A DNA stretch of 64,000 bases from Symbiodinium sp. CCMP2592 (taxonomy: Eukaryota; Sar; Dinophyceae; Suessiales; Symbiodiniaceae), in contig CAJNDT010000001.1 of assembly GCA_905221615.1 (NCBI GenBank), positions 62,001-126,000 of the forward strand, written 5' to 3'. Below are positions 1 to 64,000 of the stretch, piece by piece. The stretch's first letter is position 1, and each line of letters opens with the position of its first letter. The translations under genes and the position numbers were made by a program. The notes under the pieces are model-generated. The model was not told where the DNA came from, made no database searches, and saw only the letters and a list, made by a program, of their open reading frames with translations.

Positions 1-1047
1 TTCTTGAGCTACATACACCCGAGCATGTGGATTCAAGAACCTACTTTTCTATGGGCCATAGCCTACGAAAACTCTTGCTGGTTTTGAGGGCCTACAGCAA
101 ACTCTGTAAATATAGCCCATAAACACGCAACCCTGAACCCTATAAGCTCTTTTTTACCTACAAGCACTAAACCCTAGTCCTATATACAGTTAAAAGACAC
201 TATATAAGCTCGATAAGCCCTAAACCTTACTCCATAAACAGTAAAAGCCTATGATCCCTCTATGCTTTAAACCCCAGAGGCCCTAAAGCCACACCCATAG
301 TTCGGGGTTAACAGGATGAGGATTTTCGGGTCCTCCGGGTCGTAGACGGACACGGCTGCGGCACCGTAAAGATCATCCTGTGCATGGGATGAGAGCTACG
401 ATCTCGTGAGGTTACTATGGCATTAGTAGTTCATCTCGGTGTGTTGCAATGATTGAAAAATAGCTGAATCGCGGAATATACCTTAAATCATGCTACTCGT
501 AGGGATCTCTCTATCATTTTAAGGCAAAGGCGGGGCATTAATAACATGAATAGGGTTTTGTTGGATATTGTGGGATAACCCCTATGTTGATGAAAACTCA
601 GGAAAAGCATTGGTAATTTTGCATCCCCCTATGAAGGGGCTCTTCGTGTTTCGGGGAACTCCGATTCCAATACCCCGCCGCGAGATGGTATGAGCAGCAA
701 AATCTCAGCACATGGTTTTATGTTAGTTGTATATATTAGCTATTTTGTAATCGTATGCAACAATGTATAGCAGTATCTAAGGCCGACGAAGAGTCAGTCA
801 CATGGGGCAGTTTTGGAAGCTTTCAGTGCGTTGGGGGCTGGAGCTTAGGGTAATTCGAGCTTCCATCCAAAAAGCGCACGAAAAGGAACCTGAACTCTGA
901 ACCCTAAGCCCCCAAACCTTACTCTACCACCCTAACAGGAGGTTGCAGGGTGTATGCTGTAAGGCTCTTGTGTGCAAGGGGCCAACCAGCCCTGTAGGCG
1001 GAACTCCATACTCCAGGCGTTGGTGGGATCAGCGCCGTCCTGCGAGC

Positions 1048-1153
1048 CAGAGACTCCACTATCCCTTAATCATAGAATATTCCTTTAATCATATTAGGGA
1101 TCCTACTACAGTTTAAGGTTTATTCCGTAATTAAGGGATATTGGAGTCTCTGG
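1048..1153. mobile_element. MITE family D, copy 1
   Basis: Arms CCAGAGACTCCACTATCCCT and complement; centre ATTAGGGATCCTACTACAGT. Confidence 0.8.
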
Positions 1154-1280
1154 GGAGCCACTGTACCATTGAGATGACAAGCATAGCTAAGCTCCGAGGC
1201 TTCTTCGAACAAATCCCAACAAGCTCTCCTAGCCCCAAACCTCTAAGGACTCATATGTTAAGGCTTTTGGGCTTGATATA

Positions 1281-1355
1281 TGGGCAGTTGTCAAAAATAA
1301 GGTCCCTTTAGGGTACCCCGGAACCAACAAGGGACCATGATTTTGACAACCACCC
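1281..1355. mobile_element. MITE family A, copy 1
   Basis: Ends TGGGCAGTTGTCAAAAATAA and its near complement CATGATTTTGACAACCACCC. Family A consensus end: GGTGGTTGTCAAAATTATGG. Confidence 0.7.
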
Positions 1356-1356
1356 T

Positions 1357-1474
1357 GTGTTAGAAGGAGCCCCCACCCTGTATTCGTGACTATAAGGATG
1401 ATATTAGGGCCCCATTATATTCCTATTATACCACTATTACAGGGTGGGGGGCCCGTTCTAACCCATATTGATGC
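1357..1474. mobile_element. MITE-like inverted repeat (single family S)
   Basis: Terminal inverted repeats GTTAGAAGGAGCCCCCACCC and the complement ending GGGCCCGTTCTAAC flank an A/T-rich centre. Present in only one copy of the tandem duplication, so it inserted after, or was lost after, the duplication. Confidence 0.65.
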
Positions 1475-1523
1475 CCAGGGTAATGGCTGTTTGGGCTTCG
1501 GTTCTCGTTTTTCATCTTTCGAT

Positions 1524-1598
1524 GATTCCTTTCATCATATTACGGATCCTACTTTAGTTTAAGGTAGATTCCTTAATCGGGATATTGGAGGCTCTGGG
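1524..1598. mobile_element. MITE family D, copy 2 (left arm missing)
   Basis: Right two thirds of a family D element at the junction of the tandem duplication, so the duplication probably broke inside the element. Confidence 0.65.
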
Positions 1599-1751
1599 GA
1601 GCCACTGTACCGTTGAGATGACAAGCATGGCTAAGCTCCTAGGCTTCTTCGAACAAATCCCCAAAAGCTCTCCTGGCCCCAAAGCTCTAAGGACTCGTAT
1701 GTTAAGGCTTTTGGGCCCAAAGGCCGTACTATATAAGGCTTTTGGGCTCAA

Positions 1752-1848
1752 TGGTAGTTGGCAAAAATCAGGTCCCTTTTGGGTACCCTAAACATTAGGT
1801 GCCGCATTCCAATCCGGAGCCAAAAAAGGGACCATGATTTCGACAACC
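1752..1848. mobile_element. MITE family A, copy 2
   Basis: Same family as 1281-1355 and at the equivalent place in the second copy of the tandem duplication; longer centre. Confidence 0.65.
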
Positions 1849-2037
1849 TTATAAGAGCCCTATAGATCCCTAAAAAAGAACCCTTAAAGGAGCCCTTATA
1901 GATCCCTTGGAACGGACCCAAAAAGTGACCCAGCCATATTGATGCCCAGGATAATGGCTGTTTGGGCTTGGGATCTCGTGTTTCATCTTTCGCATCAGAC
2001 ACCACGGCGCCGAAGCTCTCGACCCAACGACTGACGG

Positions 2038-2179
2038 GCTGAGAACAAAAGCCCCCCAAAAGGGAATGACCTTTTCAATATATGGTAGGGTTAGATACCC
2101 CAAAAGGCGAAACGCTACCATTCGGGGTATCGTCTGTTGCGTTTGGTATCCCAAAGAGCTAGAGGTTACCTACTCAGCT
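2038..2179. mobile_element. MITE family Q (candidate introner), copy 1
   Basis: Left GCTGAGAACAAAAGCCCCCC, right GAGGTTACCTACTCAGCTAC. The CTGAG/CTCAG termini look like splice boundaries, and coding-like sequence lies on the left side. Confidence 0.55.
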
Positions 2180-2567
2180 ACTAAGCCTGGGCTGATGAAA
2201 CCCCTCTGACTCAAACGGACTTTGGCCTTCGTCTCCGACACAGACAAGCCTTGCATATGGCGAAGGACATATCGTCGAAAACCAGTTAAACAAAAACCCT
2301 TCTTTCGACGATGAGTAACGCTTCCGTTTACGCTTCAGGCGTAGCCTGAATTCTTAACCTCCATAACTATAAACCCGATACCGCAAGGAAAGGCAGCAGG
2401 GGTTCGGCAGTCAGAAGGATCAGGCCGCAGGGGTGTGGTCCGTAATTTTGCGGGAGGTTTGCCGACTAGGTTCCCGGAACCCTGAAGGGTAAGGGTCCAG
2501 CGTGAACTCGTGGCAACCCCCCACGTATTCAGAAACCAACAAATCCAAAAATCTACACTAGGAGTCG

Positions 2568-2735
2568 CTAGGAGTCGATTCCGACAGCCCCCAAACTGCT
2601 ACTACAGGGCTCTACCACTAAACCAGAAAGGGTATGTAAGACTATCTCAAACTTGGTGCCCAGCAAGGCCTTAAACTCGGCTCCTGCACGGAGAAGGTGT
2701 GAGATCCTGTTTGTCTCATCGTCAGAGACAAAATG
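2568..2735 (-). CDS. Candidate exon, unknown protein
   Basis: 55 codons: HFVSDDETNRISHLLRAGAE, then FKALLGTKFEIVLHTLSGLV, stop TAG. The + strand is also partly open. No family recognised. Confidence 0.33.
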   Translation of the reverse strand, partial: HFVSDDETNRISHLLRAGAEFKALLGTKFEIVLHTLSGLVVEPCSSSLGAVGIDS

Positions 2736-2748
2736 TGGTACCTGGTAG

Positions 2749-2790
2749 GGTTTAGGGTTTAGGGTTTAGGGTTTATGGTTTAAGGTCTAA
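2749..2790 (+). repeat. Interstitial TTTAGGG array
   Basis: Four exact TTTAGGG units followed by diverged ones. Confidence 0.9.
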
Positions 2791-4505
2791 GGTTCAGGGT
2801 GTCGGCGCCCACACTCGGACAAACCAGGCGAGGCATGTGGTTCGGAGTCTGTTGATTGAGACGTCCCTATATGGAGTGTTCAAGACGCCTAGGGTTTAGG
2901 GTTTACGTTGGTAGAACGGTGAGAGGCGGTCATCAGGTCTTGGACCAGTCTTGGAAGGTACATGCCAGCTGAACGTAGCGCTGGTCCAGATTGCTTATTT
3001 AACTAGTTAAGCCAATAAAGCTCGCAAACTGAAGACCCTGAAACCTGTGAACAACCGAAAAGAACTCGTGACCGCCCTCGTGCGACCACACGAATGACGA
3101 AACACTATAAATGACGTACAGAAGCCTTCCAACACCGAATTGTGAACCAAAGCCTCTCCGTTTCAATTCTCTCCGGCTGGAGCTCTATTATCCCTTTTTG
3201 CAGCTGGACTCAAGTCGGCTTGGGGTTTCGAGTGTAGGGCTTAGGGTCAAGTCTAGCCAGACCTCGACATGCAATCATCTTGACTGAGCTCGCTTACCCC
3301 TAAATCCTAGACGCATGGGCTTGCCTTGAAAGCCGCCGCACACAGATACAGTACCAGCCACGCTTGAATCAAACCATCGGGTATATTAGGCTTTGACTGT
3401 CCAGGGGTTTAAAACCTAAAGTTTAGGGCTAAGGGAGCAGGTAGATCAAAATCATTTTGCATCTGGGCTTCCTGAGTCGGCTGGGAGGGGGAATAGTATA
3501 AGGGCGTTGAAAATTTATAGCAGGGCTTTGGGGTGCATTATGAACTACGTATACCATACCATACTATCTGTAATAAAGAACCCCAAGGGATAATGTAGGT
3601 CATATGTGAGGCTTCTATCGCAGTCTTAGTTCAGAGTGCGTCGGGTCCAAAACGTGTGGCAGGCGAAGCGGAGATGATCTACGGTTGAAGCTTCAGGCTC
3701 TAAGGTGCCATTATAACGACAGCTATGTGCACCTGCCTGCCGGTAGCCGGCGTGAAGCCAACATCGGCATCCGGCTCACCTCGAAGAGTTGCCCTTTCAC
3801 AAGGGCTCGTGGCGCGAGACCCTTTTTCTTGCATCAGGACTTGCGCAACCCCACTAGCAAAGCAATTTCTGCTAGAGTATACCGGCAGCCCCGAAATCCC
3901 GAGCTTCGTGTCGCCGTTCTTGAACATGAGGCATTCACAATTCGGCTTTAGGGCTTTGGGAAGCGTAGAGCTCAAGCCAACGAGTTTCCTGGTTTCAGGG
4001 TGCTTCCTCAAGTCCTAAAACCAAAACCCTACAACCCTGAACCACACAGTCTAGACTTCGAACAAGCTGGGCTAGCCTCAAAACCGGAGCTCTCGCAAAC
4101 CATAAACCCCAAACAGCTTCGGAACTGTTTTGTTTTGTTGTGTGCCTGGGAGGATTTGGCTTCGGTTCAATGCAAGGGTCTGAATTAGTATTATCAGCGT
4201 TTCACATGCCCCTATATCAGGGTCCGGGTTAAGCTTTACTAAAGTTTAGTAGCGGAATGTTGATTCAGAATTCAGGTGCAAGCTACGTCAGGGGTCACAT
4301 GGAAGCCACACTCAGTCGGAAGCAAACTGTAGCCTAATAAAATCTTGATCTCCAAATCAAACCAGACTCCAAAAGCTGGACCCCTCCCACAAACCGAAAA
4401 CCTTCCCCCGGCAGAATGCTGTCCTTTTCGCAGAAGCGCTCTGAACCCTCATGAACAGTAAAGCCGTACAGGGCTATACGCGTGTTCCACAGGTTTAGGG
4501 ATTTT

Positions 4506-4604
4506 GCTTCCAAAAATTAGGGATACCTTGTTTTGGGGTCCTTATAACAAGGATATTATTATTTAGGGTGCTCTATCAGGGTCCCCTATTTTTGGAAACT
4601 CCCA
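4506..4604. mobile_element. MITE family B, copy 1
   Basis: Arms CTTCCAAAAATTAGGGATAC and complement CCCCTATTTTTGGAAACTCC. Family B consensus end: GGGAGTTTCCGAAAATAGGG. It is bracketed by a 29-bp near-direct repeat (4475-4505 and 4604-4633), much longer than a usual target duplication. Confidence 0.75.
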
Positions 4605-4627
4605 TATGCGCGTTCCAAAGGTTTAGG

Positions 4628-4855
4628 GATTTCGTGGCCTTCCACCCGAACGGCGCCGCCCTCGACACCTGGATGGAACGTCAACGTCCTGGCACCACTG
4701 GTTTGGAATGCCCCTGCCCAAATGTTCAGGGGTTTCACTTGCGGGTGCACGTACACGCTATCGAAAAAGAAACACTTGGTTGTTTGAACACTGCTTTATA
4801 CCAGGTACCATCCCAGCATGGACGTTGCCTCTCGGTAGAATCCCAGCCGGGCTAG
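4628..4855 (+). CDS. Candidate exon, unknown protein
   Basis: Open for 75 codons after TTTAG|G and ending in TAG: starts DFVAFHPNGAALDTWMERQR, later HAIEKETLGCLNTALYQVPS. It lies directly after a family B MITE. Composition is protein-like and this frame contains no telomeric words. No domain recognised; it may be part of a larger spliced gene. Confidence 0.4.
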   Translation, partial: DFVAFHPNGAALDTWMERQRPGTTGLECPCPNVQGFHLRVHVHAIEKETLGCLNTALYQVPSQHGRCLSVESQPG

Positions 4856-5209
4856 GCTTTGGTAATTACGCTTTTGCAAGTTGGGGTAAAGGGCTCGTGA
4901 GCCTTTGAAACCTCACAATTTCACAGTTCGGTCCTCGCAATGCCATTCGAAGACACCTGCCGGCAGCTAATACGAAGGCCTTATTAGCTAGACTAGGGTT
5001 TGGGGGCATTTCAGAATACAATGGCCCCTACATTACTGCGAGAACGCCGCTGAGTTTGGCTTTTGGGTTTCTGTGCTTCTCAAACTTCACATCCTAAGCT
5101 GAAGCCTTAAACTCTGAAACCCTCCAATCCGAGAATGCTCAGGTCCGTCTCCCTCGGGTGGCGCAAATGTGCGGAGGAGCCTACAGGGATCGCAGCTCTT
5201 CAAACCGTA

Positions 5210-5336
5210 CCTATAGTCTCAATCGTAATTAGTTCCTTTTTTGTGTGTTTCACCAAATATAAATATATATATATATATTAAGGTTATTAAGGATCCTATG
5301 ATGTAACCCCAAAAGGAACAACAATGGAGCCTATCG
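5210..5336. mobile_element. MITE family C' (TATAGTCTC ends), copy 1
   Basis: Arms CCTATAGTCTCAATCGTAAT and near complement; carries a TA microsatellite in the centre. Confidence 0.6.
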
Positions 5337-6019
5337 GTATGATGTGGGCTGTCGGAAATAAGTAACTAGTTCACTCTGTGCATAAGCCACGTCACGTGGG
5401 CTTCCTTTTGCGTATGTCCAAATGACGCCCAAAATATACGCGCACCAATCCTCCTAAGGAGCACTACACCAAGACCCCTACGTAACAGAATACGTACCTC
5501 ACATGGGCTTTTTCCACTGCGCATAACAAAGCCCGGAAGCCCGCAAAAGGAGCCGGGACAGCTTCGCTCGCAAAAAACAAGCGGCCGAGACACATGATGC
5601 AGAAGCCATATTAACAACTACTGTATAATGAGATAACGGTTTTGGGGTAGGTTACGGCCTTGTATTCTACACCTACAGCGACTATAACGGCAGATTCTGA
5701 TGATTCAGACCCTGATCTTGACGCTTTGATGATGACGGCAACGGTGATAATAATGACGATGGTGGCTTTTACTCTTGTAGGATTCTACCTGGGCTGGATA
5801 ACCGTGTCTGCAGGGAATCTGCAGAGGATGATGCTGACCGCCTGCTCATCATCATCAGCACAAGTATGACCAAGGTCACGAACTTCTTCTTCATCAGTCA
5901 TCACCATCATCGTCAACAACATCATCATCAACCTCATGAAGGTAGCTATGCGGGTGAGATGGTTGAGCGTTGCCGTTCCAGGTTCAAGGGATTCACGTCG
6001 ACAGACAAACTAGTTTAGA

Positions 6020-6220
6020 AAGCTGATTGGACATGATGGAGATGTGCTTCGCCTTGGCAAGGATGCGGTGGTGAGCAAAGATAGGGTTGTGCAGGCTGAT
6101 CAAAAGTACCCGAAGGCTAGAAAAAACGCAAACTCAGATTCGCTGCAGGCGGCCCCTTCAGGAGGCACAAACCATCGAACACGGTTAGGGCGTTCGTATT
6201 TGAATTTCGTTCAGGAATAA
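6020..6220 (+). CDS. Candidate exon, unknown protein
   Basis: 66 codons after TTTAG, beginning KLIGHDGDVLRLGKDAVVSK and ending LNFVQE-TAA. The upstream stretch 5866-6018 is a further open frame from ATG with a His-rich run. Both may belong to one gene. No family recognised. Confidence 0.38.
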   Translation, partial: KLIGHDGDVLRLGKDAVVSKDRVVQADQKYPKARKNANSDSLQAAPSGGTNHRTRLGRSYLNFVQE

Positions 6221-6380
6221 TAATCTTAACTGGCATGAATGCAGCTATCTGTGAACATGGTAAGTCGTAATTTGAGCGCTGGTTGCACTCGCCTTCACTG
6301 TGGTGGCAGCGCCCGGGCGACCGCTGCTGCCCCAATATCCTCGCTGTAGGGCTTGACCCTTACACCCTGAACCCTAGTTT

Positions 6381-6509
6381 CAAAGGGGAAAAGGAGGGAC
6401 CCTTAATGGGGACCCCTACCGAATAATAGGCTATATAATGGGTATATAATAGCTATACTAAGGGTATATACCTAGGGGTCCTTCTTAAGGGTCCCTCCGT
6501 TTACCCTTG
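6381..6509. mobile_element. MITE family G, copy 1
   Basis: Arms CAAAGGGGAAAAGGAGGGAC and near complement; interior of ATATA/TATAG runs. Confidence 0.75.
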
Positions 6510-6546
6510 GATAGTTTAACCCGAACCCCGGGAATTCCGACTCCAG

Positions 6547-6624
6547 CACACCGATGACTGTTTGAAGGTGCGACATGGTCTGCTTGCATCTGCGTGCATC
6601 AAAGCTTTAATTCGGAGTTTGGAG
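6547..6624 (+). CDS. Candidate internal exon (26 codons)
   Basis: CAG|CACACCGATGAC ... GAG|GTGTAG gives clean AG and GT borders around HTDDCLKVRHGLLASACIKA and six more residues, phase 0. Function unknown. Confidence 0.35.
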
Positions 6625-7149
6625 GTGTAGAGGCTTGCAAACTAGGAAAAGGGTTCATGTAGACTCCTGATAAGTAACAACTGAAAGTAACAACCACTCT
6701 CCAAGGCTCCATTATTGGGATCCCTGTTCCAATTCATTGTTGCGTGAGGAGGCCTACACCCAAACCTTACCCCAAACTACGACTGTATTGTGCAGTCCCC
6801 GCAGATATCAAGTCCCAAACCCCCTTAACCAAAGCCTGGACCCACGGAATCATGATATGTTCCGGGTTCCCTCTTCTCCACTGCCTTCCAAGCAAAGGTG
6901 AGTTGTTTAATGATGTCAGGTGAGCAACCCTAAACCCTAAACTCTTCTGGGGAGGAAGTACAGAACCATAGGTTCCCACAGCGTCATCTTCTGAAACCCT
7001 AAGACCCGAAAAGCCTGAACCCTGCAAGGCCCTGCAACCCGTACGCGTGTCCTGCGTGGAGCTCGATCACGACCTCCTCCTCTTCCATCCGCCCGTGGTG
7101 GTGACTACTTGACTCCTGGGTGTTCAAAATACGTGCGTTTGTGCGTCTG

Positions 7150-7260
7150 TGTATATATATATATATATATATATGTATATGTATATGTATATATGTATAT
7201 ATGTATATATGTATATATGTATATTTGTATATACAGCTATATCTATATACATACGGTTAG
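7150..7260. repeat. TA / TATG microsatellite
   Basis: (TA)n grading into (TATATG)n. Others: 5258-5279, 30297-30475 (TATATG, TGTG), 40724-40766 (TA), 43240-43290 (TATG), 34243-34388 (ATACA-type), 9380-9515 (TAGTA-type). Confidence 0.9.
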
Positions 7261-7462
7261 GTAAGTGTCTCAAACTGGCTTGATCGTGCTTCATGAGGGT
7301 TCTGTGAGGCTGTGTAAAGGGCGAGGTTTAGGTCTACCTGCAACCCACAACCCTACTTTTTTAAGGAATGATGTAGGGAAAACATAATAGTCATAATACG
7401 TAGATCTAGAAGTTATGCATAATAGAAACCGGGCATTAAAGGTCAAGTTGAGGGTAACTTAG

Positions 7463-7639
7463 TTGCAGCTGGATCTCATTCTTAGGGCTTTCTCTGCAGA
7501 GTCCCTCACGAGCGTCGCTATAGAAGCAGCCCCTCCAAGCGAATTAAAAGAATGGGCCTTAATGATTCGGAAGGTTTTGGAGTATATCATAGCATTATTA
7601 CGCGACGGCTTTGCACTCCTAAACGCGACAAAACCCTAA
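7463..7639 (+). CDS. Candidate exon, helical
   Basis: 58 codons after an AG: LQLDLILRAFSAESLTSVAI, then SELKEWALMIRKVLEYIIAL with an amphipathic helix pattern, stop TAA. A second open block at 7647-7735 starts at CAG|G with GMRSFLRTGQPGRRLLPYVG. The opposite strand is also open, so strand is not certain. Confidence 0.33.
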   Translation: MQLDLILRAFSAESLTSVAIEAAPPSELKEWALMIRKVLEYIIALLRDGFALLNATKP

Positions 7640-8068
7640 ACCCCAGGGATGAGGTCCTTCTTACGAACTGGACAGCCAGGTCGGAGGTTACTACCGTATG
7701 TCGGTGCCCTCATTGGTGGGATCCTTGAGAAATGACATTAGGGCTCGTAAGTGGTTATATAGCAAAGGATGAATAAGTTTCCCTAGCAATCTTGTTAAAT
7801 ATTGTTCTGATACAATCCCTCCCTCTTCTATCTATCCATCCATCTATCTATGTATATATATAATACCAAAAGTACCCCCAAACCCTATTCAGATTATGAC
7901 AGATCCTATATTGAATCCTTATAGCATCCCTCATAGTAAGGCATTAAGCGAGCACGGTTAAAGGAACGCTATGCCCATTGTGAGGCCCCTATGTTGCGGA
8001 GGCATGCCTGCCGATCTGGCAAAAGGACCGGCGTACCGAGGGTTTAGGGCTTTTCAGGGTTTAGGCTT

Positions 8069-8164
8069 TACCCAAAGGCCCCAAAGTAGTTCCCTTTTGG
8101 GGTTCATATATAGAATCCTATAGGGTAGCTCCAAAAAGGAACTACTTTGGGGCCCCTGGGTAGT
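8069..8164. mobile_element. MITE family C, copy 1
   Basis: Arms TACCCAAAGGCCCCAAAGTA and complement around CATATATAGAATCCTATAGG. Confidence 0.8.
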
Positions 8165-8552
8165 CCTTCCCAACAGATTCGAAACGCTATAATCTGGGCC
8201 GTTAGTCCCTAAACCACGGGAAGCTGTGTCGGCCGAAGCTCTGCCCAACCCATACTCCCAAACCCAAATGGCGCTCCTACGTTACGGCTTTTGGGTTTAG
8301 GGTTTGTTTAAGGTTTAGGGTTAAGGGGTCATGATCTCGTACTGCTTACCAAAAAACGGCCCACTTAATGTTTTCATGTATAACAGAAGTTCAATCAAGT
8401 GACCACTGTGGCTCGTACGGCTTGGGGTTGAAGGTTTAGAGTTCCAGCCCTACCACTGATGGTCCCCGGCAGAAGTCCTGCACGTCTCCTCCGTCATCCT
8501 CATCCTCCTTCGAGGGGTGTGCAGTTGGACTGCATCCCCAAGAACTACCCCC

Positions 8553-8690
8553 TAAATACCCCAAACCCTAAACCCTAAAAGCCCTAAACCCTAAATCCCA
8601 AACCCTAAAAACCCCAAACCCTAAAAATCCTAAACCCGAAACCCCCAACCCTAAACCCCAAAAGAACCCAAACCCTAAAGACCCCTACCC
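8553..8690 (-). repeat. Degenerate CCCTAAA array
   Basis: About 15 CCCTAAA-type units with variable spacers such as CCCCAAA and AAAGACC. Confidence 0.85.
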
Positions 8691-8760
8691 CTGGAAAGTA
8701 GTTCGACTCGGGGAGGTCCCCTGTCCCTCTCAAGTCCTACGTGTGAGATTCGGGGTGCTC

Positions 8761-8869
8761 CCCAGAGCCTCCAAAACCCCTTAATTAAGGAATAGACCTT
8801 AAATCAAATTAGGGATCCTATTCTAATTTAAGGTATATTCCTTAATTAAGGGGTTTTGGAGGCTCTGGG
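8761..8869. mobile_element. MITE family D, copy 3
   Basis: Near-perfect arms CCCAGAGCCTCCAAAACCCC and complement. Confidence 0.85.
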
Positions 8870-10080
8870 TCTCTACTTTCCTCAGTAAAGTCCTGGACAA
8901 GAAACCTGCATCTATGAGGATGCGTCGGGTTAAAGCTAGACTCGATGAATCCGAACCCCGAATGCCCTACAGTACAACACACGACTAAGCCCTTTAAAGG
9001 CTTGTGGAAACTATGCAAGCCCTAAGATAAAGCACTATAAGACTGGAGAGCAAGCCCTTGAAGGGACGATGAAACTCCCAAAACAAACAGCGCATCAATT
9101 TCTGTTCGACAAAGTCCGCCTCCGTGCTCTTGAACAGATCGAAGCCCTTGCCGGAGCCAAAGGTGCCTCCATAACATCGGGGTCTTAATATTTAAATGAG
9201 GATGGTCTGTTATACTAGATGTAGTAGCGAGCCTTACAGGCTAGCATTGCGAATTGTTCCTCTTTTATCTAACTGCTAGGCCGCTCAAGGCCTGGAAGCG
9301 TCCCGCTTTGGGCTGTCAGGCAAAACATATAGGAGCCTTAAATAACTAAAAAGATGTTCGTGGTATGTTTAAATATGGCATAATATAGTGTAGCATGGTG
9401 TAGTACCGTACAGTATAGTTTAGTAGAACCGAGTATAGCATAGTGTATAGTATAGTATGTATATATGTATAATACATTTTCGTATAGTGTAGTATAGTAT
9501 AGCGCAGTCTAATACGAAGGAAGCCCCAGGAGTATATACTATTTGTAATTATTCCGACCCCTTGATTATTGCGTTTCGGGCTTGGGGATCAGGGTTATCC
9601 ATTGTAGCGTGTTGCTTCCTTCATTCATGTGGGGTGCGGGATGATTGAGTTTCGAGTTCAGGCTTTCGGGTAAAGGTCTAGGGTATGTTAACCAAAATCA
9701 TACTGAACCGCAGCATCAACAAAAACCGCTAAAAAAAAATAGACTAGCACCTGGCAGCGGCAATCAGACTATGTTGGTGGAACGAAGACTTTGCACGAAA
9801 CGACTGAGACCTGTAGAACCACTACGAAGCAAATCTGTGAAGCTCAGTTGCTGAGACGATGTCTTTGAACTTTGAGCTCTTGTGCAAACTGGTGTCTGGC
9901 GAAAGCCGTGAAGAGTTCCCGACAAGCTTAAGGACACTTAGGGTACTTAAGGACTTAAGGGTTTTAGGGGGCTCTTTTGACTACAAAAACCCTAGTCCAC
10001 TTGAAGGCTTCTCTTCTCAAAAGTTGCTGTTGCTGACTGCTCACTGCTCCTCGTCATTGTCATCGTTGCCGCCGAAGTAG

Positions 10081-10257
10081 GTAGTGGGAAGTTCATCCGG
10101 GGATGCCACCGCTATCTTGGACTTGTCAGGCGTGTCAAACTTGGTGCCACGAGGCGCGTGGGTTCTTGTCCATGCGGGTCCCGTCCTTGCTGTGCAAGCA
10201 CAAGATGGCACTCTTTGCCATCTTCTTTGTGACCTTGGGGAAGAAATCCGTTGGGGG
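10081..10257 (+). CDS. Candidate exon ending at a family Q element
   Basis: 59 codons: VVGSSSGDATAILDLSGVSN, then AWVLVHAGPVLAVQAQDGTL, continuing exactly to the GCT|GAG edge of the family Q MITE. An earlier open block at 9859-9936 (MSLNFELLCKLVSGESREEF) may belong with it. On the minus strand a frame GTKFDTPDKSKIAVASPDEL ending in a stop at 10041 is an alternative reading but needs a frame change. Confidence 0.38.
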
Positions 10258-10344
10258 CTGAGTACCCTAGCCCAAAAAAGTTTAACCTTTTCAAGCATGG
10301 TAGGGCTATATAAATGCCAAAAGGCTAAAGGTTACCTGCTCAGC
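10257..10344. mobile_element. MITE family Q (candidate introner), copy 2
   Basis: Left GCTGAGTACCCTAGCCCAAA, right AAGGTTACCTGCTCAGCTAC. It starts exactly where the open block 10081-10257 ends. Confidence 0.6.
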
Positions 10345-10749
10345 TACTTTATTATTAAAGTGCCCTTATAGATCCCTTGCAAACCCTTTAAAGGAACCCA
10401 ACCAAACTCGCAGAGGAGCCCAGAAACGGAGACCTAGCCTGGTACCGGTGCCGGAGCTTTGGCTTGAGAAGCAGGAGCCTCAGAACTCAGGGCTTTACGG
10501 TTTAGGGGTAAGGATTTAGCGTTTTTGTTTTTTTTTTTGAACACCTTTTTCCATACTGCAGTACAGCATAGAGAGCCCATTTGGGCAGGCCAGTCCCTCT
10601 ACCTTCAGTAGGGTTTAGGGAACCTCCGAACTCAGGGCTTTCGGGAAAGAGGATTTAGGGTTTAAGGAGATGGGCTCAGGGTTTTTTTGATGCTCACACT
10701 TGGCAATACCAGGCAAGGTCTTTGTTTAACGTGAGCTTACCTAAAATCA

Positions 10750-10847
10750 CTATAGTCTCCATTGTAGTTCCTTTTTGGGGTTACCTTATAGGATCCTTAA
10801 TACATGATTGGCTAAACCCAAGAAAGAAATTACAATGGAGACTATAG
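10750..10847. mobile_element. MITE family C', copy 2
   Basis: Arms CTATAGTCTCCATTGTAGTT and complement AATTACAATGGAGACTATAG; centre TATAGGATCCTTAATACATG. Confidence 0.75.
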
Positions 10848-11519
10848 GTAGGGCGTTCGGGGTTTGGGGCAGGGCTTGGGGATTACCTTCGCTTTTGATG
10901 CACAGTCCGTGGATTGAATGATTGGTTCAAGGACTTTTTTGTGCTTTGGACTGGAATCTAAGGTTTGGGTGGTTTAAGCTCTCACCAGGTAATCTCTTAG
11001 GTTTGTTAGGAATCAGGTTTGCCACTTTCGTAGCCGTAGAATCTCTCCGGATTCAGCAGGTATTGGGTAAGACACGAGCTTCTCACAGTGTCTCCAATCT
11101 CGAAGCGGTTTTATGCTGGGCGCATGCGTATAAGTCGTACACCCTAACAGAACAGCTTGTGAGAATAGGTCACTAGGTGTGCTCGCGGATTGTATCTCAT
11201 CCTGCAGCCCAACGGCCCTACACCGTCCAAACCAGGAACGTCTGAAATCAAACCACAACTAACGGATAAACACGGCAAAATTCCGCGAACCACCTTGGGT
11301 GCAACTGGGAACTCCTAAACCCCAACCCTAAACCACTGCAAACTTTTTTCAACAACACAACACTTGAACGCTACATACCTATACCCCTGCCCAACCTCTT
11401 GCAACCGCACCTATACCCCTTCTGTGAACACGGGCTCTGATCCTGACGAGCTGGGACGTTGGCGACTCCCCTAAGTCCCTATATTCTTTTCGGGTTTAGG
11501 GGTTTGTAGGGTTTTTTGA

Positions 11520-11617
11520 CTTGGGACACTTCTCGATTTGTGCGTGGCATCCCTGTTGTGAAAGGGCCATGCTAATCTTCTCTGTATCGTTCCAGTTTTA
11601 TCGGATGATCCCCGACC
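11520..11617 (-). ncRNA. U6: U6 snRNA gene or pseudogene
   Basis: Read on the minus strand this contains the U6 core: GGAACGATACAGAGAAGATT followed by AGCATGGCCC. That includes the ACAGAGA box that contacts the 5' splice site and the AGC triad of the U2/U6 catalytic core. Upstream, GTCGG-GGATCAT-CCGAT gives the 5' stem-loop. Downstream, an internal stem-loop can form around CCCT...AGGG, then GCCACGCACAAATCGAGAAG as in other U6 3' regions. What is odd is the 3' end: it runs into GTCAAAAAAC and then CCCTA repeats, with no T run for Pol III termination. It may therefore be a retroposed or truncated copy rather than an active gene. Confidence 0.82.
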
Positions 11618-11697
11618 TAAGGCTGTTTAGGGCTTAGTCCCCGAGCCCTAAAGTTCCTAAAACCCTTTTGCTGCAGGCTTGCTTGCAAGGGTTTAGG

Positions 11698-11808
11698 AAC
11701 CCTAAACCCTAAACCTAAGTCCCTCCAAGGAACCCTAAACCCTAGACCCTAAACCTAAGTCCCTCCAAGGAACCCTAAACCCTAAACCCTACGTCCCTCC
11801 AGGGAACC
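11698..11808 (-). repeat. Telomere-based tandem repeat, three units of about 35-40 bp
   Basis: Each unit is two or three CCCTAAA words followed by AAGTCCCTCCAAGG (last unit ACGTCCCTCCAGGG). Lies just beside the U6 copy. Confidence 0.85.
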
Positions 11809-11979
11809 GTCGACGAACTCAACCCTGCTCAGCTGGCCTCATCTTCGTGGGCGTGGAGCGCCTGAGGCACTGCTCCAGGGCCGCATCAGGGCTTAGGGTT
11901 CCTTTAAAAGGGGTTTAGGGTTTAGGAGGGTTTAGGGTTCCTTGAAAAGGGTTTAGGGTTGTTATTGCATCAGGGCTTC

Positions 11980-12088
11980 CCCAGAGACTCCAATACCCCT
12001 TAATTAAGGAATATTCCTTAAATCATATTAGGGATTCTACTATAATTTAAGGTGGATTCCTTAATTAAGGGATATTGGAGTCTCTGGG
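11980..12088. mobile_element. MITE family D, copy 4
   Basis: Near-perfect arms CCCAGAGACTCCAATACCCC and complement. Confidence 0.85.
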
Positions 12089-12097
12089 TCTAGTTTC

Positions 12098-12193
12098 TAC
12101 CCAAAGGCCCCAAAGTAGTTCCTTTTTGAGGTTCGTATATAGAATCCTATAAGGTGATCCCAAAAAGGAACTACTTTGGGGGCACTGGGTAGT
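12098..12193. mobile_element. MITE family C, copy 2
   Basis: Same arms as 8069-8164; starts 10 bp after a family D element, so the two sit in tandem. Confidence 0.8.
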
Positions 12194-13230
12194 TACAATC
12201 AGGATCTTTTAAGCTTTCTACAAAGGCTTAATATGGGTTCTCTGGAACGTATAAGAAGCTTGGGAATTTATTAGAACCCTAAAAAAGGCATGTCGTTTCG
12301 GCTACAGGCAGGCTGCAGGTATCGGTCGTAAGGGCTCAAAGGGGTTTGGGGCCCAGAGACACTTTTTCAGGGCCATTTAGGTCTACATCCTGCTGTATCT
12401 TGCGCCTGAATACCTCCAAAACGAAGAGGTAAGCGTAGCTTCCAGATGTAGATCTTTGCATGCCGACAAGGCAAGGAGGATCAGATCCGTTTATGCACCC
12501 CACCTTCTACCCTGAGCCTGCTACTTTCCCATAAGGATCTTTTCGCCTCGCATCCTCAAACATGATTGTGGGAGTGACGAGCTGCGTGATTCCCTGCACC
12601 CTCAATCGAGGGGAGCAAAGCGAAGCCCGAGATAGCAACAAATCAATCAGAGAACCTCTCAAAAACTCTGCTTAACTGGTGAACAGCCAAAGCACTGGGG
12701 CCAAGCATCCTAAGCTCTAAATATCTATGATATGAATCAACCCAAAAAATGCAGGGCTTAGGGCTTTTGGCTTTCGGCTTTTGGACTTTTTTGACGCTAA
12801 CCCTCTACAAGCGGTAGGAGCGGCTTGTAAACGTACTCTCTCAGGGCGCGCCTGCCGCTTGAACTTGATGGGAACGCGGCGCGAGCCACTGGGCAAGCGC
12901 ACAACGTCCCCGCACTGCCTGAAGCGTTTATCTACTTCATTGCTGTGGGTTTCGGAGACGAGTCAAGATTGGAGAGGCAAGCCACATAAACCGCAAAAGA
13001 TTACCTTCAACATACCATAAAGTGCCATAAACGGGTGTTTGAAGAATCTAGCTACATAAAGGACTTAACTATAGGGAGGATTCAAGGAGGAGGCTGGGCG
13101 GCCTCCTACAGCATGAGATGTGAGGGTAACATATAGGGTTTAGTGTGCTCGAATGCAATAACCTCAAATCACCACGGCCTCCCGCAAGAACACAAGAACA
13201 ACAACAAGCAACATGCTGCAAGCGTCAGTG

Positions 13231-13435
13231 CTTATACCACTATGGGCTATTCGACCCTAAAGATCCCTATTAGGACCCTATTAAGGGTAGATTAAGGTAC
13301 CCTTAAAGGGAACTCCAGAAAGTTGGAATACGGATTCATGGTAGGATCCCCTATAATTTACCTTAAAGGGGTTACGATAATGATATTCCAACTTTCTGGC
13401 CTCTACTGTAAGGTCTAATAGCCCATAGTGGTAAG
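13231..13435. mobile_element. Nested inverted repeats: outer element containing MITE family E
   Basis: Outer arms CTTATACCACTATGGGCTAT and complement ATAGCCCATAGTGGTAAG enclose a complete family E-type element (13311-13410; arms AACTCCAGAAAGTTGGAATA and complement). The nesting dates the outer element as older. Confidence 0.75.
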
Positions 13436-13522
13436 CGGAAGTATGCCAAGGCACTGCACGACGGTGCCGGGCTGGAGCTCGGCCAAGATCTGCGGTTGAC
13501 GGATTTTTTTTCGCCACAGGGC

Positions 13523-13572
13523 TTAGGGCTTAGGGTTTAGGGTTTAGGGGTTTAGGGTTTAGGGTTTAGGGC
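13523..13572 (+). repeat. Interstitial TTTAGGG array
   Basis: Seven mostly exact units immediately before a family E MITE. Confidence 0.9.
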
Positions 13573-13578
13573 TTATAA

Positions 13579-13687
13579 ACTCCAGAAAGTTGGAAACCGG
13601 ATAAAGGCCAAATAGTGCTGGGATTCCTTATACTTTACTCTTACGGATTGAGGCTATTGGGTTTCCAACTTTTTGGCTTCTACTGTA
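13579..13687. mobile_element. MITE family E, copy 2
   Basis: Arms CTCCAGAAAGTTGGAAACCG and near complement TTTCCAACTTTTTGGCTTCT; directly after a TTTAGGG array. Confidence 0.75.
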
Positions 13688-13844
13688 GGGCTTGCGGGGT
13701 TTTTAAGTTAAGGGCCAGGGGTCCTTGTGGGAATAATCCAGCTGCTTCGGGCTTTTGTTGAAGTCCCCGCGGGGCAACACATTATGGCATTTACCAACGA
13801 CGCAACCAAATAATGCTTTGAAACGATGAAGGGATCTTCTCATT

Positions 13845-13941
13845 TGGGAGTTTCCGAGAATGGGGGACCCTAATACAGCACCCTAAATAGTAGGATCCTT
13901 ATGATAAGGACCCCAAAATAAGGTACCCCTAATCTTCGGAT
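13845..13941. mobile_element. MITE family B, copy 2 (right end short)
   Basis: TGGGAGTTTCCGAGAATGGG at the left; the right arm stops at AATCTTCGGA where a coding-like block begins. Confidence 0.7.
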
Positions 13942-14190
13942 CCTCGCATTTCTTCACAAGTTGGTGGCACTGGCGGCGGCTTGAGGATCTCCATGCCCTC
14001 CACCTTGATGATCTCCGGAGTCCTTGCAGCTCGCGCTGGCGTAGAAGGAGGGGTCTTGGGCTGTGGCACCGGCGGCGGCTCGCGAGGCTCGCGAACAATC
14101 TCGGAAATTGTCACTGCCACGAACGGGGTCTCTTGCCCCTTGATCTGGGCATAATGTTCTTTGATATGCTTCTCCCAGGTTCGTCTGGCT
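13932..14190 (-). CDS. Candidate Pro-rich exon
   Basis: About 85 codons: WEKHIKEHYAQIKGQETPFV, then AVTISEIVREPREPPPVPQP and a Pro/Thr-rich stretch ending VPPTCEEMRG. It is bounded by a family B MITE on one side and lies 70 bp from a family E MITE on the other. Composition suggests a linker region of a larger protein. Confidence 0.42.
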
Positions 14191-14260
14191 GGCCCTCCGC
14201 AGGGTTACAGGGCAGCTGCCGCTGGGCAAATGACGGTTCGCAAACATCTCCCCAACACAT

Positions 14261-14375
14261 ACAGTAGAAGCCAAAAAGTTGGAAACCCAATAGCCTCAAT
14301 CCTTAAGAGTATGTATAGGGAATCCCAGCACTATTTGGCCTTAATCCGGTTTCCAACTTTATGGGGTTTACTGTA
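14261..14375. mobile_element. MITE family E, copy 3
   Basis: Opposite orientation to copy 2: ACAGTAGAAGCCAAAAAGTT at the left and a near complement at the right. Confidence 0.75.
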
Positions 14376-14928
14376 TAGCCCGAAAGATGCACGCACCGAC
14401 ATTCCTCAGGAGGCTACCTAACAATCCCAAGCCCTGCCTCTGTGGAATGAACAGCTCAGCGGCTTCTGAAGAAGGGCCTTTGAACAACCATCCTCTCTAA
14501 TATAATAGCAGTGAATTGGGACTCCAGTTGCATGTTGTTCCTGAGAAAACCCAACAACTGAATCTCCCCCCCAAGCACTGTTTGCATGCCTAAACCCCAA
14601 CGTCCTCACAGAAACCCTGACAGTTGAAGTCCTCAAGGAGCGCCTCAAACTTTTACAGACACCCAGAAAGGAAACCCGGTTTAGGGGTTTAGGGATTTAG
14701 GTTTTAGGGTTTAGGGCCCACACCAACCTCAAATGAACCCTTAGAGCTCAGGTAGAGCTCCTGAACTCTAAGACCTTCGAAACACTTCCCCAAGGCTAAA
14801 CTAGCGGCTAAACCCTCCACCACCCTTCAGGTCTATCCTTGGACTTCGGGGTAGCCTTATGGGACCATTTTAGGAGTTAGGATTAGGGGTTAAGTGGGTC
14901 CCCTTTAAGGTCTCCTTAATTGCTGATA

Positions 14929-15050
14929 CTACTTGGCTGACTTCTGAACCCCTCCTAAAAGTTATAAACTTTTAGCCTACTTATGATCGTCCATATAGAA
15001 ACCCAAAACGTTAAAGTCCCAAGAGCCAAGCAGAAGAAGGCTAATACTAC
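14929..15050. mobile_element. MITE family J, copy 1
   Basis: Interior GACTTCTGAACCCCTCCTAA ... CCATATAGAAACCCAAAACG is shared with 50456-50569; ends are imperfect inverted repeats. Confidence 0.6.
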
Positions 15051-15085
15051 CTGGGACTTCTGGAACCCTCTTGCACAGGCTTGAT

Positions 15086-15176
15086 CTTACCTTGGGTTAG
15101 TAGGGAATGGAAGAATGGTAGTAATAGTAGTTATACTTGTACCCCATTCCTTCATTCCCTACTAACCAAAGGTAAG
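15086..15176. mobile_element. Inverted-repeat element (family K)
   Basis: Arms CTTACCTTGGGTTAGTAGGG and near complement ending GGTAAG, around AGTAATAGTAGTTATACTTG. The ends resemble a GTAAG splice donor. Confidence 0.7.
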
Positions 15177-15351
15177 TGATTGGAGCCCGGCCAGGTTGCC
15201 ATGCTAAACCCTCAACCCGAAGCCCTAAATCCCCAAAACCCCTAAACCCCCAAGCCCCGAAGTCCCTAAAGCTCTGAACCCCTGAAGCCCTGATTGGCGA
15301 AATCGCAAATTATGGAAACCTGGCGGGGAACCTGGGAAGCTCCCTAAACCC

Positions 15352-15487
15352 TACTTGGAGGGTCGGGGGACTTAGTAACTGGTTACTTTATAGACTTATA
15401 AGTACCATAATCCCAATTAGGGTCCCTTTTAGGGTACTTATAAGTCTACTTACTACCTACTTACTAAGTCCCCCGACCCTCCAAGTA
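15352..15487. mobile_element. MITE family F, copy 1
   Basis: Arms TACTTGGAGGGTCGGGGGAC and perfect complement; interior has the stacked palindromes of CTTATAAGTA. Confidence 0.85.
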
Positions 15488-15744
15488 AGCCTTCAACCTA
15501 AAGCCGTACAGAACCCTCAAAGGAACCCTTTGAAAGCCCACTAAATCCTAGACCCTCTTCCTGACACCGTTTACAGGACCCTCGACAAATTTCTCTAACC
15601 ATCAGCCCCTAAGCTGGGTTCGAGTTTAAGGAGTTATAGCTTAAATTTCCATAATTAATCGAGAATCATATGATTCACTATAGATCCCTATTCTGGTTAC
15701 TTATAAGAGCAAACTCCTTAACAAGAACCCAGAAAGGCCCCCAA

Positions 15745-15855
15745 AACCCCTAAACCCCTAAACCATAAACCCCCAAACCCTAAACCCCTAAACCCTAAAC
15801 CCCTAAACCCTAAAACACGAAACCCCAAACCCCTCAGGACTGAGGCCCTAAACCC
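15745..15855 (-). repeat. CCCTAAA / CCCCTAAA array
   Basis: About 12 units alternating 7- and 8-bp forms. Confidence 0.9.
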
Positions 15856-17829
15856 TGCCTTTGACTTCGTGTCCGGTTCTAAGGTCACGGGAAGCTTTCC
15901 ATCGATATCGGTGCCAACGCTCCACTGGGGGAACTCCAAGCGGGCCTGCCGTAGCTTCGGGGTGTCTATTACAGTTCCTTTTAAAGGTATCTTTAGGGCT
16001 CTATTGAAAGGGATCCTTTGGGCTCTGTAAAGGTATCTTTAGGCTTTTGTTTCAGGGTTTCTGTAAGGTTTGTTTCTCTACGGGTTACAGCCACAGGGCT
16101 TGCTGGTGAGCTGTAGGAATTGGAGTTTTAAGGGTTTTGTCAAAGGTTCTACCTTGGCTCGAGTAAAGGTTTTGCAGGTGCAGAACCGGCTTGGGCATTT
16201 TAGCGTTTCGGCCTGCGTGGAAGTGCTAAGGTTTGGTTCTTTATTGGTTGTGACTGCCTTCTGACCCTTAACGACGGTCCGTAACGCGAGGTTGGGGAAG
16301 AGGTGGAGGGCTAGGGTCACCCAAACTCAACCTAGGAATCTCTCAGATGTCACCGCATGAACAGCAACCCATGAGCCCAGAAGGTTTAACCATGCACGGT
16401 TTAGAGATTCGGGCCAAGCCCCGAAACCCCCAATCCCCACCTTGGCGGCGAAGCTAAGCTCGTCCGTCTCGTGGACTTCTGGAAAGCTCGCCTGCGACAT
16501 GAAAGTGCTGAGTCCGGAGTAGGCACCGGGGTTGAGGGCATTCTCGAAAAGTGCTCCCGGCAAATACAGCAACCAAAGACTGTTCTGGCTTCAAGCTCCT
16601 CAAGCTCCGGATTTTAGTGCGGATATTTGAGAGTTAGGGTAGCAGGAAGAACCAGCAATTCGAGTCAACCTGCCTTTTCAACGACTTGCTGTTATTGGCT
16701 TGGAAATATTGTTGCTCAAGAGGATTATACACGAACGACTAAAACCCAAGAGGGTCTGGATAAGTACAATCGGATTTTGTGTCAGATTCTTGTTTATACT
16801 AGGAAATGACACCAGGGTCGACGAGACCCTGAACCCTATACCCTAAATAGTAGATTATCGCAGCCTGGATTAAAAACCCCTGAGACACTAAACCGTAGGA
16901 CCTGGTAGACGGACCAGGGGTGCTCGAGCTGCGGATGCTGCTCGTCCAACCTCTCTCGCCCGAGGCTCCGAATTCGGGCGGCTTGGGAGTGGATCTTAGG
17001 AGCTCTCCCTTGAAAACTAGCGAACCCTAACCTCAAGCCCTAAACCCTAAATCCTAAACCTATAAACCCTAAAGGCTTACTGGACGAATGCATACGGTTT
17101 ATGAACGAGAGGTTTGAGGATCAGAGATGCCCTAAACATTGATCCGACGGTTTGGTTCTTTCTGAGTTTTCAGCTTTGGGTTTAGGGTTATGATTGTTCG
17201 AGGACTGGGATTCGCAGGTGGAGGGCTCCAAGTAGGGTTCGCTGAAATGAACAAATGCTTGAAACCCTAAACCCTAAACCCTAAAGGCCCTAAGCCCTAA
17301 ACCCTAGAGGCCCTAAACCCTAAGAGGTTGTCAGGGGCTTAAGCACTTGAGGAGGGGGGGGGGTTATGGTTGAGGGCTGCAGCGGATTTAACTTGGGAGT
17401 TAAGCGCTTTGGGAATGCAGGGCGTTTGGAGCTGTAAAGGGGGTGGTTCAAGAGCTTGGGTGTTTGGGGAGCTTTTGGGGGTCTCTTAGAACTTTTGGGA
17501 GTTCGGAGGTTTGGGAGCTGGGACCCTGACCTACACCGTTTTATTGGGTGTTTAGGGTCTGCCGTCCGAGTCTCTGCATCTCCAGGGTGAGCGTGTAGCT
17601 AGGAATTGGCTCGCCTGGAGGGTTTAGGGTTTAGGATTTAGGATTTAGCTAGTCCGAACTCGCAGAGCAGGCGCTTCGGCAGTTTATACACCCGAAACCC
17701 TAACCCCTAATCCTTAAGCCTCAACCCTTTTCGGCATGGGCTCTCAACCCTGTATCCTTAACCCCATGCGGCATTTAGGCTTGCGAAAGGTTCGACGTTT
17801 TGGAGAGTTCGTGGCTTTTGTTCAGGTAA

Positions 17830-17903
17830 CCCTGAATAGCCTACCTTTTTAAGGTTCCTGATTATGATTTCCTTATATAAGTCCTTAAAAAGGTAGGTTA
17901 TTC
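17830..17903. mobile_element. MITE family M, copy 1
   Basis: Short: CCCTGAATAGCCTACCTTTT and complement around ATTATGATTTCCTTATATAA. Confidence 0.7.
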
Positions 17904-19431
17904 CGGCTTAAGGTAGGGTCTGAAGAAACGAGCGCGGTTCGGGGTTCTCCCAATCGCAATTGCACTTGGGAAACGGTGTTTCGCAGATTTGGTTCCACCC
18001 TTATGCCAACACCTGAGAGTCGGCCCCTCACCCAAAAACTCTCAGGTTTAGGGTTTAGGGTTTCGGGAGCTGCCACAAGCTAAGCCCCCAAAGGTATAAA
18101 TATCCCGTAAGCCCGACAGAGCCTCAACCTAAACCGTGGAAACAGACAACATGACACTGAACAACGTTCAACCCTAAAGAGCATGCCTGTTTTCGGACAT
18201 GCGCCTATAGTTGAGGGCTCGAGATTGGTGAAGGTCTTACAGAAGCCTGAACAATAGGACTCCGCGTTACGACGATACTAGAATCTGCCCCCCCCCCCCA
18301 CCTCCGAATCCTGTTCGAACTACTAACGTCCCTATACTAAGCACCCTTGTAGTAAGGCTTATGGTTCTTATTGAAAGTAAAACCGTTTGAGGACTGAGGC
18401 CGTATATCCCAGATTCGGAAGGCTGATTGAAGTTTTATAAAGTTTAGAGCGAGCTCTGAAATTGCGTCAACCTTAAAGATCTGATGTCTGCAAGCACAAG
18501 GGCCTTGATGGTTGCAGCAGGGTTCTGGGGTCATAGTGTAGTCTAGTGATAGTAAGGAGCCCCAATGAATGATGTAGGTCCTTTATGGGGTAGCCGCTCA
18601 GGGGATGGCGGTGCTGAGGTTGATGTCAATGTGATGGTGTTGGTGCTGCTGCTGTTGGCACCGCCGGCGATACAAGTTTGCCAGCGCTGCAGCTGATCAC
18701 CCATTTCGCTCCACAAGCGTACCGGGTGTGGTACGACCACGACGACGACTACTACATACTACGACTACTTACTACTGCCACTCCTTACTACTCCTACGAC
18801 TACTACTCCAATCCCTACTCCTACTCCTAAATCCTACTCCTACTCCTCCTCCCACTCCCACTCCTGCTCCGGCTACTAGTAATAACAACTATAATACTAG
18901 TAACCTAATGCTGCTACTACTACTTCACAAGTCTTGCAAATGGACGCAAAACCGCCTAAACCTCGAAATACCATTGCATCTCTGCCAGCACTGACACTCG
19001 AGCTCAGATCTGCATCAGACCTGTCCTGGTCGCAGTCGCTCGTGGCGCATGCCTTTGAAAGGCAGCCTGGAACACGTGGTTTGATTAGGGTTTGCGGTTT
19101 AGGGTTTAGGGGCATGCCTTTGAAAAGCAGCCTGGATGAATTGGTTTGATTAGGGTTTGTGGCTTGATCTGGATCGGGACCAATAATCTGAATTGCTTTA
19201 AGGTTTCTCGCACCAAGCAGGCCAGGCTCGCAACGACCTGGCTTATACCTGAAACAACTTGCAACAAAAGGGGCCGTAATGACTAGAACAGGGTTTGGGG
19301 TTGTGAGCTATTGTAGCATAAGCACAATAAGGAACACCAAGAAGTAATTGGTGAATTGCTCAAGCTTCTTGCAGTAGTAGTGCCTCCATAACCACTTCTT
19401 GATCTTCCAAGGGCCCCCCACATAAGATACA

Positions 19432-19534
19432 TGGGTGGTTGTCAAAATTATGGTCCGTTTTGGGGTTCCCTAGATAATAGGTCCCGTACTATAATAAGGA
19501 CCCAAAAAGGACCATAATTTTGACAACCACCCAC
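19432..19534. mobile_element. MITE family A, copy 3
   Basis: Well-preserved arms TGGGTGGTTGTCAAAATTAT and complement; centre holds ACTATAATAAGGACC. Confidence 0.8.
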
Positions 19535-19646
19535 ATAAGGCAGCGGTCAATTCTGGCGACTACCCTGTACTGATGGCTGCGCCTCAGGAAGGTGCCTTTT
19601 CTCATCACCAGGTACCTTGGTGGCCGTGGAAGCACTCCGTGAGCCT

Positions 19647-19753
19647 GCTATTGGGGCCTTAATAATTAGAATAGGGTTCTAGGGCCCATTGTATATACTA
19701 TAATCATAAGAAGGAAGCACTGAAATAGTGTTGGTAATAACTTAGGCCCCTAT
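19647..19753. mobile_element. MITE family H, copy 1
   Basis: Ends CTATTGGGGCCTTAATAATT and near complement CTTAGGCCCCTAT. Family end: CTACTGTAGGGGCCTTAATA. Confidence 0.65.
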
Positions 19754-20106
19754 TTATCATATAATGTGTCCTAGGCCTGAGGACCCGCATGCTGAACTCA
19801 ATGTCCTGCTTCACTACCGGGGGAAGTAAAAGTTTAGCCTGTGAGACTTCTCGTCGAGGGTAAGAACCAGCAAAGCAAAGCTACAAGCTTGGTACAGGAG
19901 ACCTAAGATATGAGTAGAATCATGTAGAACCCTGCTTGAGATTGATAGCGAAATCGCAAGCATTCTTCAATTTTCGGTTTTCGATAGTACATGCGGCAAG
20001 CTACTCATCTCGCTACTCCGAACATCGACGTTAACGTCCGAGTTTACCCTCTTGTCACAAGGCCGAACCCAAAACAACTCAGAGAACAGAAGTGCGAAAT
20101 CCTACA

Positions 20107-20212
20107 TGGGAGTTTCCGAAATGGGGAAGCCTGATCAACATAGTACCCTAAGCCGTAGGATCCTTATTATAAGGACCCCCCAAATACAGTACCGCTCATT
20201 TTCGGAAACATC
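20107..20212. mobile_element. MITE family B, copy 3
   Basis: Arms GGGAGTTTCCGAAATGGGGA and complement; centre TAGGATCCTTATTATAAGGA. Confidence 0.75.
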
Positions 20213-20450
20213 TACTCGCCAATGTCCGGTCTTAGCGTGGTTTAGCGACCCAACACTAGGATCCTACAATCAAGACGAGGTTACGCAACCGTACAGAACT
20301 GGGTATAGGGTTTTGGGTTTATGGACTTCAAAAAAAAGACTGAAAGTATCTCTCAAAGCCCGGCACCCCTCCGGACACGGTGGAAAAAACCCGAAGCCCT
20401 AAAAGTAAGCTTGCACACTGACATTCCTACATCCCCAAATCCTGAGCCAT

Positions 20451-20555
20451 GTGGATAGTTGTCAAAATTAGGGTCCCTTTTTGGGTACCCTAAGTATTAA
20501 GTGCCTACTATATTAGGGACCCAAAACGGGACCATGATTTTTTGACAACCACCTA
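20451..20555. mobile_element. MITE family A, copy 4
   Basis: Arms GGATAGTTGTCAAAATTAGG and complement, flanked by ATGTGG on both sides, a possible target duplication. Confidence 0.75.
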
Positions 20556-20616
20556 TGTGGCGACCCATGAGAGTGGCGTCCTAGTTTTACCATCGGTTGG
20601 GGCCCGCAAGCAGAAT

Positions 20617-20729
20617 CTAGGATGCCCAGCAACCTAGGAGTAAAAAGGGATGCCTTTTTGGTATTGGGTAACTTTATAAGGAACCTAGGACTGCAAAAAG
20701 GGAATAAGGGTATTACTGGGCATCCTAGG
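20617..20729. mobile_element. MITE family L, copy 1
   Basis: Arms CTAGGATGCCCAGCAACCTA and complement ACTGGGCATCCTAG. Confidence 0.7.
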
Positions 20730-21235
20730 AATCCGATCCTAAACCTTTCGAGTGTTTGGAAATCAATGAAAATCGCAGCTAAAGAACCGCTGGATGATGC
20801 GACGCTCCAGAAAGCCCAAAACCCTCAAGCACCAGAAGATATAAAAACACCGCCTTCAACCCTGAACCCCGAATCATAAAGGCCCTATACCCTGAAACCC
20901 GAAACCCAGAAACCCAAACCCTAAAAGCCCTCTACCCTGAAACCCTAAACCCATTTTAAGCATGGGCTTGGATTGTTGCGGAAACTCCTCAACAGCAGGG
21001 CCTAAACCCTTAAACCAGCAATCCCTAATCCCTAAATCCTAAAACCAAAAGCCTAAACCCCTAAACCAGTTATCCTGAATCCCTAAATCCTATACCCTAA
21101 ACCCCAGAACCCCTAATCCCTAAATCCTAAAACCCAAAGCGTCTCTCGGCGATGCTTCTACGCGGCGTTTCACCGCCGCGACCGGGTTTCAGCTCGCAGC
21201 CCTCTCCCACGGCCTGTTATTAAGGGTTTAGGGTC

Positions 21236-21320
21236 TATTAACCCTGAAGAACCTACCCTTTTAGGGCTCCTTATTATGATTTCCTTATATATGTCCTGGA
21301 AAGGTGGGATATTCAGGGTT
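21236..21320. mobile_element. MITE family M, copy 2
   Basis: Same centre as 17830-17903; arms TTAACCCTGAAGAACCTACC and near complement ATTCAGGGTTA. Confidence 0.7.
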
Positions 21321-21875
21321 AGGGTAGGTTTAGGATTGTTGGGTTTAGAGATTAGGGTGTAGGGTTAGGGTTGTTGAGGTTGTAAGTTTGTTGGGTTTAC
21401 TAGCTAGGGTGTTTCACTGTCGCATGGCTATGGATTAAGGTTTAGGTTTGCTGGGTTGGGGTTTATCTAGGGTTTAGGGTTATTGGGTTTGGGATTTTTT
21501 TGATTTCAGGTAATTACTTTAGTTTGTGCACAGTAGAGGCCGTAAACAGTTGGAACGTAGAGAAGTGAGGTATTATGCTCCTTTCCCAGTGTTCCAACAT
21601 TAAGGTCGGCCAGGTAATACCGATGCTCCAACCTTTTACTACAGAGGCCTCAATAAGGACTCATTATAATATAAGTATATTAAGGAACCCCCAGAATAGT
21701 ATAGGTAATTATTTCGGCCCCTATATGACTTACTGCTTTTGGCAGGACTTGGGGGTTTGGACTTTCTGGGGTCTTAGAAGGCCTGCTGGGGGCATGTTGA
21801 GTCCTTCATTCAAATTCCTCAGAGTCGGGGGCCTTGGGGGTGTTGCATGAAGCCGCTCTGTCTAAGAGTTGAGTC

Positions 21876-22125
21876 TTGTGGCTTTAAATATCATCTCCGA
21901 GGGAGTTGACCTTCGAAAGCAACGGGATTTCTATGAGTTGCTGGACATTGAAGTAACCAGGGAGAAAAAAGGTATAGACGTTATTTCATAATGGTTCCTT
22001 AAAGGAACAGGTACTCAACAAAATATTCAATTATGGTACTCCAGAACCCAGGTTGAGTCTTCTGGCATCTTGTGGCTTCAAACATCATCTCCGGGGGAGG
22101 TGACCTTCGAAAGCATCGAGGTTTG
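21876..22125. repeat. Direct repeat of 60 bp around a small insertion
   Basis: CTTGTGGCTTTAAATATCAT...GACCTTCGAAAGCA occurs at about 21888-21935 and again, diverged, at 22071-22121. Between them is a short sequence with partial inverted symmetry (ATGGTTCCTT / AAGGAACAGG). Confidence 0.7.
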
Positions 22126-22287
22126 AATTTCTAAGAAAGCATCTACAAAGCCTGTTGTGTGCTGCGACTGTAAGAGCATGGCTACCTGCACCACAAATTC
22201 AGGGTCAGTGTGCCATTCTTGACAGCATCTTGAGGTCTGGTTTCCGAGACAGCGAATCGAGCCACGGATGCTGTCTGGTGGGGTCAA
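22078..22287 (-). CDS. Candidate exon, unknown protein
   Basis: 69 codons with RCCQEWHTDPEFVVQVAMLL and FVDAFLEIQTSMLSKVTSPG; the + strand is interrupted. Function unknown. Confidence 0.35.
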   Translation of the reverse strand: MTPPDSIRGSIRCLGNQTSRCCQEWHTDPEFVVQVAMLLQSQHTTGFVDAFLEIQTSMLSKVTSPGDDV

Positions 22288-22484
22288 GCAGGCAGCCTAA
22301 ATAAAGCCTAAACCCAAAGCCCTACCCTGCAGCACGGGCTTTGGTTGTATGCCGGCAAACCCTAAACCCTAAACCCAATAGCCCTGCGCCTACATCAGAC
22401 ACTGGCCGGCGTCTGAATCTCTACCGACAAGTCCCTCCAAGCTGCAAAAAGTCGAGATGCATGCCAAGAGCCAACATGAAACTC

Positions 22485-22570
22485 CCCTAAACCCTAAACC
22501 CTAAACCCTAAACCCTAAACCCCTAAACCCTAAACCCTAAACCCTAAACCCTAAACCCTAAACCCTAACC
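22485..22570 (-). repeat. CCCTAAA array, best preserved in window
   Basis: Twelve units, almost all exact, with a single CCCCTAAA. Confidence 0.95.
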
Positions 22571-23947
22571 CCATCAAGCCTCGACAACCCCGTGCAGCCT
22601 TGTGTGAAGCCCAATAAAAATCTCTTTGACTTGTGAGAAATCACGAAAAACCCAAACTCAAGCACCCCAACGCTCAACCCTGAACCCTAAACCCTAAACC
22701 AATAGTGAAGCCAGAACTGTTGAGCTGGCAGTTGACCTCGACGCCGGTCGGCAGCTGGCCAGTGGTAAAGTCGAACTCCTTGGTGCAGAGCGCAACAGTT
22801 TGTTTTTTGTTTTAAAAGCTCCTTTTCGATCTGCAGAGTGCTTTACGAAAGCCCGATTGGGCGAGCTGGTCACCAACTGTAGGCGACCATAGAAAAAACC
22901 CTCTATGCCCTCTCAGACAGCTTAGGGTTTAGGGTTTGGGCTTCCTGGCAGAACATTTAAGCTCCCTTCAGATGATTTCGGTGACAGGGGTTCGGGGTTC
23001 AACCACTTTGTTGCATGGCGGCCTTTGGCCAAAGCAATGGTGGAGAAGCCTGAAAAGCTCAACCGTTCCTTTTCTGGCCCCTTCTGTTTCAGCTTACTGC
23101 CTCCCGAGAAGGCTTCTAGGCTTTACGGTACTATACTGAACCCTAGCAAAAATTACAATTTTAGCTGTTTCTTAGGGATAAGAATAACCAAATAATAAAA
23201 ATTATTTCTAAGTACCCCTAAGGGTAGACCAACAACAACTGCAACCAAGCTTCATTGAACGTGCTGGTATAGCTGAGACCCGTCCCGTCTCGCTCAGCTT
23301 GCTCCAGCGGGCGCAACTGCCCCATCGGCACACCATTGCGATTTCCGCCATCATCATACTTCACCTGATGCGCATCTTTATATAGATTTTCAGGGCCATA
23401 CCCTAAACCCTTTAAACCCTAAACCATCCGGGGTTAAGCTTTCAGGCTTTGGGTATGGAGGTAGCAAGGTGGGTTTAAGGTTTAAGGTTTGGGGGTTCAG
23501 CTCCCTAAGATTCGAAGTGCCCAATAATCACAAACTCCCCAGACATACTGGCCCACAGCAATACCTACTGTCCTAAACTGATGACTGGGTTCTTCAGAGC
23601 CCTAGGTTTGGGACCGCCTGGAGAACCATGCTTAATCACTGGAGGTTTTGGTGACATTCGAGATTCCTGCTCTATGCCCTCTCTGTTTGCAACTGGACTC
23701 TGCTCTACTATGCCCTCTTTTTTGCAACTGGACTCCCTCTACACCCTAGGCTCGAAGAACACCGTTAACAGGCAATGTGTTTGGTGCTGCGCTTCGATTT
23801 CTGCGCTGACAATTAGGCAGCTTGGAAGCTTGACGAAACACGGGACCTTAACATACACACCAAATACAAAGGGAGTACAAAGGGGTCTGGATCAGTCTGG
23901 GTTTATGGGCTTTTGAGCCCTTGAAGTTTACGCTGGAGTTTCACTGT

Positions 23948-24045
23948 TATACCCAAAAGGGTCCAAGTAATAATATAGCATATACTTTTGGGGCCCAAAC
24001 ATCTACTAAGAGCCTCTTATGATGGTACATGGACCCTTTGGGATA
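23948..24045. mobile_element. Inverted-repeat element (single, family T)
   Basis: Arms ATACCCAAAAGGGTCCA and complement TGGACCCTTTGGGATA. Confidence 0.65.
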
Positions 24046-24102
24046 AAGATTGCCAAACGCCTCATTGGGGACTCACGAGGCCGGAGCCTGATGGCCATGG
24101 TA

Positions 24103-24203
24103 TGGGAGTTTCCCATTAGGGGTACCTTATTTTGGGGTCCTTAGAAGAAGAATCCTACTATTTAGGGTACTATATTGGGGTCCCCTATTTTCGGAAACAC
24201 CCG
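24103..24203. mobile_element. MITE family B, copy 4
   Basis: Arms TGGGAGTTTCCCATTAGGGG and complement, flanked by GTA on both sides. Confidence 0.75.
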
Positions 24204-24315
24204 TATAGGACTTGGCTAAGAGCTTTCGTTGATGGGGTTTAGGTTTTATCGCTCGAGTTTGTTGTGGGTACTGCCTTCTGTTGGCAGGCAAGCATTCTGG
24301 TACAGCTTTGATTTA

Positions 24316-24418
24316 TGGGAGTTTCCAAAATTCAGGGGTACCTTATCTTGGGGTCTTTATAATAAGGATCCAACTATTTAGGGTACTATATTAGGGTCCC
24401 CTATTTTCGGAAACCCCC
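24316..24418. mobile_element. MITE family B, copy 5
   Basis: Arms TGGGAGTTTCCAAAATTCAG and complement, flanked by TTAT on both sides; only 110 bp from copy 4 and in the same orientation. Confidence 0.75.
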
Positions 24419-24573
24419 TTATGCCTCCACACCTATTTGCAAGAAGAAGCGAGCACAGCGTTTCTGGAGTCATAAACCTGCTAATGTAGGAATCTGATTA
24501 AGAAACCCTGGGCCTATAACCCCCCAAACATGTTAGGATTCATATAAGGAGCCCTCATAAAGACCCAAGCTTG

Positions 24574-24685
24574 CCAGATCAGTTCCTATATCCCCTAATT
24601 AAGGAATATACCTTAAATCATATTAGGGTTCCTGCTACAATCTAAGGTATATATTCCTTAGTCACGGGATATTGGAGTCGCTGGG
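24574..24685. mobile_element. MITE family D, copy 5
   Basis: Arms CCAGATCAGTTCCTATATCC and near complement; more diverged than copies 3 and 4. Confidence 0.7.
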
Positions 24686-24989
24686 AAACATGTTATGCAC
24701 AGGTCTGCGGCAACTGTGCGCTCTAGAGACATCCTACGACTTGTCTTGCAGCTGGGACTCCCAAAACCCAAACCCAAACCCCAAAACCAAAACCCCCAAA
24801 CCCTCGCCCCTGCCCCCTGGGACTCCCTCATGCCGGCCAAAACCCCGGAACCCTCTAGGGTTTACTCTCTCACATCTCGGACTCAGCCAGGCGAGGTTCT
24901 TGGGTGCACTGTCGGTGTGATAGGGTTTAGGGTGTTAGAAAGCCTAGAGCCTTTTTTTGCACCCGTTCTGAGGCCGATGTGTGCTCTAG

Positions 24990-25207
24990 GCTTACACCCC
25001 TAGCAGTCGACAGCGAATCCAGCCAAGGTCGGTACATCGCACTTCGCCCCGTCATCGTGCACCTTTGTTACCTGTGTGGCGGACAGCGCTACACGCTAAA
25101 CCCAAATGCCGTCGTTTCGATGGTTCGCTCAAGGCGGGAAACTGCGGCAGTGACAGCAAGCAACCTAAGCCTCAATCCGGAAAAGCCTCAACGTGACAAC
25201 CTTCGCG
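24990..25207 (+). CDS. Candidate exon before a family Q element
   Basis: Open block with VDSESSQGRYIALRPVIVHL, CYLCGGQRYTLNPNAVV and a Lys/Asn-rich end, closing next to the family Q MITE. CYLC may be part of a zinc site but no partner is visible. Confidence 0.35.
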
Positions 25208-25304
25208 ACTCAGGACCCTAGCCCACAAAAGGATAAACTTCAGATTATGGCAGGAAATGGTACACCACCCAAAAAGTTAAAGTTCAAGGTTACTTACTCC
25301 GCAG
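25208..25304. mobile_element. MITE family Q (candidate introner), copy 3
   Basis: Left GACTCAGGACCCTAGCCCAC, right CAAGGTTACTTACTCCGCAG; follows the open block that ends about 25207. Confidence 0.55.
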
Positions 25305-25549
25305 GCTCCTTTTCTAAGGACTAAGACTGCCATGTATGTTTCCTGCAAAGCTAAGTTGCTTGGGCTGTAGGTATACCCTATTACCCATGGCCCCATACCG
25401 AAAAGAGTTCCAGGATTGACAAGTCTGATACTGTTAACGTTGTGGTGAGCATGTTGAAGCAGAATGCTTGATGTAGGAGTTGGGTTTAAACCCCCGGACG
25501 GGTCGGGGTCGGAGGCTTCGACACACAGGAGAGGATTCGGGCGCTCCAC

Positions 25550-25745
25550 ATGGTTCCTAGGGCACAGAATGGACACATGATATATGACATCCAGAAGCAT
25601 GCTAAACGCCAAGTTTGGCTGCGACTGGATGCAGAAATCCTTGCAGCTTCGGTCCTATCTCAAGCACCATACCATGACGAGAACATGGCACAGTTGGCAG
25701 CAGAAAATGTCATGTGCCTAGGGCGGAAGTCGACGAGAACATCCT
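25550..25745 (+). CDS. Candidate exon before a family F element
   Basis: KHAKRQVWLRLDAEILAASV, then LSQAPYHDENMAQLAAENVM; open to the start of the family F MITE. A minus-strand block at 25862-25980 (GFWEYEAAEESSRPYEAERQ) may be an exon of another gene. Confidence 0.38.
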
Positions 25746-25869
25746 TACTTGGAGGATCATGGGACTGAGTAGCTCTAGTTATAAGTCCCTCAATTGGGGT
25801 TATAAGTAATTATAAGTATAGTTACCCCAATCATAACCCTAGTTACTAAGTCCCATGATCCTTTAAGTA
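25746..25869. mobile_element. MITE family F, copy 2
   Basis: Arms ACTTGGAGGATCATGGGACT and near complement; begins where a coding-like block stops. Confidence 0.8.
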
Positions 25870-25973
25870 CATCAATTCTCGCCGTGCCGCAGTTCCAGTG
25901 GCGCACTTGCCTTTCGGCTTCGTAAGGTCGCGAACTTTCCTCGGCAGCTTCATACTCCCAGAAACCCATCTCC

Positions 25974-26101
25974 AAGGGTAAAAGGAGGGACCCTTACTAA
26001 GGAACCGTAGGTATATACCCTTAATATAGCTATTATATACCCATTATATAGCCCATTGTAGGGTAGGGGTCCCCATTAAGGCTCCCTCCTTTCCCCTTTG
26101 A
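25974..26101. mobile_element. MITE family G, copy 2
   Basis: Arms AAGGGTAAAAGGAGGGACCC and complement; interior in the opposite orientation to copy 1. Confidence 0.75.
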
Positions 26102-26128
26102 CCATCCTAAATATCACACTATGCAAAT

Positions 26129-26256
26129 TACTTGGAGGCTCATGGCACTTAGTAAGTAAGGTTATAAGTAGGTTATACTTAGGATAACCCCACTTAGGGG
26201 ACTTATAGCCTCACTTATAACCTACTTAGTAAGTCCCTGTTTAAAGGACCGTGGAG
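26129..26256. mobile_element. MITE family F, copy 3
   Basis: Arms TACTTGGAGGCTCATGGCAC and a decayed right arm; 28 bp after a family G element and followed by a 19-G run. Confidence 0.7.
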
Positions 26257-26264
26257 GTTCACGC

Positions 26265-26283
26265 GGGGGGGGGGGGGGGGGGG
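26265..26283 (+). repeat. Run of 19 G
   Basis: Uninterrupted poly-G after a decayed family F element; could be an assembly-sensitive site. C runs lie at 18290-18299 and near 38022-38041. Confidence 0.95.
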
Positions 26284-27323
26284 ATGGCCTCAGTCTGAAA
26301 CAGCTCACCCTGACTGTCATGTACCCACGGTTTCGCACCAGCAGGGTCTTTGTTTTTGAACAGCAGGTTCTTACGGGCTGGGGACCTGTGCTATCTCACA
26401 GGGGCTAGGCAAAGGAACCAACGAAAAGGTCGGACGCCATGCCGGGGCCTGAGCAACTAGGGCTTCCCTTATAGTCTCAATGAAACCACACTGTGATTTA
26501 CCACCAGACTGCTCTAACTACTAAGGCCCTTAGATTACGTCATATTGCATCAGCAAGCTCGTCTGTCGTTGATGGTCAGCTGCGTAGAATTGAAAGTTCA
26601 GGGCCCGAGGCTCAGAACGTAGGTTGGGGCAGTTGGGGGGGGCTGTCCGACTAGCTTCTTTTGACGAAGGTCCTACCACATGAAATACTTGAATCCCTCC
26701 CATGCTTTCCTGGGTCCCGAACCTTCTCGCAAGTCCTAAAAAAGCAAAGCAAAGAACCCTCCACTCTTAACCCTACAGCCTTGAACATAGTTCCTCAACT
26801 CTAAACGCTTAACTCAAATTCCTACACTGTCCTACACCCTAGAGCCCTAAACCCTCCAGTGCTCGACTTGGCCACTCGTTGACCCTGAAGACGTGCGAGG
26901 TTTCAGCCTCGTCCTCTGCATCCTTTGAGCACAAAAACTTAGCTTTGTTAAACAATGCTTCAGGCTTGAAGGATATGGTTCAGGGTTGGGGAAAGTCTGC
27001 TTTAGGCTTTAGGGAGTTAGGTTCGGGGTTCTAGATTCTAGGGTTTCTCGCTCTCTATCTCTGCCGCGCCATTCCGAAGGGTCTCGCTACGCAAGGCACG
27101 TAATGGCAGGCTTGAGTATCAGGAGTCATTGTGCGAACGCAGAGCCTCCCTTCTCCAAGCGCACACCATGAAATTCTAGGGTTCACACTAGTGGTGTGAC
27201 ATCGCGCCTCATTCTGGTCGGCATCATCATCCTGATCCAGGACAGGGGGATGGAGTGAAGCTCTTGCGACATGGGGAACTGCAGGCGAAGCTTCAGAGCT
27301 TGATGCTTCTTTAGGCCTGAAAT

Positions 27324-27433
27324 GGGGGTTTCCGAACATTAGGCCCCAGGGGCACCTTATTTCAGGGTCCTTTTAATGAGGATCCTACTATATAGGGTAC
27401 TAAATTAGGGTCCCCTGTTTTCGGAAACTCCCA
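27324..27433. mobile_element. MITE family B, copy 6
   Basis: Arms GGGGGTTTCCGAACATTAGG and complement; centre GAGGATCCTACTATATAGGG. Confidence 0.7.
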
Positions 27434-27531
27434 AAATTGCATCCATGGTCCAAGTCTGTTATGCCTGAGATGGGGTTGGGACTCCCGAGTCTTCACCTCT
27501 TTCACCCATACATGAGGTCAGCTTTGCAAGC

Positions 27532-27708
27532 AAACCCTAAACCCTAAACCCTACACCCTAAACCCTAAACCCTAAATCCTACACCCTAAACCCTATACAC
27601 CCTAAACCCTGAATCCTACACCCTAAACCCTAAACCATACACCCTAAACCCTAAATCCTACACCCTAAACCCTACACCCTAGTTGCTACACCCTAAACCC
27701 TAAACCCT
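27532..27708 (-). repeat. CCCTAAA array with ACACCCTAAA higher-order pattern
   Basis: Telomeric words are grouped in units of about 21-24 bp punctuated by TACACC or ATCCT. Confidence 0.9.
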
Positions 27709-28271
27709 CTATCGCACAGGAGCCCAGGTACCTCCTCTTCCTCGTCTTCGTCATCGCCAAGCAGTTCTAGAGCGGCAGCGCCTACCTTTCAAGGCTTAGG
27801 GGTTTGGGGGTTTAGGATTTCGGGCTTAGGGTTTAGGGGTTTAGGGTCTATAAGGGTTTAAGGCTTTATTAAACTTATTATTGCGGCTTTAGGTCGATGA
27901 CGCCGGGAAACTAATCCTATGACTCCCTTCGGAATAGCGGGTAGCTCGGGTATACAGCAAGTGCTCAGAAAAGCAGCTTTAGTGGGAGTTTCAGAAAACG
28001 AGAGCCCTGAAGTAGTCAGATTCTTTTTGTAAGGAGCCCTACATATGGATACCCAAATTTTTAAGAACCCCCGAGCAGTTAGCCATTTCTTAACTTAAGA
28101 CCCAAACCCTGAAACGTTAAAACCCTATCACGTCCAATATCTTGTCCGCTAAAACCCCAAACCCTAAAGCCCTAAACCTCCTAAACCTCTGAGCCCTATG
28201 ACTAAGACCCTAAACCCTAAACCTTAAGCCCCAAACACTAAACGACTGAGATACTACGAAGTCTGCTTCTT

Positions 28272-28403
28272 TTGGCCCTTGTCCTTTTAGGAATAATAGA
28301 CAGAGCCCTATACCGATATCCCTTAATAGGAATTATCTAAGAAGGTCTACTAGCCGGTCTGTTTATTCTTTTGGGGGAACCATGAAGAAGGACAAGGCTG
28401 GCC
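28272..28403. mobile_element. Inverted-repeat element (single, family P)
   Basis: Left TTGGCCCTTGTCCTTTTAGG, right GAAGGACAAGGCTGGCC, with TAATAGACAG / CTGTTTATT inside. Confidence 0.55.
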
Positions 28404-29055
28404 TATGCCTACGAAAAGGTCCTATCATCCACACCGGACACCTCGGGACTCCAAGGTCTTGCTACGGTTTTTTTCCCTCCTACCTAGCAAGGACGAAGCC
28501 CGCATTGCAGGGAGTCTTGAGAGGAACAGTCGTAAAAACAGCCACATTCCGCAGCTAATTTGCTGGCTACGGTTTAGGGTTTAGGACTTAAGTTTGAACC
28601 TACTGTAGGGGCCTTAATAAAATAATAGGGTTCCGCTTAAAAGGGTTCAGAAGGGGGGCTACTATAAGGGATCTATAAGGGTGCTATACTGTAGGGGCCT
28701 TAACAATATATAAGTATACTAAGGAACCCCCAAAACTGGCTCTCCGATTGAAACACACCACCTTATTATGCTGAAAGGAGAAAGGCCCAAAGCCACTCAA
28801 TGAACTCCCTGAGCCATAAGCTACATCCTTTTTGCCCTGCACCTCCCCCAGACTCCAACATCATCGTAACCCGAGCCCTCTACTTCCCCATGGTCACGAC
28901 CCTGTACCTCTTTGCATCTGGTCCCCAAGGAAGTTAGCCAGTAAACCTAGATGCCAGGACCCGACACTCGCACCGACCATGTCCGCATCATGACACTTCC
29001 ATGCTCTTAAACTCATGCATAAAACCTTTAGGAAACTACCCACGATCCTAAACCT

Positions 29056-29185
29056 CAAGGGTAAAAGGAGGGACCCTCAACAAGGACCCCTAGGTATATA
29101 CCCTTAATATAGCTATTCTATACCCATTATATAGCCCATTATAGGGTAAGGGTCCCCATTAAGGGTCTTCCTTTTCCCCTTTGAA
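29056..29185. mobile_element. MITE family G, copy 3
   Basis: Almost the same sequence as 25974-26101, suggesting recent spread. Confidence 0.8.
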
Positions 29186-31354
29186 AACCCCTAGTGCAAG
29201 CCCCAAAAGATACGATGCCGAAGGCACGTTGAGTGTCGGACCATCTGCACCAGATCCAAACTGTACCTGGCACATCGAGGGTGGTTTTCTCACTGGCCCA
29301 AAACCCAAGGAAATAAAATTTGAAACTTTCAGAATCGACTACCTTATAAGAACCACAAAAGTTGAAAACAGCCAATAAGTTTTTCCCCCTCCTAGCTAGC
29401 ATGGACGAGGGTGGCTCAAAGTTAAAGCTTTAGGGTTTTCAATTCAGGGTTTAGGGCTTTCCCTAAACCCCTAAACCCTAAACCCTGATCGCTTAAGCCC
29501 TAAACTCCTTTTTACACCTGGACTACGCATATGCCAGGAACTGAGGCGCCGACTGTGCTGTGCCCTAAACTCCTAAACCCCAAACCCGAATCGCTTAAGC
29601 CCTAAACTCCTTTGAGGCTTCCTGTTCAGAGTGTACCGAGTCGTCGAACGACTGTCATCCGGGAGCTTCAAGAACTTCATTCATAGTATAAGGGCCTTAA
29701 TAACTAGAATAGGGGTTCCTTTTAAGGGTCTATAAAGGCTATACTATAAGGGTCACTATAAGGCTACTATATAGTATAGGAAAATTAAAATAAGGAACCT
29801 TGAAAATAGTATAGGTATTTATCCCGCCCGCTCAGCTGTCAACTTGCCCAAACCGGATACTATATGGGCTCTATGATATAGGGCCTTAACACGTGCAATA
29901 GGGACTTGGGGGGGGGTATGTTATACGATAATCCTCTGCATGATAATTCCGGGTGAAGGGTTTCAGGGTTTGGGGTTCGCTGATTTCGCCTCCTTCATTC
30001 CACCACTTCCATCGAGCACAGCAAGCAACGACTCAGCCAAGTCATGACCCGTCCATGTCAACATGGTCCCGCATGCCGTGTGTTCTGACATGCTCACCAG
30101 CTGGTCAATCAGCTTCTGTGCACATGGCTTCTTGACCCCTTTTCTTCTGTTTTCACTCTCAGGCGCGGCAATCAACCGGCCAGAACCGTAGCCAGCTATT
30201 CTGTATCCAGCCACGTATTATGTGGGCAGTTAAACCTAATCAGTTCCCTGTCAACGTCCCTATACTCCAGTACCCGCACCCTGAACCATAAATGGGTATA
30301 TAATTATGTGTAAAGACATATATGTATATACACATATATATACATATGTCTATCTGATATATCTATGTACTTTTTGTGTGTCTGTATGTGTGTGTATAAG
30401 AGATATGTATATATGCATGTTTGTGTGTGCATATGTATGAATATACCTGCATATATACATATGTATATATAGGTGTATCCATGAGTGTCTCTGTCGCCAC
30501 ATACATACAGATGTACTTATCATGTATGTGCTGAATTGTTCGTGGTTGCTTCTAAGTACGAAAAATCCAAAGCTTCGCTTTGGGGATCCCCACAACCAAA
30601 AACCAAACAGCTCGAGCCACGAATCCGAAACACCATTGTGCCAACCCGGGCCCCCAAACCTGAAAAGGTTCAGGGTTTAGGGTTTGGGGGTAAAGGATTT
30701 GGGGAACTCCTATACCCTCAAGTGTTTAGGGTTGAGGGAACTCTAAATCAACATCCTAAACTTAATGCTGTCCGCCGGTGCCTCAACCACTTGCTTGCCC
30801 TCCTTCCTCAGCAACGTTGATCATAGAGTTTCGTTCATCTGTGGGTTTCTCAAAGCCGAAGGTACCTTAAGTACAAGCTTATAGTCAACATCCGATTATT
30901 CAGGGTCCATAATTGGAGGTTCCATACTAAAACCAGAAATTCCTAAAGCCTGCAGCCTAAACCCCACGTGTGGCTCGTGGTCCAGCGTCCAAAGCCCGGA
31001 AAACCCTCCACATGTTTCGTGGGTTGTTTGGTTGCAAGGCCTTGGCTTCTAGGGTTCGATACGTAAATCCCAGGCCATATACTATCATATAACGGCATGC
31101 TAACCTCACTATCCCGACGCCCTGCATTAGACACTCCTTGCGGTTTTGAAACGCGAAATCCAAAACTTCTTTTTTTGCTTGTCTGAATACTCTGCTAACA
31201 TGGAAGAGTTACAGCAATGCCTCAGGCTAAAACAGAAGTCCCTGAGTGTAAACTCCAATGGAAAAGGGTCCCAGAAATTCGTGAGGGTCAGGCTTGCTTG
31301 CTACCGTTACATCCAAGGCGGGCCCCTCTCGGATGAGAGAATCACGACAGTCAA

Positions 31355-31590
31355 TCATGGTTCAACATCTTCGGCCCATCCCAGCTCTTCTAGGGCCCAG
31401 TTCAGGTACTGAGTGTTGTCCGCCAGTCGGTCCTCCAGCAGCCGGTTCTTTTCTTCCCGCTCCCGCAGATGATGACGAAGGGAAGATGCTTGTAACTCAA
31501 ACGCATCCTTCGCCAGCTGCGCTTCATGGAGCTTCAGCCGCACCTCGCTCCCACAAGCCTCTCCGTGTTCCCAGTCTTTCATCAGCTGCT
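31355..31590 (-). CDS. Candidate coiled-coil exon
   Basis: QQLMKDWEHGEACGSEVRLK, then a heptad-like LHEAQLAKDAFELQASSLRH and EREEKNRLLEDRLADNTQYL, stop TGA. Upstream on the same strand 31600-31763 (MRSLYALTISEHAECFACYM) is open in another frame and could be joined by a splice. The + strand Ala/Ser-rich frame is the weaker reading. Confidence 0.48.
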
Positions 31591-31814
31591 GCCGTCGCGG
31601 TAGGCAAGGCGGCATTCTTCGCCCGTCTCATGTAAGCTGACATGCAATGGAACGTGTTCACAAGGTGCACGCTACCAGAAGTGGCTTCTTCCCCGCACAC
31701 AGCCATGTAACAGGCGAAGCATTCAGCATGTTCAGAGATCGTCAGGGCGTACAAAGATCTCACGGTGCATTTTTGTGCACGACTTCAAACTGCTACCAAA
31801 AGCTTGAGCCCCGT

Positions 31815-31911
31815 CTACTGTAGGGGCCCTAATAACTAGAGTATGGTTTTGGGGCCCAGTATGCTACAATAAGGAACCCTAAAAAAGAATTGGTAAATCT
31901 TTAAACCCCTG
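31815..31911. mobile_element. MITE family H, copy 2
   Basis: CTACTGTAGGGGCCCTAATA at the left, decayed right arm. Other decayed or compound family H copies lie near 9490-9545, 21620-21725, 28605-28735, 29685-29830, 45664-46032, 48836-48905 and 50818-50880. Confidence 0.6.
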
Positions 31912-32005
31912 TAACTTTGTGGTCTTAGTGGTTGAGGGTTTAGGCGTCTGTTGGTCCTGAGCCCCGTCTACTGTCCAGCGCCCCGGCACAAACTCCCGAA
32001 AGATA

Positions 32006-32116
32006 TGAGTGGCTGTCAAAATTATGCTCCTTTTTTTGGGGTTCTTAATCTAGTACGGCACCTTTTTTTTTAGGGTACCCAACAAAAGGGACCCCTAATT
32101 TATGACAACCGCCCTC
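32006..32116. mobile_element. MITE family A, copy 5
   Basis: Arms GAGTGGCTGTCAAAATTATG and complement; T-rich centre. Confidence 0.7.
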
Positions 32117-32300
32117 ATCTATATCACAAGCGTATGGTGTGGTGAGAACTGAGGACTCCTGGATCCGAAACCTTCTCCATAACTAACGCTGCAAATAAAG
32201 CCCGGGTCCTAAATCCTAACAAGACTGTAAATTATAGGGTTCCTTTGAAGGGGTCTATATATAAGGGCTAGAGTTAAGGGATCTATAATGGTACTATAAT

Positions 32301-32402
32301 AACTAAGCAGTGGTTTTGGGGTTCCTTTGGCTCTTGAGCTCCGTATTTAATAGGGATTATCATCATCCCTGGCTCCTTAGCTCCACCAATACCAATGGAT
32401 AG
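32301..32402. mobile_element. MITE family N, copy 1
   Basis: AACTAAGCAGTGGTTTTGGG to CCAATACCAATGGATAG; imperfect arms with a central GGGATTATCATCATCCC palindrome. Confidence 0.75.
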
Positions 32403-32504
32403 ATAACAAGAGACTGGATCGTAGTTTCGGGGGCCAAGAAGTATTCAGTAAAAGGTATCTCTCTCGGACAATGGTGGAAATTATAAAGTCTCGCGAAGTG
32501 CCAC

Positions 32505-32626
32505 CTACTGGTAATACAATGGCTGTAATAGTTAGAATAGAAGAGGGTTTGGAGGTATATTATACTATAATTACGTACAGTAAGGAACCCCCCAAAACCC
32601 CATTCTAATCAAAGGCCCCTACACTG
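32505..32626. mobile_element. MITE family H, copy 3
   Basis: CTACTGGTAATACAATGGCT at the left and GGCCCCTACACTGG at the right around ATACTATAATTACGTACAGT. Confidence 0.55.
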
Positions 32627-32687
32627 GACCCTCTAAACCCTGAACCTTAAAACCCTAAACCCTAAAAACTCTCAGCCCTAAAACCCT

Positions 32688-32788
32688 ACAGTAGAAGCCA
32701 GAAAGTTGGAATACCATTATTGTAACCCCTTTAAGGTAAATTATAGGGGATCCTACCATTAATCCATATTCCAACTTTCTGGAGTTCC
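32688..32788. mobile_element. MITE family E, copy 4
   Basis: Arms ACAGTAGAAGCCAGAAAGTT and complement; closest to the nested copy at 13311. Confidence 0.75.
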
Positions 32789-32817
32789 CTTTAAGCCGTG
32801 ACCCCCTAAGCCATCTC

Positions 32818-32942
32818 TACTTGGAGGATCATGGGACTTAGTAAGTAGGTTAGAAGTGGGGTTATAAGTCCCCTAAGTGGGGTTATCCTAAGTATAACCT
32901 ACTTATAACCTTACTTACTAAGTCCCATGATCCTGTAAGTAG
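32818..32942. mobile_element. MITE family F, copy 4
   Basis: Near-perfect arms TACTTGGAGGATCATGGGAC and complement; a solo right arm of the same family lies at 33010-33041. Confidence 0.85.
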
Positions 32943-33125
32943 ACCCTAAAACCCCTCTTATAGAACCCCTATAGATCTCTTTAAAGGAGCCCTTTAAGGA
33001 ACCCTATAAACTTACTAAGTCCCATATGAGCCTCCAAGTGGAGCCCTTAGTAGCCGAGCTGCATCTGCACGGTCTTCACGCGGCCCGTCTGACCCAAAAA
33101 GGCCTCGGGCTGCTTTGAGGGTTTG

Positions 33126-33215
33126 GGTTGAGGGTTTAGGGGGTTTAGGGGGTTTAGGGGGTTTAGGGGGTTTAGGGTTTAGGGGTTTAGGGGTTTAGGG
33201 GTTTAGGGTTTAGGA
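33126..33215 (+). repeat. TTTAGGG(G) array
   Basis: About 12 units with GGGGTTTAGG expansions. Confidence 0.9.
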
Positions 33216-33383
33216 TTTGGGTTTAGGGGGTTGATTGAGGGTGTAGGGCTTAGGGTGTAGGGTTTAGGGCTGATTGAGGGTGTAGGGCGGGTAGGGCTTT
33301 TGGGACTCTGAGGGTGGCGTTTCTCGTTTCAGGGCCGAACGTCTACCTGAAGCTACCATACCCTACTTTCTGTAGGTTACTCA

Positions 33384-33485
33384 TGGGTGGTTGTTAAAAT
33401 TATGGTCCCTTTTTGGGTCCTTATTATACTACGGCAACTAACATTTGGGGTAGCAAAAAGGGGCCATAATTTTGACAACTACCCA
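33384..33485. mobile_element. MITE family A, copy 6
   Basis: Arms TGGGTGGTTGTTAAAATTAT and complement; centre TACTACGGCAACTAACATTT shared with copies 5 and 7. Confidence 0.8.
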
Positions 33486-33679
33486 TATAAACCCTATAGT
33501 ATCGAGCTTAATTATAGGGACCCCACCAAAAAACGGCAGGTTTTGGTAGGATAAGGTGAGTTTCAGGGGTTTGGGCTTTCAGGGCTGTCTTTAGAGCTTC
33601 AGGGCTTGGGGTAACTGACTTCTGGGACTCGACCGGCAGATACTTCGGGTTTCAGGGTTTAGGGTTTAGTGGTTTGGGG

Positions 33680-33740
33680 GTTTCGACGCTCACACTCGCA
33701 CAGGCAGGCAAGGCTCCACATAGTCCAACGTATCTCCACT
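33680..33740. repeat. Telomere-linked repeat CGACGCTCACACTCGCAC
   Basis: GACGCTCACACTCGCACA, then GGCAGGCAAGGCT and ACATAGTCC, directly after TTTAGGG words. Related copies: 2805-2840, 10685-10720, 48920-48950, 49040-49095, 49978-50010. Each sits beside a telomeric word, so it may travel with it. Confidence 0.75.
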
Positions 33741-34729
33741 AAAGCCAGCGGCCAATGAGGGTCAATCAGAAGCGAGTAAATAAATGCATTACACATATTC
33801 ACCCTCACGGCTACTTCGGCTAGTTTGCTGGGCATTGCCCCTGTTTCAAAAGGTTGAAACTCTTCCTAGTGGAAGTCATGGCCTTGCACAACAAATTCCA
33901 CTCCTCGCAATCTACTTTAGCTTGTGAGGTCTGTTCCCTCCGTCACCCCGTCAAGTGGAGTTCCTCTCACGCACGAGCTTCGCCGGTTTGAATTCTCCTC
34001 TGGCCGCAAGCGGCTACCACATCGGGTGTGGCCCCCTGTGTTCTGACACGCAGCCCACTTTCCACGCCTTCGATCGGGCATCTAGCGTGGCATACCTCAG
34101 TGGGAGGGGTCGTGGCTAGATTCAGTGTTTCGGTCACCAGGTGGCGGGAACCAGCCCCCGGCCTGGTCCCCGCAACCACCTGGGGTTTAGGGTTTAGGGG
34201 TTTAGGCAAGTCATAAGATGGCTGCCCCGAAATTCCAAAACCTTCACATCTACACGCATACAATACAATACCATACAACACGATACCATACATTACAATA
34301 CATTACAGCGGCAAGACAGAACAAGACATTAAATACATTACATTACATACATACACACGTGCATACACATACACACACACACACAAACTTGCAACATAGA
34401 TACAGAAGCCCGTGCACCCCCGAGATCCCCAATTCACGAAAAACCCTCGCCGCTAGTCTTAACCAGCAGAAGTGCTCATAAAAGACAAAGCAGTGAGGTA
34501 CAGTACTCTGTAAGGTTCTCTTTATCCCTACCGCATGGGGCTGCATTCTAACATGCTTCCCAAGGAAAGCCCAGCGTACTCTATATTGTAAATTCATGCC
34601 TTTTTGCACAGACTTGTATATGCCCGCCTGGATGTCGGACACCCCAAACCCTAAATCCCTAAAGCCCCAAACCTAAACCCTGAATTCCTGAAACCTGATA
34701 GAACCTGGATCTCTTACAGAGCCCTTTGA

Positions 34730-34841
34730 CTAGACCCAAGAGTAACCTAGGAATAAAAAGGCTGCCCTTGTTGGTTTAAGGGGGCGTATAAGGGAACCTA
34801 AACCCTAAAAAAGGAAATAAGGGCCTACTCTGGGTCCTAGT
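34730..34841. mobile_element. MITE family L, copy 2
   Basis: Arms CTAGACCCAAGAGTAACCTA and near complement; interior GGAATAAAAAGG and AAGGGAACCTA shared with copy 1. Confidence 0.65.
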
Positions 34842-37800
34842 TATTGAGCTCTTTGAAGGGCCTTGTAAGATCCTCAACCCCCCGAACTTTCGATTCAAGA
34901 GTCGCTCGTGGATGCTTCCCACTGGAGGCCTACGTCGCTGAGCGCCTCGCCGAAGGATTTGGGTTTCGGTTTCGGTTTCGGATTTACGGGCTTAGGCTTT
35001 ACTGCATCGTTTAGGATTAAGATTTAGGGGTGAGGATTTATGGGGTTTGGGTGGTTTAAAGTTTCTGATGTAGGGTCAGCTTGCATCTCGGATCCAGGGG
35101 CCTTCTGGCATCTTTTACGGTGCTTGACTGCGTATCAGGTTCTGTAGGATCGATGGCGGTTTCGACTCTCACCCTCACGAAAGGCAAACAAACCTTCACG
35201 ACGACGGATCCACGTTCCGAATATGCATATGGTACACCTTTTGCTGCAGGCTTGCTTGCAAGAGCGTCTGGTAGTTTGCCGCTCTTCCGCCAGTTAGGAC
35301 TGTGCTCGTGACAGTGCCCCTCATATGGTACACCCTAAACCCTGGTTTGAAGTCCTGCTGGGGCTGAGATCCTTTCAACTTAGGAATCTGACAGGTGATG
35401 GAAGGCTGCAGCCGGCTGTTTGTAATGTTGAACGGTGCTAGTTACAAAAGATGGTGGTATAAGCTCTTTTAACTACCGGCGACAATGGTGATGGTAGTTT
35501 GCGGTTGTTCCGTTATGAACATGACAATCAGTTGCTATCATGCGTTGAAGACATAGCTTCCGCCCCCCAACTCTGACGGGCTAAGTGCGGCTTGACACCA
35601 TTTCACGGCTTAGGGTGTCAACTCGTGGAGTTTACTCTTGGGCTCGCGTCTGGGGTGTCGCACCACACTGGGGGTCTAGGGCATAGGCTTAGGGTACTCC
35701 TTGCTGCATTGCCCGCCTTCTTCACGTCGGCGCTCGTGCTACTGAGTCGAACAGCATCACCTATGAAGAGCTCCTGCGGCAATCGGTGGAATCGTTGCGT
35801 CTAGGGCCGACGGTCCACAGATCTGGCGAAACTACGTACTGGAAAATGATTCTGGGGCAGAAGCATCTTCTACTGCGCAATCGGGGGCCGAGGGTGCAGG
35901 TGCGACGTGAGTTGAAGTACCTATAATGCCTTCATGCCGATTCACGTTTAGGGTTCCTTTAAGAGTTTCGGGCTCCTTTGGGCTTAATTATCCCAATCCC
36001 CAACTCCAAAACCTCACACATATCCGAACCCCTGCACCTTAAAACCCTGAAGGAGAAATCGATTTTCGACGCTCGATGGCCTCATGAGGCTGAACTTCCA
36101 GGGCATGCCCACTCATAACTGTTGAGGGGTTTAGTTTTCTTCGGGCTTTAGGATGAAGAGTATAGGGCCCAGGGTTTCGGGTCGTAGGGAAATCGAGATT
36201 CTGAACCGCTTGGGATTTAGGGTTTAGTGATTGTGCAAACAAGCAACCGTTCATGGCCATAGGCTGTTCAACATCATCTTCAGCAAGCACTTGCCGAAAG
36301 TGCTGAAGTGGCTGCCGGGCTGTGGACAGAAGTTGGAAAACCAAGTTGACTACACCCCATACTAGAGGGGTCTGAATAATTGGTAGCGCGACTCGCTCAG
36401 TGATCCTTAATACTTAACACTTATTGCACACTACACCACCAAGCCCTATTATTTCAATTATTCAGGGACCGTTAGTCTAAAGTAACTATGGTATAGTATA
36501 CCAAGGGCTTGGGCCAGAAAACACCATGCGGAAGCATCCGTGCCTCCTCTTCCTCCTCCTTCCCTTCGCCATCCTGAGCCTGCAGTGGCAAGAATCAACT
36601 GGAAAACCCTGCACATCGAAGACCAAAGCAAGGAAGCAACATACCTCTGCAACATACCTCTAAGGCCCTAATCTCTGTACCAAAGAGCCTGACGGCAAGC
36701 GTGGACCCCCAAATTGCCAGAAGCCTTGATTCACACTACACCCAAACCCTGAAGCTCGGCTGGGGCTGTGTAGTTGTTGTCGCGTGCGAGGGTTCTGGAT
36801 TAATAAATAGGCCCGAAGACAAAGCCTTTAGACAAGAAACACCAGAAGATGGTACCCCTCAACCCTAATACCCTTAGTACCTCTGAATATTCAGAGTCCC
36901 ATAGAAAGCATACCTGCTTTGAGAGCTTCGGAGATGAGGCTCTGGGGACTAGGAGCGGATTCCGAGTACGGAACACCAACATGAACAAAATGCCGACATG
37001 GAAGTCGCTACCTCTTTGAGAAACCCTCCCCCCGCTGCCCCGCCTTTGACTGGTCGATCTGTTTGCTGATGCCCTGTGATGTGAAAGCCCAGAGCTGAGA
37101 TTCGGGTTCACTGTAAGATTTAAGATGTAAGGTTTATGATTTAAGATTTAAGGCTTCAGGCTTAGAGGGGTAAGGGTTTCGGGGTTGGGGTTTAGGTCTT
37201 TAGAAGGGTTCCCTCAGGCCTCTGCGGGGTCTCACATACCAGGTGAGCTGCTAACACCGTTTTCCTTCTGATTAATTAAGGGTTTAGGGTTTTGGGTTTA
37301 GCGTTTCTTATTGCTACTACATTTAAAACTCATCATGCTGGCAGTGCCCCTACTTACTACAATTCAGGAACGTTCACGTTCGTGCGTATGCTGTTGAGGC
37401 TTGGCTGAGACGTCTGCATCAGGGCTCAAGCAGTGAGGCTTAGAGCCCCTATACTAACCCCTGTTGAGTCCCATCAAAAGCTTGTATTAAACACTTTTTC
37501 ACCCTGATACACAAGGCCGTGGCGGGTTTGAGATCTAATGTTTAAGTTTAGGGCGAGGACTTGCGGACAAGCTCGAAGACACGACATACGGTAGCTCACC
37601 CAACACTCCGTTCTTATCGACAAAGGACTATATGTGTTTAGGGTTGTGAATTAAGGCGCTCCCAAATAGAAACACATGTTTAACATCCGCCTGGGCTTGC
37701 TTTATAATTTACAATATAGCTCAACGACATACGACTTCAAAGGAGCAACCAGTAGTCGTATCTCAGTTGGATGATTGCCAGGGCCAGTTAGGCTTTAAGG

Positions 37801-37938
37801 GTTCAGGGCTTAAGTTTAGCGTTTATAGATTTCGGGGTTGTCCATCTCATGTACAGTAAATGGTTGCCCCACATCCCAACAACGCGCCCCAGGCTGAGTA
37901 GGGATCTTGGCACCCCTCCACGCCGGAAGAGACTAAAT

Positions 37939-38056
37939 GGCAGTTTCCAAAAATAGGGGAGCCTAAGATACCGCCCTAGATAGTAGGATCCCTTTTAATT
38001 ATAAGGACTCCAAAATAAGGTACCCCCCCCACCCCCCCCCCAATTTTCGGAAACTC
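37939..38056. mobile_element. MITE family B, copy 7, with 6-bp target duplication
   Basis: Arms GGCAGTTTCCAAAAATAGGG and complement; CTAAAT repeats exactly at 37933-37938 and 38057-38062. Contains an expanded C run near 38030. Confidence 0.8.
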
Positions 38057-38158
38057 CTAAATCACCGAAGCGTGCACCCAATCCCGAAGCCGGCTACGTG
38101 AGGCTTCGGCTTCTTGGGCCCTCGAGGATTCATAATCCTTCACCTATATACACGGTGG

Positions 38159-38256
38159 ATACCCAGAGGCCCCAAAGTAGTTCCTTTTTTGGGATTACCT
38201 AATAAGATTCTATATACGAACCCCCAAAAGGAACTACTTTGGGGCCTTTGGGTAGT
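38159..38256. mobile_element. MITE family C, copy 3
   Basis: Arms ATACCCAGAGGCCCCAAAGT and complement; centre is in the opposite orientation to copies 1 and 2. Confidence 0.8.
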
Positions 38257-38605
38257 ATGTAGTACATAGCATTAAACATGTAGTAGCATCGAGTTTACAA
38301 CATCAAATATGCAACTATAGGTCCCAAAAGCTCTGCACCGAATACTAAACCAACCACTTGCTCCGAAGCAAGCCTCGAAACTGCACAGCAACACAAGCTC
38401 TTGTTCCAAAACCAGGTTTTGGGTTTTCCGGCACCCCCCCCCAGTGCCCCTCAATAGAGCCCATATGGCCTTTAACAACGGGTATTTGGGGTATATTAGA
38501 GGGTAGTTGGGAGGTCTAGGTTGGGCTTGAAGTTTAGCAGAATAAGCTTAGGCCGACTATTCCCGCCAAGTCTAGGAGAACAGGGTTTTCCAAAGCACTC
38601 AGGAT

Positions 38606-39064
38606 TTGGGGACTGCGGGCGACATGCTACAAGATCACAACTTAAGCTCGGTTCCCGGTTCTCGACACCCTCTGCGGGATGCGCTATGGCTCGAGAGAGG
38701 CGAAAGACCAAGTTTGTGCAAAGAGCATTGCCTTTGGAAGACTGGTGGGGGTCATTTCTTCGGAAGCCCTGAACCACTAGGTCTCAAGGTTCCTTACACA
38801 TCACGAATACGAACATCGATCATGCTTCGTCGGCTCAGTCGATGTGAACTTAGGCTTCATCGCGTTCTCGAGTTGTTGCAGCGCGAGTGTCGGCTGAAGT
38901 GTGTTGCTGAATCTCGCTCTAGTGCGGAGGACCTACTTGATGCAACCCAAATCCCCCAATGCAAGTCTAGCCTGAAGGCTGAAATGCCCAGCTCAAGAGG
39001 GCCAGCGGCGCAACAGAAAGGCTGTGTATCGGGATCGAAATTTCCAATAATAAATATTCCCTGA
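38606..39064 (+). CDS. Hypothetical ORF, longest outside the retrotransposon
   Basis: 152 codons. The middle (LSRCELRLHRVLELLQRECR) is helical and charged. No domain recognised and no splice evidence; could be chance. Confidence 0.22.
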   Translation: MGTAGDMLQDHNLSSVPGSRHPLRDALWLERGERPSLCKEHCLWKTGGGHFFGSPEPLGLKVPYTSRIRTSIMLRRLSRCELRLHRVLELLQRECRLKCVAESRSSAEDLLDATQIPQCKSSLKAEMPSSRGPAAQQKGCVSGSKFPIINIP

Positions 39065-40722
39065 CGCTACAGGCCCCATACAGCTGTACGCACGTTGTTT
39101 TGCAAATCCCAAAACTCCACAGCACACCCTAAACTCCACATCCCTAAAACCAAAACCCTACAGGAGACCCTAAGGCCCTCAAGCCGTACACCCGAAACGC
39201 TGCAGGCTTTAAACCCCAGAGCACACCCAAATCCCTAAAGCTACATCCCAAACCACCTTTTTGCACCCGGGCTTGTCAAGTCGGCCCCCTAAACTCTGAA
39301 TCCCAAATCCCGAAGAGAACACCTAGCACCCCTACACTCGCCTGGAGACTGGATGACGCAGGTGGCGGCGCTTTTTTGGCCTGGCCAAACGATGTTCGGT
39401 GCCCGCTCAAAACATTCTTTTGGGTGCGCAAGAGGTTTAGGGTAAAGAGCTGAAAGTCTACAAGAGCTTTTCGCGCGCCAAGCTGCGAATCGATTTTTGG
39501 CTGCGGATTTTACAAATTCAGGCCGTTCTAGATGACGTGGTTTGCCGAACGAGATGTGATCTACCAAGAATCGCCGAGTATGTTTCAGAAGAACGGAACT
39601 CCCCAAATTCCCAAGCCCCATACACCCTGAACCCCAAACCCCTTCACTGCGAATGCTAAAGCCAACACTCTGACCTTTGGTGAAACCTTCAAATTAGATT
39701 GGAATGATTACCCTCTTACAATCACTTCATGGCTTTATCACACCTAACCCAAGCCACCAAAGCCCCGTTCTCTATAAACCTCATACTAAACTTACTCAAC
39801 TAAACCTTATACTAACTCTTGCTGACTTTAAATGCAAGCCCATTCCAATTACTAAATAGCCTTATATCCTAGGACCCGTCTGGCAACTCTTATAGACCCC
39901 TTTATCCGGCACCGATAATACAACCCTGCAAAACCCTATAAAAAGCTTATTGTGGAACTCCGAAAGAACCCCTCAAAGAACCCTTACGCAACTCTCTTCT
40001 AATTATTAAGCCCCACTGCAGAGCCCAAAGAAAAAACTTTCACTCAACATCGCTCAGCAGCCCAGAGCAAAAACATCTGTCTGTCGCCCACAAGTATCGC
40101 TTCAAACCCCGGGCCCCAACCCTGTACAGTTTTTAGAAACCCTCTTAGCAAAAATTGAGGGCCCCGCTTCCGCCGCTTTTCTCAGAGCCATTGGCTTTCT
40201 GCACCAAGCCAGGGCCTCAGAGGGTTTAGGGTTTTCGGGGTTTGGCGCCTCCGTGAAAAGGGGTACGGGTGTGGGGTGTAGTGCTATCGGCTCCTAGGGG
40301 GTGTATCAAGCTCTCCCTACTAACATTTTCCAATGCAGTTCCGTTTGTTGTTTGTTGGTTTGCCAAGTTTATGGCTAGTAGCGGCCAGGATCCTATTCAA
40401 CCCGCGTCATTAACACCAACAGAAGCAGCTACGACGGAGACTATGCTCTGAAACATATCAAGTTACTCTACTCTTTTTCGTTTGCATCCAGGCTGCTTCC
40501 GCGGCCGGATAAATCACAAAACGGCACGCCGCAAAGGAACAGTTGTCACGACTCTTCAGGTATAGTTCCAAGCACACAGCATGACTTGGTGGAAAGCTGG
40601 ACAGTGGACAAGAACTGCTACTGATCCGAGGATTCACTGGGAGAAGACGACGTCACACGGATTACGAGCATGGGAATCGTTCGGAGGTACTACCTTTTAG
40701 GGGTACCCTGTTGTTATTGCAT

Positions 40723-40763
<41 letters not shown>

Positions 40764-42141
40764 TATGCAGATCAAGTCCCGAAACCTCAGAACGCAGAGC
40801 CCAGAACCTGTAAGCCCTAAACCCTTTAGCCCTTTGTTCTTAAACCCCTAAGAGCCTAAAACCCTGAACCCCTAAGCCTTCAGTTCCTGCTGCTATAATT
40901 TTCTCGAAGCTGTAAAACGCTAGGAATGCAAAACCATGAAACCCTAAACCCTCAAACCTAAGATCCAAGTAGCCCAGGAGATGCCAAAAGCGACCGGCCC
41001 AAGCAGCAAAAGAGGAGCCACTTGGATGCGTAAAGGGAACCCTAAACGGAACCCTGTAAAAGGAACCCGGAAGCCAATATCCCCTAAACCCCTTAAAAGG
41101 AACCCTAAACCATGAACTCTATCCCCTAAACCCGTTAAAAGAACATCATAACCGACCGTACCTGAAAAACACGTAAACTTCTGAGACATTAACCTTGAGG
41201 TTCTAAGCTCTGGAACCCGAACACACAAAATCCCAAACCCGCTATTGGAGGATCCCCCACAAGAGCTCCCTCCCCCTGAGCGCTCGGCCGGGCCTATAAA
41301 AGGACGGAGAAGTCTATCGTGAAGATTGCAAACAGCTGCGCAGAAGTGTTGGGTTTTCAGGTTGTCTTTTCTTCGGGCTTTGGGATTTTAGGGAGCCTCA
41401 GTCACAAGTTAGGGTTTAACGGTTTAGGGTTCAGCGCATTTCACAGAAAAACCAGACAGCACCCAGAACGCACACAGTTAAGGGCCTCTGGGTCGTACTG
41501 TCACAACAGCCCTCAACAAAGCCACCGAGTCCGAAAGCAATACGGCAAGATAGTGGCCTCACCAATTTCAACAGGGCTTTGTGAACATTTTACAGAAAGA
41601 TAGGACGCGAATAACCGGAAACAGGGTTTTGAGGTACACTGTAAGCATCTTAAAACGCCACAGATGATAATGTACATCATAGCTGCATACTGCATACCTC
41701 TTATCCCAACATGCATGCATGCATGCCTACATTCACACATACCCTGTTATTAAAAAGCACCTACGCAAATACGCGGGCAATGGGCAATCACAAATGCATA
41801 CAAATATACGATGGGCTCTATGTGCATGTATCCATGCAAGTAAAAGTATGGGCGAAACTATGCAGCAACATGTCAACACACCCTTTCTGCGGCTGCAGCT
41901 TCACATCTGCGGCTGGTCAATCGACCACGCTGGGCAACGCAAGGTCAATTTTTTTTGGCGCTGCCCCAACTCTGGATCATTTTAAGTAGTGCTGTAGAAA
42001 CCTCGGATTCACCTAGCCAGTTTCTGCATAGGCAAGCATTGCCCACAATCGTACGAAACAAAGAAGGGGAGCATCAGGTTAAAACAGAGCAGAGTCGCAC
42101 ATCTACGCAAGTCCTTTATGTCGCCCAAACATCACCGTTAC

Positions 42142-42679
42142 AGGGCTTAGGGGTTAGACATATGAAGGTGTGTTCAAAACGCTCACTGGTCGTAGTAGCT
42201 GAGATGATAAATTTGATGTTTCTTCGGTCTATACCGTCGATGCTGGCCTCGCATGTGGTCGCCATGCTCGTTTATCGGTTCGACTTGCGGTGAAGGGTTG
42301 TTCGCATAGTTGGGCATGCGGGTCCTTGGCCTTACAACTCATGTTTGGGGGTCGTTTCCAAGGTCCTCTTGGCGGACGGACCATTAGCGGTGCTTCGGGG
42401 GGATATATCATAACACATCTAAACCAAAACAGGAGCCGGGCTATTTTGGGAACAGTGGGTTTCGAACCACTGCAATTTCCTGCCACCGTCAAAATGCATG
42501 TGACGCCCGGAGCACGAAACTGCAAACTCCAAAATCAAAGCCCTCGACCCTAAACCCTAAAGAAAGCCCTGGCAAACCATCAAACCACACGGCATAGCCC
42601 ATATAGACCGAAGAAACGCTCAGCTGCTGCGACTAGTGAGCGTTTTGAACACAACCTCATACGTCTAACCCTAAACCCT
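42142..42679. mobile_element. 540-bp element with long inverted arms
   Basis: Arm 42142-42235 and arm 42599-42679 are inverted copies that agree over most of their length: GTTAGACATATGAAGGTGTG, TTCAAAACGCTCACTGGTCG and TTTCTTCGGTCTATA recur in complement. The 360-bp interior has no recognisable protein. Both outer ends carry a TTTAGGG-like word. It may be a non-autonomous DNA transposon or a fold-back duplication. Confidence 0.7.
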
Positions 42680-43799
42680 ATACTCTAATAGTCTAAACCC
42701 GAATTCGAGCCTGAACCCGGTGGTACCCACCGAAACATATAGGTCGGCTGTTTAAAGGTTACGGTTTAAAGGTTCAAGGTGAGGTCCCTGATCGGTGTTC
42801 TTGGAGTCCCCCCATGCCCGGATGGGGAAAATCGAAAGCCCACCTAAACCCTGACTGAACCCTACAACTCGTAAAGGAACCCTCTAACACGGCCTTGTGC
42901 AAAATAACGGCTCCTGTGGAGCAGCGCCCGAACGTCGTCTGTGCGCAAACTAGCATGCCAGCGGAATATGGCTTAGGATTTGTTGTTTTTAGGGTTTATA
43001 TGGGGTTGTTTCTTTCATACAAGAGGGAAGCTCAGCTGACCGGGTACATCTTATCTTATCTTTATCTCAGGATTTGGGTTGAGTCCGAGACTTCCCAAAC
43101 AATAACCCTACACCTTGAAGGCTTTCTATAACGGTCTCTGTTAGGTGTAGGGTTTAGGGTTTACGGGTTTAGCGTTTTAGGGCCTGTTCTACAGAGTTTC
43201 AGGGTTTCGTGATGAATTGATAATTGAAATTATTCGATATGGTATACATATATATGTATGTATGTATGTATATATACATATATGTATGCATAGCTGCCTG
43301 TATGATGAGAACAGTCGTTTGGTGGTATATCGTGCCGTAGTTTACAAGCAGTCAAATGATCAAACAAGCACTGGCGGACCCTAGACCCTAAACCCTACAC
43401 ACTTCGGAAACAGTTGCCTGCTGATGAGCTTGATTAGGACGGCGACTTAGGCGGCCACCAAAGGTGGAAAGTACAAGACAAACTCTTGTGGATTTAGGGT
43501 TTAGGGTTTCGCTGTTTGGACATTCATTTTGAGCCTGAACAAGAATGCCAACGTGCCCTAGCTCCGCGGAATGAAGCATAGTCAACATCATTACAAGGCA
43601 CCAAACGGCCACGTAAAGACATGGGTCCTAAATTTGGGGTACTGCGGCTGCCTGAAGCAGGGTTGCTTTGAAGAGCTTTGATGAAGGAAAGGGCCATACG
43701 CTGGCAAAGGAAGCTATACGCCTGGTAAGCGGAAGCCTCGGAGACTCGGAGAGTACTCGGGCGCGAGTTGAGTGGTCCAAGGATCGTCCAAAGAAGGAA

Positions 43800-44240
43800 C
43801 TAGCAATCGTCCTACTACTACTTCTTCTCCTACTACTACTACTCCTACTCCTACTACTACTCCTACTCCTACTACTACCGACGACGATAACTACTTCGAT
43901 GTTACGACTACGACTACGACTGCCACTGCCACTACCAAGTCAACGACGACTACTGCTTCTCTACTGCAGATGACGACGACTACTAATAATAACAAGAGCA
44001 GTAACAATAACACAAACCATAATGGTAGGAATTGTAGAAGAGTAATAAGCTCAATAACAATTCTCAAAACTATATAACTATAGTTATCAGATGATAGTAA
44101 TACCTTAACAATAAGATTTTACGATGATGACGACGACTAGCACTACTACTTCTACTAGTAGTAGTAGTAGTAGTACTACTACTACTACTTCTTCTTCTAC
44201 TTCTACTGCTACTACTGCTACTACTCCTGCTGCTACTACG
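43800..44240. repeat. (CTA/CTC)n triplet tract with a CTA/TAG fold-back
   Basis: CTACTACT repeats at 43812-43880, AAT/GAC-type triplets at 43900-44050, and a strand switch at about 44150-44190 where TAGTAGTAG meets CTACTACTA, giving a perfect hairpin. A similar CTA tract lies at 18740-18920. The Leu-rich and Thr-rich frames here are products of the repeat. Confidence 0.9.
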
Positions 44241-45469
44241 CGGAAACATTCATGTTTTAAGGTCGAGGATAGACTAGTGCTTGGGGGCCCGCATTCCTAA
44301 AATGTCTTGGGGAACCCCAAACGTGTATCTGTTAGGTACTGCCCCCCATACAGGAAGAGTCTATAATAGGGCTACTGTTAGGGTCCTAATATATCGATAT
44401 TACGATTATTATTCAAGTATTGCTGAGTGGGGGCCCTACCCAATGTATCTGTCATGTTGGGCACTGGTATTCAGCTCGACCACCGCACTCCACAATGCCG
44501 TCGGCTTCGGGCTTCGGGCCCCAATCCACAGCACAGAACCACCTTACCCGAGTCCTTCGCAGCATGAAGCTCCGCGGTGCAAGTAAACTGGTTAGCAGGA
44601 AGCAAGTTAGCAGTAATCTCCTTGTACGTAGTCTTTAAAGCAGATACAAATATACACACCCAAGATCCTCTTTTCATCATTACTAGGGGCGCTAAACTCG
44701 GAGAGGATGTGCCTGAGTCTGGAATAGCAAAGGCGGGCGGGAGTTGTTCAGCTTGAAATACGTATATGACTGAGACGATTAGGCAAGGAAGGTCGAAGCC
44801 CACAAACGGAAGACTATAGAGGTCTGAATGGCTAGCAGCACATAGTAACACCACTACTCCTGAGTGAGTTGTTCATATATTCATACTGGAATATGATCCT
44901 AAGCCTTGTTGTACAAGTGAGGCCCAAAAGTAGCACACCAGGTACTCGTTCAGAAACAGTGTTAGAGGACTCGATTCAAGGCTTCTAAGGTTGTACTGGC
45001 AGTCAAGGTGCAATGCCCCCTGCTTCCTTCAGCGAAATTAACGCACAACAGCAAGAGAGTCGTCCGGGAAGTGAGGTCGTCCAGATGCCCGTTCCCCTGA
45101 ACCCTTAAAACTCCCCAAACACAATCCCCCACAACCGTAATACCCTTTTCAGCACTATACCCCAATTCAACAATACTTAACACCACACCTTCAATCCTAA
45201 ACTACTTGCGACTGCTCCTAGACATTTCCATACCCTAGTCTTCCCGTAGACCTCCCAGGCCGGCGCCATGGACGTTGCCACAGCAATTAATCCAGCAGTG
45301 AAGACGCCGTGACGTGGTTGTCTCAGCAAGCTCGGCTTACAAGGGCCCTTACCATGTGCTTTATCGCGAGGTTTAAAGGGTTTGGTGCTTTTAAGGGTCT
45401 TGGGTTACACTATATTAATAAGCTGGAGCCCGATAGATGATGTCTCGGCAAGCTCGGCCGGAGCTCCTT

Positions 45470-45588
45470 ACAGGAAACCCCATAAAGTTGGAAACCGGAT
45501 GAAGGCCAAATCGTGCTGGGATTCCCTTCCCCACTATTGTTCAGGATTGAGGCTACTGAGTTTCCAACTTTTGGGCTTTTACTGTACA
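45470..45588. mobile_element. MITE family E, copy 5
   Basis: Arms AAACCCCATAAAGTTGGAAA and near complement; same interior as copies 2 and 3. Confidence 0.75.
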
Positions 45589-47313
45589 GTATATGCGCCC
45601 TTAAGGATATTGGTACCTCCTTACGGGGCTCCGGAATTTTTCAGCTCCCGTCAAGTGCATGGGTGTAATATAGGGGCCTTAGTTAGAATAGGGTCCCTTT
45701 AAAGGGCTCCTTTACGGGATACTATAAGGGTACTATAAGGGGTTTAGGGATATAGGTGCTTTAATAGGTAGAATAGGGTCTTGGGCCCATTATACCATAA
45801 TTATGATAAGGAGCCCCTAGGATAGTAGATAGGGGCCTTAATAATCGGAATGCTTACTTCCCCCATAAGCCACAGAAATAGAAGGTTAAACTTTGTGGAC
45901 TAAACTTTAAGGTTTAAGGGTTGGGCATTCGGGAACGAAGAGTAGGGTTTTGGGCCCATTAGACCAGAATTATGATAAGGAACCCCCCAAGATAGTAAAG
46001 GTAATCATCCAGGTAATCATTGCGGCCCCTGCATTCTTCTGGGGTCTCAGAAGTCTACGTGTAGAGGGCTCCAACAATTGAGGGTCTCGGAGCAATTGCA
46101 GGGCTTCGGTTTTAGAGACACACTGCCACAGAACAATAATGGAGCGCTTCCGCCCATATACTTTGCAGGAGTTTAGGGTTTGTAGGGATAGAATGACCCA
46201 AGCAACTGAACTGAGGCTCCTTACCTCGTGCCACAAAATACTAGCATCCTAAACCCCAAACCTCCCCAAGCCGGAAACACAACCCCAAAAAAGTCCCAAA
46301 GAAAGTACCGAACCATGTGTTGTCAGGGAGTTTCAAATCTTGTGGGCAGGGAGGACTAAATTGTAGCATGGGTCCTTGAGGCAAAAACCACGACATGAAG
46401 CACCCCTAGTTCTCAGACGTCTGATTCGGGACAAGGGCTTCGATCAGGGATTTGCGAGGATAACCTGTGATGCCCTAAGGTCGAGCTTGCAGAGAGCCGA
46501 GCTTGCGGGACTCTGCAAGTAAGCTGGGAAGAAGATCACTGCAGATTTTTGAGGGTTGTGATCTCGGCATTTACTTTTTGTCAAATAGGGGCTTGGGAGG
46601 GGGGTTTTACGATTCAGGGAACGGGCGCAGAGTTTCGATGCCAGTCCCTGCCACAAAGCTGGTCGGGAGGTCGAGATCTGTTCCACCCAGTGTTGCCTGA
46701 GTCCCACAAGCTCGAGTGCGTCGCTCCGTGCAGCATATGGGGGAGCCGGCAGTGTAGGGCAAAACATGGCTAAACTGTAGGGGTTAAGGTGTCAACCCGA
46801 ACTACTAACCGTGGATCCTAAAGCCATTCTTTAGCCTCAGACTCCGACCAGCAGCTGGAAAGCAGCAATCCTGAAGCCATAGACCCGAAACCTCAAAGCC
46901 AAAGGCTCGCAGCTCAGCTAAAGCCTAAACCCCTAAACCGAAAAACGCCGGCAGCTAAACTCCTCTCTTGTAGCTCCCTTCCTCAAATCGACTGGACAAG
47001 CAAAAAATAGTATAGGGGCCTTCGCTGTGTTGTCGGCGTGGTATGTCCTAAAAAAAAAAGCATCAAGGACTACGCGGGATTTGCAGTACTATCTGCGTGC
47101 ATGTACGCTTCTATTTTTAGCTGACTGGAGTAAGGAGTCTGGCACAACTCCGAAATTGTCGGGCTTTTTGGGGGTAGCTTTTGGGGTCTAGTGTTGAACT
47201 AAAACCCTGCAGAAACGAAAAGGGAAGCTGTACATTAGGACCCTGATCTTTTGGTTCATTGGTTCATACTTAGACAAGCGTACATGATGGACTCCTGGGT
47301 TCTCGTGGAACAT

Positions 47314-47426
47314 TATAGTAGAAGCCCAAAAATTGGAAACCCAATAGCCTCAATCCTTAAGAGTAGTGTAAAGGGAATCCCAGCACCATTGGGCCTTAAT
47401 CCGGTTTCCAACTTTATGGGGTTTAC
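47314..47426. mobile_element. MITE family E, copy 6
   Basis: Arms TAGTAGAAGCCCAAAAATTG and complement; nearly the same interior as copy 3. Confidence 0.75.
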
Positions 47427-47467
47427 GACTTCTCAGGTCGCTTGTCATCTTACTGTCTGCATACCTT

Positions 47468-47602
47468 TCTTGGAGGGTCGCGGGACGTAGTAACTGGCTA
47501 TTTTAGGGACTTATAAGTACCATAACCCCAATTAGGGTCCCTCTTAAGGTACTTGCAAGTATACTTACTACCTACTTACTAAGTCCCCCGACCCTCCAAG
47601 TA
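47468..47602. mobile_element. MITE family F, copy 5
   Basis: Arms CTTGGAGGGTCGCGGGACGT and complement; subfamily of copy 1. Confidence 0.8.
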
Positions 47603-47717
47603 CCCATGACCCAAGACCCTCTGAGCCCAAGCAAAGCCCAAACCCTGCTCCTGGCTGAGACTGGGGGCCTTTCATGTTCAGAATCTCGGCTGGCTCCGGG
47701 GGGTGGGGCGAAGAGAT

Positions 47718-47820
47718 AAACTAAGCAGTGGTTTTGGGGTTCCCTTGGCTCTTTAGCTCCTTATTTACTAGGGATTATCATCATCCCTGGCTCCTTAGCT
47801 CCTCCGATATCAATGGTTAG
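47718..47820. mobile_element. MITE family N, copy 2
   Basis: Nearly the same sequence as 32301-32402, same orientation. Confidence 0.75.
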
Positions 47821-47954
47821 TAAATCCTGAGCTTGGGCGTGTCTTGGATGTTTTCGGACAGAAGGGAGTAAGGCAATCGAATCTCACAACTCGGACGCAT
47901 AGGTCTCCAGGTCATTCAGGTGAGATTTTGTCGGCCAAATTTACAGTCTCCAAA

Positions 47955-48060
47955 TGGGTGGTTGTCAAAATTAGGGTCTCTTTTGGGGTCCCTATTATAG
48001 CACGGCACCTGTTACTAATTTAGGGTACCCCAAAAGGGGCCATAATCTTGACAACTACCC
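47955..48060. mobile_element. MITE family A, copy 7
   Basis: Arms TGGGTGGTTGTCAAAATTAG and complement, flanked by CAAAT/CAAAT, a likely target duplication. Confidence 0.8.
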
Positions 48061-48239
48061 AAATGAGTTTCACAGTTAAGATCGTGTAGTTTAAACAGGG
48101 GCATGAGCTTTAGACCTTTCGCTGCGAGTGTCCGGGTCGCACTCCTATAACTCTAAACCCTCACACCTAAAACCGTATCCCCAAACTCTAAGCCCACAAC
48201 CCTAAAACCTAAACCCATAACCCTAAACTCTGAACCCCA

Positions 48240-48340
48240 ACTAACCAGTGGTTTTGGGGTTCCTTTGGCTCTTGAGCTCCTTATTTAATAGGGATTATCA
48301 TCATCCCTGGCTCCTTAGCTCCTCCAATACCAATGGATAG
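48240..48340. mobile_element. MITE family N, copy 3
   Basis: Nearly the same sequence as copies 1 and 2, only 420 bp from copy 2. Confidence 0.75.
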
Positions 48341-48435
48341 CCAAGCACAAGTCCCATTGCTTGGGAGCGTTCTCTGATCTCTTCTGATGCGACTTGCAGA
48401 GACTGGGGGCGCCTCCTCGAGGGCCTCTGGGCCTT

Positions 48436-48530
48436 TGAGGGTTTAGGGTTTAAGGTTTTAGGTTTAGGGTTTAGGGTTGAGGGTTTAGGGTTTAAGGTTT
48501 TAGGTTTAGGGTTGAGGGTTTAGGGTTCAA
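48436..48530 (+). repeat. TTTAGGG array, duplicated 40-bp block
   Basis: The block TTTAGGGTTTAAGGTTTTAG occurs twice in tandem with TTGAGGG between. Confidence 0.9.
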
Positions 48531-49100
48531 GCCCTCAAAGGGATCCTTGAAGGGGTCTATAAGGGGGTGATGTGTGGCAGTGCTGCGCTGGCGAAACCGA
48601 ACCTTCACCTTAGATTCTACGCAGTCACTGTGGGCTGTCCATCGTGGAAAATGTTCAGGATGCAGATAGCACTAAACCTTCGTCCATGCTCCGGGCGAAG
48701 GTGACTTTACGATCACAAGCTGTAACGGTCCGTTTTGCTGCTACTAAAACGATTGCTGCTAGTATCGTCAGCTACTTATGTAGTGGTCATTTGCTGTTAT
48801 GTCCATGTACGTTCATGTGTAACAAGACTGTGTGCGCTGTCTTAACAATTAGAATAGGGTTTTGAAGCCCATACTAGTATTGGTAATTATGTAGGGCCTT
48901 ATATTAAGCCTTTGAGGGTTTCGGCGCTCACACTCGGACAATCCAGGCCTTTGAGGGTTTAAGGTTTGAGTTGGTGCTGAGGGGTTTTCCCACCTACTTA
49001 GCAAGGACGAGGCCCGCATTGCAGGGAGGTTAGGGTTTAGGGGTTTCGACGCTCACACTCGCACAAGACAGGCAAGGCTCGACATAGTCCATCGTATCAC

Positions 49101-49225
49101 TACTTGGAGGATCATGGGACTTGGTAAGTAGGGTATAAGTGGGGTTATAAGCCCCCCTGAGTGGGGTTATCCTAAGTATAACCTACTTATAACCTTACTT
49201 ACTAAGTCCCATGAGCCTCCAAGTA
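49101..49225. mobile_element. MITE family F, copy 6
   Basis: Near-perfect arms TACTTGGAGGATCATGGGAC and complement; subfamily of copy 4. Confidence 0.85.
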
Positions 49226-49730
49226 CTAAAGCACGTCACCAAGTGATGAAGGAGGCCAAAGGACACGAGATTATAGAGATTGGCGAAGATGCTGGGTTTA
49301 GTTTTTGTTTTTTGAGGGCCTTTTTCCTCCCTGCGTAGGTAGAGCCTGTGTGAGCGTGGGTTTAGGGTTTAAGGTTTTAGGGCTTAATTAACGGTTCACG
49401 GTTTAAGGGTCTGCGGCTCGTCGCTACACAAAAACCGTAAAGCCAAGCAACAGCGAACAACATCTTGAGCCCTATCCAAAAATCAACCAACCCTCGGCCC
49501 GTTTTTGGGTGCGCAGCACACAACTGATGAGCCCTGAACCTGAGCAGTCACCTCTCTCACGAGATCTAGATACTGCTGCCAACAAACCTGAAACGTTCTC
49601 CCGCCGTATATGCAACTGTAATTAGGCGCCGGCTGTAAACTTGGCCCTTGAGTCCAACCCTTTTTGAGCCACGGGCTGGGACCGGCACTTTTGAAGAAGC
49701 ATCGTGTTTACGCAAGCAAGAAGCTGAACC

Positions 49731-49840
49731 TACTGTAGGGGCCTACATAATGACCCATAGTATCGTGGGGGTTCCTTCTTATGATTAATTATAGTATGGT
49801 ATACCACAAAACCCTATTCTAACTATTAAGGCGCCTATAT
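49731..49840. mobile_element. MITE family H, copy 4
   Basis: TACTGTAGGGGCCTACATAA at the left; right end AACTATTAAGGCGCCTATA. Confidence 0.6.
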
Positions 49841-50391
49841 TAAACCCCCAAGCATCTTAGCCGTTGCAGCAAACATCGGAGTCGCCGTCCAAAGACCCCA
49901 CTTAAAGAGAGGGGCCTTGATCGTGAGAGTAGGGTTTGGGGGGCAAAGCATCAGATGCACGGTTTAGGGCTTTAGGGTTTCGACTCGCACACTCGCACTC
50001 TCGCAGGCACGGCTTCTGGGTCCATTTAGGGTTTAGGGTTTACCAAAGCATCCACTCGCAAGGTTGCGCTTAGGGGTTTGGGGTTTAGGACTTGGAGGAT
50101 TCACGGTTGTAGCGTCTCGGGTGGCCGCACCCAGCGCAAGCCGCAGTGCAGCGAATTCAACAGCCGGCATACCCGAGCCCCTTCGTCCAGGCTTAACCCG
50201 ACATCCTTCAGGGTCTTAGGCTTTCGTTATTTGGGGATTCGATGTTTCTCTTTCTTGGGGTTGAGAAGCCTTAGGCATTTGAGCACAAGCAAAACTCTCA
50301 GACCTTCATTTGTCATCTCCGTCCCAGAGGGATCGCCAAAGCCTAAACCCTAATCCTTGTTGACGTCGGACACGCAAGGATCAGCCCGCAC

Positions 50392-50453
50392 TATGGGTAG
50401 TTCTCTAAATGACGGTCCTGTTTGGGGCCCCCAATATATAGTACGACACCCAT
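50392..50453. mobile_element. MITE family A, half element
   Basis: Only the left arm and centre (TATGGGTAGTTCTCTAAATG ... AGTACGACACCCAT) are present; abuts the family J element at 50456. Confidence 0.45.
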
Positions 50454-50455
50454 AC

Positions 50456-50569
50456 ACTTGGCGAACTTCTGAACCCCTGCTGAAACTTAAACGTTTAGCC
50501 TTCTTATTATAGTTCATATAGAAACCCAAAAAGTTAAAGTCTAAAGAGCCAACCAGAAGAACGCCAAGT
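50456..50569. mobile_element. MITE family J, copy 2
   Basis: Arms ACTTGGCGAACTTCTG and complement CAGAAGAACGCCAAGT. Confidence 0.7.
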
Positions 50570-51000
50570 AAAAAAGAGGGACCCTAACTTAGAGAACCCC
50601 CCCCTTCCACATGGCAGCTCCCCGCTCCGTTTAGGCAAGATGGAAAGAGTAAGCGCTTTGGCGCCTGGAGGCATGTTGTCATCCAAAATTAAAGTAGGGT
50701 TTAAGTTTTTGTTTTTTAAGTGTAATGGCCCTTTCTCACTCCGCACGCAGAGTAGGACTTGAGCCCACCCTCCTCAGGCATTAGGGTTTAGGGTTTAGGG
50801 TTTAGGAATTCTAGATTAAAGTAGGGGCCCCAATAATTAGAATCAGGCTTCTTTATAGAATACACCAAAACCGTTAAGCCATGAGCGGTCGCGCTAACCT
50901 TTTACTCAGAGGGCTTGGGCACAATAGTCAGCGGTATATAGTACACAACATGATGACTGTACACGACCATACAAACTCCTACGCAAGCTGCGATGCAAAA

Positions 51001-51015
51001 CTACACCCCCCTCAC
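51001..51015 (-). other. Possible polypurine tract and start of 3' LTR
   Basis: On the minus strand GTGAGGGGG (51015-51006) is followed by TGTAG. A purine tract directly before TG is how copia 3' LTRs begin. The ORF3 stop lies 310 nt upstream. The candidate LTR would run down to about 50881, where a partial MITE starts. The 5' LTR needed to confirm it is outside the window. Confidence 0.3.
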
Positions 51016-51327
51016 CTAAAGGCACGGTCATTGCATTCAAAAACACAGCATACCTTCGCCTGCAGGTGGAAGAGCGCTTCGGCTCGGAGTTCGACGATCG
51101 GCGTGGAGTTGCCTCCCGCGTCATCAGTTGTATCAGCAAAAGTACATGTGACTATCGTGTGCCTCGAGGAAGGGTGCGAAAACTGCATGCAAGCTTTTCT
51201 TCAAATGCAAGACGCTGGTTTCAGCGTGGAGCAAGGACGATAGGAGTTCGCCGCACAGCCACTTGAAAAATATCACAGGCCGGGTGAACATCCCTCTTGC
51301 TCGAAAGAATCAGACTGGGTCGGCTTA

Positions 51328-54300
51328 TCAGTTCCAACGCCATCCGCGATTGCGCCACTCACGCCAGTCCTGGTTGTCCCAGTTCTGGCCGCGCCATGAT
51401 CCCCAGGATGACGAAGACCAATTCTGCCACCAGGATTGATTACCCCAGTCCCAGTCGCGGTTGGTGCGATCGGCGGCCTCGGCGTTAGCCGGGCTTTTGC
51501 CTTTTCCCTTCTCTGCTGCTCGGGCATATGTAGAGCCCTTGCCACCACCTGGCGGATGCTGCTGGGCATACTTCGGCTGGGCAGCACGACTTTGATTGGC
51601 CTTTTTGATGGTTTCATCAACCGTCTCCACCATGATAGGTAGGTCCTTTGCCAAAACGGTCTGTAGGTCCACACCCACTGCAGCGGGATCGTAGTTGAGA
51701 AGATCCACCTTGCCGTGGCCAAAAGTCTGTAGACGGATGCCCCCCTTTTGCCTGGCGATGTTGTGAGCGAAATCTTGGAACGAAAGGATGGCTCCGTACC
51801 AAGTAAATGCTACTGGCGTATCCTCCGGCGTGGACGTTAGTCCCGCTGCGCACAACTTACCGCCAATGCCATCGTCTCCGGTAAAGAAAACGATACGACA
51901 CTCTGGAACCTCGTCCGTGCGGATCTGGTGCGTGGTACTCGCCGCTCTGGAGGATCCAATAGCCAGCATGCGTTGCGATCGAGTGCGGCCAGGGTTCGGA
52001 AGGTAGGCGAAGCAGAGGCAGTCGAGGGCACGGATCGTTCTGCGTGTGTATCCCTCTTTGGCCATTGAAATTGCGTATTCATTGTCATGATTGAACCTCG
52101 CTACGCAATCAGTGTAGCCCTTTTTCACGGCTCTCTGCTTTGCCACTTTGGCTTTCCGAATAACCTCGCCTTCTAAGGAGTTCATGCCACGGCCGGCGAC
52201 ATCTTTCGATGCGCTTTGAAGGCTTGGCCTCACTCCCACTCGTTCAGCGGCATCACCCATCTCCTGAAGCAGAGCTTCACGCCCACGTGCCAACAGCGTC
52301 CGTCTGCCCTGTGCCTTCAATTGACCTGGTCGAACTGGCCCTCCGCATTGAGAGCAAATCCTTTGGCCTTGAAGACACTCAGCTTTGCAGTGGTAGCATT
52401 TGATCTTCTCCAAAAACGCGGCGGATGGCTTAGTCTCACTACCAGCATAAAGTACTGGTTCTGGCCTTCCCACCGGCTCCTGGATTGCTTCAACTGGTGT
52501 ACCCTCAGCATCCAGCGTCACCGTTGTCGCCATTCCGTCACCGATGTACACGGTCCTGATTGGAGGACCCGGCTGTGCGATGATGGTGCCTGGTTCAACA
52601 AGCGGCCTCTCCTCTACGGAGGGCATTTGCTCATCATCAGGAGCTTCATCGTCATCAGCCTTTGCAGGGGCATCGGTGATAGCCAACGATCCCTCAAGCA
52701 CATCAGCGACATCCGGAATGGGCGGTAGGGATGTTTCCTCAGCTGGAAGGGTACCATGTTCTTCATCAATAGGCGGTGCGAAATTGTCCTGAGTCGTCTC
52801 CTCGGGCTCGGGTTCATCAAGAACGATATCGATGCCGGCCTCAGCGTTAGCTGGGCTTTCTCCCTGCTCTTCGTCAGGAGGTACAGCGCCTCCTGCACGG
52901 GACCAGAGTACGACATCGCGTTGAGTATCGTTGATGAACAGGATTGTTGATCCGGGCACTGCTTCGGAACACAATATGCCATCAGATTCCGTAACGAATA
53001 GATCGCAAGCAGCTTCGAGGACCTCCCGAGTGTCAAAGACGATCTCGATTGGTGCGCTTGCACGGAGTCCTGAACGTGCCTTCTGCTCTTCGAGCGGCAG
53101 CGGCGCAAAATAGCAATGCGCCTTCTCAGTACCCCCAAAACCCGGCAACAAACGATCTTCCAGAATCGCATACGCCGCATCATGTGTTGTGCGGTGATAG
53201 AGCCTGGGCGGCGCCTTGTCAATCGGGATCAACGGCCTGCCCTCTCGGGCGGCATTAGCCAGCTCTTCAGAACGCTGCAGCGTAAGATATGCCTTTGCAA
53301 TAGAGGCATTGTCGAGCTGCAGATTGCTGGAGTGGCCTTGCGTACAACCGACGTAGACCGGAAAAGCCGGTTGCCCAATTGCATCGGCAGCACTGTCCAT
53401 TGGTCCGCGAAACATAAGGCGCTGTTTGTTGTCGGTAGCGATCATGTCGAGGAGGCTTCCTAAACCAATGTCGCTTCCAGGTCTGCATCGATTAGCAACC
53501 TCAAGCACTTCCATGGCTAGTACCCATGGCCCGCTCCACGATCGCAGTTTAAATTGATTACCCTTGTTTTCGAAGTTTCCTCTGATAAGTCCAGTGACGA
53601 ATGTAACCATTTTGTGATCACATCTCGGGTAGTGTAGGCCTGGCGTCATGTCTTTTTGGAACACTTCGATGTACTGGTCGGCCTCCTCTTGCGAGGGGCA
53701 TTCGTTCCAGTAATCATACAGGGTAATGCCAGTCATCTCGGCGAAGTCATAGGTGTCGTTCATGAACCTCATTCCGCGCGATCCCTGCACTGCGAGCTTG
53801 GTCAATCGCTGCTTGTCGGCCTCAGCCTTTGCAAGGCGAGCTCTTTTTGCAGCGTGCTCGGTGCCAGAGTCGCCAGACAGAATGCCTCCACCATAAATGG
53901 ATGCGTCGATCGGCATCGGTCGAATATCGCCAGAAGACGAAGCTGCAGTACTCGCCGGGGTAACGGCCTCCACCTTAGGTGGGGCTTTGTTCCATTCCGG
54001 CGAATTGATCTCCTCTTCTGTTGCGAAAACACCGGGTGCGACGCTGATGACATTCTGAATCTTCATCTCCTTGAGGAAGTCGGGGACCTCAGGCGCAGGC
54101 AGTTCGGCGTGACTTTCGTCACGCTTCTCCTCCCAGTATGCGTCGTCCCACGGATCCTCCTCCGTTGGCTCCGCCTTGACCTGCTTGCTTCTCGTCATCC
54201 TCGCAAGAGCCGCTTGCAGGACATGGTTATCGACTGCGTAGCGACCACGGGAATCAAAATAATTTTCAGCAAGCAGTGATTGGAAGGCGGCTTCGCCCAT

Positions 54301-57300
54301 TTTCGCTATCGCTCTGGAGGCGTAGCGCTCGGCGATCTCGATCTGCATGATGTGGGCTAAACCCGAAACCATCTTGCGGCGGGATTCACTGTCCTCGCGG
54401 AAATGGACATTGTCGTTATAGAGCGCCAAATCTCCAAGGAAGGGGTGGATGTCACAGGCGGCGAGTCCTCTACGGACCGCTTCGTCCTTGAATCGCGCAA
54501 TGCATTCATCGAACTGCTTTGGCAACCCGTAGACGAAGCTGCGAACTCCTGTGCAGATCACAATGGACCCCACGTATGGAGAACGGCGCTGCAGGTCTGC
54601 AAGCGCTTCAAGATTTTGGCAAACTCTCCGACAGATCTTTTGCCAATCTCCGCGGGCCTCTATGGGCGATTGATGGTCCCACCACGTCGGGACGCCGGGG
54701 CTGCAAAATATCCCGTATCTGCCGACGATTTCATTCGCCATCCAGACAATCTGCACGTCCACCAGCAACTCTTGGTCGCCAGAGTAGCGCAGAGCCGTCT
54801 GGTCACAGAGGATCTGAGCCCTCTCCCGAAGTTCGGACAATGTTTTGCCCCACAGGGGTTCGTAAATTATCTCCCTGTATTGCAGATAGACCCCCGAGCT
54901 CGCTGCCTTCAAATCCGAGGAAAGGTCTGTCCTCGTTCTCTTGCCAGCAACGAAAACAGTCGTAGAGTCGGAGAGGAGGATGAGCACCCGCTTTCGGCCT
55001 CGATTTTCATCGGGCTTTAGCTGCGACATGCCAGACTGCGTCAATGCTGCCACTCGGTTGAGCCCTGGATATCGATCCGTTTCAAAGCAGTTGTGAGCAG
55101 CCACTTGCACCGGCATGTACTGAAAAAGTGCTCGCAACTCTCCTTCGTCAATCGACTCTTGGAAGCCTATCGACTCGTGACTGATGACGGCCGCCCAAAG
55201 CTGGCGGCCCCAAAAATCGGCCAACTGCTCTTCGTAGGTCGCCATCGCTCTTCTACTCTCAGCTGCTACCACGGGACTAGGACCCGGCCTCAGCGTTAGC
55301 TGGGCTTTAGTTGTACAGTAAAGCGATGACAAAGCTGCGCATGCCAGTCCTTCATGTACCTTAGGTCCATCATTATCCTTAGTGGTATGCACTTGCCAAT
55401 CAGCATGCAATGCCGAAACCTTGGTTTTCGATGTCCTTAGTCGTCCACAGTCCTGGGTAGCTTCGAGCAGCAGCCGCTTCAATCGAAAAGACGATGCAAA
55501 GATCAGCGACCCGCTCTTGTGTTTCTCAAGACCGAAATCGTGTGCCAACTTAACAACAGCAGGCATACACCACATCTCGTTGTTAGCTGAAGCTTCCAAC
55601 AGCAGGTGGGGCCTAAGACGTTTGGTTAATCGGCATAACGACATCAACGATTTCAGACATTTGTTCCATTCGTGGTCCGGCAGCGATGCAAAGTAGAGAA
55701 TCGGTTTAGTGCTTCCCCCCTCGTCGCAGAGGGCACGAAGATTGTTAGCGATTTTTGACATTGCTTTCGGATTCATAGTTTCAAGGTTGTTCGGGACAGG
55801 GACAACACGACAGGAACCATTTCCTGACAAGGTGGCTTCACTAGCGTTCCCAAAATCAAGCAAAACCCTGCAAAAGTCCATCGGCCTCGGCGCGAGCCGG
55901 GCGTCTGCAGGAGCGGCCGCCGCAGACCCGAGCCTAAAGCCGTGTTTGTTGAGGGTTTCAAGGTCAGTTGTGGAAAGCTTGGGAAAACCACGAGAGGTAT
56001 ACGCGGTGATAGAAAAACGTTTTCCGGTATAAGGCAACACGCAGTGTTTCTTGGCTGGGTCAAAGACAAGAGGTTTGCAATGGGTGTCATGCACATCCCC
56101 TTTGATGGAACGTCCTTGAGCGTCTTTCTGGAACTGCGCCTTAGTATCCGAAACAGTCTGATCTTCAACCCACAATCCACCTCCTTTGTGGTCACCAAAG
56201 CTAACCATCAGGTTCTTAGAACCCTTTAAGTTATGGGAATCAGCATGAACCTTTGCCATGTTGTCCTTGCTAATCACCACTGAGGTCCATGTGAAACCTG
56301 AGTCGGGAGAATGAGCTTTCACGAACTCATTCAAGTACCTGGCAACTGCGGGATACCTAGTGGTGCTTCTGGTAACACCTTGCATTCCACCGTGTGTCCA
56401 AGTTCCGTACACTTGATAATAGCCTTGTTTCTTTGATGCAATGCGAGGTCGCTTGGATTTCTTAGCTGTATGATTTGATGCAATCTCTTCACACAACCTT
56501 TCCAAAGCATCACAGCCGTACTCCTTCAGGCGGGAAAGTTCTGAAGCAACCATCTCAACCTCCTGAATGGCAGCAGCTGCTTTAGCACGTTTGCCTTGAA
56601 CCTCGTGTGGTGTAGGAGAGCGGCCTGGCTTTTCAGCCGGCTTCGCATTCTGCGCATCAGGTACATGATTAATGAGCCTAAGCGCGTGTTCCCACTTACC
56701 ACGTTCAGCAAACGGTTTCGTGAAGATGTCTGCGACCTGTTCTTTGGTATCAACATTGATCATGTTGAAATGGCCCTTTTCGAACTGTTGCTTCATCCAT
56801 GCAAACGAAAGTCGTTGCGTCCTATCGGTGTGACGAAGCTTTTCACTGTCACCTTTCGCGATGATGGTGATTGTAGCTTGGTTATCTTCTAAGAACTGAA
56901 CCTGAAACTTTTCAGAAAGATGAACATCCAAGCCATTTATATCCGCGACAGAGCGTCCTTCATGACTGAGTTCACCATACCTGATTTCATCAAGCTCCGG
57001 GTCAATCCTTGCAACGATTGTTTCCGTGACTTTAGGTGATTCCGCCGGCGGCCTGGTCTTTCGACCGGCTGCATTAGCGGTAACCTCTCCCCAAAGGTAA
57101 CACCACAAGCTTAAGCTAGGCAGGCCTTGTGCTCTGATGCCGTGATTCGCTGAAACTACTTCACTTTCGGTGCTAGACGTCGTGATGCTGGTCTGTTTCT
57201 TTGAAAAAGCATTCAACGGGTAGTAAGTGTTGGGCCCAACCAAGAACAGTGCGCATCCTGATGTGGATTTGGAATCAAATTCTCCTGCCCAATCGGCGTC

Positions 57301-57705
57301 ACAGAAGAGCCACAACTTACAGTCCGAAATCTTATCGCCAATAAAACCCTGCATCGTGATGTCCAAGCTCGAATTAATGTAGCAGATCAGCCGATGTAAA
57401 CCGACATCGCAGTCCCTTGACCACTTCGTGACCCTAGAAGCAAGCGACTGGGTACACCGAAGTAAGTCCCACCTTGCCATTCTTGCTGCAAACAACACCT
57501 TCATGAGGACCCGACTGGCAATCGGTTGCAACCTCCCCTGGGGTTCGTTGCCTTCCACAGGTTTGGCTACTCTGTTCTCATGAAACGGCGTAGCTGCAAA
57601 CTTCAGGGAATCACGTGAAACTTTAGCTAATTCACAGTACTTGTCGACACAGGAGACCAGGAAGTCCTTCATGTCATACGTCACAACGTTGACAGGCTTA
57701 GTCAT
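51328..57705 (-). CDS. ORF3: RNase H plus very long accessory polyprotein
   Basis: 2,125 codons from ATG at 57705, overlapping the end of ORF2 by 8 nt (ATGACTAA), +1 frame. Residues 1-345 complete Pol: the RT-RNase H connection, then RNase H with DADWAGEFDSKSTSG (D138 region), SSTESE (178-182), EDNQA and VADIFTKPF. The remaining 1,780 residues have no counterpart in a standard copia element. In order they are: a 2OG-Fe(II) dioxygenase-like module (about 425-575); two unassigned stretches (576-900); an SGNH-like module (905-1125); an acidic linker; a Tpt1/KptA-like module (1360-1605); a Pro/Glu-rich acidic linker; a zinc ribbon C1770, C1773, C1784, C1787; a basic helical region; and a Trp/Arg/Asn-rich tail (2083-2125). 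Nine of the GGCC hairpins lie within this ORF. The accessory part occupies the env-like position. Pol domains are certain; module assignments are from motif reading. Confidence 0.9.
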   Translation of the reverse strand: MTKPVNVVTYDMKDFLVSCVDKYCELAKVSRDSLKFAATPFHENRVAKPVEGNEPQGRLQPIASRVLMKVLFAARMARWDLLRCTQSLASRVTKWSRDCDVGLHRLICYINSSLDITMQGFIGDKISDCKLWLFCDADWAGEFDSKSTSGCALFLVGPNTYYPLNAFSKKQTSITTSSTESEVVSANHGIRAQGLPSLSLWCYLWGEVTANAAGRKTRPPAESPKVTETIVARIDPELDEIRYGELSHEGRSVADINGLDVHLSEKFQVQFLEDNQATITIIAKGDSEKLRHTDRTQRLSFAWMKQQFEKGHFNMINVDTKEQVADIFTKPFAERGKWEHALRLINHVPDAQNAKPAEKPGRSPTPHEVQGKRAKAAAAIQEVEMVASELSRLKEYGCDALERLCEEIASNHTAKKSKRPRIASKKQGYYQVYGTWTHGGMQGVTRSTTRYPAVARYLNEFVKAHSPDSGFTWTSVVISKDNMAKVHADSHNLKGSKNLMVSFGDHKGGGLWVEDQTVSDTKAQFQKDAQGRSIKGDVHDTHCKPLVFDPAKKHCVLPYTGKRFSITAYTSRGFPKLSTTDLETLNKHGFRLGSAAAAPADARLAPRPMDFCRVLLDFGNASEATLSGNGSCRVVPVPNNLETMNPKAMSKIANNLRALCDEGGSTKPILYFASLPDHEWNKCLKSLMSLCRLTKRLRPHLLLEASANNEMWCMPAVVKLAHDFGLEKHKSGSLIFASSFRLKRLLLEATQDCGRLRTSKTKVSALHADWQVHTTKDNDGPKVHEGLACAALSSLYCTTKAQLTLRPGPSPVVAAESRRAMATYEEQLADFWGRQLWAAVISHESIGFQESIDEGELRALFQYMPVQVAAHNCFETDRYPGLNRVAALTQSGMSQLKPDENRGRKRVLILLSDSTTVFVAGKRTRTDLSSDLKAASSGVYLQYREIIYEPLWGKTLSELRERAQILCDQTALRYSGDQELLVDVQIVWMANEIVGRYGIFCSPGVPTWWDHQSPIEARGDWQKICRRVCQNLEALADLQRRSPYVGSIVICTGVRSFVYGLPKQFDECIARFKDEAVRRGLAACDIHPFLGDLALYNDNVHFREDSESRRKMVSGLAHIMQIEIAERYASRAIAKMGEAAFQSLLAENYFDSRGRYAVDNHVLQAALARMTRSKQVKAEPTEEDPWDDAYWEEKRDESHAELPAPEVPDFLKEMKIQNVISVAPGVFATEEEINSPEWNKAPPKVEAVTPASTAASSSGDIRPMPIDASIYGGGILSGDSGTEHAAKRARLAKAEADKQRLTKLAVQGSRGMRFMNDTYDFAEMTGITLYDYWNECPSQEEADQYIEVFQKDMTPGLHYPRCDHKMVTFVTGLIRGNFENKGNQFKLRSWSGPWVLAMEVLEVANRCRPGSDIGLGSLLDMIATDNKQRLMFRGPMDSAADAIGQPAFPVYVGCTQGHSSNLQLDNASIAKAYLTLQRSEELANAAREGRPLIPIDKAPPRLYHRTTHDAAYAILEDRLLPGFGGTEKAHCYFAPLPLEEQKARSGLRASAPIEIVFDTREVLEAACDLFVTESDGILCSEAVPGSTILFINDTQRDVVLWSRAGGAVPPDEEQGESPANAEAGIDIVLDEPEPEETTQDNFAPPIDEEHGTLPAEETSLPPIPDVADVLEGSLAITDAPAKADDDEAPDDEQMPSVEERPLVEPGTIIAQPGPPIRTVYIGDGMATTVTLDAEGTPVEAIQEPVGRPEPVLYAGSETKPSAAFLEKIKCYHCKAECLQGQRICSQCGGPVRPGQLKAQGRRTLLARGREALLQEMGDAAERVGVRPSLQSASKDVAGRGMNSLEGEVIRKAKVAKQRAVKKGYTDCVARFNHDNEYAISMAKEGYTRRTIRALDCLCFAYLPNPGRTRSQRMLAIGSSRAASTTHQIRTDEVPECRIVFFTGDDGIGGKLCAAGLTSTPEDTPVAFTWYGAILSFQDFAHNIARQKGGIRLQTFGHGKVDLLNYDPAAVGVDLQTVLAKDLPIMVETVDETIKKANQSRAAQPKYAQQHPPGGGKGSTYARAAEKGKGKSPANAEAADRTNRDWDWGNQSWWQNWSSSSWGSWRGQNWDNQDWREWRNRGWRWN
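52330..52413 (-). other. Zinc ribbon in ORF3
   Basis: ORF3 residues 1765-1792 contain C-x2-C-x10-C-x2-C (C1770, C1773, C1784, C1787) in a short segment between an acidic linker and a basic helical region. The spacing fits a small zinc ribbon, presumably for nucleic-acid or protein contacts. No specific family is claimed. Confidence 0.6.
52891..53625 (-). other. Tpt1/KptA-like RNA 2'-phosphotransferase module in ORF3
   Basis: ORF3 residues about 1360-1605. The N-terminal half (FVTGLIRGNFENKG ... LLDMIATDNKQRLMF) resembles the winged-helix lobe of Tpt1 with its typical basic R before G/H and the 'IV..D.K.RF' segment. The C-terminal half has CTQGHSSN (H1458; family motif QGHS) and RLYHRTTHDAAYAIL (H1504; family motif LYHGT...IL). 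It continues as an ADP-ribosyltransferase-type beta sheet to ILFINDT. Tpt1 removes an RNA 2'-phosphate using NAD+. The LYHGT glycine is Arg here and the usual HVHLS strand is AHCYFAP, so activity is uncertain. It could instead be a diverged ADP-ribosylating domain. Confidence 0.6.
54331..54993 (-). other. SGNH-hydrolase-like module in ORF3
   Basis: ORF3 residues about 905-1125. A hydrophobic strand leads into LLSDST (S912-D913-S914), resembling the GDS nucleophile block. It is followed by WMANEIVGRYG (N991, resembling the block III Asn), a strand SIVICTGV, and NDNVHFRE with D1098 and H1101 spaced as in the D-x-x-H block V of SGNH/GDSL esterases. Length and block order suit the family. The Gly of GDS is replaced by Ser and the fold is not proven. 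Esterase-like modules are known in ORF1 of some LINE elements, so the class is plausible in a retroelement. No substrate can be assigned. Confidence 0.45.
55981..56433 (-). other. TET/JBP-like 2-oxoglutarate/Fe(II) dioxygenase module in ORF3
   Basis: ORF3 residues about 425-575. Visible features match the double-stranded beta-helix dioxygenases: the metal pair H487-x-D489 in AKVHADSHNLKG, then SFGDHKGGGLWVED (a GG-Lxx turn after a conserved SFG), the distal metal ligand H554 in KKHCVLPYTGKRFSITAYT, and R563-x-S565 as the 2-oxoglutarate carboxylate clamp. The order and wording (H-x-D, N, fGdf-GG-L, H-x-v-x-p-x-x-G-x-R-x-S) recall the TET/JBP branch, which oxidises the methyl group of thymine or 5-methylcytosine. 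All catalytic positions are present, so it could be active. The assignment to TET/JBP rather than another branch is inferred. Confidence 0.65.
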
Positions 57706-57789
57706 AGCGGGGAGGTTCCTTGATGATCGTATCAGTGCTCTTAAATCTAGACTGCTTAGCTTCGCGCTTAGCGTCTGATTTGCTTCTCA
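57698..57789 (-). other. ORF2/ORF3 overlap (RT to RNase H frame change)
   Basis: ORF2 ends TAT GAC TAA and ORF3 begins ATG ACT AAG, sharing ATGACTAA. The ORF3 frame is open upstream to a TGA at 57789-57787, so the frames overlap by about 28 codons, in the +1 sense. Either stop-restart on the overlapping ATG, a +1/-2 frameshift, or a recent inactivating indel would explain it. A GGCC hairpin (57792-57811) ends just upstream of the overlap. Confidence 0.7.
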
Positions 57790-60700
57790 TCGGCCTGCCC
57801 TTTCGGGCGGCAGCAGCGAGCTTAAAGTCGTCTGCCGTCGTTGGCATGATAGAGAAGATTGTTTTGCCCGTCCACCACTCGTTTCGCCTAGCAGGGCCCC
57901 CCTGATTGGAATCATCCTGTATCTGATCTCCATTCTCAAACTCTGTTATGCGTTCAGTTCCCAGAGTGGGAAACTGTCTCATGTCGTCTTCACTTGGTAC
58001 GTACAAACGCTTTCTGGGGTACCTGTGATGTCTGATTGCAAGCGCAGCATCCGGATCAACCTCCCAATAATCTTCTGTTCTACTCGGCCTGGAGTTTCCT
58101 CCGGCTGCTGGTGCTGCAATTTTCTTGTCGAAGACATAAGCAAAAGGATGTGCGCTGCGGTCAAGCATAACACCGTTCTGCTCTCGATGATTGCAACCAA
58201 AGTATCTCCCAAAAGGTTCCGAAGGATCCATATCCAAAACCTTCCCAATCCCCTCCCATCCCTTAGCAAGATTGTCCTTTGGTCCTGCCATTTTGAAATC
58301 GTCGACGTAGACGACGAGGAGGAGATCTAATTCCGGATGGTAAAAGATACTTTGCCATATATCTGGAAGAACCGGGATCCACCCTATGCTCTTCAACTGA
58401 GCAGTGCAGTGTCGTTCCCAGATGCCGCCGCTGTCAGGATGTCCATACAAAGCAAGTCTGAGAGGACAAACTGGGTCGCGAAAATTGCGCCACTCGGGCG
58501 GTCGACGATTCTTGGGAAGTCGAACCCAAGTCGCAATCCCTTTGAACAAAGCTTGAGTATACGCTTGTCGAGCATCAGCTTGCTGTTTTGCATAGCCTGG
58601 TTGGCTTCCGAACACATCGATGATTTTACCCGCTTCCATACTTGCAGGGCTAGAACCCAGTTCGGCGAAGATCGCGTGATCCGCATTTTCATCTCGAACC
58701 TGGTTCCCCTGGAACACAGAGCGTCCCTTGTAGTACTTAAGCGGATTGCCATCCTGCAACTCGGAACCCTTAAGGCTGCAAATCTCGAACACGTTCCCGA
58801 AGTGAGCCTTTTCGCCTTTTGCCTTGGTTTCAGACAAGACGTCGTCGTACTCACGAACTTGTTTCTCAAGCCAACACCCTTTATCAAGAAGTTTCTTCCA
58901 TTCTTTGTCCATAGCAGCCTGAGCCTCAGGGTTTCTGGCAACGTCATTCTGATTGATAAGCTTGGCAACCACAGCGAAAAGATCCTCGCAAGTTTCCTCT
59001 AGCTTATCCAGAAATAAACCGTGCAACCTCTCCCCATCCTCAGGCGTCCTCGGTCGATGAGGTTCTCGATGTCCAAGGAGAACAGGCATAGCGGGAGCTT
59101 CTTTCTCTCGTTCTTCTTTTAATCTAGCTTCCTCCCGCGCAACCTTCTTCTCCCATCGTTCGATTTCCTCTTTTCGTTGTTGTGCGGAATACATGTGCCA
59201 GAATTCAGACGGGACATCAGGGGGTCTTTTGGAGCCTTTCTTGTTCCTCACGAGTCTAACCCCATCCCAATTGTAACCAGCAGGAACCGGTCTACCATCA
59301 GGATATTTCGTGGGATCAAACAGGTCACCTTTGGAACTAGATGATGGCTCACTGGGCTTAGGCGCGGCCTCACCTTTCGGTGGGCTTTGATCGTCATCGG
59401 GTTCGGGTTCGGATAAGCCGATTTCATCAAGAAGTTCGCCTGCCTCACGAAGTCCCCGTTCCTTTTCTTCATCTGAAGCATGAATGTTCTGATCATCCAA
59501 CAGTGGAACCTCGTGTGCCTCGCGATCCTTGATCCTTCCCGATTGAAGTGGGAACTCAAAACTTCCCTCAATCAACTCAACGCGCTTAGCCCTGATGACC
59601 TTGAGGTTTCCGTCCTCAATGGCAAACTGTGCGTCTTTCACGGGTGCAATCAAATACTCCTTCTTCCAAACAAACCCTGGTTGGATATGGTATCCCAGGA
59701 AGATCCCTTCAACCCCAGTTGACGAAAACTTGGAAGTCTCCGGAACATTCTGTTTAGGGTTATGCCAATACAAGACCTTAGCTCCGAAAGGAACAATCAA
59801 TCCCGCAAAGGACTCCCCAAAGCGTGCCTCCCATGGGATTTCACCAGTATCCACTCGTTTTGTGAGATTGAGCGCAATGGAGTGGTGCTGAGCTGCTAAA
59901 GGCCAAAACCGTTCTGGAAGACCGGCTTGCTCCAAGTTCGAGCGCGTACCCTCTAGTACGGTGCGGATTTCCCGTTCGATGACGGCCTTAGTTTCATCCA
60001 CGTACTCTCTAGAGGTGTTGTGCCTACATCGGAGTTCCTTCACAGCTGCTCCCAACTCCGGCGCGTTGTCAGAGTAAATAACCCCAACTTCGTCTTGCGT
60101 ACCGAAAAAGTGCAGAAGGTCCTCATGCACTTGTTCCGATGATTTTGTTGCGCTAGGATACACATACCTGAATTGCGAAAACACATCTTTGATAACAAGC
60201 GCCACCCTCTCATCCTGAAATCCAAAGTCCCTCAGATCTCTTGTCACGAGATGATCAATGGTAACATGATCCCCATACTTTTCACTGTGTATGGTCGAAG
60301 ATCCCCCCTTTCTTCGAGCTTGGGGAGATAGCATCTTCGCCTTTTGGCACACTTTGCAGAATGGGTTCTTAGGACGATGGCAGAATTGATGATGGATGCT
60401 TTCGGCCTCGGCGCGAAGCCGGGCTTCTTGCGAGATTTCCCTTCCCTCATCTTCTTCCTTGTCACTATCGGGCTCGATTAAGGGGTCGTCTTCGGGTCTT
60501 TTGAAAGCAGTAATCGACAGAATTGGCGATCCATCAATCTTTTGATTTTTAACCCTTAGACTTCTGATGTCAACAGAATCCTCAATCTTGCTCCAAGCAG
60601 AGTCCTTGTAGATCCAAGTGGTCCTTAGCACGAACCTTGGATGACGAGGTGCAGGTACTCGCAAAGCCTTTGGCCGATGACCAATAATGATCTTTGATGC

Positions 60701-60858
60701 GGCAATTTCACTGCTAGTGATCCAACCTGGCTTGGCTAAATCTTTAGGCTTGATTGCAATTGGTGGTGCAGCATTGATTGCTTCTTCTATCTCGGAGTCG
60801 CTATGAACGACTCTTTCATCCCCGGCCGGTCCTCTCGGACGGCTTTCTACTGGAAACC
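57698..60858 (-). CDS. ORF2: integrase and reverse transcriptase (Pol part 1)
   Basis: The frame is open from 60889 and lies -1 relative to ORF1. There is no good ATG near its start; the first in-frame near-start is TTG at 60664, which supports expression by -1 frameshifting. Residues below are numbered from that TTG (988 residues). An HHCC-type zinc-binding segment ends in CKVC (C103, C106). The integrase core has D137 (TIDHLV), D199 (YSDNAPE) and E230 (VIEREIRT). A copia-type region after the core includes GIFLGYHIQPG. A charged Pro/Glu-rich linker spans 380-530. Reverse transcriptase covers about 555-840, with D697 (ADARQAYTQA) and the catalytic YVDD at 786-789. The frame ends PPRYD-TAA before RNase H, which is encoded by the next ORF. 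The usual copia Pol is one continuous frame, so this split is unusual. Confidence 0.9.
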
Positions 60859-60859
60859 C
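60824..60859 (-). promoter_or_regulatory. Predicted -1 ribosomal frameshift signal (Gag-Pro to Pol)
   Basis: The minus strand reads G GGT TTC in the ORF1 frame at 60859-60853, an exact X-XXY-YYZ slippery heptamer. CAG and the ORF1 stop TAG follow, so the spacer is 9 nt (CAGTAGAAA). A hairpin then begins at 60843: GCC GTCC GAGA GGAC C GGCC. After a -1 slip the next frame runs directly into ORF2. The overlap of the two frames is only about 14 codons, so this is the natural place for the shift. Heptamer, spacer and stem-loop are all seen; function is inferred from the known architecture of -1 sites. Confidence 0.7.
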
Positions 60860-63800
60860 GAAGACTCGTCCTCCGCAGGTGCCGCCAGTTCAACCTTGAC
60901 TGTACCGGCGTTAAACACCTGAGTTCCAGCAGATTTCTGGGAATCATCAGCACTTGCTGGGCTCGCTACCGAGTCATCATTTGAGATCACTGGGACTCTA
61001 CCCTTCATCTTACACTTGATGACTTTACCATCGGGAGCTATGAAGTATGGAACCTTGCCCGCAGGCCAATGGAAATCATATCCATCGTCCATGCATCTTC
61101 TCCCAACAGAACAAACCGGTGGCGTGCTTTCCAGTAGATAGCACTCAATGTTTTGCTTCAGTTCAGGCATCGGGATGTTGGTTGACTTGATTCCCTGAAC
61201 TGGACCATTAGCTGTAATCAAGTTGACCGGCCTACTAGCGTTTTCGATGGGAGCCTCTGGATAGTAGATAGAGTGATCGTGCCTACTGATCAGATCTTCT
61301 TCACTGCCAGTATCGGCGAGGAATTCTAATCCCGCATTAAAGCTAGAGCATGCTGTTCTTTCCACGCTAGAACACAGCTCGCACTTCAACACTGCAACTG
61401 GGATCTCACCCTCTTCGCAGTCATCTGTGCACTCGTACTCACAGTGGCTTTCAATCCCATTGAGCATACAGGACATGATCCTGGCAAGCTCGTTCGCTGT
61501 TCTTATGGCCGTGCTTAGGTCCTGAACTGGAGGCTTTGGGCAGCTTTCAGCATCCAAGTAACAAACTTCGAAAGTTCGCGGTTTGGTCCTATGCTTCTTA
61601 CCCTTACCATCCAATGGAATCTCCCGAATGCTTGGCTTCTCCTTGAACCTTAATTTCTTGAACGTTCCTGAAGCATCACCCTTAACGCCTTGCCCATTGG
61701 GCACAGCTGCCAGCGCATACGAAATGCAACAAGCTGCCGTGCGTCCGCCAGACTTTTCCTTGCTCTTGGACCTGCCCCTGTGTTTCTTTTCCTTCTTTGC
61801 TTTAGGATCCGGGGTCGGGCTCCTAGGCTTTTCATCGTTCTTCGCAGGGGCGGCCTGCTCGGTAGGAGCGGCGTCAGTTGGATTGGGCTTATCTTGATGC
61901 AGGAACCTACAGTCTTTGCCTTTGTTGCACTTGCCTTTCTTCCAAAAGGTGCAAATCGCGTTGATCTTCTTCTGAGGCGTTCGATGAGGACTTGGGGATC
62001 TTGACTTTGGTTTGTGGAGAAACTTACACTTGTCGCCTCTTGTGCATTTTCCTTTCTGGAAGTCGTAACAAACCTGTTGTGTTTTGGGACTCTGAGATCT
62101 AGGCGGTGTTCGTTGGCTCGATCCTTTGCTGCTTGTTCTGGATTTTGAGCTACTTCGGGACATGCTTCTTCCACGGCCTCCTCGTGAAGAGGGGCGACGT
62201 TCAGATCCGTACGCTGGGGCCCCGTATCTATCGCCATGCGACTTAGCGATGCGGTCACGGTTCTTACGCATCCGTTCTCTAGTTAGATGCTCCCTAATGG
62301 CATTGACGAGGAATTCATACGTGTGTACGGGGTTTCCTTCCTTTGCCCTGTCGTACAGCTGAAGATCGTACTTGATGTGGTGGGATTTCCGAATTTCCCT
62401 CAGCAAAATGTCCCTCAAGGTAACTTCATCCGGAACATGACTCATTCCAGCAATCACCGACTCGAAGTTGTAAAGGAAGGTAGCCAAATCGTCCCCAACC
62501 AACTTCACTTTTAGAAGGTCTTCTACGCTATAGAGGCTTCCGACTTCTTCATTAGTCTTAAAGTGTTGATGAAACATCCACAACACTTGTCTTCCCCTGA
62601 CGGCACGTCCTCCTGTGGCCTCTGTTTCTTTGAAGTTTAGGACTTGCCTTGAAATCTCTCCTCTAGCGACTCTGGTAAGTGCAGCCAACAACTTCGTGTC
62701 CAATGTTAAGAATTTCCCAGTGTCATGTAAGGACTTGAGGGTAGCCTCTTTATCATATACTTCCTGCACCCAGCGAAATGCCTCATCCGGGCGATCGCTC
62801 GCAGCCCGCACAATCTCGCGGACCGAGATCCGCCACGATCGGTAGGTCTCTGGATTAGGGTAATCGGGAAGCTTGATGCTTTCGGCTTCTTTCACCTTTG
62901 GTTTGCCCTCTTCATCTTCGGTCTTAGGGGTAAGCAAGCGTGCTGCCCTAATCAATGCCTCAGCTCCGAAATCAACATGTGGAACCCCGTCTGGGTCAAC
63001 AGTCGCCGGCTTACCCGCTTGGGCAGCTTTAGGGGACTTTTCCTTTTGTGGCTCTCTGTTCTCAAACCCAGGTGGTACAGAAGTTCCTTGCGGAGGTTCC
63101 TGAGCTTGCGGCGTTCTTCCGAAGATGTCCTTCATGTTCTCGGGAATCTCAAATGGATTTGAGAACGGGACAGCAGGATTAGGTCCTGGCTTCGGCGTGG
63201 CATATTGTTTGCCCGCTTCGTCCGCATTGGCTTCCATTCTTAAGGCTCGTTCTGCGGCAGCCAGTTCATCCTGCAGTCTGTCGTTTTGTGCACTCATTTC
63301 AGCGATTTCAGTAATGAAACGCCGTTCCATACTCGCTTCGGTTTCTTCAAGAACTTGTTTGAATCGGATTCCAAGAAAATCAAGATGTTGTGCTTTGTTG
63401 CGTTCGCTCTCAGCAATCAGAGTGGTTCTGAGCTTAGCGATTTCCGACTGATGTCGTTGTTGGAAAATTGATTCCAGAATGTTCATTTCATTCCTGCATG
63501 TTGCAACTTCGTTCAACAAAAACTTTTCCCTTTGGGATGCGTTGAACTCAAATTCCGCAAACTGTGCTTCGCATTCTGCCATCTTCACCTCATGAAGGCG
63601 CTCGGCCTGTTCAGCCATGCCAGCCATTCTCACAAGATTATCATGCGATTGTTGGTTCAGAATGCTTGCGTGTCTTCTTTCAGCATCTGCCTCCGTTCGC
63701 TCTATTGCCATTCTTTGTTGTTCGGCTGTTTCACCCTGGTTCACAACATTGTACAAGGTATACTGCACGTTTGAGATGTCGACCGTTGGATTTGAGACAA

Positions 63801-63999
63801 ATGGAGATAGGGTAGGACCCACTGGACCGAAGATCCTATCAAGTGCTTGGGATCCTGAGCTCGGTGCCGTAGGGCCCGCGCCAGCTGCTGCGAGTTGTTC
63901 ATCAAGCAGTCGAGCTCTTGTTTCGTCGTCCATCTCGTCCGATGATACTTCGGTTGTTTCTCCCTTTTCAGTAGTGAGCAGGGAGGGCGAAGTACTCAT
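60847..63999 (-). CDS. ORF1: Gag with tandem CCCH zinc fingers, plus aspartic protease
   Basis: 1,050 codons from ATG (MSTSPSLL) at the window edge; an earlier start outside the window is possible. Residues about 90-265 are a charged, Gln/Glu-rich predicted coiled coil. Residues about 375-575 are helical and occupy the capsid position. Residues 600-640 are Ser/Arg-rich. Two CCCH fingers (C-x7-C-x5-C-x3-H) lie at 644-662 and 683-701, where copia Gag normally has one CCHC knuckle, and are presumed to bind element RNA. The aspartic protease active site is LADTGSEEDLI with D896. The C-terminus is Ser/Asp-rich and ends FQ-TAG. The slippery heptamer GGGTTTC (60859-60853) lies one codon before the stop, so the product is probably made both as Gag-Pro and as a Gag-Pro-Pol fusion. 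Motifs are seen directly; the capsid assignment is inferred from position. Confidence 0.88.
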   Translation of the reverse strand: MSTSPSLLTTEKGETTEVSSDEMDDETRARLLDEQLAAAGAGPTAPSSGSQALDRIFGPVGPTLSPFVSNPTVDISNVQYTLYNVVNQGETAEQQRMAIERTEADAERRHASILNQQSHDNLVRMAGMAEQAERLHEVKMAECEAQFAEFEFNASQREKFLLNEVATCRNEMNILESIFQQRHQSEIAKLRTTLIAESERNKAQHLDFLGIRFKQVLEETEASMERRFITEIAEMSAQNDRLQDELAAAERALRMEANADEAGKQYATPKPGPNPAVPFSNPFEIPENMKDIFGRTPQAQEPPQGTSVPPGFENREPQKEKSPKAAQAGKPATVDPDGVPHVDFGAEALIRAARLLTPKTEDEEGKPKVKEAESIKLPDYPNPETYRSWRISVREIVRAASDRPDEAFRWVQEVYDKEATLKSLHDTGKFLTLDTKLLAALTRVARGEISRQVLNFKETEATGGRAVRGRQVLWMFHQHFKTNEEVGSLYSVEDLLKVKLVGDDLATFLYNFESVIAGMSHVPDEVTLRDILLREIRKSHHIKYDLQLYDRAKEGNPVHTYEFLVNAIREHLTRERMRKNRDRIAKSHGDRYGAPAYGSERRPSSRGGRGRSMSRSSSKSRTSSKGSSQRTPPRSQSPKTQQVCYDFQKGKCTRGDKCKFLHKPKSRSPSPHRTPQKKINAICTFWKKGKCNKGKDCRFLHQDKPNPTDAAPTEQAAPAKNDEKPRSPTPDPKAKKEKKHRGRSKSKEKSGGRTAACCISYALAAVPNGQGVKGDASGTFKKLRFKEKPSIREIPLDGKGKKHRTKPRTFEVCYLDAESCPKPPVQDLSTAIRTANELARIMSCMLNGIESHCEYECTDDCEEGEIPVAVLKCELCSSVERTACSSFNAGLEFLADTGSEEDLISRHDHSIYYPEAPIENASRPVNLITANGPVQGIKSTNIPMPELKQNIECYLLESTPPVCSVGRRCMDDGYDFHWPAGKVPYFIAPDGKVIKCKMKGRVPVISNDDSVASPASADDSQKSAGTQVFNAGTVKVELAAPAEDESSGFQ

Positions 64000-64000
64000 G

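Follow-up and report, generated by a model that had tools for sequence, protein, structure and literature searches.

Bulged hairpins along the coding sequence of a dinoflagellate copia-like retrotransposon, an RNA structure under selection

Iron-responsive elements occur singly or in small numbers within UTRs; their loop is 6 nt long, and their bulged base, a C, is in the 5' arm. In phage MS2, according to excerpts of two sources (PMC6281560, PMC4836477), multiple dispersed sites have the loop (x)xYA and a bulged A, which matters; the strong one that is known doubles as the site of translational repression. Retroviral packaging signals (Psi) sit near the 5' end of the RNA, and recognition of self-RNA is only partly explained even for Ty1, as stated in excerpts of PMC8396678. 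Here, we describe a hairpin series in an LTR retrotransposon.

The stretch of DNA analysed (64,000 nt, hereafter the window) contains on its minus strand a copia-like retrotransposon, which runs from 50854 to 216 nt beyond the window end. The 3' LTR (50854..51005, minus strand, 152 bp) has the same sequence as the 5' LTR at 64065-64216 (window numbering, outside the window). All three ORFs are on the minus strand. ORF1 (60847..63999) is gag with two CCCH zinc fingers and a DTGSEED motif, which we take to be the protease. ORF2 (57698..60889) was assigned to integrase and copia-type reverse transcriptase by Pfam matches under the cut-offs (rve, E 0.17; RVT_2, E 0.013); a few of its 73 homologues are named, e.g., GIP or Reverse transcriptase Ty1/copia-type. 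ORF3 (51328..57786) is the remainder of the pol reading frame and has a Tpt1/KptA match. The LTRs, gag, and integrase ahead of copia-type reverse transcriptase agree with Ty1/copia elements. The element is longer than 13 kb, and its polyprotein has about 3000 residues.

Overall, 22 hairpins were found in the sense strand of the element. They consist of 7 bp with a GC foot and a single 3'-side bulge situated 4 bp below a loop of 4–5 nt; the bulged base is A in 19 of them. The strict pattern (sense GCC-N4-loop(4-5)-N4'-bulge-GGCC) gave 18 copies, which lie from 51475 to 62195, show 13 distinct upper stems, and occupy every codon phase and each of the three ORFs. The sequence-only reading had counted 16 copies and 11 stems; these numbers were too low, but the family is real and pairing is complete (4/4) in 18/18 copies. 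Relaxing the foot added four hairpins with GCG/CGC (54480, 52214, 51846, and 51119), also kept between copies, and raised the number of upper stems to 15. One more candidate, with a GCA foot at 56818, was discarded as chance because it was not conserved across copies. The antisense strand of the ORFs and both strands of window positions 1-51000 contained no hairpins of the strict type, which bears out the earlier statements on the single orientation and the absence from the other 51 kb. Shuffled-codon controls, proposed at that time as one way to overturn the family, produced few hairpins: a mean of 0.068 in 1000 synonymous-codon shuffles and 0.012 in 1000 codon-order shuffles, with a maximum of 2 in either. 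Two near misses, paired at 2 or 3 of 4 positions, were seen, both within ORF3. In a geometry scan without sequence constraint, the bulge 4 bp below the loop ranked first in the element (27 vs. 3.5 in shuffled sequence).

Spacing of the hairpins was even, with nearest neighbours at least 232 nt (P 5e-6) and at least 218 nt (P 1e-3) apart. The mean interval was 500–600 nt, and approximately 380 nt across the 3' part of the window element, whose 3' half is the densest. The first of the 22 hairpins lies 2.0 kb from the start of the 5' LTR, and no hairpin with a 3–5 nt loop was found in the initial 2 kb of the element RNA. A single candidate with a 6-nt loop was noticed there at 63322; it is altered in the sole copy covering it. 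When folded in a context of ±60 nt, 4/22 window hairpins and 1/17 hairpins of a second family (L026) had a mean pair probability below 0.5. Folding energies of the sense and antisense strands (-222.5 vs. -216.2) revealed no clear sense preference. No Rfam family was matched; one match to sR39 (E 0.22, 20.2 bits vs. a gathering score of 50) was taken as chance. Nothing resembling such a hairpin series was found in the literature searched.

Conservation was followed in 17 other copies of the element, obtained by a search with the sequence of hairpin 55287..55305, which hairpin 52838..52856 also fits. Stems were changed at 8/3568 positions and bulges at 0/255, while the same copies differed at 2.3, 1.4, and 9.4% of codon positions 1, 2, and 3. 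Since the sequence of these two hairpins is the search pattern itself, the figures at both sites are biased; with them removed, stems were changed at 7/3142 positions and bulges at 0/225. The hairpin stems thus change less than any codon position, i.e., they are conserved above the protein level. Five of the eight stem changes produced a sense G.U pair, two made up one compensated pair, one was a mismatch, and none gave A.C. They represent few events, since seven of them come from one copy, L025, the most diverged one, in which 8 perfect hairpins remain. Among wholly covered hairpins, 236/254 were identical, 14 substituted, and 4 carried an indel. Altered GNRA loops remained GNRA in 7/7 cases, five of them at one site. 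In a protein-level test, some related proteins were without hairpin excess.

The hairpins, all on the minus strand, are listed below from 5' to 3' of the element RNA, with the fraction of identical other copies. Third-family sites (L029) are indicated together with those of L026. In ORF1, GCC.CCTC.TTCAC.GAGG.A.GGC (62176..62195) was the same in the one other covering copy, and GCC.GCTC.CTACC.GAGC.A.GGC (61853..61872) was identical in 1/3, with a loop change only in 2/3. The gag-pol junction bears GCC.GTCC.GAGA.GGAC.C.GGC (60825..60843; 7/7), with a hairpin at the corresponding position of L026 and of L029. ORF2 contains GCC.CGGC.TTCGC.GCCG.A.GGC (60405..60424; 9/9 wholly covered copies), GCC.CACC.GAAA.GGTG.A.GGC (59367..59385; 12/12), GCC.GGAG.GAAA.CTCC.A.GGC (58087..58105; 12/12; an L026 site within 1 aa has CGGG.GTGA.CCCG), and GCC.GCCC.GAAA.GGGC.A.GGC (57793..57811; 14/14), whose site is shared with L026 (GCT.GCCT.CCAA.AGGC.A.AGC) and L029.

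ORF3 begins the remaining series with GCC.GGTC.GAAA.GACC.A.GGC (57051..57069; 11/14), at a site shared with L026 (AACC.ATCA.GGTT) and L029; of its three non-identical copies, L018 is broken by a 4-nt insertion, L025 has a G.U foot pair and a GCAA loop, and L014 shows an alignment gap at the first base, yet was intact by separate search. It is followed by GCC.GGCT.GAAA.AGCC.A.GGC (56623..56641; 12/14, with one GAGA loop and, in L025, a deletion through one arm), GCC.CGGC.TCGC.GCCG.A.GGC (55884..55902; 15/15; same site and same stem in L026), GCC.CAGC.TAAC.GCTG.A.GGC (55287..55305; 13/14, one with a G.U foot pair; biased as above), and GCC.CGAT.GAAA.ATCG.A.GGC (54997..55015; 16/16), with the site shared with L026 (CGGC.GATA.GCCG) and L029. 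Then come GCG.GTCC.GTAGA.GGAC.T.CGC with its GCG foot (54461..54480; 16/17, one loop change), GCC.CCAC.CTAAG.GTGG.A.GGC (53966..53985; 15/16, L025 differing by one compensated pair, one G.U pair, and its loop), and GCC.CCTC.GCAA.GAGG.A.GGC (53681..53699; 11/16), the other five copies of which have GNRA loops (GAGA, GGAA, or GAAA), L025 among them having a mismatched foot pair. GCC.GCCC.GAGA.GGGC.A.GGC (53235..53253; 15/15) has its counterpart at the same L026 site (GCCT.ATCA.AGGC). Farther downstream are GCC.CAGC.TAAC.GCTG.A.GGC (52838..52856; 14/15, one loop change; likewise biased), GCC.CTCC.GTAGA.GGAG.A.GGC (52605..52624; 12/12), the GCG-foot hairpins GCG.CATC.GAAA.GATG.T.CGC (52196..52214; 12/12 wholly covered) and GCG.GGAC.TAAC.GTCC.A.CGC (51828..51846; 8/9, one with a gap at the last base), and GCC.CGGC.TAAC.GCCG.A.GGC (51476..51494; 8/8). 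GCG.GGAG.GCAA.CTCC.A.CGC (51101..51119) is non-coding, lying past the final stop codon and ahead of the 3' LTR, and was identical in 2/3 copies, the third having a G.U pair.

Families L026 and L029 are from the same genome. L026 has 17 hairpins, and 6/16 of its pol hairpins are on window sites, a comparison in which only perfect hairpins were used and broken ones counted as unshared. At the six common sites, 10/42 pairs were changed on both sides, and the stem of the gag-pol hairpin was also replaced. Most of the unshared L026 hairpins (7/10) align to window protein that lacks one residue or none; 3/10 have no aligned window residues, in one case because the alignment ends short. Conversely, of 13 unshared window hairpins, 8 align completely or lack no more than one residue, and the remaining ones are partly or wholly gapped. 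L026 contains 2 antisense hairpins of the type vs. 17 sense ones and a weaker excess in other bulge geometries too. In L029, there are 11 hairpins, whose bulge is set 5 bp under the loop; four of these are on window sites and, as in the window ORFs, none is antisense. Two L029 hairpins are nearly identical in sequence. Each of the three families has one hairpin past the pol stop, 57–209 nt downstream. Homologous elements with unpaired stems were the other refuting observation named by the sequence-only reading; pairing is mostly kept in homologous copies, though there is turnover of sites from family to family. The peptide at 58105 or 57069 is absent from some distant families.

At the gag-pol junction, the heptamer GGGTTTC (60853..60859, minus strand) is in the X XXY YYZ register of ORF1 and is a candidate -1 frameshift site into ORF2. 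GGGTTTT occupies the corresponding place in L026 and L029, and in all three families the hairpin follows 9 nt behind the heptamer. An in-register heptamer, a short spacer, a downstream structure, and overlapping ORFs, as expected of a -1 frameshift signal, appear to come together at this hairpin only. Among the other 21 window hairpins, two have a heptamer 7–10 nt upstream, counted regardless of register, and neither is at an ORF overlap.

The stems conserved above any codon position, the changes to G.U and not A.C, the kept GNRA loops, the stems replaced at shared sites, and the single orientation in the window and L029 elements point to RNA structure under selection in the sense strand, one of two possibilities raised earlier from the sequence. 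The selected feature is the shape, i.e., a GC foot, 7 bp, a 3' bulge, and a small, often GNRA loop, in the genomic RNA of the retrotransposon. The other possibility, a tiny mobile hairpin spreading in coding sequence as Rickettsia palindromic elements or REP do, is not supported, and we regard it as very improbable. Many similar copies, the peptide at 58105 or 57069 missing in some distant families, the 3/10 unshared L026 hairpins without aligned window residues (one where the alignment falls short), and the two L029 hairpins of nearly the same sequence could speak for it. However, 13 upper stems in 18 copies indicate that the stem is not common by descent, the hairpins of the window and those of L029 have a single orientation, a hairpin persists at homologous sites though its stem is replaced, 7/10 unshared L026 hairpins align with no more than one residue missing, and hairpins are lacking both in the other 51 kb and, with any other paired stem, among the genome matches listed. 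Coding or compositional bias deserves practically no credence: some hairpin peptides recur (AARKGRP, SPANAEA), but synonymous shuffles, which preserve peptides, give 0.068, and the three codon phases, the non-coding copy, and the stem conservation contradict it as well.

A stem that is free in sequence but constant in its bulge and loop, and that recurs along the RNA, suggests a site of protein recognition. Our tentative preference is for dispersed sites of Gag or another element protein, acting in packaging and gag-pol control, which we consider quite possible but short of probable. Sites for a host RNA-binding protein, serving export, stability, localisation, or silencing of the element RNA and either exploited by the element or used by the host for recognition, fit the same structural evidence; excerpts of PMC12787238 describe dinoflagellates as dependent on post-transcriptional control, which counts in their favour. 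We hold them unlikely, as the geometry varies between families of one genome, which a single host reader would not need. In a genome-wide search with two loop classes, the paired matches among those listed (92 among 100 of 573 and 67 among 100 of 517, counted by eye) all had stems known from the elements, so these matches give no sign of host genes with the site. Improbable, too, is a translational device slowing or shifting ribosomes, as the junction hairpin may do, e.g., to pace folding of the ~3000-residue polyprotein. The hairpin 9 nt past GGGTTT[C/T] in three families and the many hairpins in variable protein stretches agree with it, but a heptamer is near only two of the other 21 window hairpins and at no ORF overlap, each family has a hairpin beyond the last stop codon, all three codon phases are in use, and a 7-bp hairpin is a weak ribosome pauser. 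A role in RNA-RNA contacts or reverse transcription (dimerisation, template switching, or strand-transfer pause sites) would suit the even spacing and largely single strand; we find it distinctly improbable, since the loops seen most often (GNRA, TAAC, TTA) lack self-complementarity and the single bulge and its constant position stay unexplained.

If the hairpins are sites for an element protein, the foremost reader would be Gag with its two CCCH zinc fingers. Binding at many copies would single out the long RNA for incorporation into particles, much as dispersed packaging signals act in some RNA viruses, and the hairpin downstream of the slippery heptamer would also aid or regulate the -1 frameshift. 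The bulge lies 4 or 5 bp from the loop depending on the family; this may allow families to tell their own RNA apart, with site and reader co-evolving. A broader proposal, which we put forward as rather doubtful, is a dinoflagellate copia lineage with a lineage-specific RNA barcode of about 10–22 evenly spaced bulged hairpins within protein code, each read by the Gag of its family. On this view, the series may have started from the junction site, and the bulge position (4 or 5 bp) would mark the family, changing while the sites themselves remain; MS2-like dispersed packaging/operator hairpins would then have their first case among LTR retrotransposons. Independently of the reader, abundant eukaryotic retrotransposons display strong, measurable RNA-level selection within coding sequence, with natural stem replacements and a geometry differing between families in one genome. 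If Gag is the reader, the hairpins offer a testable answer to self-RNA recognition by an LTR retrotransposon exceeding 13 kb and a natural set of RNA-protein pairs of differing specificity.

Among known systems, the iron-responsive element likewise combines a conserved loop with a bulge at constant spacing below it and leaves the stem sequence free. Rickettsia palindromic elements and REP show inverted repeats tolerated in coding sequence, as here. So do the coding palindromes of Nematomorpha mtDNA (excerpts of PMC6649704); all of these are inserted units or long inverted repeats, whereas the present hairpins have 19–20 nt, are mostly on one strand, and have the stem replaced at homologous sites. 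Compared with gag-pol -1 frameshift signals, one hairpin fits in three families, but the others, though built alike, are scattered along the whole RNA without the heptamer arrangement. Retroviral and Ty1 Psi are alike in being RNA structure presumed to be read by Gag; unlike retroviral Psi, the hairpins of this type are absent from the first 2 kb and so from the 5' end. There is also a likeness to the MS2 operator TR with its look-alikes and to STNV packaging signals, described in excerpts of PMC6281560 and PMC4836477 as many short hairpins with a common loop/bulge motif and free-sequence stems, in STNV over coding and non-coding RNA. The present series differs in its host, an LTR retrotransposon and not a phage or small plant virus, in the fixed 7 bp and GC foot, in even spacing, in particle-protein binding that is here putative, and in the bulge, which is on the 5' side in MS2 and on the 3' side in the window element. 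Two features of dispersed packaging signals are present: multiple hairpins with a common recognition motif on one RNA (22, 17, and 11 in the three families) and RNA-level conservation above the protein level.

The right end of the window is occupied, on the - strand, by a copia-type LTR element whose two 152-bp LTRs (50854–51005 and 64065–64216, - strand) are identical to each other. On the same strand, ORF1 is gag with two CCCH fingers, ORF2 contains integrase and reverse transcriptase (RT), and ORF3 is the remainder of the long pol frame. A frame change at 57698–57786 divides pol of the window copy into ORF2 and ORF3; many other copies have a single open frame of ~3187 codons. Residues 1420–1607 of ORF3 (51328–57786, - strand) gave a match to Tpt1/KptA (RNA 2'-phosphotransferase) above the Pfam cut-off, as did the related protein P0074; this domain is an unusual passenger for an LTR retrotransposon. 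Runs of TTTAGGG, the plant-type telomere repeat, flank the element on both sides (window 50025–50804 and about 3370–3600 in L028). The genome (1.098 Gb, 5383 contigs) was searched with a piece of the RT of the window element. Among the 125 of 2115 candidate places that were scored, 71 matched at 95–100% protein identity and 54 at 70–71% (counted by eye). Two copies (L010/L011, C58 12300–29000) form an inverted pair with a junction at about the equivalent of window position 58,030. Protein relatives with an organism given in the source name were from Symbiodinium, and the host genome is therefore probably that of a dinoflagellate alga in this group. The P0085 family of related proteins was not found in this genome, the best matches being members of the window family.

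The sequence-only reading had described a family of short, identically oriented hairpins confined to this element. The family is real: 18 perfect copies of the sense pattern GCC-N4-loop-N4'-bulge-GGCC were found, and a relaxed foot added four more with a GCG/CGC foot, giving 22. A GCA-foot hairpin at 56818 was discarded because the copies do not conserve it. In the shuffled-codon control that the reading had proposed, protein-preserving shuffles averaged 0.068 hairpins vs. 18 seen, which rules out an origin by chance or as a codon artefact. A scan of geometries ranked 4+3 (bulge 4 bp below the loop, lower stem of 3 bp) first, with 27 hairpins vs. 3.5 in shuffled sequence. The orientation and confinement also held: no antisense GC-foot hairpin was present in the element, and none of the 4+3 type on either strand of 1–50800. 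Sense and antisense were not told apart by folding energy. Loops were GAAA (7), TAAC (4), GAGA (2), GCAA (2), GTAGA (2), and five single ones; the bulged base was A in 19 hairpins, T in 2, and C in 1. One hairpin, at 51119, is non-coding and lies between the last stop codon and the LTR. Rfam yielded no matching family, and viral contigs searched by DNA and by protein yielded no matches. Around 53837 (- strand), the sequence GCCTTGCAAAGGCTGAGGCC keeps 2 of 4 upper pairs and resembles a hairpin that has decayed amid intact ones. The 5' part of gag, otherwise empty of hairpins, contains one with a GCG foot and a loop of 6 nt at 63302–63322 (- strand), of which one stem base and the loop are altered in the sole copy covering that site.

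Hairpin spacing is even. Neighbouring hairpins were never closer than 232 nt in the window set (P = 5e-6; n = 22) or 218 nt in that of L026, a copy of a second family (P = 1e-3; n = 17). Distances also varied less than random ones (P = 0.0012 and 0.021, respectively). These P values refer to whole sets only; subset values were post hoc and were set aside.

Seventeen copies or fragments of the window family (L009–L025), 67–99% identical by segment, were aligned to the window element. They share ancestry and were picked from genome matches to one hairpin pattern, so all of them carry that pattern (sites 55305/52856). Substitutions in the 22 hairpins, counted without regard to insertions, amounted to 8/3568 in stems, 0/255 in bulges, and 19/1083 in loops. 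Without the two search-pattern sites the values were 7/3142 for stems and 0/225 for bulges. Outside the hairpins, codon positions 1, 2, and 3 had changed in 958/42325, 587/42376, and 3987/42408 cases, and flanks within 30 nt of the hairpins in 647/15974 (a count made with 23 hairpins). Seven of the eight stem changes fell in L025, the most diverged copy. By type, five produced G.U pairs in the sense RNA, two together converted an A-T pair into T-A by compensation, one was a mismatch, and none gave A.C. All seven altered GNRA tetraloops, of which site 53699 alone accounts for five, were still GNRA; one TAAC loop had become TGAC. Pairing was mostly retained in the homologous copies: among 254 wholly covered hairpins, 236 were identical, 14 substituted, and 4 affected by an indel. 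A 4-nt insertion broke the 57069 hairpin in L018; in L025, one arm of 56641 was hit by a deletion and 51846 ended in a gap. In L014 the first base of 57069 was gapped in the alignment, yet another analysis found this hairpin intact. In L025 (C1256:61000–69260), an insertion directly after the 59385 site holds an extra hairpin-like sequence with one foot base changed. Judged from the aligned sequences, selection on the hairpins acts at the RNA level, preserves shape, and concerns mostly the sense strand.

Two copies of the 70–71% family, L026 and L027, each had 17 hairpins built like those of the window element (feet: GCC 13, GCG 2, GCT 2), with stems and loops of their own. The geometry scan again ranked 4+3 first in L026 (20 vs. 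1.8 shuffled), with a weaker excess in some other bulge geometries, and two antisense hairpins of the same type were present. Also over-represented in L026 (C368:44500–54400) was a form whose 3' bulge has 2 nt (lower 3, upper 4), with 11 vs. 2.5 shuffled. Proteins of the window element and L026 aligned in segments at 56, 58, and 29% identity, and 6 of the 16 pol-frame hairpins of L026 lay no more than one residue from a window hairpin (chance mean 0.24; six were reached in 0 of 20000 random placements). At these six common sites 10 of 42 pairs differed on both sides; at one of them, 55902, the stems were identical. The gag-pol hairpin is absent from this count because the protein alignment stops short of it; it likewise showed paired changes. 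At the sequence level, the families hold common sites while the stems are replaced. Counting perfect hairpins only, so that a broken one would score as unshared, 10/16 hairpins in L026 and 13/19 in window ORF2/ORF3 (the gag-pol pair included among these) were unshared; therefore, sites also turn over.

DNA of the P0093 clade of related proteins (L029/L030) was taken as the intended negative control. The view that the hairpins mark a single 29-row clade of the RT tree, with the P0093 clade lacking them, proved wrong: this clade had seemed empty because the test covered only the 4+3 geometry. L029 and L030, a single observation since they are 99% identical, contained 11 hairpins each that match in GC foot and total length but have the bulge one pair lower (5+2: upper 5, lower 2), against 0.10–0.17 expected from shuffling, and none were antisense. 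The scan ranked 5+2 first in L029 (15 vs. 2.0 shuffled); bulge geometry is family-specific. Loops were GCAA or GCGA in 10 of the 11 and TCGC in one (counted by eye), and one L029 hairpin lay beyond the stop codon. Four of the 11 coincided with window sites at 0 residue offset, the gag-pol site among them. The hairpin at the 57811 site was compatible with both geometries.

Related proteins were examined by a back-translation test, which is permissive in that it shows that a peptide could be hairpin-encoded, not that it is; it gave 42 vs. 10.3 shuffled for 73 proteins and 239 vs. 18.4 for 65, and was also run on chosen sets of 12 and 28. With GNRA loops (28 proteins), the excess was clear in, e.g., P0074, P0093, P0108, P0112, P0116, P0117, and P0020, and there was no clear excess in P0104, P0113, P0115, P0101, P0110, and P0038. 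The excess across related proteins is only suggestive of hairpins in deeper clades.

Mobile hairpin DNA, a tiny element spreading inside coding sequence, had been the other explanation offered by the sequence-only reading. Genome-wide, the pattern CGGCCTNNNNTTTCNNNNGGC gave 573 matches vs. 39 for the reversed control; among 100 listed, 92 were perfectly paired, all with six stems known from the window element, and 8 were imperfectly paired, about the chance number. The pattern GCCNNNNTTANNNNTGGCC gave 517 matches vs. 326 for its control; among 100 listed, 67 were paired, on three stems already present in L026, and 33 were not. The paired matches listed carry stems known from the elements, and so, for two loop classes, there was no sign of the hairpin in host genes; stems were counted by eye among the matches listed, leaving aside the element surroundings of each place. 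Spreading of the hairpin as DNA of its own is unlikely.

ORF1 ends in ...TCG GGT TTC CAG TAG, and ORF2 lies in the -1 frame relative to it. The heptamer GGGTTTC (60859–60853, - strand) is in register and is followed by 9 nt and a hairpin (60843–60825). L026 has GGGTTTT, 9 nt, and a hairpin, and the L029 junction is identical in arrangement. One hairpin therefore occupies the place of a frameshift stimulator in three families, and -1 frameshifting is predicted at the gag-pol junction. The junction hairpin of L029 and that at its 57811 site differ by one base, which would fit copying from the junction hairpin, although a single case proves nothing.

The hairpins would presumably be read by a protein. 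Gag or another element protein is the favoured candidate reader and packaging the favoured role, on the analogy of the dispersed packaging signals of MS2 and STNV. The literature searched, with subscription journals mostly outside its reach, yielded no mention of such hairpins; in the accessible text of a review on dinoflagellate genomics from 2024 (PMC11453091), "hairpin," "palindrom," and "stem-loop" had 0 occurrences. Retroviral Psi is located near the 5' end (PMC8396678), whereas the element hairpins are placed otherwise. In MS2 and STNV a loop motif is recognised, in MS2 together with a bulged A, according to passages of PMC6281560 and PMC4836477. The likeness to these signals would be one of function, short of a claim to membership among them. 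The same passages describe a known strong site that doubles as a translational repressor site; comparably, one of the window hairpins is located at the candidate frameshift site.
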